Below, piece after piece: positions 1 to 64,000 of a DNA stretch of 64,000 nt. The position numbers and the translations under genes are program-made. Source of the stretch: Enterococcus mediterraneensis (GTDB taxonomy: Bacteria > Bacillota > Bacilli > Lactobacillales > Enterococcaceae); the NCBI RefSeq assembly GCF_900604485.1, contig NZ_UWOP01000001.1, forward strand, positions 129,001 to 193,000, read 5' to 3'. The notes below the pieces were generated by a model that saw only the letters and a list, made by a program, of their open reading frames with translations, was not told the origin of the DNA and searched no databases. Position 1 is the first letter of the stretch. Each line of letters opens with the position of its first letter.

Positions 1-469
1 AGGCTATTATGACGGTCTGACATTCCACCGTACTGTTGAAGATTTCATGATCCAAGGGGGCGATCCTAAAGGTGATGGAACTGGCGGCGAAAGCATCTGG
101 GGCGAAGGATTCGGCACAGAGATCTCTGATGAGCTGTATCATATTCGCGGTGCTCTTTCGATGGCGCAATCCAGCCAGCCTAATAGTATCGGCAGCCAAT
201 TTTTCATCGTACAAAACCATGATGACATGTCAAAAGGATTGGCAAAACAATTTACACCGGAAAAAATCATCGAAGCCTATAAAAAAGGCGGCGCGCCAAG
301 CCTTGATGGCCAGTATACTGTCTTTGGGCAAGTAGTGGAAGGATTAGACATCGTTGATAAGATCGCTGAAGCTGAAACTACCGGAGAAGCCAACAGTATG
401 GGTGAAGATTCGACACCAAAAGATCCTGTCAAGATCAAATCTATCAAGATCCTGCAAGAAGCAAAATAA
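1..469 (+). CDS. ppiB: Cyclophilin-type peptidyl-prolyl cis-trans isomerase, 3' part
   Basis: The gene enters from the left edge already in frame, so the N-terminus is missing. The visible part carries the cyclophilin active-site block FHRTVEDFMIQGG, then SQFFI and a late LDGQYTVFGQVVEG stretch, in the order usual for bacterial PpiB. The family catalyses proline cis-trans isomerisation during protein folding. No signal peptide can be judged because the start lies outside. It ends just before an intrinsic terminator. The family assignment is firm; cytoplasmic versus secreted location cannot be decided. Confidence 0.93.
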   Translation, partial: GYYDGLTFHRTVEDFMIQGGDPKGDGTGGESIWGEGFGTEISDELYHIRGALSMAQSSQPNSIGSQFFIVQNHDDMSKGLAKQFTPEKIIEAYKKGGAPSLDGQYTVFGQVVEGLDIVDKIAEAETTGEANSMGEDSTPKDPVKIKSIKILQEAK

Positions 470-497
470 GCAGACGATCATAAATGAACTGATTAAA

Positions 498-540
498 AAA
501 AGCTTCGAATGACTATTTGATCATTCGGAGCTTTTTCTTT
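498..540 (+). terminator. Intrinsic terminator after the cyclophilin gene
   Basis: A 13-bp stem with one mismatch (AAGCTTCGAATGA pairing with TCATTCGGAGCTT) around an 8-nt loop is followed by a T-rich tract. It lies 30 bases after the cyclophilin stop codon. Confidence 0.85.
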
Positions 541-570
541 ATTAGCGAATATTTTCTGTTTTTTAATCTT

Positions 571-1011
571 TTATCGTTGGTCGCCTACGATGAAAGTAAA
601 TTCGCATTCCGCGGCTTTTTCTCCTTCAACGGTCGCTACTGCATTGGCAGTCCCCACGTTTCCTTTGATCTTAGTGATCTCAAACATCAATTTCATCACG
701 TCACCAGGAGTAACTTTGCGGCGGAATTTTGCTTTATTGATACCGCCGATATACGCTGTGCGTCCTAAAAATTCTTCTGATTTCAAAATCAAGATCGATC
801 CGGCTTGCGCCAAAGTTTCAAGGATCAGCGCGCCTGGCATCACAGGATTTCCCGGAAAATGTCCTTGGAAAAAGTCCTCGTTCATCGTCACATTTTTCGT
901 AGCAATGATTTTTTTACCTGGTTCTAACGCATCAACATAATCAATATAAAAAATCGGGTAGCGATTCGGGATCAATTCCATTACTTCAACTTCTGATAAA
1001 TACTTTTCCAT
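571..1011 (-). CDS. fabZ: FabZ/FabN-type 3-hydroxyacyl-ACP dehydratase
   Basis: This 146-residue protein removes water from 3-hydroxyacyl-ACP in fatty acid synthesis. It has the hot-dog dehydratase signature with catalytic His51 in GHFPGNP and Glu65 in the following helix. The start is the ATG at 1011, preceded by AAAGGAGAG; a longer frame to 1095 has no ribosome site and would run through the FabT operator. Enterococci carry a second, bifunctional dehydratase/isomerase called FabN, encoded near fabI. The neighbouring divergent fabI makes the FabN role plausible here, but sequence inspection alone does not separate FabZ from FabN. Confidence 0.9.
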   Translation of the reverse strand: MEKYLSEVEVMELIPNRYPIFYIDYVDALEPGKKIIATKNVTMNEDFFQGHFPGNPVMPGALILETLAQAGSILILKSEEFLGRTAYIGGINKAKFRRKVTPGDVMKLMFEITKIKGNVGTANAVATVEGEKAAECEFTFIVGDQR

Positions 1012-1042
1012 AAGCTCTCTCCTTTGAGAATTCTTTATATTT

Positions 1043-1059
1043 ACTTTGATAATCAAAAT
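1043..1059. promoter_or_regulatory. FabT operator, dehydratase side
   Basis: The 17-mer ACTTTGATAATCAAAAT is close to the FabT consensus (ANTTTGATTATCAAATT as known from streptococci and enterococci) and is nearly palindromic. It lies 32-48 bases upstream of the dehydratase start codon, so FabT with acyl-ACP would be expected to repress that gene. Confidence 0.8.
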
Positions 1060-1107
1060 AACATAAACATTTAATTCTTGCAAATTATGAATCAATTAGA
1101 AAAAATT

Positions 1108-1138
1108 AGTTTGACAATCAAAACATTTTAGCTAATAA
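1108..1138 (+). promoter_or_regulatory. fabI promoter with second FabT operator
   Basis: The 17-mer AGTTTGACAATCAAAAC (1108-1124) is a second FabT-like dyad. Inside it sits a perfect -35 box TTGACA (1111-1116), followed after 16 bases by TAATAA (1133-1138). A repressor bound here would cover the -35 box, the usual FabT arrangement. Confidence 0.8.
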
Positions 1139-1201
1139 TAAAGCAAGGTTGAAAAAAGATGACCTTTTTACTGAAATTATTCATTTTCAAGGAGTGTAAA
1201 C

Positions 1202-1957
1202 ATGAGCTTTTTAAGTGGAAAAAAAATAGTTGTAATGGGCGTTGCCAACAAACGCAGTATCGCATGGGGCTGTGCTCAAGCTTTACGCCAACAAGGTGCC
1301 GAAGTCATCTATACGTATCAAAATGAGCGAATGAAAAAATCTTTAGAAAAACTGTTGGAGGAAAACGAATTTACTGTCGAATGCGATGTTGCCAGCGATG
1401 AAAGTATCCAACAAGCCTTTGAAACGATCAAAGACTACGCGGGTGAGATCCATGGTATCGTCCACGCTATCGCTTATGCGAATAAAGATGATCTTTCAGG
1501 GGATGTAACAGCAATCACACGCGAAGGATACCAATTAGCGCAAGATATCAGTGCTTATTCTTTGATCGCGGTCACTCGCTACGCACAACCGATCTTAGCG
1601 GAAAACAGCGGCATCGTGACGATGTCTTATTTAGGCGCCCAACGAGCTGTTCCTAATTATAATATGATGGGTATCGCGAAAGCTGCATTAGAAGCAGAAG
1701 TGCGCTATCTGGCAGCAGAGCTTTCTCCAAAGAATATCCGTGTGAACGCCATCTCAGCCGGTGCCATCAAGACATTGGCAGTTACTGGTGTCAAAGACTA
1801 CCAAAAATTGATCCAACTTTCTGAAGACCGTACTCCTGACCATGTGGGTGTAACCATCGAAGAAGTCGGCAATTCATGTGCCTTTTTGGTGAGTCCTCTT
1901 TCCAGCGGGATCATCGGTGAAGTGATCTACGTCGATAAAGGCGTCCACCTTTCATAA
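1202..1957 (+). CDS. fabI: Enoyl-ACP reductase (NADH), FabI
   Basis: This 251-residue short-chain dehydrogenase-like protein performs the last reduction of each fatty acid elongation cycle. It has the N-terminal nucleotide-binding region with GVANKRSIAWG, and the FabI catalytic pair Tyr153 and Lys160 (Y-x6-K) in NYNMMGIAK, with SYLGA just before. Length is normal for FabI. The ribosome site AAGGAG sits 9 bases before the ATG. It is divergent from the dehydratase gene and shares the FabT-controlled intergenic region. It is a likely triclosan target, from family knowledge. Confidence 0.97.
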   Translation: MSFLSGKKIVVMGVANKRSIAWGCAQALRQQGAEVIYTYQNERMKKSLEKLLEENEFTVECDVASDESIQQAFETIKDYAGEIHGIVHAIAYANKDDLSGDVTAITREGYQLAQDISAYSLIAVTRYAQPILAENSGIVTMSYLGAQRAVPNYNMMGIAKAALEAEVRYLAAELSPKNIRVNAISAGAIKTLAVTGVKDYQKLIQLSEDRTPDHVGVTIEEVGNSCAFLVSPLSSGIIGEVIYVDKGVHLS

Positions 1958-1970
1958 TTATTTTCATTAA

Positions 1971-2042
1971 AAAAATCGGCTGCAGTTTGCTTCTCATTAG
2001 ATTCACATCTAGTGAGAAAAGCAAATTGCAGTCGGTTTTTGT
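1971..2042. terminator. Bidirectional terminator between fabI and the ABC-2 permease gene
   Basis: A stem of about 30 bp with few mismatches and a 5-nt loop has A-tract and T-tract flanks (AAAAATCGGCTGCAG against CTGCAATTTGC-type arms, ending GGTTTTTG). It lies between two convergent genes and can serve both. Confidence 0.88.
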
Positions 2043-2056
2043 TTTTATTCAATAAA

Positions 2057-3145
2057 TCAGACTTTTCTGTAACGTTTCAGTCCAGTTATGTTCAAAAGCG
2101 TGAAAAATAGTATAAATAGGACTAACACTGCCAAATCTTGCCAGATAGCCGCTATTCCCTGCCCTTTTATCATGATATTGGTCATCGCTCTTCCCGCATA
2201 ACTCAATGGAAAAATAAAGGCAATATTTTTTATCCAGTCGTTCATGGTATCAAGCGGGATCAATCCAGAGAAAAACAATTGCGGGATAACAACCACTGGA
2301 ATGAATTGAACCATTTGAAACTCTGAATTTGCAAATGTCGAAACAAAGATCCCCATTGCTAGTGCCGTCAGTGTGATTAAACTATTAGTCAAAAGTACCA
2401 GCCACAAATCGCCTACGATCTGCAGATCCAAAACATAGATCGCATAAAAAACGATAAGCAATGTTTGGACAATGGCAAAAATACCATAACCCACCATATA
2501 CCCAAAAACGATCTCGCTTCTCTTAACAGGGGTCGCCAACAGCCTCTCCAATGTGCCGCTTGTGCGTTCTCTTAATAAAGCGATCCCGGAAACCAGAAAG
2601 ACGAAAAAGAAAACAAAAAAGCCGATCAGAATAGGCGAGATCTTATCAAAGAAAGTACTGTCTTTATCTCCGTAAACATAGGTGTTTTTTATCGTAAAAC
2701 TCGGAATAGTCGATGAAGCGTGGTTCTGTTGAGCGTTTTTTTGTATTTCCGCGCTCATTTCCTTTAATCTGTCAGCTGTCAAGCTTTGCTGGATCAATGA
2801 TTTTATTTGTGCTGTGGTACTAGGATCTTCATTTTCATAGGTTACTTTCAATTCTGAATCATTTCTCGTTATATAGGCATCCAAATCATCTGCTTTGATC
2901 ATTTCTTTGGCGGATTCCTGATTGTTGTATTTCTTTGTTTTAATATCAGAAGGAAAATTTTCTACTAGGCTGGTTGGGACTGTTTCATCGATCCCGATTT
3001 TCACATGGATGTCAGAATTTGTATCGAATACCACATTCATCAATGTCAAAATAAAGACTGGAGCGATCAGCATCAACGCCAACGTTCTTTTATCCCGCAC
3101 TAATTCTTTTATCACTCGTATGACGATTGCTTTAAACCGGATCAT
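2057..3145 (-). CDS. ABC-2 type transporter permease
   Basis: This 362-residue integral membrane protein has one N-terminal membrane helix (about residues 20-40), a long extracytoplasmic region (to about 170) and five or six C-terminal helices, the layout of ABC2_membrane_3 permeases. It pairs with the ATPase gene upstream, overlapping it by 4 bases (ATGA), so translation is coupled. The conserved stretch LLRERTSGTLERLLATP is typical of this family. The substrate cannot be read from sequence; relatives export drugs or other amphiphiles. A TetR regulator lies divergently, which fits an inducible efflux pump. Confidence 0.88.
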   Translation of the reverse strand: MIRFKAIVIRVIKELVRDKRTLALMLIAPVFILTLMNVVFDTNSDIHVKIGIDETVPTSLVENFPSDIKTKKYNNQESAKEMIKADDLDAYITRNDSELKVTYENEDPSTTAQIKSLIQQSLTADRLKEMSAEIQKNAQQNHASSTIPSFTIKNTYVYGDKDSTFFDKISPILIGFFVFFFVFLVSGIALLRERTSGTLERLLATPVKRSEIVFGYMVGYGIFAIVQTLLIVFYAIYVLDLQIVGDLWLVLLTNSLITLTALAMGIFVSTFANSEFQMVQFIPVVVIPQLFFSGLIPLDTMNDWIKNIAFIFPLSYAGRAMTNIMIKGQGIAAIWQDLAVLVLFILFFTLLNITGLKRYRKV

Positions 3146-3873
3146 TTGGAAGACACCTCTGCTTTCAAGAATACTTCTTCGATCGATTGGGCGGAAAATT
3201 TATCCTTCAATTCTTCTGGAGTACCAAAAGCAAATAACCTTCCATCAACGATCAATCCTACCTGATCACATTTTTCTGCTTCATCCATTACATGCGTGGT
3301 AACTATGATCCCTTTATTTTCCCTCGCCAAAGAGCGCAGCTGATCCCAAATATCAACACGCAGCTTGGGATCGATACCGACTGTCGGCTCGTCCAGAATA
3401 AGCAGATCCGGATCAGCTAAAAGTGTGATGGCTAGCGACAATCTTCGCTTCATGCCGCCCGAGAAAGTTTTTACCGGCTGGTCCAATACATCAAGAAGAT
3501 CCACCAATTTCATATTTTTTTCAACGGCTTTTTCTAAATCATCCCCTGTAAGTCCCATAAGATTGCCGAAAAAAATCAAGTTTTCTTTTGCTGTCAGTTC
3601 GTTATATAAAGCATCGCTTTGTCCCATATATCCGATTTGTTTTAAAACTTTACGATTAGGCATTTTTTTATGAAAAACGGCTGTCTCTCCTCTATCCAGC
3701 TTCTCCATTCCCATCAGACACTTGATCGTGGTGGACTTCCCTGCACCGCTGGGACCAATCAATCCTACGATCCCACCGGAATGAATCTCTAAATTGATAT
3801 CTTTTAAGACCTCATGTTTAGCAAAGGATTTATATGCGTGAGAAAGACTGGCAATAACGCTATCCTCTTTCAT
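3142..3873 (-). CDS. ABC transporter ATP-binding protein (ABC-2 exporter)
   Basis: This 243-residue nucleotide-binding subunit energises the permease encoded next. It shows Walker A GPSGAGKST (residues 40-48), signature FSGGMKRRLSL, Walker B DLLILDEPTVG and the switch histidine in IIVTTH. The start ATG at 3873 has GGAGGAAGG upstream. It is first in a two-gene operon. Likely repressed by the divergent TetR protein through the dyad at 3899-3923, by inference from position. Confidence 0.92.
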   Translation of the reverse strand: MKEDSVIASLSHAYKSFAKHEVLKDINLEIHSGGIVGLIGPSGAGKSTTIKCLMGMEKLDRGETAVFHKKMPNRKVLKQIGYMGQSDALYNELTAKENLIFFGNLMGLTGDDLEKAVEKNMKLVDLLDVLDQPVKTFSGGMKRRLSLAITLLADPDLLILDEPTVGIDPKLRVDIWDQLRSLARENKGIIVTTHVMDEAEKCDQVGLIVDGRLFAFGTPEELKDKFSAQSIEEVFLKAEVSSK

Positions 3874-3898
3874 TTTCCTTCCTCCTATCTTCCTGAAA

Positions 3899-3923
3899 AA
3901 TAATGGACATACTGTACATTATT
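3899..3923. promoter_or_regulatory. Dyad operator between TetR gene and ABC-2 exporter
   Basis: Ten-base arms AATAATGGAC and GTACATTATT form an inverted repeat (9 of 10 positions pair) around a 5-nt centre. It begins 25 bases upstream of the ABC ATPase start codon, in the region shared with the divergent TetR gene. This is the typical place and shape for a TetR-family operator. A weaker dyad (TACT n6 AGTA) lies just beyond it. Confidence 0.65.
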
Positions 3924-4029
3924 TTGTACTCTATGAAGTATAAATTGATTAGATAATTATGCAAGAGATACCTTTAGATAATGAACAAATCGAAAAAATT
4001 GATTACTAATTCGCAAAGGAGCAGACCTG

Positions 4030-4590
4030 ATGAAGAAAAAAGACATTCGCTATTATCGAACTCGCAAGAATATTATTTCCGCGATGACTAGATTGCTTAG
4101 AAAAAATTATTTTGAACAAATCACCGTAACAACTATTTGCGAAGAAGCGCAGATAAGCAGAAGCGGTTTTTATCTGCATTATCTTGATAAGTATGATCTT
4201 GTCGAATCTTATTTGAAAGAATTCATTGATTACGCGAATGAAGTATTCCAAAAACAAAAACAAAAAGATATTGGCGCTTTTTTATTGTACATGCTGACCC
4301 ACTTAAAAAATGAAGAAGAGCTGCTCTCCTTGCTGCTGTCAAAACATGGTTCAGTTGAGATCCAGGATAAAATCAAACAGATCATGCGGGAAAATGCCAG
4401 AAAAAATATCCTGCCTTACCTTACTTTAACTCTTCAAAACGAAATAGAGGAACGATATACATTGGCTTTTTTAAGTAATGCGTTATTGGGGACCTTTCAA
4501 GAATGGATCAACTCTGGCCAAAAAGAAACGCCAGAGCAGATGATGCAAATAATCAGACGTCTGATCGGCTATGATTTTAAAAAGATATAG
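4030..4590 (+). CDS. TetR/AcrR-family transcriptional regulator
   Basis: This 186-residue protein has an N-terminal TetR helix-turn-helix at about residues 10-55 (ITVTTICEEAQISRSGFYLHY). The remaining helical domain would bind a ligand and dimerise, and resembles the TetR_C type that accompanies efflux genes. The ATG follows AAAGGAG. It is divergent from the ABC-2 exporter operon and probably controls it and itself via the intervening dyad. The ligand is unknown. A weak hairpin (GATTCACA/TTGTGAATC, about 4651-4676) follows. Confidence 0.88.
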   Translation: MKKKDIRYYRTRKNIISAMTRLLRKNYFEQITVTTICEEAQISRSGFYLHYLDKYDLVESYLKEFIDYANEVFQKQKQKDIGAFLLYMLTHLKNEEELLSLLLSKHGSVEIQDKIKQIMRENARKNILPYLTLTLQNEIEERYTLAFLSNALLGTFQEWINSGQKETPEQMMQIIRRLIGYDFKKI

Positions 4591-4746
4591 CCTCTTCTTA
4601 TTTAATTTTTTTTGCAATAAGTTGGTCTAAAAATAAAAACGATTCACAGGTGATTTTTGTGAATCTATAAAATTCAGCTTTTAAGATGGTTTTTTTCATA
4701 AAAATTGTTACAATAAAATCAACTTGTTTTTTAGGAGAGATTTTTT

Positions 4747-5664
4747 ATGTTTTTAGCAGCAGTAAGTGAAACCACCGATTCCACCGGTTCAAAAATCACT
4801 GAACCAGCAGCGCAACAGTTGAATGCCCTGCAACGCTGGTGGACAAATATCGATTGGGAAGCGATCGTCGGGATCTTGATCCAAAAAGGTCTGATGCTGA
4901 TTTTCTTATTGATCCTTTTTGGCATATTGTTTCGTTTAGGGGATTTTGTTGTAGACCAAAGCTATCAATCTTACAAGAAACGAAACGTTCTGAACGAAAG
5001 TCGTATACATACGATCCATACATTGATCCAAAATATCGTGCATTACACATTAGGCTTTTTCTTCATCTACTCCCTTCTCTCAACGATCGGGGTACCTGTT
5101 GGCTCACTATTAGCCGGTGCTGGGATCGCAGGTTTGGCGATTGGTCTTGGGGCGCAAGGATTCATGAATGATATCATCACAGGATTTTTCATTATCATGG
5201 AACAACAGATCGACGTCGGTGATTATATTCGGTTAACGAACCTATCGATCGAAGGGACTGTCACTTCTGTCGGCATCCGAACATTACAGCTCAAATCGTT
5301 GGATGGGACCGTGCACTTCATCCCTAACCGCAATATCACCACCATCAGCAACACATCACGAGCAAATATGCAGGTAGTTGTCGATGTGCGCATTTTGCCA
5401 AGCGAAGGAATTTCGCAGATCCGATCGATCATTGAAGAAACAAATCAGAAGATCAGCGAACTTCATGAAGAAGAGATCCAAACACAACCAAATATTTTTG
5501 GTTTAGTGGATCTGGGCAACGGAAACTACGCCATCCGCACCACCATGTATGTCTTAAACGGCAAACAAGGTGTCGTTAAAGAAGACTTTTTAGCAGCTTC
5601 TGTGGACGCATTGACCGAAGCCGGCTTTACGATCCCTAATAATCCGATTACTGGACCACTGTAA
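4747..5664 (+). CDS. Small-conductance mechanosensitive channel, MscS family
   Basis: This 305-residue membrane protein relieves turgor on hypo-osmotic shock. It has membrane helices near residues 38-62 and 95-120, then the glycine/alanine-rich pore helix GSLLAGAGIAGLAIGLGAQGF (about 117-140), followed by the MscS beta domain with DYIRL and the cytoplasmic C-terminal domain. It resembles the YkuT/YggB class. The ATG follows TTAGGAGAG. It stands alone between the TetR gene and a terminator. Confidence 0.92.
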   Translation: MFLAAVSETTDSTGSKITEPAAQQLNALQRWWTNIDWEAIVGILIQKGLMLIFLLILFGILFRLGDFVVDQSYQSYKKRNVLNESRIHTIHTLIQNIVHYTLGFFFIYSLLSTIGVPVGSLLAGAGIAGLAIGLGAQGFMNDIITGFFIIMEQQIDVGDYIRLTNLSIEGTVTSVGIRTLQLKSLDGTVHFIPNRNITTISNTSRANMQVVVDVRILPSEGISQIRSIIEETNQKISELHEEEIQTQPNIFGLVDLGNGNYAIRTTMYVLNGKQGVVKEDFLAASVDALTEAGFTIPNNPITGPL

Positions 5665-5678
5665 AATTCAGCGAATAA

Positions 5679-5718
5679 AAACGCGCATAAGGCGATCACA
5701 GCCTCATGCGCGTTTGCT
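5679..5718. terminator. Bidirectional terminator between mscS and cbpB
   Basis: Arms AAACGCGCATAAGGC and GCCTCATGCGCGTTT form a strong stem around GATCACA, with A- and T-rich flanks. It lies between two convergent genes. Confidence 0.88.
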
Positions 5719-5720
5719 TT

Positions 5721-6218
5721 TTATATGACTTTCAGTCCTTCTGATTCATTTGTATGTTTTTCCAATAGATCATAACGCCGCTCTAATTCGTGGACTAAAT
5801 GATTCACTGATTTTAAAAGTTCTTTTCTGGTAATGATGCCGACAAATCGCTTCTCTGAATCAACGATCGGTAGGAAAGAATTGTCTACAAGTAAATGCAG
5901 GATATCTTCTAATGGACTGTTTTCTGTGACACATGTCACACCAACTTCCATTACATCCGCAACAGTCATCCCAGAAAGATTATCGGTGTCGATTTTTGTC
6001 AAATCGATCATTTTTCCAACAATATCATTTAGACCAATCAATCCAACAAAGTGGTCTTCTTTATCTAAAACAGGGATCTTCGAATAGCCTACTTTTGATA
6101 AAACCAATAACGCGTGATCCAAAGGGTGTTCATACATCAAATTTGCGACATTATCAGCAGGAACTATAAAAGTATCTTGTTTTTCAAGTAATAATTCTTT
6201 TACCGTGTGCCCTATCAT
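5721..6218 (-). CDS. cbpB: CBS-domain protein, CbpB/YkuL (c-di-AMP-binding) type
   Basis: This 165-residue protein consists of two CBS motifs (about residues 12-70 and 85-145). Its closest known relatives are Bacillus YkuL/DarB and Listeria CbpB, which bind cyclic di-AMP and in their free form stimulate Rel. The start ATG at 6218 is preceded by GGAGG with 6-base spacing; an upstream ATG at 6242 overlaps that ribosome site and is less likely. It is the last gene of the murI cluster, 107 bases after the phosphodiesterase gene. Binding of c-di-AMP is inferred from the family, not visible in the sequence. Confidence 0.82.
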   Translation of the reverse strand: MIGHTVKELLLEKQDTFIVPADNVANLMYEHPLDHALLVLSKVGYSKIPVLDKEDHFVGLIGLNDIVGKMIDLTKIDTDNLSGMTVADVMEVGVTCVTENSPLEDILHLLVDNSFLPIVDSEKRFVGIITRKELLKSVNHLVHELERRYDLLEKHTNESEGLKVI

Positions 6219-6325
6219 CAAGCTGCCTCCATTCTGCTTCAAGATACAATCCTATTGTACCTAAAAAAAAACAAGAAAGGTGGTAAATCGTTTTCTTTTT
6301 ATCAAAAATTAGATAATTTTTATTT

Positions 6326-6847
6326 TTATTGCACTTGTCGATCAAACGCAAAGGAAAGTCCAGAGACCGGTTGATGATTGCGATCGTAATATTGCACGTG
6401 ATATTGTTGATCTTCACTAGTGATGATCGCATAACTTTTCACTTGGATCGAGCCGCGGGGCTGGGAGATACTTCCCGGATTCAGGTATAAGCGGTTTTTG
6501 ACCATTTCACAACCGATCATATGAGTATGACCGAATAAAACGATATCCGCATCTGCTTCTTGCGCTTCAAAAGAAATCTGGGTCAATCCGAAACGAACAC
6601 TAGATAGATGTCCATGGGTCATATAGATTCGATCGTTAGGTGTTTGAATGATGCGACGCTCTTGATAACCAGGATCGAAATCACAGTTACCTCCTACTGA
6701 AATATAGGTCTGGAACAATTCATCACCGCTGCTCAATTCCGAATCGCCGCAATGGAAAAAATAATCGATGCTGTCTTGGTTTTTTTCGAGAATATCTACA
6801 AGAATATTCCGATCGCCATGACTATCGCTGACCACCAAATACTTCAC
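6326..6847 (-). CDS. YfcE/YsnB-type metallophosphoesterase
   Basis: This 173-residue calcineurin-like phosphoesterase has the metal-binding motifs SDSHGD (residues 7-12), CGDSE, GGNCDF, THGH and FGHTH in order. Relatives hydrolyse phosphodiesters in vitro; the physiological substrate is not established. The start lies one base after the stop of the RNase PH-RdgB fusion, so the two are co-translated. The same order (racemase, RNase PH, RdgB, YsnB) occurs in Bacillus. Confidence 0.9.
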   Translation of the reverse strand: MKYLVVSDSHGDRNILVDILEKNQDSIDYFFHCGDSELSSGDELFQTYISVGGNCDFDPGYQERRIIQTPNDRIYMTHGHLSSVRFGLTQISFEAQEADADIVLFGHTHMIGCEMVKNRLYLNPGSISQPRGSIQVKSYAIITSEDQQYHVQYYDRNHQPVSGLSFAFDRQVQ

Positions 6848-6848
6848 G

Positions 6849-8189
6849 TTATTTTCCTCCTTCTAGCCAATCCAGCCAAACGGTTTTCAACTTTTCGATT
6901 GCTTGCCCCCGATGGCTGTACTTATTCTTTTCTGCTGCAGATAATTCCGCCGCATGCTTGTCCATACCTTCAACAATAAATAAAGGATCATAACCAAAGC
7001 CGTTTTCGCCTCTTGGGATTCGGGCGATCCGTCCTGGCCATTCCGCTTCCACCACTAAACTTTCTTTATTTGGCGCGGCAAAAACCAACGTACAATGAAA
7101 TTGCGCAGTCCGTTTTTCGTCAGGGACATCCGTCAATTCATGAAGCAATTTGGCATTGTTGGCCGCATCGCTTTTTTGTTCACCGGCAAAACGCGCTGAA
7201 TAGATACCAGGCATTCCACCTAATGCATCGACTTTCAGTCCTGAATCATCCGCCAACACAGGGCGTTTTAGGATTTGAGCGATCGTTTCTGCTTTTAGTC
7301 GTGCGTTTTCTTCAAATGTTTTTCCTGTTTCTGCCACATCAGGAAGTTCAGGAAAATCCAGAAGTGTTTTGACTTGATAACCGGATTCGCCGAAAATAGC
7401 TTGAAATTCTTTCGCTTTTCCGGGATTTCTGGTCGCGATCACGATCGTTTGTTCTTCTGGAGCAGAAACATCTTCCAATAGCGCTTCTTTTTGAAAAGCG
7501 ATCAGAGATTCGATAGCATTTTTCCCGTAAAACAGCATACTGTTCAACTGTTCTCCGTCAAAAGTTGCTTCTTCCCCAGTTCCTTGGATCTCCACGAAAC
7601 GACCTGACTCAGTCATGACTAAATTCATATCCACCAGTGCGGCAAAATCTTCTTCATAATCCAAATCTGTCACAAACGACCCATCAGGCAAGATGCCTAC
7701 ACTAATAGCTGCTAAATGTTCTTTGATTGGATCTTCTTTCAGTTCATTATTTTGCAGCAATTTATTGATAGCTAAACGAAGGGCGACGAATGCACCAGTG
7801 ATACTTGCCGTGCGAGTTCCGCCGTCTGCCTGAACGACATCACAATCCACGACGATACTGCGTTCCCCAAGTTTTTCCAGATCCACGACTGCCCGTAATG
7901 CACGTCCGATCAAGCGTTGGATCTCCATCGTACGTCCAGAAAGTTTTCCTTTGCTGCTTTCTCGGCGATTGCGGGTATTCGTTGCCCTTGGAAGCATGCT
8001 GTATTCCGCTGTTACCCAGCCGGTTTTAGTATCTCGTAAAAAAGAAGGTACGGAATTTTCAATCGTTGCGGAACAAATCACTTGTGTATCACCAAATGAG
8101 ATGACTACTGAACCTTCTGGATGTTTATAAACATTGGTTTCGATCGTTACTTTACGAATATCTTGTACAGTTCGTCCATCATGACGCAT
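6849..8189 (-). CDS. rph-rdgB: Fused RNase PH / RdgB-Ham1 NTP pyrophosphatase
   Basis: This 446-residue protein joins two enzymes that are separate in Bacillus. Residues 1 to about 242 are RNase PH, which trims tRNA 3' ends by phosphorolysis ([12 protein letters not shown] start, [32 protein letters not shown]). Residues about 248-446 are an RdgB/Ham1 pyrophosphatase that removes inosine and xanthosine triphosphates ([51 protein letters not shown]). Both halves retain their signature motifs, so both should be active. The murI stop and this ATG share a base (TAATG), so translation is coupled. Such fusions are known in lactic acid bacteria, from memory. Confidence 0.95.
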
Positions 8190-8998
8190 TAGTTTTTTCC
8201 TCCTAAATCAATATGTTTCGCGGCTATTTCAATATCCAGCCAATCATTTGCGATCTCATCAAAAAGTCTGGTCGATCCGGTAGTATAAAATGCTCGCTGC
8301 GGTTTCTTATTATCCGAGAGGTGTGCGATATCGAAATAATCTAACAACATGCTGACCTCACCAACTGTTTCCGCCCCGGAATCGATCAAACGGACATTGC
8401 CCATCACGTTTTGAATGATCGGACGCAGTAATGGATAATGTGTACATCCTAAAACCAGTGTGTCCACTTGCTTGTTTTTCAAAGGGAGCAAGGTTTCTGC
8501 AACGATTTTTTTCGCGACAGAAGAGCGATATTCATTGCTTTCTACGATCGGCACAAATTTAGGACAGGCCAAGCTGAATACATCACTTTTAGAAGTCTTC
8601 AAACGGATCGCTTTTTCATAGGCGCCGCTTTTGATCGTACCTTGTGTACCGATCACGCCGATTCGTTGGCTTTTCGTTGCTTTGACCGCCGCGCGAGCTC
8701 CTGGAAGGATCACTCCCACCACAGGGATCGGCAGTTTTTCTTTGATTTCTTCTAATGCCACAGCCGTCGCTGTATTGCAGGCAATCACCAGCATCTTGAT
8801 CTTTTTATCTAACAGGAAATTTGTCATTTGCCATGTAAATTCAATGACTTGTTCTGCCGGTCTGGGACCGTATGGACAACGTGCTGTGTCCCCTAGGTAA
8901 ATAATATTTTCATTCGGTAATTGTCTCAAGGCTTCTTTTACAACGGTCAAGCCGCCGACACCAGAATCAATAAATCCGATTGGTTGTTCATTTGACAT
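8189..8998 (-). CDS. murI: Glutamate racemase
   Basis: This 269-residue enzyme makes D-glutamate for peptidoglycan. It has the N-terminal [11 protein letters not shown] motif and the two catalytic cysteines Cys74 (ACNTATA) and Cys185 (GCTHYPL). Length is normal. The ATG follows GGATGGG. It heads the operon with the RNase PH-RdgB fusion, the phosphoesterase and probably cbpB. Confidence 0.97.
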
Positions 8999-9116
8999 AT
9001 TTTCCCATCCTTTGCTTCGGGATCTTTTTATTCGTCCAATGTTCTTATTTTCTACTTTTTCGCTGACTTTTTCAAGTCTATGTTTTTTTCATACTTTCGT
9101 CAATCATTTGCTAATG

Positions 9117-9162
9117 AAAACGCCCGATCCCAAATCTTACAGATTTTTGGATCGAGCGTTTT
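9117..9162 (-). terminator. Terminator of the amino acid ABC operon
   Basis: Arms AAAACGCCCGATCC and GGATCGAGCGTTTT pair with one mismatch around an 18-nt loop, directly after the last permease gene on the minus strand. Confidence 0.8.
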
Positions 9163-9163
9163 A

Positions 9164-9820
9164 TCAGTAATCGTATCGTTTGGTCTCCAAGTATTTGGAA
9201 AATAGCGATAGTATATAACAAACAAGAAAGTAAGCGATCGTCATCGCCAAGAACATCGGCAAGACATAGTTTTCATTCTGTCCGTAAATGATCCGCGCAT
9301 GGTGGGTCAACTCCGGCAATGAGATGATCACCGCCAAGGAGGTATCCTTGATCAAAGAAATCAGCTGACTGACGATTGCTGGGATCATTGCCTTGAAGGC
9401 TTGCGGCATCACGATCGATTGCATCGTTTCAACATAGCTGAGCCCTGTCGATAAGCCGGCCTCCATCTGTCCTTTCGGCACGGCGTTGAGCCCTGCGCGA
9501 AAAATTTCTGACAGCATAGCAGATTCAAAAATCGTCAATGCCACGACTGCCGACCAAAAAATATCAAAGCTGATACCGATCTGGGGCAAAGCGAAATAAG
9601 TGAAGAAGATGATCAATAGCAGCGGCAGATTACGAATGACATCCACAACGACTCCGACGATCTTTGATACTATGGGAATATTGGAAAAGCGGATGACTCC
9701 GGCCAGTCCGCCGATCAAAAAGCTGAAAATGATCGAAAGCAGCGATACTTCGATCGTAACGCGCAATCCTTCTATCAGAAAGCGGATGTTTATCCATGAA
9801 AATGCATCAAAAAAATTCAT
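9164..9820 (-). CDS. Polar amino acid ABC transporter permease (second)
   Basis: This 218-residue HisM/GlnP-type permease has about five membrane helices and the EAA-loop region around GQMEAGLSTGLSYVETMQSIVMPQAFKAMIPA (about 127-158), which contacts the ATPase. It pairs with the similar upstream permease, giving the ATPase, binding protein, permease, permease order seen in glutamate/glutamine importers such as gluABCD. The ATG follows AGGAGG. Confidence 0.92.
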   Translation of the reverse strand: MNFFDAFSWINIRFLIEGLRVTIEVSLLSIIFSFLIGGLAGVIRFSNIPIVSKIVGVVVDVIRNLPLLLIIFFTYFALPQIGISFDIFWSAVVALTIFESAMLSEIFRAGLNAVPKGQMEAGLSTGLSYVETMQSIVMPQAFKAMIPAIVSQLISLIKDTSLAVIISLPELTHHARIIYGQNENYVLPMFLAMTIAYFLVCYILSLFSKYLETKRYDY

Positions 9821-9835
9821 TGTTTTTCCTCCTTT

Positions 9836-10483
9836 CTACGAACGAACCGCCCAGCGTTTTTCCAAGTAAACCATCAAATAAGACAATGGTAATGTAAGTA
9901 CTAAATAAAAAAGTCCTACAATAATATACGTATCAAACGTATTGAATGTTTCACTGGCAATCAAGTCACCTTGGTACATCAAATCCAGACCAGCTACCAT
10001 CGCTAAAACAGATGAATTCTTCACTAGATTGATAAATTGATTGCCCAATGGTGGAACAACGATCTTAAACGCTTGAGGTAAAACAATATAGCGCATCGTC
10101 TGTGCGTAGGTGAAACCGGAAGAAAGTCCCGCTTCCATTTGTCCTTTAGGAACCGTTTGGATACCTGAACGGACTGTTTCAGCAATAAATGCAGAAGTAT
10201 AAATGATCAAACCGATCGTTCCGGCTTGAAAACCGTCAAGAGGCAATCCATATCTAGGCAGCACCACAAAGAAAAACATCGCGATGATCAACAGCGGGAT
10301 ATTACGAAAGAATTCGACATAGGCTTTTGCCAATCCGCTGATGAATTTATTGTGGGACAGTTGAAAGATAGCCATCAGTGTGCCGATCAGCAAACTAAAG
10401 AACAATGCGATCAAACTGGCGTAGATCGTAAATTTGAATCCGTCGAAAAACATTCCGGAATAATTTTGAAATAAAGTAAGCAT
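9836..10483 (-). CDS. Polar amino acid ABC transporter permease (first)
   Basis: This 215-residue membrane subunit of the importer is related to the downstream permease. It has the EAA loop around GQMEAGLSSGFTYAQTMRYIVLPQAF and about five helices. Two bases separate it from the binding-protein stop codon, so it is tightly coupled. The two permeases probably form a heterodimeric channel. Confidence 0.92.
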   Translation of the reverse strand: MLTLFQNYSGMFFDGFKFTIYASLIALFFSLLIGTLMAIFQLSHNKFISGLAKAYVEFFRNIPLLIIAMFFFVVLPRYGLPLDGFQAGTIGLIIYTSAFIAETVRSGIQTVPKGQMEAGLSSGFTYAQTMRYIVLPQAFKIVVPPLGNQFINLVKNSSVLAMVAGLDLMYQGDLIASETFNTFDTYIIVGLFYLVLTLPLSYLMVYLEKRWAVRS

Positions 10484-10485
10484 GA

Positions 10486-11298
10486 TTATTCCTCCACCTT
10501 TCCAGTTTCATCATCAGGGAACCATTTTTGATAGATTTCGTCATAGGTTCCGTCTTCATGGATCTCTTTTAATGCTTGGTTGACTTCATTTAGAAAATTT
10601 TCTTGATTTTTGTTGATGGCGATTCCGTAAGGCTCATTGGTAAACGTCCCTCCAACCAATTTATAATCTGGATTGGAAGCCGCCATTCCCAACAAGATCG
10701 CATTATCTGTCGTCATTACATCTCCTTGACCTGACTGTAATGCGGTAAATGCTTCAGAATAATTCTCCAATTCTAAAATCTTCGCATCCGGTGCATGTTC
10801 ACGGATATTGGCGGCGGAAGTTGAACCTTTGACCGCCAAAACGGTATTATTAGCGCCTAAATCATTGACGCTTTGGATAGGACTGTCTTTTTGTACCATG
10901 ATGGATTGTCCCGCATCAAAATAAACATCGGAAAAGTCAACTTGCTTCTTCCGTTCTTCCGAGATCGTCATCGTCGCGATGATCGCGTCGATATTCCCGT
11001 TTTTCAATAAAGGGATCCGGGTTTTAGATGTCACTTCGACAAAAATGGCATTCCCGTCACGACCTAACATTTTTTCAGTCAAGGCTTTAGCAATATCGAT
11101 ATCAAACCCGCGGACTTCTCCTGTGGCGATATCCATCAGTCCGAATAAGCGAGTATCATATTTAACGCCCCAAACGATTTGATTTTTTTCGCGGCTTGTT
11201 TTGGCGATATCCTGATCTGCGACGCTTTTACCGCCACAAGCACCTAGCGTGCAAACAACCATCATAAGCGCGAAAAACCATACGATCTTTTTTTTCAT
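10486..11298 (-). CDS. Amino acid ABC transporter substrate-binding lipoprotein
   Basis: This 270-residue SBP family 3 protein has a lipoprotein signal (charged start, hydrophobic stretch, lipobox LGAC with Cys21), so it should be anchored outside the membrane. Typical ligand-pocket stretches are present: GFDIDIAKAL, TMTISEERKKQVDFSDVYF and the VLAVKGSTS phosphate-like loop. It is most like glutamine/glutamate/aspartate binders, but specificity is not certain. It sits between the ATPase and the two permeases. Confidence 0.92.
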   Translation of the reverse strand: MKKKIVWFFALMMVVCTLGACGGKSVADQDIAKTSREKNQIVWGVKYDTRLFGLMDIATGEVRGFDIDIAKALTEKMLGRDGNAIFVEVTSKTRIPLLKNGNIDAIIATMTISEERKKQVDFSDVYFDAGQSIMVQKDSPIQSVNDLGANNTVLAVKGSTSAANIREHAPDAKILELENYSEAFTALQSGQGDVMTTDNAILLGMAASNPDYKLVGGTFTNEPYGIAINKNQENFLNEVNQALKEIHEDGTYDEIYQKWFPDDETGKVEE

Positions 11299-11309
11299 AT
11301 AGCATCCTC

Positions 11310-12041
11310 CTAATGATTGATTACTTTGCTGATAAATTGACGCGCGCGTTCCGTCGTTGGGTTCGCGAAGAACTCTTTTACATTGCGGCTTTCTTCCACT
11401 ACTTCGCCGTCAGCCATGAATACTACCCGATCGGCCACTTCTTGAGCAAAGCCCATTTCGTGTGTGACAACGATCATAGACATACCGTCTCGCGCGATTT
11501 TTTTCATAACATTCAATACATCGCCGATCATTTCAGGGTCCAATGCTGATGTTGGTTCATCAAACAAAAGAAATTCAGGATTCATCGCAAGCCCTCGCGC
11601 GATAGCTACCCGCTGTTGTTGCCCACCAGAAAGCATAGACGGATATGAATCTTTTTTATCCAACATTCCTACGCGGTTCAATAATTTTTCTGCTAGATCT
11701 ACTGCTTCGCCTTCGTTTTTCTTCAATACTTTGATAGGTGCCAACGTGATATTTTCTAACACCGTTTTATTGGGATAAAGATTAAAATGTTGAAAGACCA
11801 TTCCAATATTTTTACGGATCTCAGTCAGTTTTACATCTTTATCATAAAGATTTTTTCCATTGATCAGCAGCTCTCCGGAAGTGATCGTTTCTAGTCCGTT
11901 GATGCATCGCAGCATGGTACTTTTCCCGGAACCAGAAGGCCCGATCACTACTACCACCTCACCTTTTTCAAACGTTAAATTGATATTTTTCAGCGCATGA
12001 AACTTTCCGTAGTATTTTTCTACTTGTTTGAATTCAATCAT
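11310..12041 (-). CDS. Amino acid ABC transporter ATP-binding protein (GlnQ type)
   Basis: This 243-residue ATPase has Walker A GPSGSGKST, signature LSGGQQQRVAIARGLA and Walker B LLFDEPTSALDPE, with the GlnQ-type Q-loop VFQHFNLYP. It is the first gene of the four-gene importer. The upstream gap to trpS (about 290 bases) is AT-rich and holds both promoters; no riboswitch was recognised there. Confidence 0.95.
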   Translation of the reverse strand: MIEFKQVEKYYGKFHALKNINLTFEKGEVVVVIGPSGSGKSTMLRCINGLETITSGELLINGKNLYDKDVKLTEIRKNIGMVFQHFNLYPNKTVLENITLAPIKVLKKNEGEAVDLAEKLLNRVGMLDKKDSYPSMLSGGQQQRVAIARGLAMNPEFLLFDEPTSALDPEMIGDVLNVMKKIARDGMSMIVVTHEMGFAQEVADRVVFMADGEVVEESRNVKEFFANPTTERARQFISKVINH

Positions 12042-12300
12042 GGCTATTTCGCCACCCTTCTATATATTTAGAATTACATTAAATATTTTTTAAGATTAAG
12101 TTATATTATAGTCTACTGTTTTTTCATTTGTAAAGGTCTTGTAATGAAATTTTCTCAACTTCGTACAATTATTTTTAATTTTCTGACATAGCAATGTTAT
12201 AAATTCCCACTTTCGATGTTTGCATGACTCGTATTTTCTTTTAGAGATAGTTGTTTCGCTTTGAAAAAAAAGGTAAGATGTTAACTGACGATAACGATAA

Positions 12301-13341
<1,041 letters not shown>

Positions 13342-13371
13342 AAGCAAGTGTATAAACCTAACCGACTCTAT

Positions 13372-13421
13372 GATATTTGGTGTTGTTACTCAGATTGAGT
13401 AATGATACCAAATATTTTTTT
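13372..13421 (+). terminator. trpS terminator
   Basis: A two-part stem (ATATTTGGT and TTACTCA pairing with TGAGTAA and ACCAAATAT) is followed by seven T residues. Confidence 0.88.
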
Positions 13422-13431
13422 GCAAAATAAA

Positions 13432-13475
13432 AATGGTCAAATACCACCTTTTAACAATGGTATCTAACCATAAAT
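13432..13475 (-). terminator. Terminator of the small membrane protein gene
   Basis: On the minus strand, ATGGTTAGATACCA pairs with GTGGTATTTGACCAT and is followed by TTTTATTTTG. It lies just past the stop codon of the minus-strand gene. Confidence 0.65.
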
Positions 13476-13497
13476 ACGCAAATATAGTAAAATCTAG

Positions 13498-13881
13498 CTA
13501 CTTCACTTTCCGCTTGAGGTATTGGATATCCCACATATACAGGAGGAATACCAAGATCACTAGTGCAATCGACCATAAAATATCCGGCATGGTAATATTC
13601 TTCAGTTTCAGAATCGGCATTAGTAACGTGGGGAAACTGTATAAGAATAAGCGCTCGCTTTTATGCAAGTTCTTTTCAAGCGCTGTACTAAAGAAAGAGA
13701 TTCCTATTATTTTTTTCTTATACAACACTCTCCAGATAATAATGATCAGTGCTACAGTAACAAAGAAAAATATTCTGGCCGCCATATGATACATTGACTG
13801 GCGCACTAAGCAAGCCGCCGCTACTAAGAGAATATAAAGACCAATCAATCCCCATTTTCGCTTCTGTTCTTGATTTTCCAC
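13498..13881 (-). CDS. Hypothetical membrane protein, about four helices
   Basis: The family is not recognised. The protein is 127 residues if it begins at GTG 13881 (ribosome site AGGTAGG with 6-base spacing); an in-frame ATG at 13917 would add 12 basic residues but has no clear ribosome site. Hydrophobic stretches suggest helices near residues 13-30, 37-53, 80-95 and 98-116, with basic segments between and a basic tail. It is monocistronic, convergent with trpS. Confidence 0.6.
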   Translation of the reverse strand: MENQEQKRKWGLIGLYILLVAAACLVRQSMYHMAARIFFFVTVALIIIIWRVLYKKKIIGISFFSTALEKNLHKSERLFLYSFPTLLMPILKLKNITMPDILWSIALVILVFLLYMWDIQYLKRKVK

Positions 13882-14064
13882 TTTACACCTACCTCGCTTT
13901 TTCCTGAAACAAATCATTTCTACTTATTTATAGCTAAGGACTTCTCTCGTGAGATCCATAACATGCTCTACCATTACGCTATCGCAATTACTGTGAAAAT
14001 GCAACCCTTTTCGATAACATTATCTTGGAAAAATCTACCCTGACAAAAACATTATTTTGGTCTG

Positions 14065-14574
14065 TCAATAATGCTCCTGCTCACTGCGATAAAGATCAAA
14101 AATACTCTTGCCGTAAATATACGGGATAAAAGCATTTGTTTCCAAAAGCCGCAAGTATTCTTTTTCATTCACCCATGCAGCTTCAGTGACTTCACTGGCT
14201 TGCAGGGTGATTTCAACAAGCGGGATATCCTTCGTCACAAAATAAATTTCATTCCATCCTTCAGCAAAGCGGACAGTCAAGCGGCTGGGAATATCTTGCA
14301 AAGAAAGACTGATGCCTAATTCTTCTCGCGTTTCTCTTTCCGCCGCTTCAAAAAGCGCTTCGCCGGCGATCACTGCACCGGATGCTGAATAATCCCAGTA
14401 CCCCGGCCACGAAGCTTTGTCTGGATGACGGCGCTGGATCAGCAGCTGCCCTTGGCTGTTGAAGATCAGCACAGTCACTACAAAACGATACTCGCCGATC
14501 TCCATGGGAACACCCCGCTGATGGGACTTTTCTTTTCTATGCTTTTGCGCATCGTAGACATCTGTTACCTCCAT
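14065..14574 (-). CDS. Nudix hydrolase
   Basis: This 169-residue protein contains a full Nudix box: G-x5-E-x7-RETREELGI at about residues 66-88 (starting GAVIAGE). This motif holds Mg2+ and cleaves nucleoside diphosphate-linked compounds. The N-terminal MEVTDVYD stretch and overall layout resemble the YfcD/isopentenyl-diphosphate-isomerase-like Nudix subgroup; the substrate is unknown. The start ATG has AAGGAGGAG upstream. It follows the large hairpin after pheT and may be transcribed partly from the pheST operon. Confidence 0.9.
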   Translation of the reverse strand: MEVTDVYDAQKHRKEKSHQRGVPMEIGEYRFVVTVLIFNSQGQLLIQRRHPDKASWPGYWDYSASGAVIAGEALFEAAERETREELGISLSLQDIPSRLTVRFAEGWNEIYFVTKDIPLVEITLQASEVTEAAWVNEKEYLRLLETNAFIPYIYGKSIFDLYRSEQEHY

Positions 14575-14610
14575 GCAATTCTCCTCCTTCCCTTATTTCA
14601 AAACAAAAAA

Positions 14611-14762
14611 AGTCGCGATATAAAGTGATCAATGAAGCAAGATACTCAACCAGCATGATGGGATTTTTACGAACCACTGCAGTTTGTTTCCAAACACAAA
14701 CCGCTCGTGGTTTTCGTATTCCATAGTTTGAGTATCTTGACTTAGTGATCCATATCACGACT
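14611..14762. repeat. 152-nt long imperfect inverted repeat after pheT
   Basis: The whole segment can fold on itself. Outer arms begin AGTCGCGATAT and end ATATCACGACT; next inward AAGATACTCAA pairs with TTGAGTATCTT; the centre ACGAACCAC...GTTTG pairs with CAAAC...GTGGTTTTCGT. On the minus strand it ends in a T-run (GCGACTTTTTTTG), so it can terminate pheT transcription. Its size and nested arms exceed an ordinary terminator and look like a small repetitive palindromic element of the kind reported in enterococci (EFAR-type), though membership is not shown. Confidence 0.7.
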
Positions 14763-14778
14763 CTGCTTTATTTCGATC

Positions 14779-17199
14779 TTAACGGATCTCAGCAGCTAAT
14801 TTTTCTATTAAGCTGGTTGTTACTTTTTCCATCGCACGATTGATCTCTTCATCAGTCAATGTGGCTTCTGGATTGACGAATGTCAGGCTGTAGGCCATTG
14901 ATTGATAGCCTGATTCGATATTTTCTCCACGGTAAACATCAAACAATTGGATATCTGTCAAATATTTTCCAGCAGCATTTCTGATGACTTCAACGATCGC
15001 TTGATTTTCCACTTCGTCTTTTACTAGTAAAGCGATATCGCGGCTGACAGAAGGGAATTTGGAAACAGCTTGATAGATATATTTTGCGACATCTGTCGTT
15101 ACCATATATTGCAAATTCAATTCCGCCACATAGGTTTCTGGAATATCATATTGTTTTGCGACATTTGGATGGACTTGGCCGATAAATCCGATTTTTTCTT
15201 CATCAAAGAAAATGTCAGCGGCTCTTCCAGGATGCAGATCTTTCATGTCACTTGTTTTGCGATATGTGATCTGTTCGTTGATCGACAACATCGCAAACAA
15301 GTTTTCCAAGATTCCTTTCAATGTAAAGAAATCAACTTTCTCTGCTTTGCTTTGCCAATCTTTACTTTGCCATTCACCAGACAATGCCAACGCCAAATGG
15401 TTTTCTTCCAATGGCAAGCTGGTTTTTGCGTCCGCATTTTGATAGAACACACGACCGATCTCATATAACGCGATCTGTTGGTTTTTACGAGCAGTATTGT
15501 AAGCTACATCATCCAACAATCCGCTGACAAGATTCAGGCGCAGAACAGAACGTTCTTCACTCATTGGCCAATCTAAACGTGTTACATTGCTTTCTTTCAT
15601 CATGAAAGATGTCGATTTTTCTTCCGTTGTCAACGCATAGCTGATTGCTTCAGAAACACCGGAGCCTTCAAGGATACGACGAACTTTGCGGGTCTTCACT
15701 TGTTCTTCTGTCAGACTTCCCGCAACTGTTTCGCCGCTTGGCAATGTAGAAGGTAAACGATCATAGCCGTAAATCCGTGCCACTTCTTCGATGATGTCTG
15801 CTTCGATGGCAATGTCCCAACGACGAGGCGGGATCGTTACTTGATAATTGCCTTCATTTTCCTCAAATGGAAAGCCTAACGCGTCAAATACATGATCGAC
15901 ATCTTCTGTTGTCAATTCGGTACCCAGTGTGCGGTTGATTTTTTCTAATTTGATGGCAACATGTTGATCTTCTACTTCAACTTCTGAACCTGCTACGTGT
16001 CCTTTTAGAACTTCGCCGCCTGCTAATGCCGCGATCATGGCCGCCGCTACATCACCGGCTTCGCCGATGGTTCCTTTATTGATGCCTTTTTCAAAGCGGG
16101 CTGAAGATTCGCTACGCAGATTGAATTGTTTCGATGTGCGTCGAATGGACACACTGTCAAACAACGCCGCTTCTAATGCGATGGTTGTTGTTGTTTCAGT
16201 TATTTCTGAATCAAGTCCACCCATCACGCCGGCAAGAGCTACTGGAACAGAGCCGTTGGTGATCACGATGTTTTCAGGCGTCAATGTTCTTGTTTCGCCA
16301 TCAAGTGTCACTAATTCTTCTTTGTCATTTGCTCGGCGAACCACGATCTCTTTGCTGTTCAATTTATCATAATCAAAAGCATGCAGCGGTTGACCGAATA
16401 ACAATAAAATATAGTTGGTCACGTCAACGACATTGTTGATAGGACGGATCCCTTCATTCATCAATAGATTTTGCAGCCATTGTGGACTTGGCGCGATCTT
16501 AACGCCTTCGATGATGCGGATTTGATAAGCAGGTGTATCATTTTGATCAGTGACTTTTACTGACAGCTTATCTGAAGCAGGACGATCCGCTTCTTTCAAT
16601 TCTTCATCGTCAAATTGCGGTTTTTGATCGTAGATAGCACCGACTTCATAAGCGACACCCCGCATGCTCAATGCGTCCGCACGGTTTGGTGTGATGGAAA
16701 GTTCAATGATGCTGTCATCCATATCAAGATAAGAAAAAACTGGTTCGCCATTGACTGCATCTTCAGGCAGATAATAGATTCCTTCAGCGTATTCTTTTGG
16801 GATCACGCTGTCGGCATAGCCGACTTCTTGTAAAGAACAGATCATACCGTTAGAAACTGCTCCCCGCATTTTGCCTTTTTTGATTTTGACGTTGCCGGTG
16901 ATTCGTGATCCTGGTAATGCGACGATCACTTTGATGCCCGCTTTGACGTTAGGCGCACCGCATACGATTTGTGATAATTCTTCTTCGCCGATATCCACTT
17001 GACAGATAGACAAGTGATCGGAATCAGGATGCGGAACACATTCTTTCACTTCACCGACAACGATTTTTTTCAAACCTTCTTGCGGTACTGTGATCCCTTC
17101 GACTTCGATACCGGTCACAGACATTTTATCTGCCAATTCTTTTGGCGAAACAGCCGAAAGATCTAAATATTTATTTAACCATTTATAGGATACTAACAT
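14779..17199 (-). CDS. pheT: Phenylalanyl-tRNA synthetase beta subunit
   Basis: This 806-residue protein forms the alpha2-beta2 synthetase with PheS. It has the N-terminal tRNA-binding OB domain (about 40-150, [22 protein letters not shown]), the B3/B4 editing domain (about 200-400), B5 and the C-terminal anticodon-binding FDX domain (about 710-806, [14 protein letters not shown]). Length is normal. It starts 6 bases after pheS, so it lies in the same T-box-regulated operon. Confidence 0.97.
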
Positions 17200-17205
17200 T
17201 TTTCT

Positions 17206-18249
17206 CTATTCCCCCTTGAATTGACCTAAGAAACGCAGATCATTTTGATAGAAATTACGGATATCATTGACACCGTAACGCAGCATCGCTACTCGATCCG
17301 GACCTAAGCCGAATGCGAATCCGCTGTATACTTCAGGGTCGATTCCAGACATCCGCAAGACGTTCGGATGGACCATACCGGCACCTAAGATCTCGATCCA
17401 GCCGGTGTATTTGCAGACATTACAGCCGGCACCGCCGCATTTGAAACAGCTGACATCAACTTCCACGGATGGTTCAGTGAATGGGAAGTAACTTGGACGC
17501 AAACGGATCTCGCGATCTTCCCCAAACATTTTTTTCATCATTACTTCCAATGTTCCTTTTAGATCCGCCATCGTGATATTTTTGTCTACGACCAATCCTT
17601 CGATTTGATGGAATTGGTGGCTGTGAGTAGCGTCATCGGTATCCCGACGGAAAACTTTCCCAGGTGAGATCATTCGCAAAGGACCTTTTGAAAAGTCGTG
17701 TTTTTCCATCGTTCGAGCTTGAACAGGAGATGTATGGGTTCTGATCAGTACTTCATCGGAAATATAAAAAGTATCTTGCATATCTCGTGCTGGGTGGTCT
17801 TTTGGCAAGTTCATCCGTTCAAAGTTGTAATGATCGGATTCCACTTCTGAACCTTCCACTACTTGATAACCCATACCGATAAAAATATCTTCGATTTCTT
17901 CCATGATCTGCGTCAATACATGGCGGACACCTTGTTTGACTGCTTTGCCTGGTAATGTGATATCGATACTTTCCGCCGCTAGTGTACGGTCAAGTTCCGC
18001 TTTTTCCAGTTCAATTTTCTTTTCTTCGATTTTTGCGGTCAATTCATCACGGATCTCATTTGCAAAACTGCCGACTTTTGGCCGTTCCTCTGCTGACAGA
18101 TCTTTCATTCCTCGTAAAACTTCTGTGATAGGACCTTTCTTTCCAAGTGTTTCCACACGAATTTGATTCAACGCTTTTAAATCTTGCGCTGCATCGATCT
18201 TCGCTACTGTTTCCTGCTTCAACGCTTCCAGTTTATCCTGTAAAGACAT
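17206..18249 (-). CDS. pheS: Phenylalanyl-tRNA synthetase alpha subunit
   Basis: This 347-residue class II catalytic subunit has an N-terminal coiled coil (about 1-85), motif 2 around the [28 protein letters not shown] region and motif 3 [17 protein letters not shown]. The start ATG at 18249 follows AAAGGAGG; an upstream in-frame ATG at 18285 is weaker. Expression is controlled by the T-box leader just upstream, so it should rise when tRNA-Phe is uncharged. Confidence 0.97.
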
Positions 18250-18301
18250 TCTTTTTCCTCCTTTAAATAAATAGCCGTATACCACATCGCAAGTAAGTCA
18301 T

Positions 18302-18525
18302 CAAAAAAAGACCCCGTTCCTGATTAAGGAACGAGGTCTCGCGTTACCATCCTATTTTCGTGATAAATCACGCACTTGATTTGCCTAACGGTTGTGGCGA
18401 CCGGTTTGTACACCATGATACAAACTAGCTCGGGAAGTGAACTTCATTTTTCGATACTTGAACCTGCTTTCAGTCTGTGACAGGTCTCCCTTTTCAAGCT
18501 CAGCCAAACTACTCTTTTCCTTCAT
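18302..18525 (-). promoter_or_regulatory. T-box riboswitch (tRNA-Phe) upstream of pheST
   Basis: On the minus strand the leader holds the T-box AGGATGGTAACGCG (from 18352 down), whose TGGT can pair with the ACCA end of uncharged tRNA. Directly after it lies a terminator (GACCTCGTTCCTTAATCAGG hairpin then seven Ts). Stem I lies 5', with an AGTA...GGGAGA element and a candidate specifier loop holding TTC (ATGAAGTTCACTTCC, near 18444), matching phenylalanine. It ends about 50 bases before pheS. Confidence 0.92.
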
Positions 18526-18577
18526 CGCTATTTCGAATATTTGAATGTATTAAGTGTACAAAAAATTTTATATAAAA

Positions 18578-18901
18578 TCAACTGCATTCTTCAGGCGTGA
18601 TCCATTTTTCACTCCAATTTTTAACTGAAATAAGACTTTTTTCCAAATCAGTTCCTTTTTCAGTCAATCTGTACAGATTCGATTCTTTGGTAACAATTCC
18701 TTCCCGTTCCAGTTCTCGCAAACGTTCCACTAAGACGCGGTCACTTACTTCAGGCACATTATTGGCTAGTTCCACAAAACGTTGGGGACCGCCTTCCAGC
18801 AACACATCCAAAATCAATCCATTCCACTTTTTACCTAAAATCGTGAATGCTTTTTCGAACTTGGGACACAGTGAAAATTCCGTCACTTTGATTTGCTCCA
18901 T
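18578..18901 (-). CDS. HxlR-family winged-helix regulator
   Basis: This 107-residue protein matches the HxlR/YodB group: FTILGKKWNGLILDVLLEGG, then RFVELANNVPEVSDRVLVERLRELEREGIV and a YRLTEKG wing. Members of this group often sense quinones, diamide or aldehydes through a cysteine near residue 6-14; here Cys12 and Cys106 could serve. A 17-bp palindrome overlaps its own promoter, so autoregulation is likely, and a related box lies upstream of the nitroreductase gene at 32248. The role is inferred. Confidence 0.9.
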   Translation of the reverse strand: MEQIKVTEFSLCPKFEKAFTILGKKWNGLILDVLLEGGPQRFVELANNVPEVSDRVLVERLRELEREGIVTKESNLYRLTEKGTDLEKSLISVKNWSEKWITPEECS

Positions 18902-18922
18902 TTTTCGTCACCTCTTGAAAGA

Positions 18923-18952
18923 ATTATAGCACATAACTTACATTTTGTAAGT
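18923..18952 (-). promoter_or_regulatory. HxlR-gene promoter with palindromic operator
   Basis: The minus-strand -10 box TATAAT (18928-18923) lies 17 bases from a -35 box CTTACA (18951-18946). A perfect palindrome ACTTACA-TTT-TGTAAGT (18936-18952) covers the -35 region and half the spacer. This suggests repression of the regulator by itself. Confidence 0.75.
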
Positions 18953-18970
18953 ATCCCGGATCGGATTATT

Positions 18971-21900
18971 TCACGCCATTTTAACTAATTGTCGTCCTGA
19001 AAGCAAGACTAGATAGACTTCCGTTACGGGTTTTTGGTAAGCTTCTTCCAATGCTTCTTGGTAAAGCTTTAATTGTCCGCGATATTTTTCTTTCAAAGGA
19101 TCGATATTGCCGCCTATGACATGATCCGTTTTGAGATCATATAAAACTAAATGATCCTCATAATTGATGAACCCATCGATGATACCGTGGATCAGCAGAT
19201 CATCTTCCGTATCATCATAATCCATAAAGATCTGCTGAGCATTTTTCAGCATGGCAAAAGGCTGTTCCCTTTTTACTTTCTCTGTCTGATCAAGCAGTTG
19301 TTCCCCTAACTGTGTTTCAAAGAACCACAGCAGACTTTTTCGATCGATTTTTTTAGCCACCGGTACATCAAGTACGCTGGCATCGATAAGTTCTTGAATA
19401 AAACCGTCGATACTCTCTTCTGTCGGCTTTCTATCCAATGGAAGCATCTGCATTACTGTATGGGTCGCTGTACCAACACTTGCGGCATCTGATGAAGTTT
19501 GTTCGATAAAACGCGGTCTTGCCAAACGCTCTTCTGCATAACGATATTGTCGAAAAGTCGCTTGTTCCTGTGAACTCTGCCAAGCTAAACGAGTGTCATC
19601 CAGATTATCAGGATCATCAAAGATCCGCTTGATCTCGGAAACAGATTGATAGCTGGTCGTTTTAGGCGCTTTTTCATAAGGATAACGATAATCCAAACGT
19701 TTGTGTAAAGCTGAAAATTCAGCTTCATCGATAGCAGCAACTGTGATAAGCTGCTCTTCCGGCTTTGTTTCCAATTCATTGACCGCTGACATGATCTGTT
19801 CTTGATTCCACCACTGAATCTTAAAATGAGTATCGGAATGGACAGTAAAGGATTTTCCGACAGCTTCCGGGAAAAATTTTTCCATATCAGGATGACGCAC
19901 TAAACTCATCCCGACCCAGTTCATCAAGATCTGTGTTTTCTTCATCCGCAACACCGGATTTAAGACCAGCTCTTTTTGCGACAACGCTTCGCTCCATTTT
20001 TTGAAAGCATCCCCGCGATCTTTATAAGAACCTACTAAAAACAGCTTTTGTTCCGCACGAGTCAAAGCGACATACAGTTTCCGCATTTCTTCAGAAAAAG
20101 CTTTCTTTAAACGCAGCTGTTTGATGGCTTGATAGGGCATCGTTTCGTAGCGGACGCGGCGTTCCGGTTCCACATATTGGATCCCTGCCCCCAACTGTTC
20201 TTCAAAAATATAATTGTTAGTAAAATCTTGATTGTTGAAGTTTTTAGACATATCCAGCAAAAAGACAACTGGAAATTCCAACCCTTTACTTGCGTGGATC
20301 GTCATAACACGAACGGCATTTTCCGCCGGGATCGCTAATGGTTCTGCTAAATCTTTATCTTTTTCCTGCATTTTTTCGATAAATCGGATAAATTGATACA
20401 ATCCTCGGAAGCTGCTGCGCTCGTAACTTTGCGCCCGATCCACCAATGCGATCAGGTTCGCATAACGCTGTTGACCAGCCGGCAGTCCTAAGATGTAATC
20501 GAGATATGCGGATTCTTCATAGATTTCCCATAAAAGATCCGGGATCGCTTGTTTTTTCGAATGATCCCGCCAGCGTTCCAGCTGATCAAGAAAACGCAAG
20601 ACTTTTTCTAACAGATCGGATTCTTCCGCGGTATCTGCAAACGTCAGCAACGCTTGGTAAAAATCAGCATTCTTGTCTGCCAGCCGAATTTCCGCCAGCT
20701 CATCTTCATGTAAGCCGACGATCGGCGAACGCAGAACCGCCGCCAATGGAATATCATTGTAAGGATTGTCGATGATCTGCATAAGACTGATCATTGTACG
20801 AATCTCAGTAGCTTGGAAATAATTTTGCGCGTCATTCACTTCTAGCGGGATATTGAATTTTTTGAAGACATCCAAGATATCCAAATTGTTCTTTTTGGTA
20901 GGTGTTAATAATACGATATCGCGATATTCAACCGGACGATTGACCCCAGCTTTTTTATCATAGATTTTAAATCCTTGGTCGATCAGTTCGCGAATCTTCA
21001 ACGCGACGATATTCAGTTCTCCTTCCGTCTTGGTTTCCACCACGTCAGGATCGTCAGCGACTTCTTTTTCATAGATCAACAGCTCCGTTTGAAACTGATC
21101 GCTGTCTGGAAAATTTGGAAAACCCGGAATCAGCGCGGCGGCATCATCATAAGGAATCTGACCGACGCGTTCATCCATCAGTTGTTGGAAAATCAGATTG
21201 GTAAAAGACAAAACTTCTTTTCGCGAACGGAAATTTTCCGCCAAAACGATCCGTCTGCCTCCTTCTTCCTTCTCAAAATTTAGATATTTTTCAATAAACA
21301 GTGTGGGGTCCGCTAAGCGAAAGGCGTAAATCGACTGCTTGACATCTCCTACCATGAACATATTCCCTGGTGTTTTTTCGGAACGAACCCACGACAAAAG
21401 TGTTTCTTGCAGTCGATTGACGTCTTGATATTCATCGACTAAAACTTCTTCAAATTTTCTCCGATAATATCTGGAAGCTTCACTGCCGGTGCCGTCTCCT
21501 TGCAGGATCTGCAAAGCAAAGTGTTCCAAGTCGTTGAAGTCCAGCACTTTTCTTTCTTGTTTGCGAAGCTGATAGCGCTCAAGAAATTCTCGAGTCAGCT
21601 CCGCCATTTCTTCCACTAATGGCAATGATTTTTCCATCAATTCAGTCATACGCGCTGGAGAAAAAGGCAGGGTATCGTTCACTGCGTTTTCTACATAGCT
21701 ACGACCGGATTTGCGCAATTCATTGATTTCATCAGACAATGCTTTGTATTCGGCTTTCCGCAAACCTGGGAAACGCTGCTTCAAATCAAAACCTTCTACT
21801 TGCGCATATGCGGCATTCAGATCATTGTTTTCAAGTGCTTCATAAAATCGTTTGATCTGAGCGTATTCCCGCTCGATCAAATGATAGATTTTTTCAAACG

Positions 21901-22651
21901 CCGGATCGAATTCAGCCAGACGATAGGCTTGCTGATAATGCTCCAGTGCCATCTCGACGGATTCCATCAAGAGCGGTCTGATCTGTGTTTGATACAGCGG
22001 AGTATTTTCCAAACCGTTCGGAACTTCATAATTTTTCTTCAGATCAGCCAGCCATGCTTTAGGATCCGGATTGGCTCTGGCAAAGGTATACAGCGACATG
22101 ATCAAGTCAGTCAATCCTTCGTCAGAACGATCCCCGGAAAAATTTTCTGTCAGTTGAAAGAAGATCTCTTCTTTTTCTGCATACTTTTCTTCTCGCAGTT
22201 CATCCCAGATCTCTTCTTTCAACAACAAGATTTCTGTCTCGTCTGTCAGCATACGAAAGACTGGGTCAAGGTCGATCAAAAAGTAAAACCGGCGGATGAC
22301 AGTCATACAAAATGCGTGGAGTGTCGAGATATTCGCCATCGGCAGCAAGACCAATTGTTTGGTGAAGTGGCTCCGGCGATCAGGATCCGGATCTTGATTG
22401 ATCGCTTCTTGCAACGCTTCTTGGATCCGCTCCTTCATTTCCCGAGCGGCGGCTTCTGTAAAGGTCACGATCAGCAATTCATCGATATTACTGCCGCTTT
22501 TTAATTTTTCAATCACTCGACGAACCAAGACCGTCGTTTTTCCAGAACCAGCAGAAGCTGAAACCAACAAGTTATCCCCTTTATCGAAAATCGCTTGCCA
22601 CTGTCGATCAGTAAATCGTTCGTTCTGGGGCTTTAAAGGGATATCAGTCAT
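18971..22651 (-). CDS. addA: Helicase-nuclease subunit AddA (RexA)
   Basis: This 1226-residue protein is the UvrD-type helicase and C-terminal nuclease subunit of the AddAB/RexAB recombinational repair enzyme, which processes double-strand ends and also degrades linear foreign DNA. Walker A ASAGSGKT is near residue 34, DEYQDVNRLQETL is the helicase motif II region, and RVMTIHASKGLEFPVVF a later helicase motif. The C-terminal domain has the RecB-type nuclease residues around HGIIDGFI...LVLYDLKTD. It overlaps addB by 8 bases. An HxlR gene follows on the same strand about 70 bases on. Confidence 0.96.
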   Translation of the reverse strand: MTDIPLKPQNERFTDRQWQAIFDKGDNLLVSASAGSGKTTVLVRRVIEKLKSGSNIDELLIVTFTEAAAREMKERIQEALQEAINQDPDPDRRSHFTKQLVLLPMANISTLHAFCMTVIRRFYFLIDLDPVFRMLTDETEILLLKEEIWDELREEKYAEKEEIFFQLTENFSGDRSDEGLTDLIMSLYTFARANPDPKAWLADLKKNYEVPNGLENTPLYQTQIRPLLMESVEMALEHYQQAYRLAEFDPAFEKIYHLIEREYAQIKRFYEALENNDLNAAYAQVEGFDLKQRFPGLRKAEYKALSDEINELRKSGRSYVENAVNDTLPFSPARMTELMEKSLPLVEEMAELTREFLERYQLRKQERKVLDFNDLEHFALQILQGDGTGSEASRYYRRKFEEVLVDEYQDVNRLQETLLSWVRSEKTPGNMFMVGDVKQSIYAFRLADPTLFIEKYLNFEKEEGGRRIVLAENFRSRKEVLSFTNLIFQQLMDERVGQIPYDDAAALIPGFPNFPDSDQFQTELLIYEKEVADDPDVVETKTEGELNIVALKIRELIDQGFKIYDKKAGVNRPVEYRDIVLLTPTKKNNLDILDVFKKFNIPLEVNDAQNYFQATEIRTMISLMQIIDNPYNDIPLAAVLRSPIVGLHEDELAEIRLADKNADFYQALLTFADTAEESDLLEKVLRFLDQLERWRDHSKKQAIPDLLWEIYEESAYLDYILGLPAGQQRYANLIALVDRAQSYERSSFRGLYQFIRFIEKMQEKDKDLAEPLAIPAENAVRVMTIHASKGLEFPVVFLLDMSKNFNNQDFTNNYIFEEQLGAGIQYVEPERRVRYETMPYQAIKQLRLKKAFSEEMRKLYVALTRAEQKLFLVGSYKDRGDAFKKWSEALSQKELVLNPVLRMKKTQILMNWVGMSLVRHPDMEKFFPEAVGKSFTVHSDTHFKIQWWNQEQIMSAVNELETKPEEQLITVAAIDEAEFSALHKRLDYRYPYEKAPKTTSYQSVSEIKRIFDDPDNLDDTRLAWQSSQEQATFRQYRYAEERLARPRFIEQTSSDAASVGTATHTVMQMLPLDRKPTEESIDGFIQELIDASVLDVPVAKKIDRKSLLWFFETQLGEQLLDQTEKVKREQPFAMLKNAQQIFMDYDDTEDDLLIHGIIDGFINYEDHLVLYDLKTDHVIGGNIDPLKEKYRGQLKLYQEALEEAYQKPVTEVYLVLLSGRQLVKMA

Positions 22652-25600
22652 TTTCTTCTTCCTCCATTCGTTTCATCACATCATCCTTAGATAATTTTTC
22701 CAGACGATGATAGTTGTTTTCCGGCAGCATCACATCAAAATCGCAAATACTGCGGAAAGGACAAAATTGGCAGGCGATCCGTTCTTTTCCTTTATATGCC
22801 GGGTTCAAATCGATTTCACCGGAAATGATTTTTTCTGCGGCCTGCTGCATTTGCTTGCGGTTATGCTGGATCAACAACTGCAATTCATCCTCAGTATAAA
22901 ACTTCGGCGAATTTTTTGTCGCTTTTTGTAATTGCCCCTCTTTATCCATCTTCAATGGAAATAGCGCAGACGTTTCCTTTGGTTCCAATGAACTGTCTAA
23001 TCGATGGAAAACGTGGGGATCATCTACAAATAATCCATCATACTGATATTTTTTCAGCTGATCTTTTTCTCCAGTCTCCTCTGGTTTTAGCACCGGATTG
23101 TGGATGTGCATATAATAGGCGCCCCCCGGTTTGACGGCCGGCGTACCGATAAGCTGTACAGCATCTGTCAAAGCGACATCCAGATAGGTCACTAATTGCA
23201 TCGCCAATCCATAATATGCATCTACCACGTCGAATTGCCGATGACTGGATTTATAATCCACAACAGAAAGCCATGTATTATCTTCATCAGCGGCAACATC
23301 TATCCGATCGATCTTGCCGCGAACATGGAGCTTGCCACCGCTAGTTAATGGGAACTCCAAGCCGGCGATCCCTTTTTGACCAGCGATCTGTCCAAACAAA
23401 ACTTCAGTCTGGATCGGCGACATATGGGAATGCTGACTTTGTTTTTGCAACGCCCAAGTGACTTTCTTGACAGTCTTGCCTAATTGATAGCGGATATAGT
23501 TCAAGCGCGCGGAACTGTCCATCACATGGAATCGCGGTTCGCCAAATACTCGTACCAAGATTTCATCAACAAACTGTTCTCGTTGTTGTTCGTTCATTTC
23601 TTGCAAAACTAAATTGCGTTCGATCAATAATGAAAGAAATTGATCCAATGCATCATGGAAAAATTCACCAGTCATCATAGGGTTCAAGCCATAAATCTGG
23701 CGTTCTTTCAACCGAAGCCCAAAGTTGGAGAAATATTTGAATTCACAGTTATAAAAACTTTCCAACCGTGAGATAGAAGTATAAATATCTTTTCCATATA
23801 ATTTTTTCGCCAATTCCGGCGACAAACTGACAGGCACATTTTGATGGGCGCGGCTTTCAAAGACCCGCTTAGCCAACGCTGCCCAATGTGATCTCAGCAA
23901 CAGGTTCTCCAAACTGTGCCAAATCGCCGGGATCGTTGCTTTTTGGTCGTCCGCTTGCCGATAGATATCATTCAAGCGAGTGATAAGGTTTCGATACGTT
24001 CCGACATAGTTGTCTGGTTGGCTTGTTTCATTTAATGGTCGACGTTCAGTCACAGAAATATTTAAATACGTTACTAAACGATTGATATAAGGTGATATGC
24101 CAATATTTTGATGCGTATCGTAATTCGAAGCATAAGACAGATAAAGACGTTCCGTTGCCGAAAGAAATACATGATAAGCAATCAGCGGTGCTTGAGAAAG
24201 CGCGTCGCTGACTTCATCCCGTAAATATTGCCGGTCGCTTAACTGTTCATTCAAACGTTGTCGATCTTCACTCGTAAGCAGACTCCGCTCTTCTACCGTT
24301 TGCGGAAAAGCTTGCTCATTTAAACCGATCGCAAATGTGATCTTCGCTTGATCCGGCCGCGCTAACGGCAATCGGTTGATCCCTACTTGGTCTAATGCTG
24401 TAGGAATTTTCCCATAAGTGGCACTTTCCAAACCTGTGGAGAAAATTCCTTGAAAAACAGAAAAATCAAATGGATCTTCGCCATAGATCTGCAGATAATC
24501 ATCCATCAGCTCCATCAATGCGTTCCATGTCTGTTCATGGTTGCGTGCCAGATCCAATCTGCCTTCTTCGATATCTTGATTCCGCCAAAAAACAAGCTGC
24601 TGCTCTACACCGGTATTGATCAAAAAGGTATACAGTTTTCTTACTGCATCCTCCCCTTTTTCCGCGGTTTTTAAGTCTTGTAAAAAAGCGGCGATCTGAT
24701 CCCGAAAATTGCGGCGGACAAAATTCGTGATCCGGGTCAATTCTTTTGTTTCTTCTAATTCACTTTGTTCATAGTCAAAGCGAATGACCTGCCAGTCTTC
24801 TCCCCGCAGCCATTCTTTTCCTTGAAAATTATTTTCCAGTGCAACATTTTCCGTTTGATCTATATAGCCGCGAAATAAGGTTTGCGCCGCATTACGTTCC
24901 GTATCCGTCGTCAATTCTTGCGGCAAAAACAATTCTGTCTTCAATAGGCGTAAGATATCCGGCAAACGATAATTGTAACGCTGGATCGCAAATAAAGATT
25001 GCAGAAATTCCACGAGGGGATGCTGATCCATATACCATTCCCGATCGAGATAAAACGGAATATCCAATTCATTGAATACAGACGGGATCAACTGACCATA
25101 CAGATCAGGGTCTACGGTCAGCAGTTGGATATCCTTATACCTCAGCTGTGGATTTTCGGCTACTAATTTGCGGATCTCCACACCGATCTGACGAATTTCT
25201 TCTTCCGGATTGACAGTCTTCCAGATCTGCAGACAATCATCGATGGGCTGTTGTTGCTCAAAAGGTTCTTGATTTTGCGTCATCCGCCATAGCCGTTCAA
25301 CTTCTGTCAAGCAAGATGCCGGTTGCGACGGTGCTTTTTCATCAAATAAGACTGGAATCTGATTTTCCGCCGCAAAAGATTTCAACTGAAAATAAGCAGT
25401 CCCAGCTTCCCGAAACAGGTTCAACGGCGATGGCATTTCAGCAGGATAGGGACGGTCCAACAGCAATGAGACATACAGTGCCCCTTTCACCATCAATGTC
25501 CCCAACAATAACAGTTCTTGCGCATTAAATGATGAAAAACCGGTCACGATAAAAAGTGTCTTGGACAGATCTGGTGCGGAAGAAAAACTCTCCTGCTCCT

Positions 25601-26180
25601 CATTTAAATATCTTGTCAATGTAGCGATAGGATTTTCCACTTGCAATTCCCGCTCTAAAAGCTCGTTCTGATAAGCAGTGTAAATCATCATCAGATCTTT
25701 GAACTTCAATTGCTGATCTGCTTCATTGGTTTGTTGGGATTGCAGTTGGATCAGCAAGTCTTCCGGCTGAATATTGCCCATCTGCAACTCGGAAACTACT
25801 GACAGCAATTGCTGAATAAACCCGTCTTTTGTTACTTCGCCGCGATAAATCGTCAGCTGTTCACTCAACTGCTGCAATACCCGCCGCATGATCATGGCGC
25901 TGCCGACTTCGGAAATGACATTTTTCGACAGCAAACCTGTCTGTTGTAAAAAATACCATGCCAATCGGTGAAAACTGAACACCTGCGTGCGGATCGTACT
26001 GAATTCTTCTCCTTGTTTCAGACCTGACAGGATCTGCCGTTCTTGTTCAAATTTATTGTAATTGGGAACCAAGAAAAAAACTTGATTCTCAGGATCATTG
26101 GCTAACCATTCTTTTGCTTTTTGCAAATAGGATTGCTGGTGGTCGTGTTTGCCAGCACCTAATAAAAATTGTAACGACAT
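22644..26180 (-). CDS. addB: Helicase-nuclease subunit AddB (RexB)
   Basis: This 1178-residue partner of AddA has an inactivated helicase-like fold with a degenerate nucleotide-binding start (LLGAGKHDHQQ, as in the RexB branch) and a C-terminal nuclease domain with GKIDRID...VVDYKSS. A cysteine near 800 (YNCEFKYF) and the late cluster CQFCPFRSIC fit the 4Fe-4S site known for AddB. The ATG follows GGAGGA. It is the first gene of the addBA operon. Confidence 0.96.
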   Translation of the reverse strand: MSLQFLLGAGKHDHQQSYLQKAKEWLANDPENQVFFLVPNYNKFEQERQILSGLKQGEEFSTIRTQVFSFHRLAWYFLQQTGLLSKNVISEVGSAMIMRRVLQQLSEQLTIYRGEVTKDGFIQQLLSVVSELQMGNIQPEDLLIQLQSQQTNEADQQLKFKDLMMIYTAYQNELLERELQVENPIATLTRYLNEEQESFSSAPDLSKTLFIVTGFSSFNAQELLLLGTLMVKGALYVSLLLDRPYPAEMPSPLNLFREAGTAYFQLKSFAAENQIPVLFDEKAPSQPASCLTEVERLWRMTQNQEPFEQQQPIDDCLQIWKTVNPEEEIRQIGVEIRKLVAENPQLRYKDIQLLTVDPDLYGQLIPSVFNELDIPFYLDREWYMDQHPLVEFLQSLFAIQRYNYRLPDILRLLKTELFLPQELTTDTERNAAQTLFRGYIDQTENVALENNFQGKEWLRGEDWQVIRFDYEQSELEETKELTRITNFVRRNFRDQIAAFLQDLKTAEKGEDAVRKLYTFLINTGVEQQLVFWRNQDIEEGRLDLARNHEQTWNALMELMDDYLQIYGEDPFDFSVFQGIFSTGLESATYGKIPTALDQVGINRLPLARPDQAKITFAIGLNEQAFPQTVEERSLLTSEDRQRLNEQLSDRQYLRDEVSDALSQAPLIAYHVFLSATERLYLSYASNYDTHQNIGISPYINRLVTYLNISVTERRPLNETSQPDNYVGTYRNLITRLNDIYRQADDQKATIPAIWHSLENLLLRSHWAALAKRVFESRAHQNVPVSLSPELAKKLYGKDIYTSISRLESFYNCEFKYFSNFGLRLKERQIYGLNPMMTGEFFHDALDQFLSLLIERNLVLQEMNEQQREQFVDEILVRVFGEPRFHVMDSSARLNYIRYQLGKTVKKVTWALQKQSQHSHMSPIQTEVLFGQIAGQKGIAGLEFPLTSGGKLHVRGKIDRIDVAADEDNTWLSVVDYKSSHRQFDVVDAYYGLAMQLVTYLDVALTDAVQLIGTPAVKPGGAYYMHIHNPVLKPEETGEKDQLKKYQYDGLFVDDPHVFHRLDSSLEPKETSALFPLKMDKEGQLQKATKNSPKFYTEDELQLLIQHNRKQMQQAAEKIISGEIDLNPAYKGKERIACQFCPFRSICDFDVMLPENNYHRLEKLSKDDVMKRMEEEEND

Positions 26181-26443
26181 GATCGTTCCTCCTCTTTACG
26201 GGATCATATGTTCAGTATAACAAAAAATTCCTCTTTTTTGATCATCCCAACCAAAAGAGTTGTCGATTCGATACCCTATCTTAGCAAATCCCTAATCTAT
26301 ACCTTATCCAACAGCTTTTTCATTTTTTGAAATATAAAATTATCTTTTTAATCCTATCCTTACAAAAATGATCGTTGAATTTCATTAAAAACAATTGCCT
26401 ATTTACAGATGAACTCGTTATACTTGTCCCAGTAGGTGATTGT

Positions 26444-27160
26444 ATGAATAAAAAAAACTATGCGAAAATGCCTGATGGGAGCAAAATTTACTATGAAAAA
26501 AGTGGTCAAGGCTTTCCGCTTTTTTTGCTGCACGGAAACGACGGCAGCGGCCGTTTTTTCTCAGAACAAGTAGCGGTATTCGAGCGCTATTGCACCGTCT
26601 ATCTGATCGACAGCCGCGGACATGGACGCTCAACGAATGAAGCGGACAGACTGGATTTTCATTTAATGGCAGAAGATTTGAACAGGATCATGCTGCTGGA
26701 AAAAATCGAACGAGCAGATTTTCTCGGCTTTAGCGATGGAGCAAATCTGGCATTGGTTTTTGCCAGCCATTTTCCCGAAAAAGTCGATCACTTGGTTTTA
26801 AACTCTGGAAATACCCTAGTTAAAGGTGTTCGTTTTTCCGGCAGAGTCATTTCCAATCTTCACTATGCATGGGTTTGGCTGTTTTCTCTCTTTCGCCCTA
26901 ATTTAAAAAAGAATCTCTTGATTATCGGCCTGTTGTTGCGTGATATTGGTTTGTCTGAAAGCGACCTGAAAAAAATCAACGCCCCAACATTGATCATTGT
27001 GGGGAAAAAAGACATCATCAAGCTGAAACATTCCCTTTATCTAGCTAAGACCATCCCTCACGCGTCTTTTGTCCTTGTCAAAAAACAAGGTCATCAATTA
27101 GCGAGAAAAGATCCTGATCGATTCAATCAGGAAGTACTTCAATTTCTTTCCGAAAAATGA
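26444..27160 (+). CDS. Alpha/beta hydrolase
   Basis: This 238-residue alpha/beta hydrolase has the oxyanion-type FLLHGNDGSG stretch, nucleophile serine in GFSDGA, a likely acid Asp in IIVGKKD and histidine in QGHQ. The start ATG at 26444 follows AGGTGA; an ATG at 26375 lacks a ribosome site. The gene overlaps mprF by 4 bases (ATGA), so the two are translationally linked. Its substrate is unknown; an envelope-lipid-related role is only suggested by the neighbour. Confidence 0.85.
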   Translation: MNKKNYAKMPDGSKIYYEKSGQGFPLFLLHGNDGSGRFFSEQVAVFERYCTVYLIDSRGHGRSTNEADRLDFHLMAEDLNRIMLLEKIERADFLGFSDGANLALVFASHFPEKVDHLVLNSGNTLVKGVRFSGRVISNLHYAWVWLFSLFRPNLKKNLLIIGLLLRDIGLSESDLKKINAPTLIIVGKKDIIKLKHSLYLAKTIPHASFVLVKKQGHQLARKDPDRFNQEVLQFLSEK

Positions 27161-29766
27161 AAAAAGAAGGTGTTTATTTGTTAAAGCAATTTTTACAGTG
27201 GTTAAAAAATCATTTAGGTCTTTTCAAAACGATTTTTTTGATATCGGTGGTCGTGATCATTATCGGTCAATTGATGTCTATCGGAAAAACATTATCTATC
27301 GACCAACTAACAGAAACGTTCGCCACTATTCCCCTCTGGAAAACCGGATTGATGCTAGTGATCGGACTTGTCTCCGTACTGCCCATGATCGGCTACGATA
27401 TTATTTTGAATCGCCTGCTGGATCAAAAACAGAATCCCCGCTATTTGTTCGAAACCAGTTGGCTGATCAATACTATCAATAATATTGCCGGTTTCGGCGG
27501 CTTTGTCAGTATCGGGCTTCGCTCAGAACTATACGGACAAAAAAAGGAAAGTAAACAAGTGATCCAAGCTTTGTCAAAAATTTTCTTATTCTTGATGGCT
27601 GGTCTTTCTGTCTACAGTTTGATTTCTTTTTTGTTAGTAATAGTTACTCCCGTCGCGCCATTTCTGAAACAATACTGGATCTGGCTGATCGGCGGCGGTC
27701 TGTATTTCCCCGCTGTATTTCTATTTACCACCTTTAAAAAGCGGGGCTTGCTTGGCGGCCTTTCTTTCAAGGACCGGGGACAGCTGTTGTTTGTTTCATT
27801 GCTGGAATGGTCGGGAGTGTTGTTTAGTTTCCTTTCTGTCGGATATTTGATGGAGATCAAAATCGACTTATGGCAAACGATCCCATTGTTCATCGCCGCC
27901 TCTGTGATCGGGATCGTTTCGATGATTCCCGGTGAGATCGGCAGTTTTGATGTGATGATGATCATCGGTCTATCTGCTATCGGTGTTCCAAGAGAAACCG
28001 TCGTGGTATGGATCTTGCTGTATCGATTGTTCTATTACATCATTCCTTTCTTGATCGGTGTAGTCTTTTTCTTCAAAAATATCGGTTTTTCTTTCAATCA
28101 GCGGTATTCCGGTATTCCTAAACAATTGGCTACGGAGATTGCTTATAAGATCGTTGTCGTTCTGTTGTATTTTTCAGGAATCATGCTGGTATTGACCGCT
28201 ACTATCCCACAGGCGTTCACGGAATTTCGGTGGCTCCATAATCTAAATCCGTTAAAATTCCATTTTATCGTACAATTTCCCAGCATCTTGATCGGTTTTC
28301 TCTTGATCATTATGGGTCGAGGGATCTCAGCACGGGTGAAACGCGCGTATTTGCCTACGATCATTTTGATCGTGTTGGCACTTCTTTATGTGTTATTGGG
28401 TGATTTCAGCATCACAGCCGCTGTCTTCTTGTCGCTTTTACTTTTGGTCATTCTTTTTTCTAAAAATGAATTGTTCCGCGAACAGCTAGTTTATTCATGG
28501 GAATGGCGAACCATCGATGGGATCATCATCGGCGCGTTGACCGTGCTGTATATCGTGATCGGTGTGTACAATTTGCCTGATTTTCCTCATCATCGTCATC
28601 ATTTTATTTCCTTTTTCCTGTTTCCTTCTGAAAAAGTTTGGTTTTCAGGATTATTAGCAATCATCGCTGTCAGTTTCGTGATCGTTCTCTTCGTCCGCTT
28701 CCTTCAAGGAGAGAAAAAACAGATCGGTGAAGTCTTGAATGAAGAAAAAGCCCTGAAAATTTTGACGACGTATGGCGGAAACTCGGACAGTCAATTGATC
28801 TTTTTAAAAGACAAACGAATGTTTACTTATGAAAAAGACGGTGAAGCCACGGTCTTGCTGCAGTTTGCTTGCCTCAATAATAAATGTATCGTAATGGGCG
28901 ATCCTTCTGGAAAGAAAGAAGATTTTCCGGCAGCGATCGAAGCTTTTATCGCAGAAACCGATCGCTTGTGCTACTTGCCTGTCTTTTATGAAACAAGTGA
29001 AGAGATCGTGATGATCCTGCATGAATTCGGCTATGATTTTATCAAGATGGGAGAAGAAGCTTATGTGGATCTGAACCATTTCACAACCTCTGGGAAAAAG
29101 ATGAAAGGCACACGGGCTGTCTTGAATCGGATCGAACGGGAAGGATTTACATTCGATGTACTCCAACCGCCTTTTTCCGCTGAGCAGATGGCTATTTTCA
29201 AACAAATTTCCGATAACTGGCTTGGTACACGGAAAGAAAAAGGATTTTCGTTAGGTTTTTTCTCTGAAGATTATTTGCAGCGGGCTCCTATTTCCGTAGT
29301 GAAAAATGAACAAGAAGAAATCGTTGCTTTTGCGACGATCATGCCCACTTATACCAACAACAAAGTAGGTACGATCGATCTGATGCGTTACGATCCTGAA
29401 AAAGCTCCTTCCGGTAGTATGGATTTCTTGTTCCTGAATTTATTTACCTATATGAAAGAAGAAAACATCCAATGGTTCAATTTAGGAATGGCTCCTTTAT
29501 CAAATGTCGGAACTTCAAGGAAAAGCTTTATACAAGAGCGGATCGCTTATCTGGTTTATGAATTTGGTTCGCATTTTTACTCTTTCCAAGGGTTGCGTGA
29601 ATACAAAAGTAAATACGCTACAAATTGGGTTTCTCGCTATACGTTATATTCAAGAGACAGCTGGATCGCTTACGTTATGATCGCGCTATTGATCATCGAT
29701 AATGCCCCTGTCGAACAACCTCTCAGCAAGATCCACGGTTTAAAAAAATGGTTTCGAGGAATCTAA
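27157..29766 (+). CDS. mprF: Phosphatidylglycerol lysyltransferase/flippase MprF
   Basis: This 869-residue bifunctional protein adds lysine (in enterococci also alanine or arginine) to phosphatidylglycerol and flips it outward, raising resistance to cationic peptides and daptomycin. About 14 membrane helices span residues 15-540, followed by the soluble DUF2156 transferase domain (about 545-865) with PSGKKEDFPAAIEAF, FNLGMAPLSNVG and YKSKYATNW. The ATG overlaps the previous stop; an alternative TTG at 27178 has a better-placed AAGGTG. Enterococci often carry two MprF proteins; which one this is cannot be told. Confidence 0.95.
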   Translation: MKKEGVYLLKQFLQWLKNHLGLFKTIFLISVVVIIIGQLMSIGKTLSIDQLTETFATIPLWKTGLMLVIGLVSVLPMIGYDIILNRLLDQKQNPRYLFETSWLINTINNIAGFGGFVSIGLRSELYGQKKESKQVIQALSKIFLFLMAGLSVYSLISFLLVIVTPVAPFLKQYWIWLIGGGLYFPAVFLFTTFKKRGLLGGLSFKDRGQLLFVSLLEWSGVLFSFLSVGYLMEIKIDLWQTIPLFIAASVIGIVSMIPGEIGSFDVMMIIGLSAIGVPRETVVVWILLYRLFYYIIPFLIGVVFFFKNIGFSFNQRYSGIPKQLATEIAYKIVVVLLYFSGIMLVLTATIPQAFTEFRWLHNLNPLKFHFIVQFPSILIGFLLIIMGRGISARVKRAYLPTIILIVLALLYVLLGDFSITAAVFLSLLLLVILFSKNELFREQLVYSWEWRTIDGIIIGALTVLYIVIGVYNLPDFPHHRHHFISFFLFPSEKVWFSGLLAIIAVSFVIVLFVRFLQGEKKQIGEVLNEEKALKILTTYGGNSDSQLIFLKDKRMFTYEKDGEATVLLQFACLNNKCIVMGDPSGKKEDFPAAIEAFIAETDRLCYLPVFYETSEEIVMILHEFGYDFIKMGEEAYVDLNHFTTSGKKMKGTRAVLNRIEREGFTFDVLQPPFSAEQMAIFKQISDNWLGTRKEKGFSLGFFSEDYLQRAPISVVKNEQEEIVAFATIMPTYTNNKVGTIDLMRYDPEKAPSGSMDFLFLNLFTYMKEENIQWFNLGMAPLSNVGTSRKSFIQERIAYLVYEFGSHFYSFQGLREYKSKYATNWVSRYTLYSRDSWIAYVMIALLIIDNAPVEQPLSKIHGLKKWFRGI

Positions 29767-29886
29767 ATTCTGTTGGCTGGTTGAATCAAGCATATATCTG
29801 ATATCGTTCTACTGGATATTGATCATTCGCTTTCTATATAGGATATATTCTCAGCCTATTTTTCTTCCGAAACTATTGCCGAACTA

Positions 29887-29933
29887 CAAAAACAGGACCG
29901 CGACTGTCAGCCAGTCGCGGTCCTGTTTTTTTG
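29887..29933. terminator. Strong bidirectional terminator between mprF and lepB
   Basis: A nearly perfect 19-bp stem (AAACAGGACCGCGACTG with CAGTCGCGGTCCTGTTT) is flanked by A and T tracts between convergent genes. Confidence 0.93.
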
Positions 29934-29960
29934 TATTCACTTCGTCATGTATAGTCGTTT

Positions 29961-30506
29961 CTAATGTTCGACAGTTCCGATTTTATTCAGCGGCCAGAAA
30001 ATGAATTTGACATCTCCTAAGATGGAATCTTCATCTACCAGACCGATGATCCGGCTGTCTTTTGAAATTCGACGATTATCTCCTAATACCAGTAATTTTC
30101 CTTTAGGTACTGTTTCTGTTTCAAAATAATCCGTCATCTTAAAATCATTTGTCAAAGGCAGTCCATCAGTCAACTTGCTCTTATATTCATCTAAATAAGG
30201 TTCATCGTATTTTTTGCCGTTGATATACAGCTGATCATCTTTATATTCCACACTGTCGCCAGGCAGACCGATCACCCGTTTGATATAGTTTCTGCCAGGT
30301 TCGTCCGGAGCCGGAAATGTGACCACATCGAAACGGTTGATTGCTGTATGTTTCAATGCAAAAACATGCTCGCCATCGTTGAGAGTCGGATCCATCGAAT
30401 CACCTTTGACCATAACTGGTGTAAAAACAAATCCTCTCAATATTACTACAATCAACGCTACCCCTACAAAAAAGAGCAACGATTTAAGCCATTCATTCTT
30501 TTTCAA
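29961..30506 (-). CDS. lepB: Type I signal peptidase
   Basis: This 181-residue protein cleaves signal peptides at the outer face of the membrane. One N-terminal membrane helix (about 9-27) is followed by the catalytic serine Ser37 in GDSMDPTL and the general base Lys76 in NYIKRVIGLPGD, then GDNRRISKDSR. The best start is a TTG at 30506 with GGAGG eight bases upstream; the frame upstream has no ATG. Length fits the short Gram-positive Sip group. Confidence 0.93.
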   Translation of the reverse strand: MKKNEWLKSLLFFVGVALIVVILRGFVFTPVMVKGDSMDPTLNDGEHVFALKHTAINRFDVVTFPAPDEPGRNYIKRVIGLPGDSVEYKDDQLYINGKKYDEPYLDEYKSKLTDGLPLTNDFKMTDYFETETVPKGKLLVLGDNRRISKDSRIIGLVDEDSILGDVKFIFWPLNKIGTVEH

Positions 30507-30640
30507 GTGACATTCCTCCAAAATTGATAAGGTAAGTGTACCACAATTGAAACAAAACCAAAAAGCGAAATTGCTTTATTAACGGAAATTTCAAAAATCA
30601 ATGTCCTATCATCATATAAATTGTTTAAATCGAAGAATAA

Positions 30641-30654
30641 TGATACCGTTTTCT
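30641..30654 (-). promoter_or_regulatory. Candidate cre (CcpA) site before the aldehyde dehydrogenase gene
   Basis: Read on the minus strand, AGAAAACGGTATCA matches 13 of 14 positions of the cre consensus TGWAANCGNTNWCA. It lies 30 bases upstream of the start codon, near the expected promoter, which fits carbon catabolite repression. Confidence 0.5.
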
Positions 30655-30683
30655 TATAGGCTATAGTGAAAGGATGATAGAGA

Positions 30684-32144
30684 ATGATTCAAAAAATGTC
30701 GCAAGTCCCGACACAACTTTTTATTGACGGTAAGTGGGTAGATGGCGGTCAAGAAGCAGTGCCTGTAAAAAATCCCGCTAATGGTGAAACACTAGCAGAA
30801 GTCAGCCAAGGTGCTGAAGAAGAAACACAGCAAGCTATCGCCGCCGCAAAGAGAGCATTCCCTCTCTGGTCAAAAAAAGCTCCTAGTGAACGGGCGCAGT
30901 TGATGAATAAGATCGCAGATATGATCGAAGAAGAAGCCGATCGCTTAGCAACGATCATGACCCTCGAACAAGGCAAGCCATTGAAAGAATCACGTGCTGA
31001 AGTCCTGACAGATGTTGAGAATTTCCGCTGGAACGCGGCAGAAGGTCAGCGAATCTATGGCGAGATCGTCCCTGCCCCTTATGATCATCACTGGCTGGTT
31101 CGTAAACAAGCGGTAGGTGTTGTCGCCGCTATCACGCCTTGGAATTTCCCTTCCAATATGATTGCCAGAAAAATCGCTCCGGCATTAGCTGCAGGTTGTA
31201 CATTAGTTATGAAGCCATCGAAAGAAACACCTCTTTCGGCTTTGGCATTGGTAGATATTTTTGATCGAGCAGGAATGCCTGAAGGAGTAGTCAATATTGT
31301 CTTAGGAAGCTCTAAAGTAATCGGAAAAGTGCTGACTGACAGCGATGATGTCAGAAAATTGACCTTTACCGGCTCAACGAAAACCGGACAGCTGCTTTAT
31401 GAACAATGTGCCGCTACCTTAAAACATATTTCTTTAGAACTAGGCGGACACGCGCCGTTCATCGTTTTTGAAGACGCGGACATCCCTTCTGCGGCAGAGA
31501 ATTTATTGGCGGCGAAATTCCGCAACAACGGCCAAGTTTGTACAGCGCCTAATCGGATCTTCCTTCATAAAACGATCAAAGAAGAATTCACGCAGGTGCT
31601 TTTAGACAAGATCTCTTCTATCACAGTCGGTAATGGATTAGATGATCCTGATATCGGACCGGTGATCAACGAAGATGGGCTCAAAAAAATCGAAGAACAG
31701 CTGGAGGATGCCTCAAATAAAGGTGCACGTGTTTTATACGGCGGCAGTCGTTTGACCAAACGACCGTACGCTGACGGGACCTTTTTCGAGCCGACGATCC
31801 TTGACGGTGTGACCAATGATATGCAGATCTATTATGAAGAAACATTTGGCCCGGTCATCCCGCTGATCGAATTTACTGATGTGGATGAAGTGATCGCCGC
31901 CGCCAATGACACAGAATTCGGATTGGCTTCTTATTTCTTCTCCCAAGATCTGCAGACGATCTCAAAAGTTGCCCGAGAATTAGACTATGGTATGGTCGGC
32001 GTCAATGAAATGGCGATCTCCAATCCAGCAGTGCCATTTGGCGGTGTGAAGCATTCCGGCTTCGGTCGCGAGAACGGTAAATACGGGGTTGAAGAGTACA
32101 TTGACGTTAAGTTTATCGACATCAATACACAGCTTGAAAAATAA
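30684..32144 (+). CDS. gabD: NAD(P)-dependent succinate-semialdehyde dehydrogenase family protein
   Basis: This 486-residue aldehyde dehydrogenase oxidises an aldehyde to the acid. It has Asn154 (TPWNFP), the Rossmann FTGSTKTGQ stretch, general base Glu252 (LELGGHAP) and catalytic Cys286 (NNGQVCTAPNR). Overall it fits the GabD group, but succinate semialdehyde as the substrate is by family similarity only. The ATG follows AAAGGATG. No gabT or similar gene lies next to it. A cre-like site precedes it. Confidence 0.87.
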   Translation: MIQKMSQVPTQLFIDGKWVDGGQEAVPVKNPANGETLAEVSQGAEEETQQAIAAAKRAFPLWSKKAPSERAQLMNKIADMIEEEADRLATIMTLEQGKPLKESRAEVLTDVENFRWNAAEGQRIYGEIVPAPYDHHWLVRKQAVGVVAAITPWNFPSNMIARKIAPALAAGCTLVMKPSKETPLSALALVDIFDRAGMPEGVVNIVLGSSKVIGKVLTDSDDVRKLTFTGSTKTGQLLYEQCAATLKHISLELGGHAPFIVFEDADIPSAAENLLAAKFRNNGQVCTAPNRIFLHKTIKEEFTQVLLDKISSITVGNGLDDPDIGPVINEDGLKKIEEQLEDASNKGARVLYGGSRLTKRPYADGTFFEPTILDGVTNDMQIYYEETFGPVIPLIEFTDVDEVIAAANDTEFGLASYFFSQDLQTISKVARELDYGMVGVNEMAISNPAVPFGGVKHSGFGRENGKYGVEEYIDVKFIDINTQLEK

Positions 32145-32182
32145 ATTTTACTTTTTTTCACTTTTTTAGAGCAAAATAGTTT

Positions 32183-32208
32183 ACTAACTAATTGTAAGTA
32201 TGTATACT
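32183..32208 (+). promoter_or_regulatory. Nitroreductase promoter with HxlR-like box
   Basis: The 17-mer ACTAACTAATTGTAAGT (32183-32199) matches the palindrome upstream of the HxlR gene (ACTTACATTTTGTAAGT) at 13 of 17 positions, including the full right half. It fills the spacer between a weak -35 TTTACT (32180-32185) and -10 TATACT (32203-32208). The same HxlR protein could control both promoters. Confidence 0.6.
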
Positions 32209-32247
32209 AACACTCGTAAACAAAAACAAAAAAGGTGGAATTCTCTT

Positions 32248-32844
32248 ATGACAAACTTTGTAGACACATTAAAAAACCGTCGTTCAATCTACGCATTAGG
32301 ACGCAACGTTTCTTTATCTGAAACAGAAATCGAAAACTTGGTGAAAGAAGCTGTACGTCAAAGCCCAACAGCTTTCAACGCACAATCACCACGCGCTGTG
32401 ATCTTATTCGGCGAAGCACATGAAAAATTATGGGATCTTACTGAAGCAGCTTTGAAACCATTGACTCCAGAAGAAGCTTTCCCAAATACTCAAAACAAAT
32501 TAGCTGGCTTTAAAGCTGGTTTAGGTACAGTATTATTCTTCAAAAACACTGATACTGTAAAAGCATTGCAAGAACAATTCGCATTGTACGCAGACAACTT
32601 CCCAGATTGGGCTGAACAATCAAACGGAATCGCAACAGCTAACACATGGGTTGCTTTAGAAGAAGCTGGTCTTGGCGCAAACTTGCAACACTATAACCCA
32701 GTTATCGACGAAGCAGTCGCAAAAGAATGGAACATCCCTTCAAACTGGCAATTACGTTCACAACTAGTATTCGGCTCAAAAGAAGCTGAAGCTGGCGAAA
32801 AAGACTACTTGGATGACAACGAACGTTTCCTAGTATTCCGCTAA
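32248..32844 (+). CDS. Nitroreductase family protein
   Basis: This 198-residue FMN-dependent nitroreductase-like protein starts NFVDTLKNRRSIYALG, followed by SPTAFNAQSPRAVIL, as in the Frm2/Hbn1-like group that includes the copper-induced CinD of Lactococcus. It probably reduces quinones or nitroaromatics with NAD(P)H. The ATG at 32248 follows AAAGGTGG; a farther ATG at 32200 is inside the promoter. Codon choice is strongly biased toward a small set, unlike neighbours, which suggests high expression. Confidence 0.88.
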   Translation: MTNFVDTLKNRRSIYALGRNVSLSETEIENLVKEAVRQSPTAFNAQSPRAVILFGEAHEKLWDLTEAALKPLTPEEAFPNTQNKLAGFKAGLGTVLFFKNTDTVKALQEQFALYADNFPDWAEQSNGIATANTWVALEEAGLGANLQHYNPVIDEAVAKEWNIPSNWQLRSQLVFGSKEAEAGEKDYLDDNERFLVFR

Positions 32845-32862
32845 GATCGATCAATAAAAATA

Positions 32863-32899
32863 AAATCGACCGCGAGCTGAGGCTTTCGGTCGTTTTTTG
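32863..32899 (+). terminator. Nitroreductase gene terminator
   Basis: CGACCG pairs with CGGTCG, extended by AGC/GCT around a short loop, followed by six Ts. Confidence 0.85.
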
Positions 32900-32937
32900 T
32901 TTCGATTATTCTATCATTATCCTACGAATGCTGCTTT

Positions 32938-33420
32938 TTATTTTTCTTCGTCTTGATCAATCAAAATATCGATGGGTGTCCCCTCTTTTAAGTGCTCCGT
33001 TAAAAAAAGAACAATGTCTTGCAACGGTGCTTTAAATTTCAATAACGGTCCTCGTCTGCCTCTGCGAAAATAATTCATTTTTACGATATTTTCCTGCTGA
33101 AACAAAACCACACGTTCCACCTCTTCGTAAGGAACTCCGCGTTTATCCAGTCCGTTGACAACGATCCGTTCTTCGCTCAGTCCGCGATCATCCAATAAAA
33201 AACTCAAAACGATCAAACTAGATAGAATTCCTCGGATCTTTTCATCTGTGTTCCCTGACTGCTCCAACGAAAACCACAAGATGACTCCCGCAACAAGGAT
33301 AATCACGATCCAGCCGGTCTTTTTTGTTTTTGATCGAAAAATCAGTTCTCTTTGTACAAGTATCAAAAATAAAAATAAAACGGTAACAAATAAAATAAGT
33401 AAGAGTGTAAAAAAATTCAT
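32938..33420 (-). CDS. Hypothetical membrane protein with cytosolic tail
   Basis: The family is not recognised. It is 160 residues from ATG 33420, which has GGAG seven bases upstream. Two membrane helices (about 3-22 and 35-53) and a third weak one (about 65-77) are followed by a soluble charged domain (about 80-160) with an RRGRRG stretch and many acidic residues at the end. It may be a two-helix anchored PH-like domain, but that is a guess. It is monocistronic. Confidence 0.6.
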   Translation of the reverse strand: MNFFTLLLILFVTVLFLFLILVQRELIFRSKTKKTGWIVIILVAGVILWFSLEQSGNTDEKIRGILSSLIVLSFLLDDRGLSEERIVVNGLDKRGVPYEEVERVVLFQQENIVKMNYFRRGRRGPLLKFKAPLQDIVLFLTEHLKEGTPIDILIDQDEEK

Positions 33421-33569
33421 GATCGACTCCATTCTGCGATTTACCCTCTTATCTTAACATAAAATACAGAAGTCCAACACGTTTTCTCCAGTTTTCCGCT
33501 TATGTAGTCGTTTGATTTTCCATTTCTAAAAAACTTCGCTACAATAAAGAAAAAAGTGAGGAATCTACT

Positions 33570-34094
33570 ATGGATATAATAAAAAAAATTCAACGATATC
33601 AATTATTACGAGCTTTACTGTTTGCTGTGGCGGGTGTTTTGATTTTAGTTGAGCCCCGCAGCTTCTTTGATCTAGTGGTTTATCTAGCGGCAGGATATTT
33701 TGCGATATTAGGATTGCTTAACTTGCTGAATGCTTGGCGGACAAAAAAGGCGACTGGTTCTTCCGGTCCAGAAATGATGCTTGGTCTTCTTCTTTTGCTG
33801 GCGGCAGTTTTCACTTTGCTTTTCACAAAATTGATTGTATCAATGCTGCCTTTCTTCTTAGGTCTGTTGGTATTGATGATCGGTATCCGGCAACTGGTAC
33901 AAGAGCTGACTTTGCGAAAACAAAACCTTTCCTCTATGGGCTGGTTTGTATTCAGTATCGCGATGATCATTATCGGTGCAGTGCTTGTTTTCAATCCTTT
34001 CCGCAGTGTCTTAGTGCTGTTACAGATTTTCGGCGGCATTTTGATCGTTTCAGCGATTTCAGAGATCCTCTCCTATTTCAAGTTGAAAAAATAG
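33570..34094 (+). CDS. DUF308/HdeD-like membrane protein
   Basis: This 174-residue protein has six hydrophobic helices in three pairs, each pair carrying small-residue and acidic turns (LLRALLFAVAGVLILVEP, MLGLLLLLAAVFTLLF, MGWFVFSIAMIIIGAVLVFNP), the repeat pattern of HdeD/DUF308 proteins. Relatives are linked with acid or envelope stress; function is not established. The ATG follows GTGAGGA. Confidence 0.75.
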   Translation: MDIIKKIQRYQLLRALLFAVAGVLILVEPRSFFDLVVYLAAGYFAILGLLNLLNAWRTKKATGSSGPEMMLGLLLLLAAVFTLLFTKLIVSMLPFFLGLLVLMIGIRQLVQELTLRKQNLSSMGWFVFSIAMIIIGAVLVFNPFRSVLVLLQIFGGILIVSAISEILSYFKLKK

Positions 34095-34190
34095 AGAGCT
34101 ATATTTAACGATTTTTTAATTAGTCTTTTTCCCAAAAATCACGTATACTAAAAATAACGTATGTGAAAGTAAAGATGGGGGCGGCTTTCA

Positions 34191-34625
34191 ATGAAAAAAA
34201 TTATAAGGGAACCGGAAAATGTAAACGATATTCCAGTCATCTTCGTCTATGATGATTTTGGGCACATAGTAGAAAAAATTTCCGTTAATGAGTGGCGCAA
34301 ACGAAAAGAAAAAGAAAATATGGATATCAAACTTTATCGTGAGGCATTGAATTATTATGGGCAGAAAGAATACGGCAAAGCTGAAGATCTGCTGCTGTTT
34401 TTGGTTGCCAGAACCGGCTACACTCATTATGAATATGTTGAGCGTCTAGCCAATATCTATCGACAACAAAAGCGTGTCAGCAAAGAGCGCAGTCTATTAC
34501 TGGCAACCCGCCGCAGTTTGAGTCAATTCGAAGATTATGATGGGATTATCCGCCGAATCGACAAACGGTTCAAACTATTGGAAAATACTATTTCTGGTGC
34601 GGATGCTGCACCGTCGCTTTCTTAA
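34191..34625 (+). CDS. Hypothetical helical protein, TPR-like
   Basis: This 144-residue soluble protein has no recognised family. From about residue 45 it is helical with a single TPR-like helix pair (LYREALNYYGQKEYGKAEDLLLFLVART, then YEYVERLANIYRQQKRVSKERSLL). The N-terminus contains a short beta-like segment. The ATG follows GGGGGCGG, a G-rich ribosome site. It ends before a terminator. Confidence 0.6.
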   Translation: MKKIIREPENVNDIPVIFVYDDFGHIVEKISVNEWRKRKEKENMDIKLYREALNYYGQKEYGKAEDLLLFLVARTGYTHYEYVERLANIYRQQKRVSKERSLLLATRRSLSQFEDYDGIIRRIDKRFKLLENTISGADAAPSLS

Positions 34626-34641
34626 AATAAATGAACGTTCC

Positions 34642-34685
34642 AAAAAAGGGAAAATGTGCGGACCGCCTTTCTCCCTTTTTGTTTT
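34642..34685 (+). terminator. Terminator after the TPR-like gene
   Basis: AAAAAGGGA pairs with TCTCCCTTTTT around a GC-rich loop that can itself form a small stem; a T tract follows. Confidence 0.8.
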
Positions 34686-34726
34686 AAATAGTTTTTTTCT
34701 TATTTTTCTTATAGGAGGAGTTTACT

Positions 34727-35062
34727 TTGACAGAAAATAAAATTCTAAGCGCATTGTCCTATATCTCGATTATTTTTGCACCGTTTATTTTTCCGCTTAT
34801 CGTATGGTTTTTGACGCCTAGCGGCAGTGAAACGAAATATCATGCAGGAAGAGCGTTGAAGCTGCACCTCTTGCCGGTGGTTTTGATGGTCATCTTGTTT
34901 ATCATGATCGGCGGTATCGGTCTCTTCTGGGGAGATCATCCATTGGCGATGCAATCACTAGGTCTTGGCACATTGCTGATTATCATTTTGATATCAGTTG
35001 TATCTGTCGCTTTAGGGATCTACAATTTATATTACGGCATCAAGTTATTGGTTGCTGAATAA
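34727..35062 (+). CDS. DUF4870-type membrane protein
   Basis: This 111-residue protein has three hydrophobic segments (about 6-30, 48-66 and 78-108), with the conserved KYHAGRALKLHL stretch (about 37-48) that resembles the DUF4870 signature for a small Tic20-like family. The start is a TTG at 34727 with AGGAGG upstream. Function is unknown. Confidence 0.72.
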   Translation: MTENKILSALSYISIIFAPFIFPLIVWFLTPSGSETKYHAGRALKLHLLPVVLMVILFIMIGGIGLFWGDHPLAMQSLGLGTLLIIILISVVSVALGIYNLYYGIKLLVAE

Positions 35063-35080
35063 CTCAATTCATTTTCTATC

Positions 35081-35158
35081 AAAAAAATCCGGACGAAAGC
35101 TTCCTTCTTCTCGCTGTTTGCGATGGAATCAGGATTGCAGTCGTTCGGATTTTTTTCA
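35081..35158. terminator. Bidirectional terminator
   Basis: AAAAAAATCCGGACGA pairs with TCGTTCGGATTTTTTT around a large loop with a second internal hairpin; convergent genes lie on both sides. Confidence 0.85.
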
Positions 35159-35174
35159 TATTTTTTGGTTATTC

Positions 35175-35609
35175 TTATTTTTGCAGTGTACCGTCTTTTT
35201 TATAAATTTTTACGTCGGTCCCCTTATTTTCAGCGACCTCTTTTGCTCGTTGAACAGCTTCATCTTTATGTTCAAAGCTGTCGCTGGCTCTTTTAGCTCC
35301 TTCAGAGATCACTTGCCACTTGTCATCTTCGAATTTCACCGCGACGTCTGCATCTAATAATCTGCCGGAATTTTGATCAGTATCATGGCTGTCGGATTTT
35401 TGCGGATTTTTTTCTTTTTTAAACTTATTCTTTTCTTGCTGGTCCGCGTCTTCCGCCCATTTCTCAGCTTGACTGATAGCGATCGGAATCGCCCGATCTT
35501 CCGGATAATCGTCTGCCAACAGTGCATTAGCGATATCGATCGCTTTTTTACGAGTGATGTGATCCAAATTCTTCATTGATGCAGGATAGTCCTTCATGTC
35601 CCAAGGCAT
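35175..35609 (-). CDS. YdaT-like protein with DUF2188 domain
   Basis: This 144-residue hydrophilic protein starts MPWDMKDYPASMKNLD and has a first half (about 1-50) like Bacillus YdaT, a lysine/acid-rich linker (about 52-85) and a DUF2188-type C-terminus (about 88-142, VKFEDDKWQVISEGAKRA...DVKIYKKDGTLQK). YdaT belongs to the general stress regulon in Bacillus; a stress role here is by analogy. The ATG at 35609 has GGGAGG upstream. Confidence 0.75.
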   Translation of the reverse strand: MPWDMKDYPASMKNLDHITRKKAIDIANALLADDYPEDRAIPIAISQAEKWAEDADQQEKNKFKKEKNPQKSDSHDTDQNSGRLLDADVAVKFEDDKWQVISEGAKRASDSFEHKDEAVQRAKEVAENKGTDVKIYKKDGTLQK

Positions 35610-35828
35610 AGCTTTTTTCCTCCCTTTACACAACTAATTATTTCAACTCTTTTCAAAAAATCGCGTCAATTTGTCAAGCTGACAGCCAACTCCAACTGTT
35701 TCTTTGGCGAAAGTATCAGCACTGATTTATGACACGATCATTGATTCGTTATAATTATTGTATCGTTTTCACCGGAGAAACGAAACTATTTTACCTTTTG
35801 GGCAACTACGACTCAAACGACATGTTAC

Positions 35829-38525
35829 TTATTTCGTTGAACTGTCTGAGAAGCTGGGAATTTTCTTGCCGCTTTTGACAGCCGCTGAACTGCGGTACCA
35901 TGCAAGAAATAGTTTCGTCAATTCCATCAATGCAACAGCTGACAATGACAGACACAAGGAGATGAAGAATTGTGTGTAGCCAAAGGAAGCCGGGATCGAA
36001 AAGATTTCACGAGTAAACGGCAGCAATGTACCAACATAGAGCAGTCCACAAAATCCGACAGCCGCTAGAACGATTTTGTTACTGAAGAATCCGGCACCGA
36101 TCACTGTTTGTGTATTGGAACGTGCTGGGAAGATCTGCAATGTACGGCTTAAGATCAATGTTGAGAAGGACATCGCAACACCAAGTTCTGCCGATTGCTG
36201 CATACCGATCCATTGCGCAACGATAACAGCCGCACTGATCAAAATACCGCGATAAGCGACAGAAATGAAGGTATTCCCGGAAAAGATCCCTGTTCGCGGA
36301 TCTCTCGGCTGACGATTCATGATATTCGGCTCAGGTTTTTCCATCCCTAGTGCGATCGCCGGCACGGAATCATTCACCAAGTTGATGAACAGCAGTTGCA
36401 GCGCTGTAAATGGATTTGCCCAGTTCATAATCAGCGCGAAAATAATGGAGATGATCGCTCCCAGATTTCCGGCAAAAAGATATGCGACAGCTTTTTTGAT
36501 ATTATCAAAGACATTGCGGCCGACACCGATCGCATTCACGATCGAAGCAAAATTGTCATCCGTCAAGACCATTGCTGAAGCGTCCTTAGCGACATCTGTT
36601 CCTGTCCCCATAGCGATCCCGATATCCGCTTGTTTCAAAGCAGGAGCATCATTGACACCATCACCGGTCATCGCGGAAATATTGCCTTTTTCCTGCCAAG
36701 CTTTGACGATCCGGATCTTATTTTCCGGAGAAACACGGGCATACACGGTTACTTTGTCCAATACATCCATCAATTCTTCATGACTCAATTGATCTAATTC
36801 CGCGCCTGTCAACGCCATCTCGCCTTCTGTGTACAAACCGATTTCTTTAGCGATCGCACGGGCAGTCGTTTTGTGGTCACCAGTGATCATGATTGGTTTG
36901 ATACCTGCATTTTTCGCATCTCGGATTGCTTGATAAACTTCCTCTCGCGGCGGATCGATCATCGCCATCAGACCAATCAAAATCAGTCCGTTTTCGTCAG
37001 CTAGAGTGATCTCTTCAGAAGTTATCGGTTTGTAAGCAAAAGATAATACCCGCAATGCACGATTTGAAAATTCTTCATTTTGTTTTTGGAATTGTTTTAG
37101 ATACTTTTCATTGAAAGGAACGATTTGATCACCGATCTTCACGTGAGTACTGCGTTGGAAGATCACATCTGGCGCGCCTTTAGTCAACAGCTGCAATGTC
37201 CCTTCGATCTGATGAACGGTAGACATCATTTTGCGATCGGAATCAAAAGGCAGTTCATTTTTTCTTGGATATGCTTGACGAAGTGATTCGGCTGACAGTT
37301 CTTGCTTTGCAGCGAAATCGACCAACGCGATCTCAGTCGGATCACCGATTTTTTTGCCGTCTTCGTTGACAGCCGCATCATTTGCCAAGACCGCCGTCTG
37401 CAAAAGCTGCTTTTGGATCTCTGCTTCTTGTCCTTGTGATTTCAAGAAGAACGTATCTACCACCGTCATTTTGTTTTGAGTCAACGTACCTGTCTTATCT
37501 GTACAGATGATGCTGGTAGCTCCTAAGGTTTCAACAGCAGACAGCTTGCGGATGATCGCGTTTTGTTTCGCCATTTTTTTCGTTCCTAATGAAAGTACGA
37601 TCGTCACGATGGACTGCAATGCTTCCGGGATCGCCGCTACAGCAACCGCCACCGCGAACATAAAGGCGTTCATGACACTTGGCAAAATATTCGGATCCCC
37701 TTCAATAAAGATCCGTGCGATTTGGATGACAAAAATCAAAATGGAAAGTCCTAAAATCGCCAGTCCCAATTTCTGGCTGAATTTATCCAAGTTGCGCTGC
37801 AAAGGTGTTGCGGCATTCGTCGCGTTTTCTAATAGATCTGCAACTTGACCGATCTCTGTATCTTTACCAGTCTTAGACACCAAGAATTGTCCCCGTCCGT
37901 AAACTACTAATGTCCCGCTGTGTACCATATTGTTGCGATCTCCTATTGGAACAACACCGGAAATATCAGCAGTATTTTTTTCTGCCGGTACCGATTCACC
38001 TGTCAGCATTCCTTCGTCGATCCGCAGTGTTCCTGCTTCGATCAAACGTCCGTCAGCCGGTACAAAATCACCGGCATCTAATAGCACGATGTCTCCTGGG
38101 ACGATCTCTCTTGCCGGGATCGTTACTGGCATGCCGTCTCGTAATACTTTGGCATTTGGCGAAGAAAGTTTTTTCAATGCGTCCAACGAATTTTCCGCTT
38201 TTTTGGTCTGGATCACACTCACGACCGAGTTCAACAGCAGTACCGCGAAAATAACCGCAGACTCGATCGCATGCCCCATGACGATCTGCACCACCGCAAC
38301 AATCAAAAGAACGATCACCATCGCGTCTTTAAAAGTTTCCAAGAAAACGATCCATAGCGGCGTTTTCGCTCTGCCTTGCAATTCATTAAAGCCGTGCGTC
38401 GTTAAACGTGACTCAGCTTCCGTTTTTAAAAGTCCTTGCTTGTTTGTTGATAGTTCTTGATACAAGTCAGCAACCGATTTTTGATAATCTGCTTTTTGGA
38501 TCTTTTGTGTTTTGTTTTGTTCCAA
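35829..38525 (-). CDS. P-type cation ATPase (Ca2+/Mn2+ type)
   Basis: This 898-residue P2-type ATPase is close to PMR1/PacL calcium pumps. It has TGES (175-178), the PEAL motif in helix 4 (about 300-303), phosphorylation site Asp343 in CTDKTGTLTQ, KGAPD and TGDGVNDAPALK, and about ten membrane helices. It pumps a divalent cation outward using ATP. A yybP-ykoY (Mn2+) riboswitch ends just before the coding region, so the true substrate is probably Mn2+, with or without Ca2+, as for Lactococcus YoaB and pneumococcal MgtA. No separate terminator was found after it. Confidence 0.93.
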   Translation of the reverse strand: MEQNKTQKIQKADYQKSVADLYQELSTNKQGLLKTEAESRLTTHGFNELQGRAKTPLWIVFLETFKDAMVIVLLIVAVVQIVMGHAIESAVIFAVLLLNSVVSVIQTKKAENSLDALKKLSSPNAKVLRDGMPVTIPAREIVPGDIVLLDAGDFVPADGRLIEAGTLRIDEGMLTGESVPAEKNTADISGVVPIGDRNNMVHSGTLVVYGRGQFLVSKTGKDTEIGQVADLLENATNAATPLQRNLDKFSQKLGLAILGLSILIFVIQIARIFIEGDPNILPSVMNAFMFAVAVAVAAIPEALQSIVTIVLSLGTKKMAKQNAIIRKLSAVETLGATSIICTDKTGTLTQNKMTVVDTFFLKSQGQEAEIQKQLLQTAVLANDAAVNEDGKKIGDPTEIALVDFAAKQELSAESLRQAYPRKNELPFDSDRKMMSTVHQIEGTLQLLTKGAPDVIFQRSTHVKIGDQIVPFNEKYLKQFQKQNEEFSNRALRVLSFAYKPITSEEITLADENGLILIGLMAMIDPPREEVYQAIRDAKNAGIKPIMITGDHKTTARAIAKEIGLYTEGEMALTGAELDQLSHEELMDVLDKVTVYARVSPENKIRIVKAWQEKGNISAMTGDGVNDAPALKQADIGIAMGTGTDVAKDASAMVLTDDNFASIVNAIGVGRNVFDNIKKAVAYLFAGNLGAIISIIFALIMNWANPFTALQLLFINLVNDSVPAIALGMEKPEPNIMNRQPRDPRTGIFSGNTFISVAYRGILISAAVIVAQWIGMQQSAELGVAMSFSTLILSRTLQIFPARSNTQTVIGAGFFSNKIVLAAVGFCGLLYVGTLLPFTREIFSIPASFGYTQFFISLCLSLSAVALMELTKLFLAWYRSSAAVKSGKKIPSFSDSSTK

Positions 38526-38558
38526 TTCAGAACCCCCAATGATTTGATTTGAAAGATA

Positions 38559-38690
38559 AAAAAAGACCTAAGACAACTGTCCAATGAGTTGTCTTAGGTC
38601 TTACTGTTTAATATAATACCAGAAAATCGAGACGACTTTCTTACTGTTGATATTATCGCGATTGCTCGCCAGTTACTCCCCTAAGGAGAT
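38559..38690 (-). promoter_or_regulatory. yybP-ykoY manganese riboswitch with terminator
   Basis: The minus strand carries the aptamer hallmarks: CTTAGG-GGAGTAACTG (from 38685), AAGTCGTC, and CAGTAAGACCTAAG (to 38593), so CTTAGG and CCTAAG form P1. The terminator arm AAGACCTAAGACAAC (38577-38564 side) pairs with GTTGTCTTAGGTCTT and is followed by seven Ts. It reuses the 3' strand of P1. Manganese would stabilise P1 and prevent termination, turning the pump gene on. Confidence 0.88.
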
Positions 38691-38823
38691 ATTTTTTTAT
38701 CTTTCGTTATATTAAGACTAACAAACATCTAAGAGTAACGCAAGCAATAACGAACATTTTTTTACAAAAATATTTTTAAGTTTTTTTATAACAATGTTTA
38801 TCCTTTCGTTCCATACAATGCAA

Positions 38824-39504
38824 TTATTGGAAAAAGACCAGCAATATCAGAAGAAACATCGTTAAAACCGTGATCAGCAACATTGTCCCCTCAATATACT
38901 TTAGTGTTTTTAAAAGTTTTTTGGGGACAACATGCAAGATTTCTGCTTCTGGATAATTGATCTGCAAGTATTTTTCGTAAGAAAGAGCCTGAGGTGCCAG
39001 TCCTACTGTTACATTTTTCGCGTTTTGCGCTAATAGACGTTTTACATCGTCAAAAGACTCCACCGTCCAATAAATTTTCGGATAGTCTCGCATCAATTGA
39101 CGTAAGCTGTCATTATCAAACAAAGACAGCTCTGTTTTAGGACGGTCTTTGTAATTCACTTGAGGTCCTTTGGTAATCACATACCCGGTGGTACGTCCTA
39201 TAACCGCACCTTTAGGGGCAAGCATCCGCATAAAGCGTTCCGTATCGATCGTCACGATTTTGATTATTGGTTGCAGTTTCTGAACTCTTTCTTTATATTT
39301 CATTGTAAGAGGTGTTACAGCCACTGCTTGATATCCTTGCAGATTGTCAGCGTCTAACTTCCAACTCCCCATACTTTCCCATTTATACTCGCTGTATTCA
39401 ACATTTAAAAAATTCAATAGCCTAGGCAGGTAAACGTGATCCTGCTGCGTCCAAAAAACACCAGACTCATCTTGGCGATCGATCGTCAATATTAACCCTT
39501 TCAT
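38824..39504 (-). CDS. Hypothetical protein with C-terminal membrane anchor
   Basis: The family is not recognised. The 226-residue protein has a soluble alpha/beta part (about 1-195; MKGLILTIDRQDESG at the start, then TPLTMKYK, VTIDTERFMRML, GLAPQALSYEKYL) resembling two small nucleotide-binding-like domains, then one hydrophobic anchor at about 203-225. The ATG at 39504 has AGGAG eight bases upstream. It follows the XRE regulator by 11 bases and is likely its operon partner. The riboswitch of the ATPase lies downstream. Confidence 0.65.
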   Translation of the reverse strand: MKGLILTIDRQDESGVFWTQQDHVYLPRLLNFLNVEYSEYKWESMGSWKLDADNLQGYQAVAVTPLTMKYKERVQKLQPIIKIVTIDTERFMRMLAPKGAVIGRTTGYVITKGPQVNYKDRPKTELSLFDNDSLRQLMRDYPKIYWTVESFDDVKRLLAQNAKNVTVGLAPQALSYEKYLQINYPEAEILHVVPKKLLKTLKYIEGTMLLITVLTMFLLILLVFFQ

Positions 39505-39515
39505 TTTTCCCACTC

Positions 39516-40013
39516 CTAATTAGAAATATATGCCCCTTGCAAAAGGATCGCAACAAAAAAACCAACCACTGAAGCGATCCAAAGATATATCGCCACATCA
39601 TACATATTTTCTCCTTGACCATAAATATTGGCCAGCCGTTTTGTCCGAAACAGGTAGATTGAAGTCCACAACAGCCCACCGATGGAATAAGCCAATAAAA
39701 AGACAAATGAATAGGGTTTTATTGTGATCTGCAAAACAATGATCATAAATGAAAAAAAGCTTAACCCATATAAATGCTGTTTTGCGATCCGCTGATTTTC
39801 CGGAGGAGCAGTCAGCTGTTTTGTTTGCAAAAGTTCATTGATCGAGATCTGATACAACTCACTCAGCAAAAGCAGATTTTCCAACTCCGGCTGTCCTTTC
39901 CCGTTTTCCCAATTCGAGATCGTCTGTCGTGAAACAAAAATTTTTTGTGCCAATTCTTCTTGTGTCAATTGATGGGCGATCCGCAATTTTTTTAACCTTT
40001 CATTCAGTTCCAT
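39516..40013 (-). CDS. XRE-family regulator with C-terminal membrane helices
   Basis: This 165-residue protein has a helix-turn-helix at about 4-58 (ERLKKLRIAHQLTQEELAQKIFVSRQTISNWENG) followed by three or four membrane helices (about 77-165). This membrane-tethered XRE form is common in Firmicutes, often next to a membrane partner. The start ATG at 40013 follows AAAGGAGGAG. What it regulates is unknown; the adjacent membrane-anchored protein is a candidate partner. Confidence 0.82.
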   Translation of the reverse strand: MELNERLKKLRIAHQLTQEELAQKIFVSRQTISNWENGKGQPELENLLLLSELYQISINELLQTKQLTAPPENQRIAKQHLYGLSFFSFMIIVLQITIKPYSFVFLLAYSIGGLLWTSIYLFRTKRLANIYGQGENMYDVAIYLWIASVVGFFVAILLQGAYISN

Positions 40014-40294
40014 ACTCTCTCCTCCTTTTGTCCTCATCATAGCAAAGTGTGCTGAAAAAAACGTTGAAATCCTATCTTTCCTCTTGTCAAAATCACTGTA
40101 CATAGTGTTGTATCAACGTTTTAAACGCTTCATTATTTTCTGTTCTCCTATTACTTTAAAGAGCGAAAAAAGAATTTCAGACTCTGATTAAAGAAATTCT
40201 AACAAATCTACCGTATAAATAAAATGCGTTTTGTTATATACTTCTTTGGGGACATATTCCCTGCAATTATTTATTTATCAAAGAGGAGGATGAC

Positions 40295-41287
40295 ATGGAG
40301 CTACATTTGAAACTTATGAGTCTTTTTATATTGCTTATCATCAGCTTTGTGTTGATCAAAAAAGTTTCTAAAAAAACTCTAAAAAGACTGATGCCTTTTG
40401 CAGTTGTTTTTCTAGGGATTTTCTTGACCGGCTGTTCGATGATCTCATCGCCAAATCGATCCATGACCACTGGCGACCATGCGTTGACCAACCAGCAATT
40501 AGCTGAAAAAAAATATACAGGCACTCAAACCATCGATGTCAATAATGGCGTACCGACATTCAGCAAAGAGGATCTTTCTACTAAAAATGGTCCTTGGGAA
40601 AAATACGGGAATCTGGATTCGCTGAATCGGCCTACCTATGCCGAAGCACTATTGAATAAAAAACTGATGCCTACTGAAAAACGCGAACCGCTGACTGTGG
40701 ACCCTACCGGATGGCGGAACAAAAAGATAAAAAACGGCTATTTATATAATCGTTCTCATCTGATCGGTTTTCAGTTGACTGGTCAAAACAACAATCTTAA
40801 AAACTTGATCACCGGAACGAGACAATTGAACAGTCCGGAAATGCTGCGTTTTGAATCAGATATCGCTTATTTTCTAAAAGAAAATCCGGATAAATATGTC
40901 CGCTATTCTGTTGTACCGGTCTTTCGTGACGAAGAATTGGTGGCTAGAGGCGTCCATATGCAAGCTCAATCTATCGGCAGTAACGACATTCGCTTCAATG
41001 TATTTATCTTCAATATCCAAGATGGTGTTACGATCAACTACGCGGATGGTACAAGCCGAATCGGTACCGCAACACAATCTTCTGATGAATCATCCAACAA
41101 TACTGATTCAGATAAAAACAAAAAATATGTCGATATCAATGGCAAAGGATTGATCAAGGGCTCAAAAAGCGGGATCTATCACCTGCCTGGTTCTAAATAT
41201 TATGATTCGACAACCAATCCCCAAGCTTGGTTTAAAACGATCGCTGAGGCCGAGGCAGCCGGCTATCGTCCACCAGCCGAAAAATGA
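40295..41287 (+). CDS. DNA/RNA non-specific endonuclease, exported
   Basis: This 330-residue protein has two hydrophobic stretches (about 8-21 and 31-46), the second ending in a lipobox-like LTGC (Cys47). The nuclease domain (about 75-255) holds the beta-beta-alpha-Me motif with His155 in NRSH and asparagines in [12 protein letters not shown], similar to EndA. A short C-terminal segment (about 280-325, [22 protein letters not shown]...WF...AEAAGYR) is the motif often found after thermonuclease-type domains. It likely degrades extracellular DNA. The ATG follows GAGGAGGA. Confidence 0.88.
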
Positions 41288-41313
41288 TCGTATAGAACAA
41301 AACTTATAGAAAT

Positions 41314-41400
41314 CAAAAAATCCCAGTGTTGCTGACTACTCCGACCATTGTTGGTTCATTCCATACAATGACGAAGTTTCCCAACATTGGGATTTTTTTT
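41314..41400 (+). terminator. Nuclease gene terminator
   Basis: AAAAATCCCAGTGTTG pairs with CAACATTGGGATTTTT around a long loop with an inner weaker hairpin, followed by a T tract. Confidence 0.85.
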
Positions 41401-41592
41401 GTTTAAAAACAGTGCTTGTTTACTGTCTTTTGTTTTGCAGATCCTCTTATATAGCAGCCTTTTGAATGCAGTGATGATTTGTTTCTCAATTCCATCCGCC
41501 AATTAAATTATCGTTTTTCGATAAAAAATAGTTGTATTTCAATAAATGGTTTGCTATATTTATTTCAACAAAACAAAAGAGGAGTCATAATT

Positions 41593-42066
41593 ATGAAATT
41601 GAAAACTTTATTTTTAAAATTTATTACTTTAGGGATCTGTGCTGTTTTTATTTTATTCGGTGTCTTGCTTTACATCCAGATTTCTACCAGCGAGAAAGGC
41701 TTCCATTATGATTGGCAGACTAATTTATTATTAGCTGTCATTTATCTGACGCTGGTGTTAGGGCTTGTCATTGCCTATTTCCTATTGAAACTTTTAAAAA
41801 ATGTCGAGTTGAACAAAGCTTTTTCCAAAGAAAGTCTGACGGTCTTAAAGAAAATCAAAAATACCATCTTGATTATCTTTATCGCATTTTTCGGTATTCT
41901 GCCTAAATTTTTGAAAGTCGCTGATTTAGACGACGCGCCTGGTTTGATGCTGGTAGGGATCGCCATCGTATTTATCCCGTTTGCAATTTACACATTGATC
42001 AGTGTTGTGGAAAATCTGCTTGAAAATGCGATCATGCTGAAAAAAGATTATGACTTGACTGTCTGA
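41593..42066 (+). CDS. DUF2975-type membrane protein
   Basis: This 157-residue protein has four membrane helices (about 7-28, 44-64, 89-107, 116-139). The ATG at 41593 follows GAGGAGT; an ATG at 41479 is far upstream without a ribosome site. It is immediately followed by a YozG-like helix-turn-helix gene, the usual partner of DUF2975 proteins. Function is unknown. Confidence 0.78.
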   Translation: MKLKTLFLKFITLGICAVFILFGVLLYIQISTSEKGFHYDWQTNLLLAVIYLTLVLGLVIAYFLLKLLKNVELNKAFSKESLTVLKKIKNTILIIFIAFFGILPKFLKVADLDDAPGLMLVGIAIVFIPFAIYTLISVVENLLENAIMLKKDYDLTV

Positions 42067-42077
42067 GGGGTGAGATT

Positions 42078-42287
42078 ATGGCAATTATTGTTAATCTAGA
42101 TGTTATGCTTGCTCAACGAAAAATGAGCGTCACAGAATTAAGCGAAAAAGTCGGGATCACGATGGCGAATATCTCGATTTTAAAAACCGGCAAAGCCAAA
42201 GCGATTCGTTTTTCTACACTCGAGAAAATCTGCGAAGTGCTGGAATGTCAGCCGGGAGATCTTTTAAGCTATCAAAAAGACGAGTAG
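42078..42287 (+). CDS. YozG-like HTH regulator (Cro/C1 type)
   Basis: This 69-residue protein is one helix-turn-helix domain: MLAQRKMSVTELSEKVGIT, then NISILKTGKAKAIRF and LEKICEVLECQPGDLL, as in YozG/HTH_26. It starts 11 bases after the DUF2975 gene, ribosome site GAGGGGTGAG. The pair is probably a small regulator with a membrane partner, possibly autoregulatory. Confidence 0.88.
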   Translation: MAIIVNLDVMLAQRKMSVTELSEKVGITMANISILKTGKAKAIRFSTLEKICEVLECQPGDLLSYQKDE

Positions 42288-42289
42288 AC

Positions 42290-42330
42290 AAACACATGAA
42301 GAAGGCATTCTCTTCTTCATGTGTTTTATT
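42290..42330 (+). terminator. Terminator after the HTH gene
   Basis: A perfect stem (AAACACATGAAGAAG with CTTCTTCATGTGTTT) and 7-nt loop are followed by TTATT. Confidence 0.9.
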
Positions 42331-42442
42331 ATCAAAATATTTGTGATTGGAATTCCGTTAGTCTATAATTTATATAGAGACCATCAATTTACAACCGTTA
42401 TTTTTACTGAAGCAAAAGTCAAACTTAATCGGAGGAAAACAA

Positions 42443-42577
42443 ATGAATCTAAGTATCAGTTTGTTCCATATTTGTGCTTTTGTTCTTTCGTACAAAAAAT
42501 GGCGCAGTATTTCATGGGCATTATTTCACGGTTTATTTGGTTTGGGATTCATATTTTATTATGCGGCGACCGAATAG
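42443..42577 (+). CDS. Small membrane protein, 44 residues
   Basis: A complete ORF too short for common gene callers begins ATG at 42443 with a full GGAGG six bases upstream and stops at TAG 42575. It starts MNLSISLFHICAFVLSYKKW, has a mid basic turn KKWRS, and a second hydrophobic stretch WALFHGLFGLGFIFYYAA. This would be a two-helix hairpin membrane peptide. No family is recognised. It sits between the DUF2975/HTH unit and a second small membrane gene. Confidence 0.6.
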   Translation: MNLSISLFHICAFVLSYKKWRSISWALFHGLFGLGFIFYYAATE

Positions 42578-42618
42578 ACCGATCGTCAATGTAATCAAGT
42601 ATTATGGAAGGTGTGCAA

Positions 42619-42879
42619 ATGAGTAGTTATTTCTTGTCGCAAGCAGCGTTTGTCGGGGCATTGTTCAGCGGTTTTCTGATAATTTTTGCGATCTTGCTAA
42701 AATTCACCAATGGACTTTTTTGGTCTCGCCCACTTCAAAGATATAAAGAAGACCGCTTTGACCCCCACTACGAAAAAGAACGAAATATTGGAAAAAAATT
42801 CAGCAGATGGACGTTAACATATCTTCCGCCTTTTTTCATAGGCTTTTTACTGATATTACTGTGGTCCACTTTTAGCTGA
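42619..42879 (+). CDS. Small hypothetical membrane protein
   Basis: This 86-residue protein starts at ATG 42619 with GAAGGTG upstream; the in-frame ATG at 42604 overlaps that ribosome site. It has two membrane helices (about 6-27 and 64-83) and a charged loop between (SRPLQRYKEDRFDPHYEKERNIGKK). No family is recognised. It follows the 44-residue membrane ORF by 41 bases and may be co-transcribed. Confidence 0.6.
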   Translation: MSSYFLSQAAFVGALFSGFLIIFAILLKFTNGLFWSRPLQRYKEDRFDPHYEKERNIGKKFSRWTLTYLPPFFIGFLLILLWSTFS

Positions 42880-42996
42880 GTTTTAAAAAACTAAATTTAT
42901 TTAAGGATGTGGTGTCTCATGAAAATCAATCGACAGAACTACGCCTTTTGGTGGATAAAGTTGTAGATGCACTGGACGAATGAACAGGAGGATCAT

Positions 42997-43503
42997 GTGA
43001 CAATCACTTTTAAAAAACTTATTGCTGAAAAAGAAATCGCCCTTTTTTGGGAGAAAAAACGCGAGTATGAAAGAAACGATATTTTTCCCAATTTGACAGA
43101 AACCGGTCAGGAACGAGCAGAGATCGTCGAATGGTTCCACTCGGAAGAATACTACCGTATAGTAATGGATCTTCATCATCACCCCAAAAACGGTGATTCC
43201 CCGCTGGAGTTCATCTTTGTATATGATCAGGACACATATATTGGTTTTCTCACCTATAAAATCTATCATTCAGAAGACGGCAAGGCTTTTATCTTAGATT
43301 TTTCAATTGAAACAAGTCACCGCAATCAAGGTCTTGGCAGTCGTGTAGTCGCAGAACTTGAGCTGTTTTTGAAAGAACAAGGCGCAGCATATCTCGCGTT
43401 GAATACTTCAAATGAGAATAATACACGTTTCTGAATGCGGAACGGTTTCAGCCCCACTGAGCCGGATGAGTACGGCAACATCGTTTATACGAAAGAAATC
43501 TGA
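42997..43503 (+). pseudogene. GNAT acetyltransferase broken by an in-frame TGA
   Basis: The frame begins at GTG 42997 after AGGAGG and encodes a GNAT-type N-acetyltransferase (FIFVYDQDTYIGFLTY, LDFSIETSHRNQGLGSRVV with the acetyl-CoA loop). It stops at TGA 43432-43434 after NENNTRF. The same frame then continues with MRNGFSPTEPDEYGNIVY and ends at 43501-43503, exactly the expected GNAT C-terminus. One base change from TGG or CGA would explain it. The truncated product lacks the last strand and helix and is probably inactive. Sequencing error cannot be excluded. Confidence 0.8.
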
Positions 43504-43538
43504 CACAGCTATTTGAATTTACCAGCTGAAGAGTACAA

Positions 43539-43583
43539 AAAATATCCGATCGATTTTCAAAAGAAATCGGTCGGATTTTTTTC
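43539..43583 (+). terminator. Terminator after the acetyltransferase pseudogene
   Basis: AAATATCCGATCGATTT pairs with AAATCGGTCGGATTT, followed by TTTTTC. Confidence 0.85.
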
Positions 43584-43622
43584 TATTGGTTTATATTTTT
43601 ACCTTCAAAACTTCTCAATGAA

Positions 43623-43961
43623 TCAGTTGGGGATCGGCAATGTCAACAGATAACATTCCAGTATCAGCAGCAAAACACAGGTAAGCAAAATCAGATTTTC
43701 CCGTCTATCATGGTTAGGATGGAGATACTCTTCTGATTTCACGCGGTCTTTGAACGAGCCGTATTTAATTTTTCTTCTGATCAATGCGATCGCAGAACCC
43801 ACTATCCATAGAAAAATGAATTTAATCAACAAAATATACGTAAGGTACAACTGTCTTCCTGCTACAAAAAATAGCAGATAAAAATCAATGAACTTGATCG
43901 CAAACATAAGTACCCTTCTGATGACCCTGCCATAATAAACCAAATTATAATTGTACTTCAT
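43623..43961 (-). CDS. Hypothetical membrane protein
   Basis: The family is not recognised. It is 112 residues from ATG 43961, with GAGGTGGG upstream. Helices near 15-30, 36-60 and 90-108 are joined by a basic loop (IRRKIKYGSFKDRVKSEEYLHPNHDRREN). It lies downstream of another membrane protein gene on the same strand. Confidence 0.55.
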   Translation of the reverse strand: MKYNYNLVYYGRVIRRVLMFAIKFIDFYLLFFVAGRQLYLTYILLIKFIFLWIVGSAIALIRRKIKYGSFKDRVKSEEYLHPNHDRRENLILLTCVLLLILECYLLTLPIPN

Positions 43962-44044
43962 AAGAACCCACCTCACAAAGCTGTTTTCAAAATATTGATT
44001 TTTATTAAAAACACTGTAAATCACTCATTCATATTAAACCCATA

Positions 44045-44731
44045 TCACTCATCAAAAGTCGCCCACATAGTTTGAGCAGATTCAAATGGTCGGGCTTTTT
44101 TACCGTCAATTGGTTCATACACTTTTTCTTTTTGACTTTCCGGAATCTTCAATTCATCTAAAAAATTGTTGGTAGTCTCAAAAAAACCGATCGTCGCAAA
44201 TTCTGGTTTCTGCAAGATATATTTGATACCGGTCAATTCAGCCTGATCAATGGAAGTAAATGCCGCTTTATCACGCAGATAAACAACATTGTTCCGAAAC
44301 ATGAAATAAAATGAATCATAGGCAGTACCAAGATATTCTACTGGTTCGTCGACTGGTTCCGATTTATAGATTTCTAAGGATTCGATGCCTTTGCGATTCT
44401 GATATCTTTTGTAGTAATTCAACGTATCGCGCTCGTAAAATTCATAACCGGTAAACGTCCGTTCCCTGTCTCGAATGTTCGGTAGGACGTTTCTATTCAG
44501 CTGGTTAAATTCCGTATATTGATTCTTTCCCAGAAAAAAGACTCCTACCAAGAGAAGGATCCCTACCAACGAAGCTATCGCGACATGTTTGCTGAAGCGA
44601 TAGTGCAAGTAAAAAAGCGAGAATAGTAAAACCAGAATGAGCAGCGCGCCCAAGCCAATTAGGATCGGACTTATTACTATTGAAAATCGTTCGCCGGCTA
44701 CCCATTCCTTCAAACTGACAACCCCTAACAT
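44045..44731 (-). CDS. Hypothetical membrane protein with extracytoplasmic domain
   Basis: The family is not recognised. It is 228 residues from ATG 44731 (GGGAG upstream). Two membrane helices (about 20-42 and 50-68) are followed by a soluble region (about 70-228), probably outside, rich in charged and aromatic residues (YEFYERDTLNYYKRYQ). It could be a lipid-anchored or envelope protein; no enzymatic motif is seen. Confidence 0.55.
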   Translation of the reverse strand: MLGVVSLKEWVAGERFSIVISPILIGLGALLILVLLFSLFYLHYRFSKHVAIASLVGILLLVGVFFLGKNQYTEFNQLNRNVLPNIRDRERTFTGYEFYERDTLNYYKRYQNRKGIESLEIYKSEPVDEPVEYLGTAYDSFYFMFRNNVVYLRDKAAFTSIDQAELTGIKYILQKPEFATIGFFETTNNFLDELKIPESQKEKVYEPIDGKKARPFESAQTMWATFDE

Positions 44732-44936
44732 ACAACCAACTCCCAAGTAAATAATTTTCGATTATCATACCACAAAAATAACAAATATTCTGCAATGAAC
44801 CATGATAAAAATATCTTGTTCATTTGTTTTCTGCCTTTGTGGTTGGCTGACACATTTTTCTCACCATTCCCTGCAAACAATTCCTCAATAAGCCAGCCAG
44901 CTATTTTCCTACTTCTTCAAAACAATTATGAAAAAA

Positions 44937-44970
44937 TTGACATTATTTATTAGTAACTATATACTAATTA
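44937..44970 (+). promoter_or_regulatory. Promoter with dyad operator for the ABC/HTH operon
   Basis: Perfect -35 TTGACA (44937-44942) and -10 TATACT (44960-44965), 17 bases apart. The -10 box lies inside a dyad TTAGTA-n6-TACTAA (about 44950-44967). A repressor at this dyad would block the promoter; the excisionase-like protein encoded at the operon end is the obvious candidate. Confidence 0.72.
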
Positions 44971-44997
44971 TAAAAAAAAAGGAAGGGACGGACGATT

Positions 44998-46581
44998 ATG
45001 AAGGAAATTTTAGGAAAAGAGAAAAAATTCATTCTCATCACTTTTTTACTGGTCATTATTGGTGGGATTACCTCAATGATCACTCCTATAATGATCCAAT
45101 ATTTTAATGATCAAAACGTCAGTTTATCGTTTGATATCATGCTGTATATTTTTTTAGCTATGTTGGTCTCCTATCTCCTGCAAATCTTTATGTTTGTCTA
45201 CCGGGAGAATTTTGCGGCCAGTTTCAATGTCAATTATCTCTTTAGTCTTATCAAAAAAGTATATGACTTGAAATATGACAAGCTGATCGAAAAAGAATCC
45301 TCCTATCTCGTCAATCGGATCTTCACAGCAGTAGACTCGCTTTATTTATTTCTGGTGACAAGCTTGTCTATCGTCATCAAAGCAGGTTTTATCATTTGCT
45401 TGTCTTTATTGGTTTTATTTTTTATCTCCTGGAAAATTTTCATGGTTTTACTGCTTTTGCTGCCGCTTAATTTTTTTGGCTTCAAATATATCAATAAACA
45501 TTTAGCCCTCAAAATGGAAAAAATGCAGAAAGATTCCGCCAGTGCGAATAAAGATCTGATCGTGACACTATCTAATAGCGACAATGTCAAATCTCAAGCC
45601 AGTCGATCAGCGATGGAACACTTGTTAAAGCCTCAAATCACCGCTATGTATCAATCACTTGCCAATACCAATAAATATGCCCAAATCACCAGCAACACCA
45701 TTACTTTTATAAATCAGCTCGTCCAAAATATGACTTATATCTGGACCAGCATCTTGATCGTTAACCAAGAATTTCCGGTAGGGAATCTCATCATCATAAG
45801 CATCATCATACCTATGTATTATTCTGCTTTAGGTGATCTTTCAAAAGCCAACATCGACTATAAAAGTCTTTTGACAGCAAATGATTTCATAAAAAATGAA
45901 CTGGACGCAAATCGAGAAGCCCTCGGTGATTTTCCCCTCACCACTATCGATCATGTAACAATCGATCATCCTAGTTTTTATTTAGGAGAAAAAAAGTTTT
46001 CGTATGATCTAAACGTCGTCTTAGAAAAAGGTGATATAATTTATTTAGAAGGCGATTCCGGCAGTGGAAAATCTTCATTATTACGGTTATTATTGAATTT
46101 TCGTTCTTCCACTGGTATCAGGGTCAATGACTTACCCATCAATGAAATCAACAACCATGATTTGCGAAACCGGATCGCATACATTTCTCAAACCCCGACG
46201 ATCCTTTCCACTTCTTTGGAACAAAATATCGGGATGGGCAAAAAACTTTCAGACGCAGACAAAAAATCGATCCAACGTTCAGGTATATTGGGCGCTATAT
46301 TGAAAGACAAAAATTGGCAAAGTATTTTATATGAAAATGGCGGGAATCTTTCCGGCGGCGAGAAACAACGAATAGCGATCAGCAGGCTCATGATCTCAGA
46401 TGCTGATATGTATATCCTTGACGAAAGTATCAGCAATATCGATAAAGAATCAGCAGTTGCCATTATGGATTTTCTACTCAAAAACAAAAAAGAAAAAATC
46501 ATCTTATTTACGACACACGATAAGTTTTTTAAAAGATATGCAAACAAAAGAATCAACATCAGTTCAGGAGGAACAAAATGA
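44998..46581 (+). CDS. ABC transporter, membrane and ATPase domains fused
   Basis: This 527-residue half-transporter has about six membrane helices (about 12-275) and a C-terminal ATPase: Walker A GDSGSGKSS (about 350-358), signature LSGGEKQRIAISR, Walker B MYILDESIS and a histidine in FTTHD. Such exporters work as homodimers; the substrate (peptide, drug or lipid) is not apparent. The ATG follows GGAAGGG. It overlaps the downstream HTH gene by 4 bases. Confidence 0.88.
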   Translation: MKEILGKEKKFILITFLLVIIGGITSMITPIMIQYFNDQNVSLSFDIMLYIFLAMLVSYLLQIFMFVYRENFAASFNVNYLFSLIKKVYDLKYDKLIEKESSYLVNRIFTAVDSLYLFLVTSLSIVIKAGFIICLSLLVLFFISWKIFMVLLLLLPLNFFGFKYINKHLALKMEKMQKDSASANKDLIVTLSNSDNVKSQASRSAMEHLLKPQITAMYQSLANTNKYAQITSNTITFINQLVQNMTYIWTSILIVNQEFPVGNLIIISIIIPMYYSALGDLSKANIDYKSLLTANDFIKNELDANREALGDFPLTTIDHVTIDHPSFYLGEKKFSYDLNVVLEKGDIIYLEGDSGSGKSSLLRLLLNFRSSTGIRVNDLPINEINNHDLRNRIAYISQTPTILSTSLEQNIGMGKKLSDADKKSIQRSGILGAILKDKNWQSILYENGGNLSGGEKQRIAISRLMISDADMYILDESISNIDKESAVAIMDFLLKNKKEKIILFTTHDKFFKRYANKRINISSGGTK

Positions 46582-47003
46582 AAGAGATGCTGACTATTAC
46601 AGAGGTAGCTGAAGAATTGGGCGTGACCACCCGAACCATCAGAAACTATCTGGCAGAAGGAAAACTTACTGGAAAAAAAATCGGCGGACAGTGGAAATTC
46701 CACAAATCCGACATCTATGATTTCGCAGGTATGACTATTGAAGATCCTGTATCAAGTTTTCTTGATAGTACGGATCTGGAGGCGATGCTTGCGCTAAACC
46801 TTCCTATTACGGATATAGAGTCAATCGAATCATTAAAAGATAAACTGCTTCATCAATACAACACAGTTTACGATGGTAAAAATCGTAAGTTCTTTTATCA
46901 AGTTCTTACGCCCACTAAAGCTAGAGTAGTGATCCAAGGACCGCCAGAATACGTCATCAGTTTTGGCGATTGGATAAAAAATACGTTGCAAGATTATCAT
47001 TAA
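46578..47003 (+). CDS. Excisionase-like (MerR/SANT-type HTH) regulator
   Basis: This 141-residue protein has an N-terminal helix-turn-helix of the excisionase/MerR-like class (about 2-50: LTITEVAEELGVTTRTIRNYLAEGKLTGKKIGGQWKF). The C-terminal about 90 residues are not recognised and may bind a ligand or another protein. The ATG overlaps the ABC stop codon. With the dyad promoter it forms a likely self-regulated two-gene unit. Confidence 0.8.
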   Translation: MKEMLTITEVAEELGVTTRTIRNYLAEGKLTGKKIGGQWKFHKSDIYDFAGMTIEDPVSSFLDSTDLEAMLALNLPITDIESIESLKDKLLHQYNTVYDGKNRKFFYQVLTPTKARVVIQGPPEYVISFGDWIKNTLQDYH

Positions 47004-47028
47004 AGCAAGTACCAGCTTCATAGAAGGC

Positions 47029-47077
47029 AAAAACACTGCGGCAAAGTTTTCACCTTGCTGCAGTGTTTTAATAATTT
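47029..47077 (+). terminator. Terminator of the ABC/HTH operon
   Basis: AAAACACTGCGGCAA pairs with TTGCTGCAGTGTTTT around a 10-nt loop, followed by T-rich sequence. The rest of the gap to 47288 shows no feature I can support. Confidence 0.87.
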
Positions 47078-47288
47078 TATCTGCAAAAAGCAGATATCCC
47101 ATGATGATAGACCTAAAAACTTAGATTTTATTATACAAATAACATACTCCAAACCAAAACTATCATACAGATCATTTTTTATATCCTTATCCCAATAGGT
47201 TTCAGACAAAAAATGCTATTCTTAACAAGAAAAATAAAGCAACATTATCATCTCAATATTGAAAACTTTAAGAATCAGAAAAATGAGC

Positions 47289-49802
47289 TCATCCTAATAA
47301 AATCTCATAAAGAATATAAAGCTCCCATGTTGAGATTTTGATTCTATAAAACTGTTCCAATGTATAAAAAATCGTTTGAGCATTTTGATAAAAAGGTTTA
47401 TTGTTGATTTTCAGTTCGTTGACATCTTCTGGTACAGGATAGTCTTTTGCTCCCAGGATCGTTCGCTCGATCATCAAAGCTAGATGCATCATCAAGTTAA
47501 ATTTCATTTTAGCATTCAACTGTAAATTGAATCTTTTTTCACACTTATCTACTACATCCTCTACTTGTCTGATGATCACATCAGGGTTTAGAAATTCAAG
47601 CTTTTCAGATAGTCCTTCTTTTGAAAAGAAATGAATGAATTCGTTCATCAATAATGGGATATTATTAGGATGAATCAAGTTTCTTAAGCGTCTATTCAAC
47701 TGATTTTCCGCATCCTCATCCAGAACATCGATCAGATTGATACTTGGAACAGGGGTAGTATTATCTAGATACGAAGTTGTTAAGATCAAAGCCGTTTCTT
47801 TCAAATAGTCCTCTTCCGAAGATGCTCGTTCCAAGGTATTCGCCAACTCGCCGTAATTCAATACAATCAACTTGATATCAGGATTGAAATATTTTTCGCA
47901 GATTGTCTTTATTTTTTTAGCGATATTCCGTCCAGATATGCTGGCGATAATAACGTTCTTTTCTACAGCAAAACCTTCAAAATATTGCACATTTGTCACG
48001 AACTCCCGTTCCGCCGTTTTAGCGATTTCATAAAAGAGATTGCCATTGATCAATCTCTGCCCGATATCCAATGCATAAGATGTGGTCAAATTATTGATCA
48101 CTAATAATTCCCCTAAAATCTGAGGCTTCAAGCTTTTATATAAGTGAGTCAATGACCCCATATCTACTAACATGATCACCCCTTCTGATGTATCCCTTTC
48201 TGAAAGCCAATCACTAACTTTCGTAACAATATCTCTGGCAGAAGAAGTCAAAGGCATGTTGATGGCGTCAAAAACATAGTCTCCGCACATTTTGTTTGCC
48301 ACTGCTTGAATACTGCTGGCCGTAGCGTTTCCATGAGCTACTAATAAAGCTTGATAACGAATGTCTTCTGATACTTTGCCGATCAGCATCACTCCCAAGA
48401 AAAAAGTAACAAAAGGTTGAACTTCCAACGGTAAATTTTTAGTAAGATTTGCTGACAAGAGCAAAGTTCTTGGATATTGTTTTGAAAAAAGATGCATTTT
48501 TTCTTCCAGTTTTTTCCCATCCATCTTTTCTTTTACGATTCGTAATAACCTGCACACTACTTCAACCGAATCCGCTGTCAACGCTTCATTGTCGATGATT
48601 CTTCGATTTTGTTCCTGAACACTTGTCTTTATCTTTAAAGATAAACTGTCATTAGCTAAAACAACCATATTTTCCAAAAATCGACTGTCAAAATCTTGTA
48701 ATTTCTCTTTTAGTTCGGTAAAGTTGGTCATTTCCAATAATGAGCTCAATTTTTTCGCGAAAAGCTGGCGGTTCCCCGCTTTTGATTTTGAGATTGGAGG
48801 ATAGGTTATTTCGATTGCCGCTTTTTTGTCTTTCCCAATATACAATGTTGGACTAGTTGGCGCTAAACGTAACGCATCTGCACAATCCATTCTTACTTGA
48901 TTTGATAAACTTCCGATATTTCCCGGAAGTTTTTGAGCTGTTAAATCAAAAAATACTTCATTTGAAATGACTATATTTTTTTTGATACGTTTTGCTTCAC
49001 GCTCAAATAGATATTTGACTAATTCGATCCGTTCAAAAATCGGACGCTCGTGAAAAGCTGGTAGATTAATGACTACAGAAATACGTCGATAAAAGGTCTC
49101 TAATAAAACTTCTTCAGGTTTTTCAGTCGTAGCAAATAATAATCGGACGTTCGAATACACCATTTCCGCTTCTTCCCCAATAGGTCGAAATTTTCCTGTA
49201 TCCATAAATTGGAACAACTTTTCCTGATTTTCGTGAGACAAACGGTGGACTTCATCGAGGAAAAGAACACCGTTATCCGCCTGTGCTAAAAGCCCACTTT
49301 TTTCTTTTTCCGCTCCGGTAAACGCCCCTTTTGTATGACCGAATAGAATAGAAGATAATAGTTCAGGATTATTCGCATAATCGGCACAGTTGAACACAAA
49401 ATATTTTTGAGATCCCTTACATTTGTTTTCTTGAAGATATTTAAAAATCAAATATGCTAAAAAACTTTTGCCTACACCACTTGCTCCATGTAGAAGAAGC
49501 GGCAATCCTAATGGCGGATATAAAACTGCTGCTTTACATGTTTCAATGGCTTTTTTTGCGCTGCCGTTACTTCCGATATACTGAACAAAGACATCTTCAT
49601 CATTTTCATATTTTGGTTTATTGATCGTCCAGTATACTGGTTTTGTACCACTTTTTTGTATTTCATTTTGTTCTAACAGCTCATTTAAGTATAGGCTTGT
49701 GGCTGAGCGGCTCAATGAGATGGAATCAGCGATCTCTTGTGTTGTCAAAGCATTTTCTTCTGCTAATAAATTTAGTAAATGTTCTCTTGTTTCTTGTCGC
49801 AT
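47289..49802 (-). CDS. levR: LevR-type sigma-54 activator with PRD domains
   Basis: This 837-residue protein activates RpoN promoters in response to PTS phosphorylation. It has an N-terminal winged helix (about 5-60), an AAA+ domain (about 85-330) with Walker A GASGVGKS (106-113), the sigma-54 contact motif GAFTGA (159-164) and Walker B VLFLDE (179-184). Then come a PRD domain (about 430-530), an EIIA-Man-like domain (about 540-660; VAHGNATASS with the phosphorylatable His) and a second PRD (about 740-837). The ATG at 49802 follows GAGGAGG. It sits downstream of the PTS operon it most likely controls. Confidence 0.93.
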   Translation of the reverse strand: MRQETREHLLNLLAEENALTTQEIADSISLSRSATSLYLNELLEQNEIQKSGTKPVYWTINKPKYENDEDVFVQYIGSNGSAKKAIETCKAAVLYPPLGLPLLLHGASGVGKSFLAYLIFKYLQENKCKGSQKYFVFNCADYANNPELLSSILFGHTKGAFTGAEKEKSGLLAQADNGVLFLDEVHRLSHENQEKLFQFMDTGKFRPIGEEAEMVYSNVRLLFATTEKPEEVLLETFYRRISVVINLPAFHERPIFERIELVKYLFEREAKRIKKNIVISNEVFFDLTAQKLPGNIGSLSNQVRMDCADALRLAPTSPTLYIGKDKKAAIEITYPPISKSKAGNRQLFAKKLSSLLEMTNFTELKEKLQDFDSRFLENMVVLANDSLSLKIKTSVQEQNRRIIDNEALTADSVEVVCRLLRIVKEKMDGKKLEEKMHLFSKQYPRTLLLSANLTKNLPLEVQPFVTFFLGVMLIGKVSEDIRYQALLVAHGNATASSIQAVANKMCGDYVFDAINMPLTSSARDIVTKVSDWLSERDTSEGVIMLVDMGSLTHLYKSLKPQILGELLVINNLTTSYALDIGQRLINGNLFYEIAKTAEREFVTNVQYFEGFAVEKNVIIASISGRNIAKKIKTICEKYFNPDIKLIVLNYGELANTLERASSEEDYLKETALILTTSYLDNTTPVPSINLIDVLDEDAENQLNRRLRNLIHPNNIPLLMNEFIHFFSKEGLSEKLEFLNPDVIIRQVEDVVDKCEKRFNLQLNAKMKFNLMMHLALMIERTILGAKDYPVPEDVNELKINNKPFYQNAQTIFYTLEQFYRIKISTWELYILYEILLG

Positions 49803-49906
49803 AGCTTGCCCTCCTCTTATAAACATACCGTATGTATTTGAAAAAGTCATCTTTCTAAACAGGTATCACAAATTTCGTTCCTTATTATTTTTATAAAAAT
49901 CAAAAC

Positions 49907-49956
49907 TATCGCGGTCAAAGCCCGCTAATTCGTGACCTTGACTGCGATAGTTATTG
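49907..49956 (-). terminator. Terminator between the PTS operon and levR
   Basis: AACTATCGC and GTCAA pair with TTGAC and GCGATAGTT around a GC-containing loop; on the minus strand TTTTGATTTTT follows. Confidence 0.82.
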
Positions 49957-49973
49957 ATATACTCAACTACGGC

Positions 49974-50684
49974 TTATTCAAAATGCAAGAGTTGAGATAA
50001 TATCGTGATGACTGCTTCTCTCTCTGTCTTGACTTGTAGAATAGGCGATATTTCTTCTTCATCAAATCGGTTCAACCAAATTGGGTGCCAATTGGCTGAT
50101 AATGCTGGACGGATATCATTTTGATAACTGTCACCTAAATAATATATCTTTGTTATTTCTTTAGGCAGACGTTCAGTGACTTTGCGGAAACAACTCACAT
50201 TTGGCTTGGCATCCCCTAATGATTCAGAAATAAATTGCCACTTTGGATCAATAAATTGATCAAGTTCCAACAATTGTATTTTTCTTCGTTGCTGTTGTGT
50301 GGATCCATTTGTCAAAATACCGCAAAAAATATCGCTTTTTTTCAATACATTTAAAAGAAGGTTCATTTCATTTGATAACGTCAAATTACTTTGACATAAG
50401 TGATAGTAATCATCTAAATCAGAAGCTTTGATATCTTTCTTCATTTCTAATGTTTCCATCACTAGCAGCCAGCGTTCGTTCTTTTGTTTTGAATTTGTGT
50501 TTTCTTTTTGACCGCCTTGATTGATTTTTTCACTATAAGAATGGAATTTTCGGTAAAAGCGCTTTAAAAATTTTTCGTCAAAAATCGAATCCGTAGAATA
50601 CTTTCTTATCGTCCATTTGAACGCTAAATAATTGTCTAACAATGTATCGTCTACGTCAAAAAACACAGCAACTTTTTCTAACAT
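49974..50684 (-). CDS. HAD-superfamily phosphatase
   Basis: This 236-residue HAD-IA type hydrolase has motif I FFDVDDTLLD (8-17), a cap domain (about 18-95), motif II TNGS, a Lys in motif III and motif IV YLGDSYQND. It resembles YjjG-like nucleotidases and sugar phosphatases. Its start overlaps the end of the IID gene by 7 bases, so it belongs to the PTS operon and may act on the phosphorylated sugar that the transporter delivers (inference). Confidence 0.9.
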   Translation of the reverse strand: MLEKVAVFFDVDDTLLDNYLAFKWTIRKYSTDSIFDEKFLKRFYRKFHSYSEKINQGGQKENTNSKQKNERWLLVMETLEMKKDIKASDLDDYYHLCQSNLTLSNEMNLLLNVLKKSDIFCGILTNGSTQQQRRKIQLLELDQFIDPKWQFISESLGDAKPNVSCFRKVTERLPKEITKIYYLGDSYQNDIRPALSANWHPIWLNRFDEEEISPILQVKTEREAVITILSQLLHFE

Positions 50685-51505
50685 ATTCCTAACAGCCCTA
50701 AGATGATTCCTAATAACATGATACCGAACATGACTAGATTCACATTCACTTTTTTCCGCAGCAACCAGAAAGCAAATAATGTCACAGCTAATGGTACGAT
50801 CCCGACAAATAATTGATCAAGGTAATCTTGAATCTTCATTACTTCTTCGCTGCCTTTTACACTCACCTTTAAAATCGTTTCGAATTTAACATTCGAAGCG
50901 GTCATGGACCCCATCATCATCAAGCCCAACATACTGGAGGCTTTCGTCAAGATCTTCATGCCGCCTGATTCATACATGCGTTGAATAAAGCTGGCACCAA
51001 CAGAATAACCGCTGTATAACGCATAGTAATGAATAAGAAAAGCAGGAACATTATAGATCAGCAAAAACATGATAGCGCCTAATGGTGAACCTGTCGCCGC
51101 TAAAGATATTCCAATCCCAGCTGCGATCACACGTAAGATTCCCCAGAAAAATGAATCTCCGATCCCAGATATCGGTCCCATCAGCGAAGCTTTTACAGCG
51201 GTGATCGAACTGGCGTCAAAATGTTCATCCTCACTATTTTGCTTTTCCATCGAAGCGACTAAGCCCATGATGAAATTATTGATATGCATCGTTGCATTGA
51301 ACCATGTCGCATGTCGAACGATCGCCTCAGCGCGTTCTTCTTTTGTTTTATAAAAGCGATTGATGACCGGCAACAATGTATAGATCACACCAACCGCATG
51401 ATATTGAGTAGCTCCTGTACGACTGGCATTCATTGTCCATGAACGCCAAAAGACTGAGCGCATCATTTTCTTTTCTTCTTTTGTTAAATTTTCTTGAAAT
51501 TTCAT
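50678..51505 (-). CDS. PTS mannose-family IID component
   Basis: This 275-residue membrane protein has the IID pattern (RSWTMNASRTGATQYHAVGVIYTLLPVI, then SLMGPISGIGDSFFWG and a C-terminal helix). With IIC it forms the sugar channel. The start overlaps IIC by 4 bases. Confidence 0.95.
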   Translation of the reverse strand: MKFQENLTKEEKKMMRSVFWRSWTMNASRTGATQYHAVGVIYTLLPVINRFYKTKEERAEAIVRHATWFNATMHINNFIMGLVASMEKQNSEDEHFDASSITAVKASLMGPISGIGDSFFWGILRVIAAGIGISLAATGSPLGAIMFLLIYNVPAFLIHYYALYSGYSVGASFIQRMYESGGMKILTKASSMLGLMMMGSMTASNVKFETILKVSVKGSEEVMKIQDYLDQLFVGIVPLAVTLFAFWLLRKKVNVNLVMFGIMLLGIILGLLGIC

Positions 51506-52311
51506 GCGAAAAAGTCCTCCTCTTCTTCTTCTTTTGTCATCGGACCGGTATGATGGCCGCCACCATTATTGCCTGCGTCTCTGATTTCAATATCTCTTTG
51601 GGCACTGATGACACAAATAACGACCCCGATAACAGCTACGGCAACAGCAGGAAGTTGCAAATAAGCGGTCAAAACAAACCCTAAAATGTAAAAAACAGCC
51701 AGTTTGTTATCCCACAGCAACTTCATCAACATAGCAAATCCGACAGCCGGCAACAATCCGCCTGCTGCGCTCAATCCGTTCATCAGATTTTGAGGAATAC
51801 GTTCGACGAATGTATTTACTGGTCCGCTACCAGCTAAGATACCAATAAAAGAAATAGACGCAATGATCACATAATAAATCACCCAAGTACCATAATGTAA
51901 GGTAACAATCATTTTCTGATTATTCTCACGAGCAGCTTTATCCAAAGCCGGAGCAAAAATATTCATAAAGACATTTTTCAAAAACATAACTACAAACGCC
52001 GCCAGCATACCGATCGGCACAGCTAAGGTCATCGCGGCTTTTTGTTCTACATTAGAAATGATTGCAAAAGTTGTGGCCAAAGTAGTGGCCGTTACAGGTT
52101 CTGCGGCTATTACTCCCCCGATATTCACATTACCTAAGAATACGGCTTCTAAAGAAGCACCCATCAAGATACCTGTTTTCACATCACCCATTAAAATCCC
52201 TGTGACAAGTCCTACTACTAATGGGCGTTCCATCATACTCTGACCAGTTAGATAATTCCCCGCGAAGCAGATAAAGACTGCTAAGGCTGCCATCGTTGCA
52301 TGTATTAACAT
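51502..52311 (-). CDS. PTS mannose-family IIC component
   Basis: This 269-residue integral membrane component has the IIC-Man layout (MMERPLVVGLVTGILMGDVKTGILMGASLEAVFLGNV near residues 25-65) and about six to seven helices. The C-terminus carries a run of glutamates (TKEEEEEDF). It pairs with the IID protein to form the sugar conduit. Confidence 0.95.
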   Translation of the reverse strand: MLIHATMAALAVFICFAGNYLTGQSMMERPLVVGLVTGILMGDVKTGILMGASLEAVFLGNVNIGGVIAAEPVTATTLATTFAIISNVEQKAAMTLAVPIGMLAAFVVMFLKNVFMNIFAPALDKAARENNQKMIVTLHYGTWVIYYVIIASISFIGILAGSGPVNTFVERIPQNLMNGLSAAGGLLPAVGFAMLMKLLWDNKLAVFYILGFVLTAYLQLPAVAVAVIGVVICVISAQRDIEIRDAGNNGGGHHTGPMTKEEEEEDFFA

Positions 52312-52323
52312 ATTTTGCTCCCC

Positions 52324-52815
52324 CTATTCCAAAGCCTCTTTTAAACTTAATTGCGGATTTGTCGGTAAAACTTGATTGTAACTATCTACACGATCTAACT
52401 GTGCCAGTTCTTTTGCTGCGGCCAACTCTTCTGGATTCAATTGTACACTTGGAAAAATCATGGTCTTCGTTGAAGGATCAGACTTATCGAAACGACCTGC
52501 ATTAGCGACATTCACCGTCGCTACATTTTCGACATTTTGAGCGATTTTGTTAGCATCTGATACGCTGTTTACAATGACAAAGATTCGCTTGTCAGCTCCT
52601 CTTGGATCATTAAAAACTTGGATTGCATCGTCCACGGATCGAATCAATAATTTCATGCCATTCGGTACTGCCATCTTCAGCGTCATTTGCATCACTTCAT
52701 TCTTCGCCGCTTCATCATTGGCTACTACTAATAATGGTGCATTCAATTCTTTTGTCCAGACTACAGCTACTTGACCATGGATCAAACGGTCATCTACACG
52801 AATCTGTGTGATCAT
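52324..52815 (-). CDS. PTS mannose-family IIB component
   Basis: This 163-residue soluble phosphotransfer protein has the phosphorylatable His14 in DDRLIHGQVAVVW, typical of IIB-Man/Sor. It accepts phosphate from IIA and passes it to the incoming sugar. It lies between IIA and IIC. Confidence 0.95.
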   Translation of the reverse strand: MITQIRVDDRLIHGQVAVVWTKELNAPLLVVANDEAAKNEVMQMTLKMAVPNGMKLLIRSVDDAIQVFNDPRGADKRIFVIVNSVSDANKIAQNVENVATVNVANAGRFDKSDPSTKTMIFPSVQLNPEELAAAKELAQLDRVDSYNQVLPTNPQLSLKEALE

Positions 52816-52874
52816 TTTCTTTTCCTCCTCAGGATTTGTGAGTATTATTTTTATAGTTTCCTATCCTATCTGTT

Positions 52875-53291
52875 TTAAAAAAAGGGTTCTTCTTCAGGTA
52901 ATTTCATTGATACCAAACGAACTTGGCTTTCTTCGATTGCTTCGTTGATTCCTTTTTGTGTAAATGCTTGATTTTCCGGCGCTAAGACTAACGATAAAAT
53001 AATCGCCAAATTAGAATTTGAAATAATAAATAATTGATCTTTTTTACTCTTCATAAATTCCTTTACTACCGTCTGATTCACACTTCCGCCAAATAAATCT
53101 GTAAAGATGACTCCTTGTTCATCCTCGCCGACAGAACTTATAAAGTGTGTAATAGTGGACGTATAATCCTCATTTGTCAGATAGGCGTCGATCACTTCAA
53201 GTTGAGCACCTTTATCCGCTAAAATCGTCAGTGAGTTTTGGAACCCGCTGGCTAATCGACCATGTGTTGCAACTAAAAATTTTTTTTTCAT
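52875..53291 (-). CDS. PTS mannose-family IIA component
   Basis: This 138-residue protein takes phosphate from HPr at the His in VATHGRLASG (residues 6-15). The fold markers DLFGGSVNQ and the end SLVLAPE fit EIIA-Man. The start ATG at 53291 has GAGGTG upstream; a GTG at 53300 overlaps that site. It is the first gene after the -24/-12 promoter. Here IIA and IIB are separate proteins, not fused as in MptA/ManX. Confidence 0.93.
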   Translation of the reverse strand: MKKKFLVATHGRLASGFQNSLTILADKGAQLEVIDAYLTNEDYTSTITHFISSVGEDEQGVIFTDLFGGSVNQTVVKEFMKSKKDQLFIISNSNLAIILSLVLAPENQAFTQKGINEAIEESQVRLVSMKLPEEEPFF

Positions 53292-53314
53292 ATTTTTCAC
53301 CTCACCTTATATAA

Positions 53315-53330
53315 AGCAAGTATCATGCCA
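53315..53330 (-). promoter_or_regulatory. Sigma-54 (-24/-12) promoter of the PTS operon
   Basis: On the minus strand, TGGCAT-n5-TTGCT closely matches the consensus TGGCAC-n5-TTGCW, with GG and GC correctly spaced. It starts 39 bases upstream of the IIA start. Together with the LevR-type activator next door, this shows RpoN dependence. Confidence 0.85.
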
Positions 53331-53337
53331 AAAAATA

Positions 53338-53394
53338 AAAGAGTAAAAAGCTTATCACCATACGCTTTTTACTCTTTATAAACTGTTTAAACAG
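53338..53394. promoter_or_regulatory. Inverted repeats upstream of the sigma-54 promoter
   Basis: A perfect 14-bp repeat pair (AAAGAGTAAAAAGC at 53338-53351, GCTTTTTACTCTTT at 53364-53377) lies just beyond the -24 element; on the minus strand it is followed by TTTTATTTTTT and may be an old terminator. Next to it is a 12-bp perfect palindrome CTGTTTAAACAG (53383-53394), about 55 bases above the -24 box, a reasonable activator-binding site for the LevR-type protein. Confidence 0.5.
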
Positions 53395-53558
53395 ATACAA
53401 TTATTTTTAAACACATATATATCTGAGACATCTTTGTAGTTGACATAATTAAACTATGGTTTTCTTCTTAGATGATTCTGAACCTTTAATGCATAACTGC
53501 CTTCAATATATAGTCAGCAAAACAGTCAGCAAAAAACTCCTCTTACTTCAAATTAAGA

Positions 53559-53726
53559 TTACAATCCTATCGCTTCTTCTTCTGGCTCATCAAGCGTGTA
53601 GACTTTTGCTTCTTTTAAATTCAACTTTTTAATGTAGACCGTTGAGATGCTCACTAACGCCAACACAACTCCTGTAAAAGCAAAAATCACAAAATCAGCA
53701 TGCTTATGAACCAAATCATAAAAGGA
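53559..53726 (-). pseudogene. C-terminal remnant of a membrane transporter (MFS-like)
   Basis: The minus strand encodes 55 residues with no start: SFYDLVHKHADFVIFAFTG, a membrane helix (VVLALVSISTVYIKKL) and a charged tail ending EEEAIGL before TAA. An in-frame TGA lies directly upstream. It looks like the last helix and tail of a major facilitator or similar transporter. The remainder of the gene is gone. Identity is uncertain. Confidence 0.5.
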
Positions 53727-53773
53727 TCAAACATCGGTCACGATTTCTTCCAAGTGACCCTTCTGAAAATACG

Positions 53774-53804
53774 CAAAAACTCTACCAATAAAAGTAGAGT
53801 TTTG
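53774..53804 (-). terminator. Terminator after the ABC exporter operon
   Basis: ACTCTAC pairs with GTAGAGT around an 8-nt loop; on the minus strand TTTTTGCG follows. It lies about 110 bases past the second ABC gene. Confidence 0.7.
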
Positions 53805-53910
53805 TAGCAATTTTCTAAAATCAGGTTTTTTGGATTGGATTTAGAGATAGGCACTGATTGATTACTTATCTCACAGCTCCATTTAAACAATCCCTCCAAA
53901 TCACGACAGA

Positions 53911-55659
53911 TTAGAGCTGCTCTGACTGCATTTGATACATTTGCTGATAGATCCCTCCAGCCTGAACCAGACTTGAGTGATTGCCCCGTTCAACGATTCT
54001 ACCTCGATCTAAAACCAAGATTTGATCTGCTTGCTTGATCGTTGACAGTCGGTGTGCGATCATAAAAGTAGTCCGTCCTTTTTGCAAAACTGTCATTGCT
54101 TTTTGAATGATCGTCTCCGTTTCGGTATCTACGTGACTAGTTGCTTCATCTAAAATCAAGATTTTCGGATCAAATACCAATGCACGGGCAAAGCTGATCA
54201 ATTGGCGTTCCCCACTGGAAAACTCATTCCCTTTTTCTACGACCGGATGATGGATTCCTCTGGGATAACGGGTAATTAGATAACCGGCGCCGACTTGTTC
54301 CAATGCTGAGAGAATCATTTCTTCTGTAATCGATGGATCATTCATGCCGATATTGCTGGCAATCGTCCCTGTGAAAAGGTAAGGATCTTGCATAACGATT
54401 GCCATTGAACGACGAACGCTGTGGCGGTCAAATTCTTCGATTACTTGATCATCGATCGTGATGGTCCCGGCTTGCGGGTCATAAAACCGGAACAGCAGAT
54501 TCAAGATACTGGATTTCCCCGACCCTGTATGCCCAACTAATGCAACTGTTTCACCAGCAGATACCTGAAAATCAATCTCGTGCAAGACAACTTGTTCTGG
54601 GTCATACCCAAAAGTTACCTGATTGAAGGAAACATTTCCTTCATTGATATTGATGGATGCTTCTTGTTGCTTTTCAATTGGCTGATCAGCAAACTCAAAG
54701 ACACGTTTGCCAGCAGCAAGTGACTGCTGAACATTAGTGATCGTTTGGACCAGACCTTCGATCGGGTCATACAGCCGGTTGATATAATCAATAAAGGCAT
54801 ATAGCAAACCCGCAGAGATAGCCAGCCGGCCATCCAAGAAGAAAGCTGATAATGTCGTGATCAGGATCAAAATCGTTGAATTCCGCAAAAGATTGCCTAA
54901 TCCCCAAGCAATACTTGAATCTAACAACAGATATTTACGTCCTGTTTTAAACCATTTCTCAACGGTTTCATTAAACTCCTTCTGCAGTTGACCTTCTCTT
55001 TGGAAAGCCTGAATAACTGCCATTCCTTGAACAAATTCATTTAACTGACCACTGATTTGAGAAATATACTCCCGCATCGCAATATTATAACGAGAAGCAT
55101 ATTTCGTGTAGAAATGCTGCCAAATGCCTAGAATCGGGATCAAGACGAGCATAGCCAAACCAAGTGTATGATTCAGTAAAAAAAGTGCCAAGAATGCGCC
55201 AATGATTTGAATGATGTTGCTCATCAAATTACTGATGACGATCACGTAGAAATTGGAACGTAAAACTTCCGTATCATTGGTAATCCGTGCGACTACCTTT
55301 CCGGCAGGGATCTGGTCGAAATAAGAAACAGGTAATTGGTGCATATGGTCAAAAAGCTGGTCACGCATTTTTTTAACAATGCTGTTTGACATTTTGCGCA
55401 ATTGCAGCAAGCTGATATAACGAAACAGCGAGCCGATCAAATTGATCAGCAGGTAACCTGCCAACAATTGGACCAAGAAAAGCACATTCAAATTTCCCGT
55501 CTGGACTGACGGTGTCATGACGCCGTCAATCAACCGTTTGGCGATCATCGGCGAAGTCAATTCCAATGCAGCACCTAGCAACAGCAAAACCGCCCCGATC
55601 GAAAATTGTTTTTTGTAATAGCCTACATAAGCCAGCATGCGCTTAATCGTTGAGAACAT
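53911..55659 (-). CDS. Heterodimeric ABC exporter, catalytic half
   Basis: This 582-residue half-transporter has six membrane helices (about 15-310) and a complete ATPase: Walker A GHTGSGKSS, signature FSSGERQLISFARA, Walker B ILILDEATSHVD with catalytic Glu, and the switch His in IAHRLS. It pairs with the upstream half, with which it overlaps by 17 bases. The pair resembles LmrCD and EfrAB/EfrCD drug exporters of lactic acid bacteria. Confidence 0.92.
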   Translation of the reverse strand: MFSTIKRMLAYVGYYKKQFSIGAVLLLLGAALELTSPMIAKRLIDGVMTPSVQTGNLNVLFLVQLLAGYLLINLIGSLFRYISLLQLRKMSNSIVKKMRDQLFDHMHQLPVSYFDQIPAGKVVARITNDTEVLRSNFYVIVISNLMSNIIQIIGAFLALFLLNHTLGLAMLVLIPILGIWQHFYTKYASRYNIAMREYISQISGQLNEFVQGMAVIQAFQREGQLQKEFNETVEKWFKTGRKYLLLDSSIAWGLGNLLRNSTILILITTLSAFFLDGRLAISAGLLYAFIDYINRLYDPIEGLVQTITNVQQSLAAGKRVFEFADQPIEKQQEASININEGNVSFNQVTFGYDPEQVVLHEIDFQVSAGETVALVGHTGSGKSSILNLLFRFYDPQAGTITIDDQVIEEFDRHSVRRSMAIVMQDPYLFTGTIASNIGMNDPSITEEMILSALEQVGAGYLITRYPRGIHHPVVEKGNEFSSGERQLISFARALVFDPKILILDEATSHVDTETETIIQKAMTVLQKGRTTFMIAHRLSTIKQADQILVLDRGRIVERGNHSSLVQAGGIYQQMYQMQSEQL

Positions 55660-57397
55660 CTTGATCGTCCTCCTTTAACTGTTGATGATAATATTGTTCT
55701 TGGTACCAACCGGGAACTGCAATCAGCTCTTGATGGGTCCCTCTTTGGATCACATGCCCATCTTCCAAAACGATCACTTGATTGGCTTCTGTGATGGCAG
55801 ATAAGCGGTGGGTCACGATGATCGAAGTTGGTGCATTTTTCATTTCTTTAAGGTTTGCGATGATCGCTTGTTCTGTCTTTGCATCGACAGCTGACAATGC
55901 ATCATCCAACAACAGCACCTCACTACTTCGAAGAAATGCCCGTGCTAGCGACAAGCGCTGCTTTTGACCGCCAGATAAAGAAACACCCTTCTCCCCGACT
56001 AATGTTTCAAGTTCTTCTGGCATCCGTTTGACGTCTTCGTCGAAACAGGCCAGCGCCAACGCTTGCCACAAGCGCTCTTCAGATGCGTTTGGATCTCCAA
56101 ACAGTAGATTTTCTCGAATCGTCCGTGAAAACAACGTATGCTCTTGTGGAACTTCTGAAAAGTGGCGGCGGATCTCTTCTGTCTGAAAAGCAGTCAAAGG
56201 CTGACCATTGATCAATGGAATTTGATTTGAATAGGGATACCGATGTCCAAATTGTCGTAACAAGGAAGTCTTACCACTCCCCGTTTTGCCGACGATTCCC
56301 AGCACTTCTCCCTTTGTAATAGTCAAATCGACATCTTGTAAGACAAATCGTTCCGTATCCGGGTATTTAAAATTGTACTTTGAAAATTCGATTGTTCGGA
56401 TCGTCGGTACAAGTTGCTGCCCTGCAGATTCCAGTTGATCGCCAGTCTGCAATACTTCATTGATCCGACGCCAAGAAGCCGCCCCTTGCTGCATTACATT
56501 TACCAGATCTCCTGCTGAAATCATCGGCCAAACCACCATCGTTAGATAGACTTGGAACGAAACCATCGCACCAATCGTGATTTGCTGATTGGCTACTAGG
56601 AAAGCACCGATCCCAAAACTCATAACAAAACTAATCGCCAAAATGATTGTAATCAGCGGCCCAAAACGGGAATCAATCTCGGAAACGATATCATTTTTTT
56701 CACGAGTTTCTGTTGTTTTTTGTTGAAATTGCTTTGTTGTTGCCTCCTCTAAGCCAAACGCTCGCACCACTCGGATTCCATCAATGATTTCCAACACTTC
56801 ACTATTCATTTCAGAAACAGAGTTTTGTGCTTCCGTAAAGGCTTTGTCTACTTGTGAACCCCATTTGAAGATGTAGTAAGCCAAAAGCGGCATCGGAATC
56901 AGTGCGATGATCGTCAATACCCAAGAGACCGTGATCGCCATCATGGCAACAATAAAGCTTAAATAGAGGCTCGTATTCAAGAAAACCATCAACCCATAGC
57001 CCACAGTCATCCCCATGACTTGGACATCATCACTGGAACGGGTCATTAAGTCTCCTGTTCGAAACCGATGATAAAAAGGTGCACCCATGTTCAAGAAGTG
57101 CTTCATCAGTTGCTGACGCAATTGCTTTTGCAAATCATATGATCCGATAAATAAATTAAAAGTCCAAATAAATTCTGCAATATAGCCTAAAAGAATCGCA
57201 CCGGCAAACAAGCTGACGTAGCGAATCAAAACCGCCATCGTGAAGTCATCTTGGATCAATGCATCGATGAATAAACGCAAAATATAGATAGGTGCCACAT
57301 ACATAGCACTGGAAATAACCATAAAAATAAATACGATTACATAACGCAATTTATGCGCTTTAAAGTACGTCATTAATTGTTGTAAAATATATTTCAT
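55643..57397 (-). CDS. Heterodimeric ABC exporter, degenerate-site half
   Basis: This 584-residue half-transporter starts at ATG 57397 (GAGAGGG upstream). Six helices (about 15-310) precede the ATPase with Walker A GKTGSGKTS, signature LSGGQKQRLSLARA and Walker B LLLDDALSAVD. The catalytic glutamate is replaced by aspartate (LLLDD), which marks the non-hydrolysing site of asymmetric exporters such as LmrC or EfrC. It is first in the operon and is preceded by a leader peptide and a terminator. Confidence 0.92.
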   Translation of the reverse strand: MKYILQQLMTYFKAHKLRYVIVFIFMVISSAMYVAPIYILRLFIDALIQDDFTMAVLIRYVSLFAGAILLGYIAEFIWTFNLFIGSYDLQKQLRQQLMKHFLNMGAPFYHRFRTGDLMTRSSDDVQVMGMTVGYGLMVFLNTSLYLSFIVAMMAITVSWVLTIIALIPMPLLAYYIFKWGSQVDKAFTEAQNSVSEMNSEVLEIIDGIRVVRAFGLEEATTKQFQQKTTETREKNDIVSEIDSRFGPLITIILAISFVMSFGIGAFLVANQQITIGAMVSFQVYLTMVVWPMISAGDLVNVMQQGAASWRRINEVLQTGDQLESAGQQLVPTIRTIEFSKYNFKYPDTERFVLQDVDLTITKGEVLGIVGKTGSGKTSLLRQFGHRYPYSNQIPLINGQPLTAFQTEEIRRHFSEVPQEHTLFSRTIRENLLFGDPNASEERLWQALALACFDEDVKRMPEELETLVGEKGVSLSGGQKQRLSLARAFLRSSEVLLLDDALSAVDAKTEQAIIANLKEMKNAPTSIIVTHRLSAITEANQVIVLEDGHVIQRGTHQELIAVPGWYQEQYYHQQLKEDDQDVLND

Positions 57398-57430
57398 TTT
57401 CTTCCCTCTCAATCTAAAAAAGTACACAAA

Positions 57431-57464
57431 AAAGCTCTGCCCTTTCGGAAAAAGGACAGAGCAT
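57431..57464 (-). terminator. Intrinsic terminator inside the ABC exporter leader
   Basis: GCTCTG-n-CCTTT pairs with AAAGG-n-CAGAGC around CGGAA; on the minus strand TTTTTTGTG follows. It lies between the 26-codon ORF and the first exporter gene, 35 bases before its start, so read-through would have to be controlled. Confidence 0.85.
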
Positions 57465-57483
57465 AACGTCAAAAATATCGACA

Positions 57484-57564
57484 CTATCTGTGTACTAACT
57501 GATTACCGAATAAGGGATTAACTACTATTTTGTTATGTGCGAATTTTCCTGTAACGTTTTGCAT
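57484..57564 (-). CDS. Leader peptide of the ABC exporter operon, 26 residues
   Basis: A short ORF begins ATG 57564 after a strong GGAGGG site and ends TAG at 57486. It starts MQNVTGKFAHNK and ends GNQLVHR. It lies upstream of an intrinsic terminator. Its end contains AGTACACA, which can pair with TGTGTACT located just after the terminator. This suggests that ribosome stalling on the peptide shifts the RNA fold and permits read-through, as in antibiotic-induced attenuators. The inducer is not known. Confidence 0.68.
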   Translation of the reverse strand: MQNVTGKFAHNKIVVNPLFGNQLVHR

Positions 57565-57606
57565 CGTAATCCCTCCTTCTCTTTTTATTTGCTGATTACA
57601 AGTAAC

Positions 57607-57635
57607 ACTTTACAGATAACAATGAGGATTTGCAA
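57607..57635 (-). promoter_or_regulatory. Promoter of the ABC exporter leader
   Basis: On the minus strand TTGCAA (57635-57630) and TAAAGT (57612-57607) are separated by 17 bases, about 45 bases upstream of the leader peptide start. Confidence 0.55.
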
Positions 57636-57720
57636 GAATTTTATTAATTTTTTTTAAATTTAATTGACTTTTTTATAGTCTTTTTCATTGCTTGAGGATT
57701 AAAAAGATTGTTAAATCTGG

Positions 57721-58559
57721 TGTAGCGATTCCAAAAAGTTAGTCTTTTATGGAGTGGAGAAATTCACTCCTTTTTCATATACTAAAAATTATGTTTTTAA
57801 CCAATCGCTGCTACTGTTTTACGAAATTGGACTGGACTTTGCCATTTCAATATTTATTTTGTCTCTCCATTATTTTAGTAATAGACATAGCTGTCGATTG
57901 CTGATTTCGGTTCCTCGAAACTGTTATAAGTTTCCCATGAAAAATCTTTTGCCTTAATAAACCGAAAAAATTCTCCATAAGAAAATTATGTGAACAGCTT
58001 CCTCTCCTAGGCTTGCTTTGAAAGACTTTGTATTCCTTAAATTTATTCCCATACGCTTTCATTTGATACGCTCAACATTGATACGATCAGATTGCTTTAG
58101 TTGTAAATTGTTTCTTATTTTTGATTTCATTTTTCTTAGACAAGATAGGTGGACGTCCCTTCGTTTTTGAGAGTCCATCGATACCACTGCACGGAATTGA
58201 TGCATCCAACTAGCAATCAAAGCAGAGTTGTTCATGTTAAATATGTTGGCAACTTCCCGATAGGACAGGTCACTTTTTTGAAATAACTCTTTCGCATCAA
58301 GCTTAAATTGAACAAAATGTTTTTGATTTTGTTGCATTCTTAATAGATTCTCTTCACCAAATTCTCAATAGGTATTGATCCAGCGTTCAACTTGTGATGA
58401 ATTCTTAACGAAATACTTATTTGCCAGATAACGGATTCCGCCTTTACCATCCAAATAAACATGAATGATCTTTAACTTAAGTTCAAAAGTATATTTAGCC
58501 ATAAAAATACCGACCTCCAAAAATTAGATTTTTTAGTCTAACTTTTTGGGGTCGATACA
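57721..58559 (-). mobile_element. Decayed IS3-family (IS150-like) element
   Basis: Both ends carry related inverted repeats: left TGTAGCGATTCCAAAAAGTT and, inverted, right TGTATCGACCCCAAAAAGTT. On the minus strand orfA begins ATG 58502 (MAKYTFELKLKII, helix-turn-helix, GIRYLANKYFV) but hits TGA after 45 codons; the same frame goes on (EFGEENLLRMQQNQK) to 58059. The orfB part keeps only the C-terminal catalytic block (SHNFLMENFFGLL) and the SPVQFRKT end. Most of orfB is deleted, and the element is about 840 bases against roughly 1.4 kb for the family. It is inactive. No target duplication was recognised. Confidence 0.85.
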
Positions 58560-58698
58560 GTTAAGAATAGTTGAATTACTTACGCTTTTATTAAAATGTT
58601 CAGTTAATAATTTCCATTGTTTTTCAAACGATTCATCATAGTGGAGACACATGGACAATACAATGACAAACAGCAAAGATAAAACAAACCAAGCCATT
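58534..58698 (-). pseudogene. 5' fragment of a gene cut by the IS element
   Basis: A minus-strand frame starts ATG 58698 (MAWFVLSLLFVIVLSM, one hydrophobic segment) and continues CLHYDESFEKQWKLLTEHFNK until it enters the IS terminal repeat, where it stops within eight codons. It looks like a short membrane-anchored protein truncated by insertion. No good ribosome site is seen, so the call is tentative. The rest of this gap to 58800 is AT-rich with a small dyad (AAAAGTTATTTAT, about 58725-58755). Confidence 0.3.
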
Positions 58699-58803
58699 GA
58701 TTAAAAGTCACAGGAAAAGGCAGCTAAAAGTTATTTATGCGATAAATGACTTTTTCAACTGTCCAGATACTGGTATAATTTTTTACATATTGTCACCTCA
58801 ATA

Positions 58804-58840
58804 AAAAGACATCTAACTAACTGACAATTAGATGTCTTCA
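58804..58840 (-). terminator. Terminator of the AAA+ operon
   Basis: AAGACATCTAA pairs with TTAGATGTCTT around an 11-nt loop; on the minus strand TTTTTATT follows. It lies directly after the ATPase stop codon. Confidence 0.87.
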
Positions 58841-58844
58841 AAAT

Positions 58845-59960
58845 TTACTTTTTTTCTATAATATCCAACAATAAGCTATCAACTATACAGTCCTCCATAT
58901 ATTTTCTAATAGTTCTCATATTAGAAAGTGAATTTAATTTATTATTCACCTTGTCGAATATAGCGCTTTTATCAAGCTTATTTAGGTATTCCTTTTTCAT
59001 CTTATTACTAGCAGTAATCTCAGAATATACTTTTTCACAAATATCCCTCTTTTCATCCAAAGTAAAATCTACAAACTTAATAAATCCATCAAAACGACTC
59101 AATAGTGCTCTATCAATATTTTTCTCCATCTCATCAATTGATAATAAATTTGAAGTACAGATAATTATTGAATTGCTGACATCAACTTCAAAGTTTTGAT
59201 CAACATATTTTCCTTCATCAAACATTTGATAAAAAGTTGTGTGGAAAAAACTTGGAGCCAAAAGAAATTCATCTAATAATATTAAATTTGATGATCGGTT
59301 TAACAATTTTTTTGAAAATGAATCTTCGCTATGTGATGTTGCTTTATAATATTTCACACTAGATTCACCTCCAAGCATTGTCATCTGCTCTCTAATAATA
59401 TTATCATTCCCATACAATGTTTTGGAAAGATACTTTGCAGTTTCCGTTTTTCCAATGCCGGGATTTCCATAAAACATTAGAACTAACGGTTTAGATGAAG
59501 GTCTAATTAACTGAGCTAAAAGCTTTCTACAAATAGATTTTTTTGCATCTCTTTGTCCTATGATTGATTTATCAAAGTTTTTAAAAATAGATTGTATATT
59601 TTTCTCAGTTATTTTCTTATATCTGTGTTTCACTACTGGAATTTTTTCTGGATAAGTTTTAATTTTATTATAAAAAAACATTGGAGGATTTAAAATTAAA
59701 ACTTGGTCAATTTCAGAAAGCTCAAACACTTTGACTAATAAATCGAAATTTTCTAAGACATGAGAATTAGTACTGGAACAATCTTCAGTTTTAATAACAC
59801 ATGTTTTGTTGTTATTCAATAAATTAATTATGTCACTCAATTGTCTATCTGAGGTCCAATTCCTTAACATCTCACTAAATTGAATCACATCATCAAGCGC
59901 TTCTAATCGCTTATTAAATTTTTTTATGGGCTCAAAGAACACTTTAAATTTCACAGTCAT
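58845..59960 (-). CDS. Single-domain AAA+ ATPase (ClpA/B D2-like), accessory
   Basis: This 371-residue protein has an unrecognised N-terminal region (about 1-130) and one AAA+ module (about 131-371): IIGQRDAKKSI, Walker A GNPGIGKT (165-172), Walker B LILLDE (226-231), sensor 1 CTSN (268-271), arginine finger around RALLSRF and a sensor 2-like NMRTIRK. This order matches the C-terminal module of Clp/HSP100 ATPases, but no protease loop or partner is visible. The start is ATG 59960, two bases after the upstream stop codon. Codons are AT-rich compared with the core. Function is unknown; see findings. Confidence 0.78.
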   Translation of the reverse strand: MTVKFKVFFEPIKKFNKRLEALDDVIQFSEMLRNWTSDRQLSDIINLLNNNKTCVIKTEDCSSTNSHVLENFDLLVKVFELSEIDQVLILNPPMFFYNKIKTYPEKIPVVKHRYKKITEKNIQSIFKNFDKSIIGQRDAKKSICRKLLAQLIRPSSKPLVLMFYGNPGIGKTETAKYLSKTLYGNDNIIREQMTMLGGESSVKYYKATSHSEDSFSKKLLNRSSNLILLDEFLLAPSFFHTTFYQMFDEGKYVDQNFEVDVSNSIIICTSNLLSIDEMEKNIDRALLSRFDGFIKFVDFTLDEKRDICEKVYSEITASNKMKKEYLNKLDKSAIFDKVNNKLNSLSNMRTIRKYMEDCIVDSLLLDIIEKK

Positions 59961-59962
59961 TA

Positions 59963-60739
59963 TCAAACACCTGCCATAAGTATATCAATTATCGGAAGCC
60001 GTAAATTTAACTTTTCCTGTCTCTGTTCTTCATCAAAATCTTCACTTTTCATATTGCTGGACTTTTCTTGAATGATATTATCCATCATATGTCCAAATTC
60101 CAAATTAGCATCGTTTGCTGTACCAACCTGTATTCCAAATAGATGTAAATCCATTTTGGTTAAGTCTTGCAGGGTATAGTTATTCCTAAGTCCAGAGATG
60201 TTAAATCTAGTTATCATTTTTTTACCTTCTTGATCTTCACAAATAAATTCATAATAACCAGACAATAAATCCAAGGTGCGTTCCATTTCTTGAATCTTTA
60301 ATCCGTCAAAATTAGCTTTTTCCTCAGCACTTAGAGTCGATAATTTACTGATATCATCAATCATATTTAATACTGGAACTAAATTTCTATAATATGCTGG
60401 TGAGTCCTTATAAATGAAAAGATTCACATTTGTTAAAGATATTATGTTTGTATTATTTGAGTCAATAACTTTTTTAAAACTACTAATGATTGTGCTAGTA
60501 ATTCGAGTTTCAACGAGATTGTTCTTTTTGTGTGCAGCATTCCCTGACAATCTAATTTTTGCAAAATCGAAAAATCCTTTACCGACAGATGCTTCCGCTT
60601 CAATTGCTGCGACAGACTCAGAAACTTTTTTAATTACTTTGGATTCATCTCCGTCATTATTTAACTCTAAAAAGTCCATTATTGCTTGTTCATCAAGATA
60701 AATAACTTTACCAAATAATAATTCCTCTTTATTCACCAT
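59963..60739 (-). CDS. Partner protein of the AAA+ ATPase, unrecognised
   Basis: This 258-residue soluble protein is first in the operon, starting at ATG 60739 with GGAGGAGC upstream; another ATG at 60757 lies before that site. It begins with KVIYLDEQAIMDFLEL, resembling the start of DUF6414-type proteins, has a glycine-containing middle (VGKGFFDFAKIRLSGNAAH), a beta-rich centre and a C-terminal acidic tail (MKSEDFDEEQRQEK). No catalytic motif is evident. It is translationally adjacent to the AAA+ ATPase, so the two probably form a complex. Confidence 0.6.
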   Translation of the reverse strand: MVNKEELLFGKVIYLDEQAIMDFLELNNDGDESKVIKKVSESVAAIEAEASVGKGFFDFAKIRLSGNAAHKKNNLVETRITSTIISSFKKVIDSNNTNIISLTNVNLFIYKDSPAYYRNLVPVLNMIDDISKLSTLSAEEKANFDGLKIQEMERTLDLLSGYYEFICEDQEGKKMITRFNISGLRNNYTLQDLTKMDLHLFGIQVGTANDANLEFGHMMDNIIQEKSSNMKSEDFDEEQRQEKLNLRLPIIDILMAGV

Positions 60740-60834
60740 TAAAGCTCCTCCAAACATACGTTCTCAATTTATTATATCATAAATTACTATTAACTAATAT
60801 ATCCAAAAACACCTTAACTAGTAACTAAATAAGC

Positions 60835-61119
60835 TACTTTACTCTCTAAATTTCTTTCATATGCTTCATAATCACTATAGGTTTGCATGTGGATAGTTAT
60901 ATCTCCCAGAGCACCAATTTCTTGAACTAAATAATAAGCAACATGCTTCATAATATCGTAATCCGGATAACAAATAATATCATCCATATGTTCGATTATC
61001 TCTTAAAAGGAATTAAAGAAGACATGTTGAATTTCAGTTACGACTTCTCAAATCGATGTTCCTTCTAATGCTTGTGTGAGTTCAGACAACCGATTGATTT
61101 CCTCAAAATGGTCAATCAT
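60835..61119 (-). pseudogene. ardA: ardA antirestriction gene remnant
   Basis: A minus-strand frame of 94 codons contains two internal stops (codons 24 and 39) and no N-terminus. The second half, HMDDIICYPDYDIMKHVA then EIGALGDI...TYSDYEAYERNL, follows the ArdA pattern of Tn916 ORF18 (GALGEV...NYIDYQAYGRDL). ArdA mimics DNA and blocks type I restriction during conjugation. The copy is clearly dead. It shows that a Tn916-like conjugative element once lay here. The match is recalled, not computed. Confidence 0.65.
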
Positions 61120-61277
61120 TAGATTGTACTATATAAAAAAGATGTATTTTTAATTAGACCTTATTAGCTGAAAACTAAAATAGGAAATTTCCTTTTGAAA
61201 ATTTCCTTGAACATTTCACTATCATAAATTATTTACTGTATATCTTTCTTCTTAACCGATTAATCAACTGCATATAA

Positions 61278-61318
61278 AAAACATCGAAATAGGTCTAACA
61301 ACCTAACTTCGATGTTCA
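61278..61318 (-). terminator. Second terminator-like hairpin after lepA
   Basis: AACATCGAA and TAGGT pair with ACCTA and TTCGATGTT; on the minus strand TTTTTTATATG follows. It lies about 60 bases beyond the first lepA terminator. Sequence from 61120 to 61277 is AT-rich with a palindrome AGGAAATTTCCT (about 61181) and no gene. Confidence 0.65.
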
Positions 61319-61371
61319 TAGGTGACTCTATCAGTCTGATTTGCCAAAGAGCCAGAAATCTTCTTGGAATT

Positions 61372-61412
61372 AAAAAAATTGTCGCCCATTTAAAACTTTG
61401 GGCGACAATTGG
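61372..61412 (-). terminator. lepA terminator
   Basis: TTGTCGCCCA pairs with TGGGCGACAA around an 11-nt loop, followed on the minus strand by seven Ts. Confidence 0.88.
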
Positions 61413-61467
61413 GCGAAACTTTTTGGAAATTCACAAACTATTTACTTTTATTTTCAAACAAACCCCG

Positions 61468-63303
61468 CTACTTCTTAGGTTCGTCCTCGTCCATTTTCAG
61501 AACGGCCATGAAGGCTTCTTGCGGTACTTCCACAGAACCGATCTGTTTCATCCGTTTCTTACCTTCTTTTTGTTTCTCTAACAGTTTCCGTTTACGGGAG
61601 ACATCCCCACCGTAACATTTTGCCAAGACATTTTTACGTAGGGCTTTGATATCGGAACGAGCCACGATTTTTTGGCCGATTGCTGCTTGGACTGGCACCT
61701 CAAATTGTTGGCGAGGGATCAGTTTTTTCAGTTTTTCAACGATTGCTTTGCCGCGTTCATAAGCAAAGTCGCGGTGAACGATAAAGCTCAAGGCATCGAC
61801 TTTTTCAGCATTCAACAAGATATCCATCTTAACCAGTTTGCTTGGTCGGTAGCCGGACATTTCATAATCTAATGAAGCATAGCCTTTGGTGCTGGATTTC
61901 AACTTATCGAAGAAGTCAAACACGATTTCTGATAATGGAATCTCATAGACCACGTTGACCCGATACTCATCCAGATAATCCATCGTGACGAAATCGCCGC
62001 GTTTTCGTTGGGAAAGCTCCATCACTGCACCTACGTAATCGTTTGGTACCATGATCTGAGCTTTAACGTAAGGCTCTTCCACGCTTTCAATAGTCACAGG
62101 TTCCGGAAAATCTGCTGGGTTATCGACTACAACTTGAGTGCCGTCTGTTTTGTTCACATGATAGATAACCGATGGCGCAGTGGTAATCAATTCCAGATTG
62201 AATTCTCGTTCCAAGCGTTCTTGGACTACATCCATGTGCAATAGGCCTAAAAATCCGCAACGGAAACCAAAGCCCAACGCTTGGGATGTTTCTGGTTCAA
62301 ATTGCAAAGCAGCATCGTTCAATTGTAATTTTTCCAACGCTTCTCGCAAATCATTGTATCGTGACGTATCGATCGGATACAATCCGCAGAAAACCATTGG
62401 ATTCATTTTACGGTACCCGTGCAGTGCTTCAGCGGCAGGATTATTCGCCAATGTGACGGTATCCCCTACTTGCGTGTCTTGAACGGTTTTGATAGCTGCG
62501 GTGATATAACCAACATCTCCCACCATCAAATAATCCCGTTGAATCGCTTTTGGTGAAAAGACACCGACTTCTGTAACATCAAAGGTTTTGCCGTTGCTCA
62601 TCAATTGGATCTTATCTCCGGGACGGACAACACCGTCCATGATCCGAACATTCAGCACGACACCGCGGTAAGAGTCATAGACAGAGTCAAAGATCAATGC
62701 TTTTAACGGCGCCTCTAAATCTCCCGTTGGTTCTGGAACGTATTCTACGATTTGTTCCAAGATTTCTTCGATCCCGATTCCAGATTTTGCACTGGCCAAT
62801 ACCGCTTCGCTGGCATCGATTCCGATCACGTCTTCGATCTCTTTACGGACACGTTCAGGATCAGCGGCCGGCAAATCGATTTTGTTGATAACTGGCAAGA
62901 TCTCCAAATCATTGTCTAATGCTAAGTAAACATTCGCCAATGTTTGAGCTTCGATCCCTTGCGCCGCATCCACGACTAGGATCGCTCCTTCACAAGCGGC
63001 AAGACTTCGCGAAACTTCATAGGTAAAGTCCACGTGCCCCGGTGTATCGATCAGATGAAAGATGTATGTTTCGCCATCTTTGGCTGTATAATTCAATTCT
63101 ACGGCATTCAACTTAATTGTGATTCCGCGTTCTCGTTCAAGATCCATGGAATCCAGCAATTGATTTTGCATTTCACGGGAAGTAACTGTGTGAGTTTGTT
63201 CCAAGATCCGGTCCGCTAATGTGGATTTCCCATGGTCGATATGGGCAATAATGGAAAAATTCCGGATTTTCTCACGTCTTTTCTTCATTTCTTCTATATT
63301 CAT
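61468..63303 (-). CDS. lepA: Elongation factor 4 (LepA)
   Basis: This 611-residue ribosome-bound GTPase is thought to back-translocate or help assemble ribosomes. It has the P-loop AHIDHGKST (about 18-26), switch [14 protein letters not shown], and the LepA C-terminal domain with the basic end [31 protein letters not shown]. The ATG at 63303 follows GAGGA; the in-frame ATG at 63315 overlaps that site. Length matches the family. It is monocistronic here. Confidence 0.97.
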
Positions 63304-63519
63304 GCGTTTCCTCATTTCTTTTAATCAACTTCTTTATTATACCAACGAAAGCTGTAGATTTAAAGACTTTTCCAAACCGCGAGCAAAAACGCCTCGTGTT
63401 TGATATACTGATAACTGTAAAATCTGATTTGCCTTTCATCCCTACGAAATGACCGAAATGATTTATTCGCTGATTTTTTAGGATAAACTTGAAAAGCAAA
63501 AAATAATGGAGTGATTTAT

Positions 63520-64000
63520 ATGAAAACTTATTTTGCCGCACCGATGTTTGCCAAAAGCGATTTGCTTTACAACGCTAGTTTGGTGACAGAGCTAAGGTCA
63601 AAATATCCTGAACTTGAAATCTACCTGCCGCAAGAAAATGAAGCGATCAACGATAAAAATGCTTATGCCGACAGCAAAATGATCGCTTTGGCTGATACGG
63701 AAAAGGTTTTAGAAAGCGAATTGATGATCGCGTTGTTAGATGGTTTGTCCATCGATGCCGGGGTCGCATCAGAGATCGGGGTCGCTTATGCTAAGAATAT
63801 TCCTGTCTTGGCGTTATATACTGACAGTCGTCAACAAGGCGGCACAAATCAGAAAAAATTGGATGCATTAAGCCAAGTCGGTGAAAATCAATTCCATTAT
63901 ATCAATCTCTATACTGTAGGATTAGTAAAACTAAATGGTCAATTATTTGCGACAGAAGAAGAACTTTTCCAAGGGATTTCTGATTTTCTAGAAAGGAATC
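63520..64000 (+). CDS. Nucleoside 2-deoxyribosyltransferase, 5' part
   Basis: The gene starts at ATG 63520 after GGAGTG and runs off the right edge. The visible 160 residues start KTYFAAPMFAKSDLLYN, contain IYLPQENE, a catalytic-type Glu in GVASEIGVAYA and IPVLALYTDSRQ, the pattern of nucleoside 2-deoxyribosyltransferases. These exchange bases between deoxynucleosides in salvage. The C-terminus is not in the window. Confidence 0.85.
   Translation, partial: MKTYFAAPMFAKSDLLYNASLVTELRSKYPELEIYLPQENEAINDKNAYADSKMIALADTEKVLESELMIALLDGLSIDAGVASEIGVAYAKNIPVLALYTDSRQQGGTNQKKLDALSQVGENQFHYINLYTVGLVKLNGQLFATEEELFQGISDFLERN

Follow-up and report, generated by a model that had tools for sequence, protein, structure and literature searches.

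Gene organization of the island

Two genes, designated dolA and dolB according to the family assignment given below, lie on one strand of the window (the whole 64,000-nucleotide stretch of DNA that was analyzed), with dolA first and a spacing of 2 nt between them. The features of the locus are as follows.

57721-58559, no strand assigned: IS remnant with 25-nt inverted ends (57721-57745/58535-58559, 84% complementary)
58640-58785 (146 bp), minus strand: piece of tcpE, broken 5' end, 89% identical to tcpE of a Tn916-type element at another site of the same genome (G000:C1:1968344-1968491)
58790-58850, minus strand: predicted terminator hairpin behind dolB (RNA fold of -17.1 kcal/mol, z = -3.7)
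58845-59960, minus strand: dolB, open frame, 371 aa from ATG
59963-60739, minus strand: dolA, open frame, 258 aa from ATG
60742-60760, minus strand: putative dolA ribosome-binding site GGAGG, identified by eye
60793-61116, minus strand: 3' part of a dead ardA gene with three in-frame stops (one TGA and two TAA)

The initial annotation had described positions 58845 to 60739 as an intact two-gene operon with its own ribosome site and terminator, AT rich unlike its surroundings and flanked by a dead IS on one side and a dead ardA gene on the other, and its coordinates and description proved correct. Both frames are open; that of dolB was entered in the ORF list from a TTG start, two codons before the ATG. 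The hairpin comprises 15 pairs followed by a T tract, and none of 200 shuffled sequences was equally stable; it was absent from the list returned by a simple terminator scan. Promoter-like matches at the locus numbered 12, compared with a mean of 16.3 in shuffled sequences, and since they were no commoner than in the shuffles, no dolAB promoter is claimed. The GC content was 28 to 30% at 59 to 61 kb versus 44 to 46% at 55 to 57 kb and 62 to 63 kb, the higher-GC flanks corresponding to ABC transporter and lepA genes.

Read in the direction of transcription, the order of the island is dead ardA, dolA, dolB, the broken 5' end of tcpE, and the IS remnant. The ardA remnant was 41% identical over 103 residues to the intact ArdA of survey genome G126 (E = 5e-25) and scored 37.2 bits with the Pfam ArdA model, above the cut-off. 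The tcpE piece, located between the IS remnant and dolB, had been missed in the initial annotation; we take tcpE to be the orf17-type gene of Tn916-family elements. Pieces of the IS remnant were found again in the same genome and in the genus, and its ORF matched HTH_28 only weakly, under the cut-off. From 54 kb to the end of the window, the genes recognized were two ABC transporter genes on one side and lepA plus a deoxyribosyltransferase gene on the other, and no integrase, relaxase or transfer genes were recognized in that interval. Elsewhere in the window, a T-box leader was detected at 18324-18534 on the minus strand (Rfam RF00230, 96.1 bits).

Assignment to the Dodola family

Both proteins matched PADLOC components of Dodola, a known anti-phage family reportedly first described by Millman in 2022. 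With hmmscan, DolB covered profile positions 3 to 374 of 375 (E = 8.4e-111), and DolA covered positions 5 to 257 of 258 (E = 1.8e-61) with residues 15 to 264 of the 264-aa ORF. The pair had been proposed as a candidate for an undescribed module, a claim that has to be withdrawn because both Dodola components were matched. Similarly, the likeness of DolA to DUF6414, earlier regarded as only a resemblance, is a real Pfam match (PF19952, E = 2e-13, 51.1 bits against a cut-off of 25). In NCBIfam, DolB gave Clp-type and other AAA+ matches, all far under their cut-offs, and DolA matched nothing.

The nucleotide-binding motifs noticed originally were confirmed by conservation. Thus, G170-K171-T172 (Walker A), D230-E231 (Walker B), N271 (sensor 1), R289 and R349 of DolB were invariant in 50 aligned sequences, the window's included, a set that comprises the arginine finger and sensor 2 residues; the functional roles of these residues are presumed from AAA+ family knowledge. 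The copy in the window is a complete, ordinary member of Dodola: both proteins match end to end, the genes are adjacent in the order dolA-dolB, and the ATPase motifs are present. It differs in sitting in a decayed Tn916-type element, and no difference in architecture was found. Its DolB was 63% identical to that of G126 and 43 to 58% identical to the nearest aligned named copies.

Two other kinds of system show partial likeness. IetAS, which combines an AAA+ ATPase with a subtilisin-like protease, is also a two-gene AAA+ system, and an IetA encoded between ardA and tcpE in G007 matched the DolB model weakly (E = 4e-11); however, DolA matched DUF6414 alone and no protease family. For their part, ClpC and ClpB (Hsp100) share with DolB the AAA+ core and motifs of their second ATPase domain, whereas DolB has a single ATPase domain, an N-terminal region of its own and no ClpP tripeptide. 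Among solved structures, a 51-sequence profile of DolA gave a best E value of 0.057, which is not credible, and the single sequence gave no match up to E = 1. A literature search for DUF6414 found no paper.

Linkage and distribution of the pair

Named genomes, when scanned with a DolB alignment, yielded at least 239 confirmed relatives, the best 80 of which were used as loci. With the single DolB sequence as the query, no relatives were detected, probably because its patterns are not conserved. Homologues scattered without partner linkage would have spoken against a two-gene module, but a DolA ORF lay directly upstream of DolB on the same strand in 77 of these best 80 loci, with a spacing of -74 to +24 nt in 76 of the 80; in L121, there is an overlap of 188 nt between DolA and the longest DolB ORF. 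No upstream DolA was seen in L078, whose DolB lies at a contig end, or in L090 and L099. Although the DolB loci themselves served to iterate the DolA profile, 50 of 51 aligned DolA sequences matched DUF6414 independently.

Counting the window's own genome each time, the DolA profile matched 1 of 10 genomes in the genus (the window's genome itself), 4 of 105 in the family and 14 of 395 in the order. A DolB-like ORF stood beside DolA in 12 of the 14, own genome included; in three of these (G075, G158 and G239) the DolA match was weak, and in two one gene was broken. G127 and G244 held DolA fragments only. A helix-turn-helix gene and a zeta-type toxin kinase-like gene, recognized by eye, were seen next to dolA in G155, and the same gene pair was seen beside the dolA fragment of G127 (L010:2283-3595 and L017:148-1481). 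Among the matches listed, the nearest named copies came from Streptococcus suis, S. orisratti, S. devriesei, S. hohhotensis, S. mitis and Priestia flexa. This combination of rarity, scattered occurrence and linkage is what a mobile defense system would be expected to show.

Published activity of Dodola

According to PMC12322248, Dodola protected against all streptococcal phages tested, one of three vectors carrying the system conferred no resistance, and chromosomal insertion caused a growth delay. PMC11514479 describes dolA and dolB and cites activity against phage SPP1 in Bacillus subtilis, and in the assays reported there Dodola and other standalone systems had minimal impact on the phages tested. 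That text ascribes a ClpB domain first to DolB and later a Clp-like match and a hexamer to DolA; the two labels seem to have been swapped, since the PADLOC DolB is the AAA+ protein. The mechanism is given as unknown in Table 1 of PMC12322248 and in PMC12926258. Anti-phage activity is on record for these other copies and predicted for the one in the window; the ineffective vector and the minimal impact count against the prediction.

Origin of the island

Dead ardA and the tcpE piece flank dolAB on one strand, in the order found in Tn916-family integrative and conjugative elements (ICEs). The order and orientation of ardA, cargo and tcpE are the same; at the locus, by contrast, this segment alone was recognized, with ardA and tcpE both broken. 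In G126, the genes ardA, dolA (frameshifted), dolB and tcpE follow one another in this order, and the alignment of its DNA with that of the window is continuous from tcpE across dolB and into dolA (68% over 2,078 bp). In Priestia flexa (L045), ardA, dolA and dolB are followed by tcpE-like DNA. Because of this unbroken homology and shared order, the comparison of sequences suggests that dolAB most likely came in with a Tn916-type element. Other arrangements were also observed: dolAB lies on the opposite side of ardA in G388 and G157, and the pair of G324 (L151) occupies a mobile region of a different type, in which integrase and FtsK-like genes were recognized by eye. No clean empty site was found in genus relatives, where the best DNA matches to the lepA and ABC transporter genes were not neighbors (about 430 kb apart in G007).

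From the family match, the order of the parts and the open frames, we infer that the pair is very probably a complete Dodola system that entered as cargo of a Tn916-family ICE, between ardA and tcpE, the ICE having decayed since. The original suggestion of a defense module within a decayed mobile island is thus supported, the family being a known anti-phage one and the island a Tn916-type relic.

A cargo slot between ardA and tcpE

The interval between ardA and tcpE was surveyed in the 395 genomes of the order, using 83 ardA matches to E = 1.5e-28 plus the window remnant and 76 tcpE matches to E = 2.5e-31; anything weaker did not enter the count. Among the matches listed, these strong matches formed 75 Tn916-type ardA-tcpE pairs in 65 genomes, and 9 of the 84 ardA genes, the window remnant included, had no tcpE partner. 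The gap was bimodal over the 75 pairs: 47 were empty (43 to 137 nt) and 28, spread over 23 genomes, were occupied (641 to 4,374 nt), with none in between.

In 13 of the 28 occupied slots, the cargo either is a PADLOC entry or resembles one (E < 1e-20), nine by scan and four by ORF sizes and starts equal to those of a scanned copy. The scanned cargoes were Lamassu LmuAB (G005), Hachiman HamAB (G025), IetAS (G007), a CBASS-type cyclase with a TIR protein (G280, contig C20), an AbiJ-like protein with PDC-S32 (G047, contig C39), an AbiJ fragment (G029), PDC-S39 (G223), a Ppl-like protein in the window's own genome, and Dodola (G126); the Ppl, AbiJ and PDC-S39 matches among them were partial. Those assigned by ORF size and start were Lamassu (G049), Hachiman (G047, contig C23, and G057) and AbiJ (G010). 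The Ppl-like protein, an SMC-type ATPase of 894 aa (L122:10589-13273; G000:C1, about 1965.6 to 1968.3 kb), occupies the slot of a second Tn916-type element of this genome, many of whose transfer genes are open.

The other 15 occupied slots gave no such match, which counts against reading the gap as a defense slot. They held an AbiU2 HEPN protein (G195), an nSTAND protein (G076), DUF4365 (G074), DUF6037 (G005), an ISL3 transposase (G001), and small or unmatched ORFs. A lone protein of 341 to 350 aa was present in G030, G290, G361 and G084 (L131:525-1550, L132:791-1816, L136:772-1797 and L148:784-1836); the L131 copy had no PADLOC or Pfam match and the L148 copy no PADLOC match, and it is a possible candidate for a novel defense protein. 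Two further slot proteins, L128:523-1938 (471 aa) and L144:764-2197 (477 aa), gave no PADLOC match, the former no Pfam match either. The scans covered 28 slot proteins against PADLOC, 20 of them also against Pfam; two L151 proteins scanned alongside lie outside the slot. Look-alike copies by size and start (L127, L132, L134, L135, L136 and L145) were left out of the scan, as were further slot ORFs, among them one each of L139, L142, L129 and L130 and three of L143. By eye, two of the L143 slot ORFs resemble an IS21 pair.

Since the slot elsewhere is empty or holds other defense genes, dolAB appears as one interchangeable cargo, and the label "defense slot" is well suggested. We consider it likely that Tn916-family elements have a dedicated slot for interchangeable defense cargo between the anti-restriction gene ardA and tcpE, so that counter-defense and defense travel together, and that such a slot can persist as a domesticated immune locus once the element itself has gone, the window being an example. 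A description of this slot was not found in titles and abstract openings of papers on Tn916 and ICE cargo, or in passages of PMC12288475, PMC4202715, PMC12479173, PMC11541004 and PMC13064858, which does not prove it to be unpublished. Anti-phage cargo on a conjugative element has already been published for ICEBs1 (PMC8880864, as far as the text seen goes), which shares such cargo and is a different element.

Selection, decay and alternative readings

The initial annotation took the open frames amid decayed surroundings as a sign of selection. The ardA remnant has 3 stops in 104 codons, and at this density about 18 stops would be expected in the 629 codons of dolAB, or 3.7 at the lower 95% bound, for which the probability of finding none is 0.02. 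The comparison assumes that dolAB arrived with the element, a shared arrival supported by the continuous homology with G126. For its part, the substitution pattern (pN/pS of 0.35 to 0.50) is a mere hint, given that synonymous differences to relatives are near or past saturation (pS of 0.66 to 0.79). The stop density thus favors the earlier suggestion, and the saturation leaves selection on dolAB plausible only.

The same data bear on the reading of dolAB as a passenger heading for decay, in which a young copy or a recent death of the element would be the sole reason for the open frames. Saturation blurs any host-specific estimate of selection, the DolA match is confined to one of the ten genus genomes, and copies with one broken gene occur: the two closest copies of the genome survey each have one gene disrupted (dolA of G126, dolB of G324), and in the S. 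mitis copy (L048) dolB is split over two frames, so that the open frames here could be recent luck. Set against the absence of stops where about 18 were expected, this reading is unlikely, though by no means negligible. Alternatively, dolAB might serve the conjugative element itself, in maintenance or in exclusion of rival elements, with a secondary anti-phage effect. The pair does lie among conjugation genes, beside ardA, and another copy is in the mobile region of L151 (by eye). However, other Tn916-type elements carry unrelated catalogued defense genes or nothing in the same slot, which argues against a fixed maintenance function, and Dodola is mostly found away from ardA, an ArdA ORF being seen in the DNA of 5 of 80 named DolB loci (the best 80 of at least 239; loci vary in length). 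We therefore regard service to the element as improbable. A host chaperone or protein-quality module with no part in defense would agree with the resemblance of the DolB ATPase domain to ClpC and ClpB, but the single ATPase domain, the lack of the ClpP-docking tripeptide in the window DolB, the rarity of the pair (14 of 395 order genomes with a DolA match) and its location in mobile DNA make this barely credible.

Proposed mode of action

DolB resembles ClpC and ClpB across the ATPase domain, and its predicted structure is confident (mean pLDDT of 92.9), whereas that of DolA is moderate (76.5, below 50 at residues 49 to 72 and 230 to 235). Y204 of DolB, in a stretch that aligns immediately ahead of the ClpC pore-loop region, was Y in 48 of the 50 aligned sequences and F in 2. 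The ClpP-docking tripeptide, whose pattern we take to be [LIV]G[FL], was absent from the window DolB, and the pattern occurred anywhere in 2 of the 50 aligned sequences; DolB therefore probably does not feed ClpP.

On the basis of these motifs and the model, we tentatively propose for Dodola a Clp-like ATPase that may remodel DolA or a phage protein. DolB would form a ring, as does the second ATPase domain of ClpB and ClpC, and would use ATP to pull on a protein, either its DUF6414 partner DolA or a phage protein. DolA, whose gene almost always adjoins dolB and which could thus be a dedicated partner, would detect infection or be held in check or released by DolB, and the outcome would be a stop to phage growth. 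The growth delay that PMC12322248 reports for integrated Dodola fits a component able to harm the cell. The C-terminal end of DolA is conserved (DVxLAGV-like), and its use as a free tail fed into DolB was also considered; the model places a confident beta strand there, and the idea was rejected for now.

Implications

The assignment to Dodola removes one candidate from the undescribed systems. The cargo slot is more interesting than the dolAB pair: it marks a fixed position, in conjugative elements of a widespread family, at which defense systems can be sought, also among cargo unmatched in the libraries used here.
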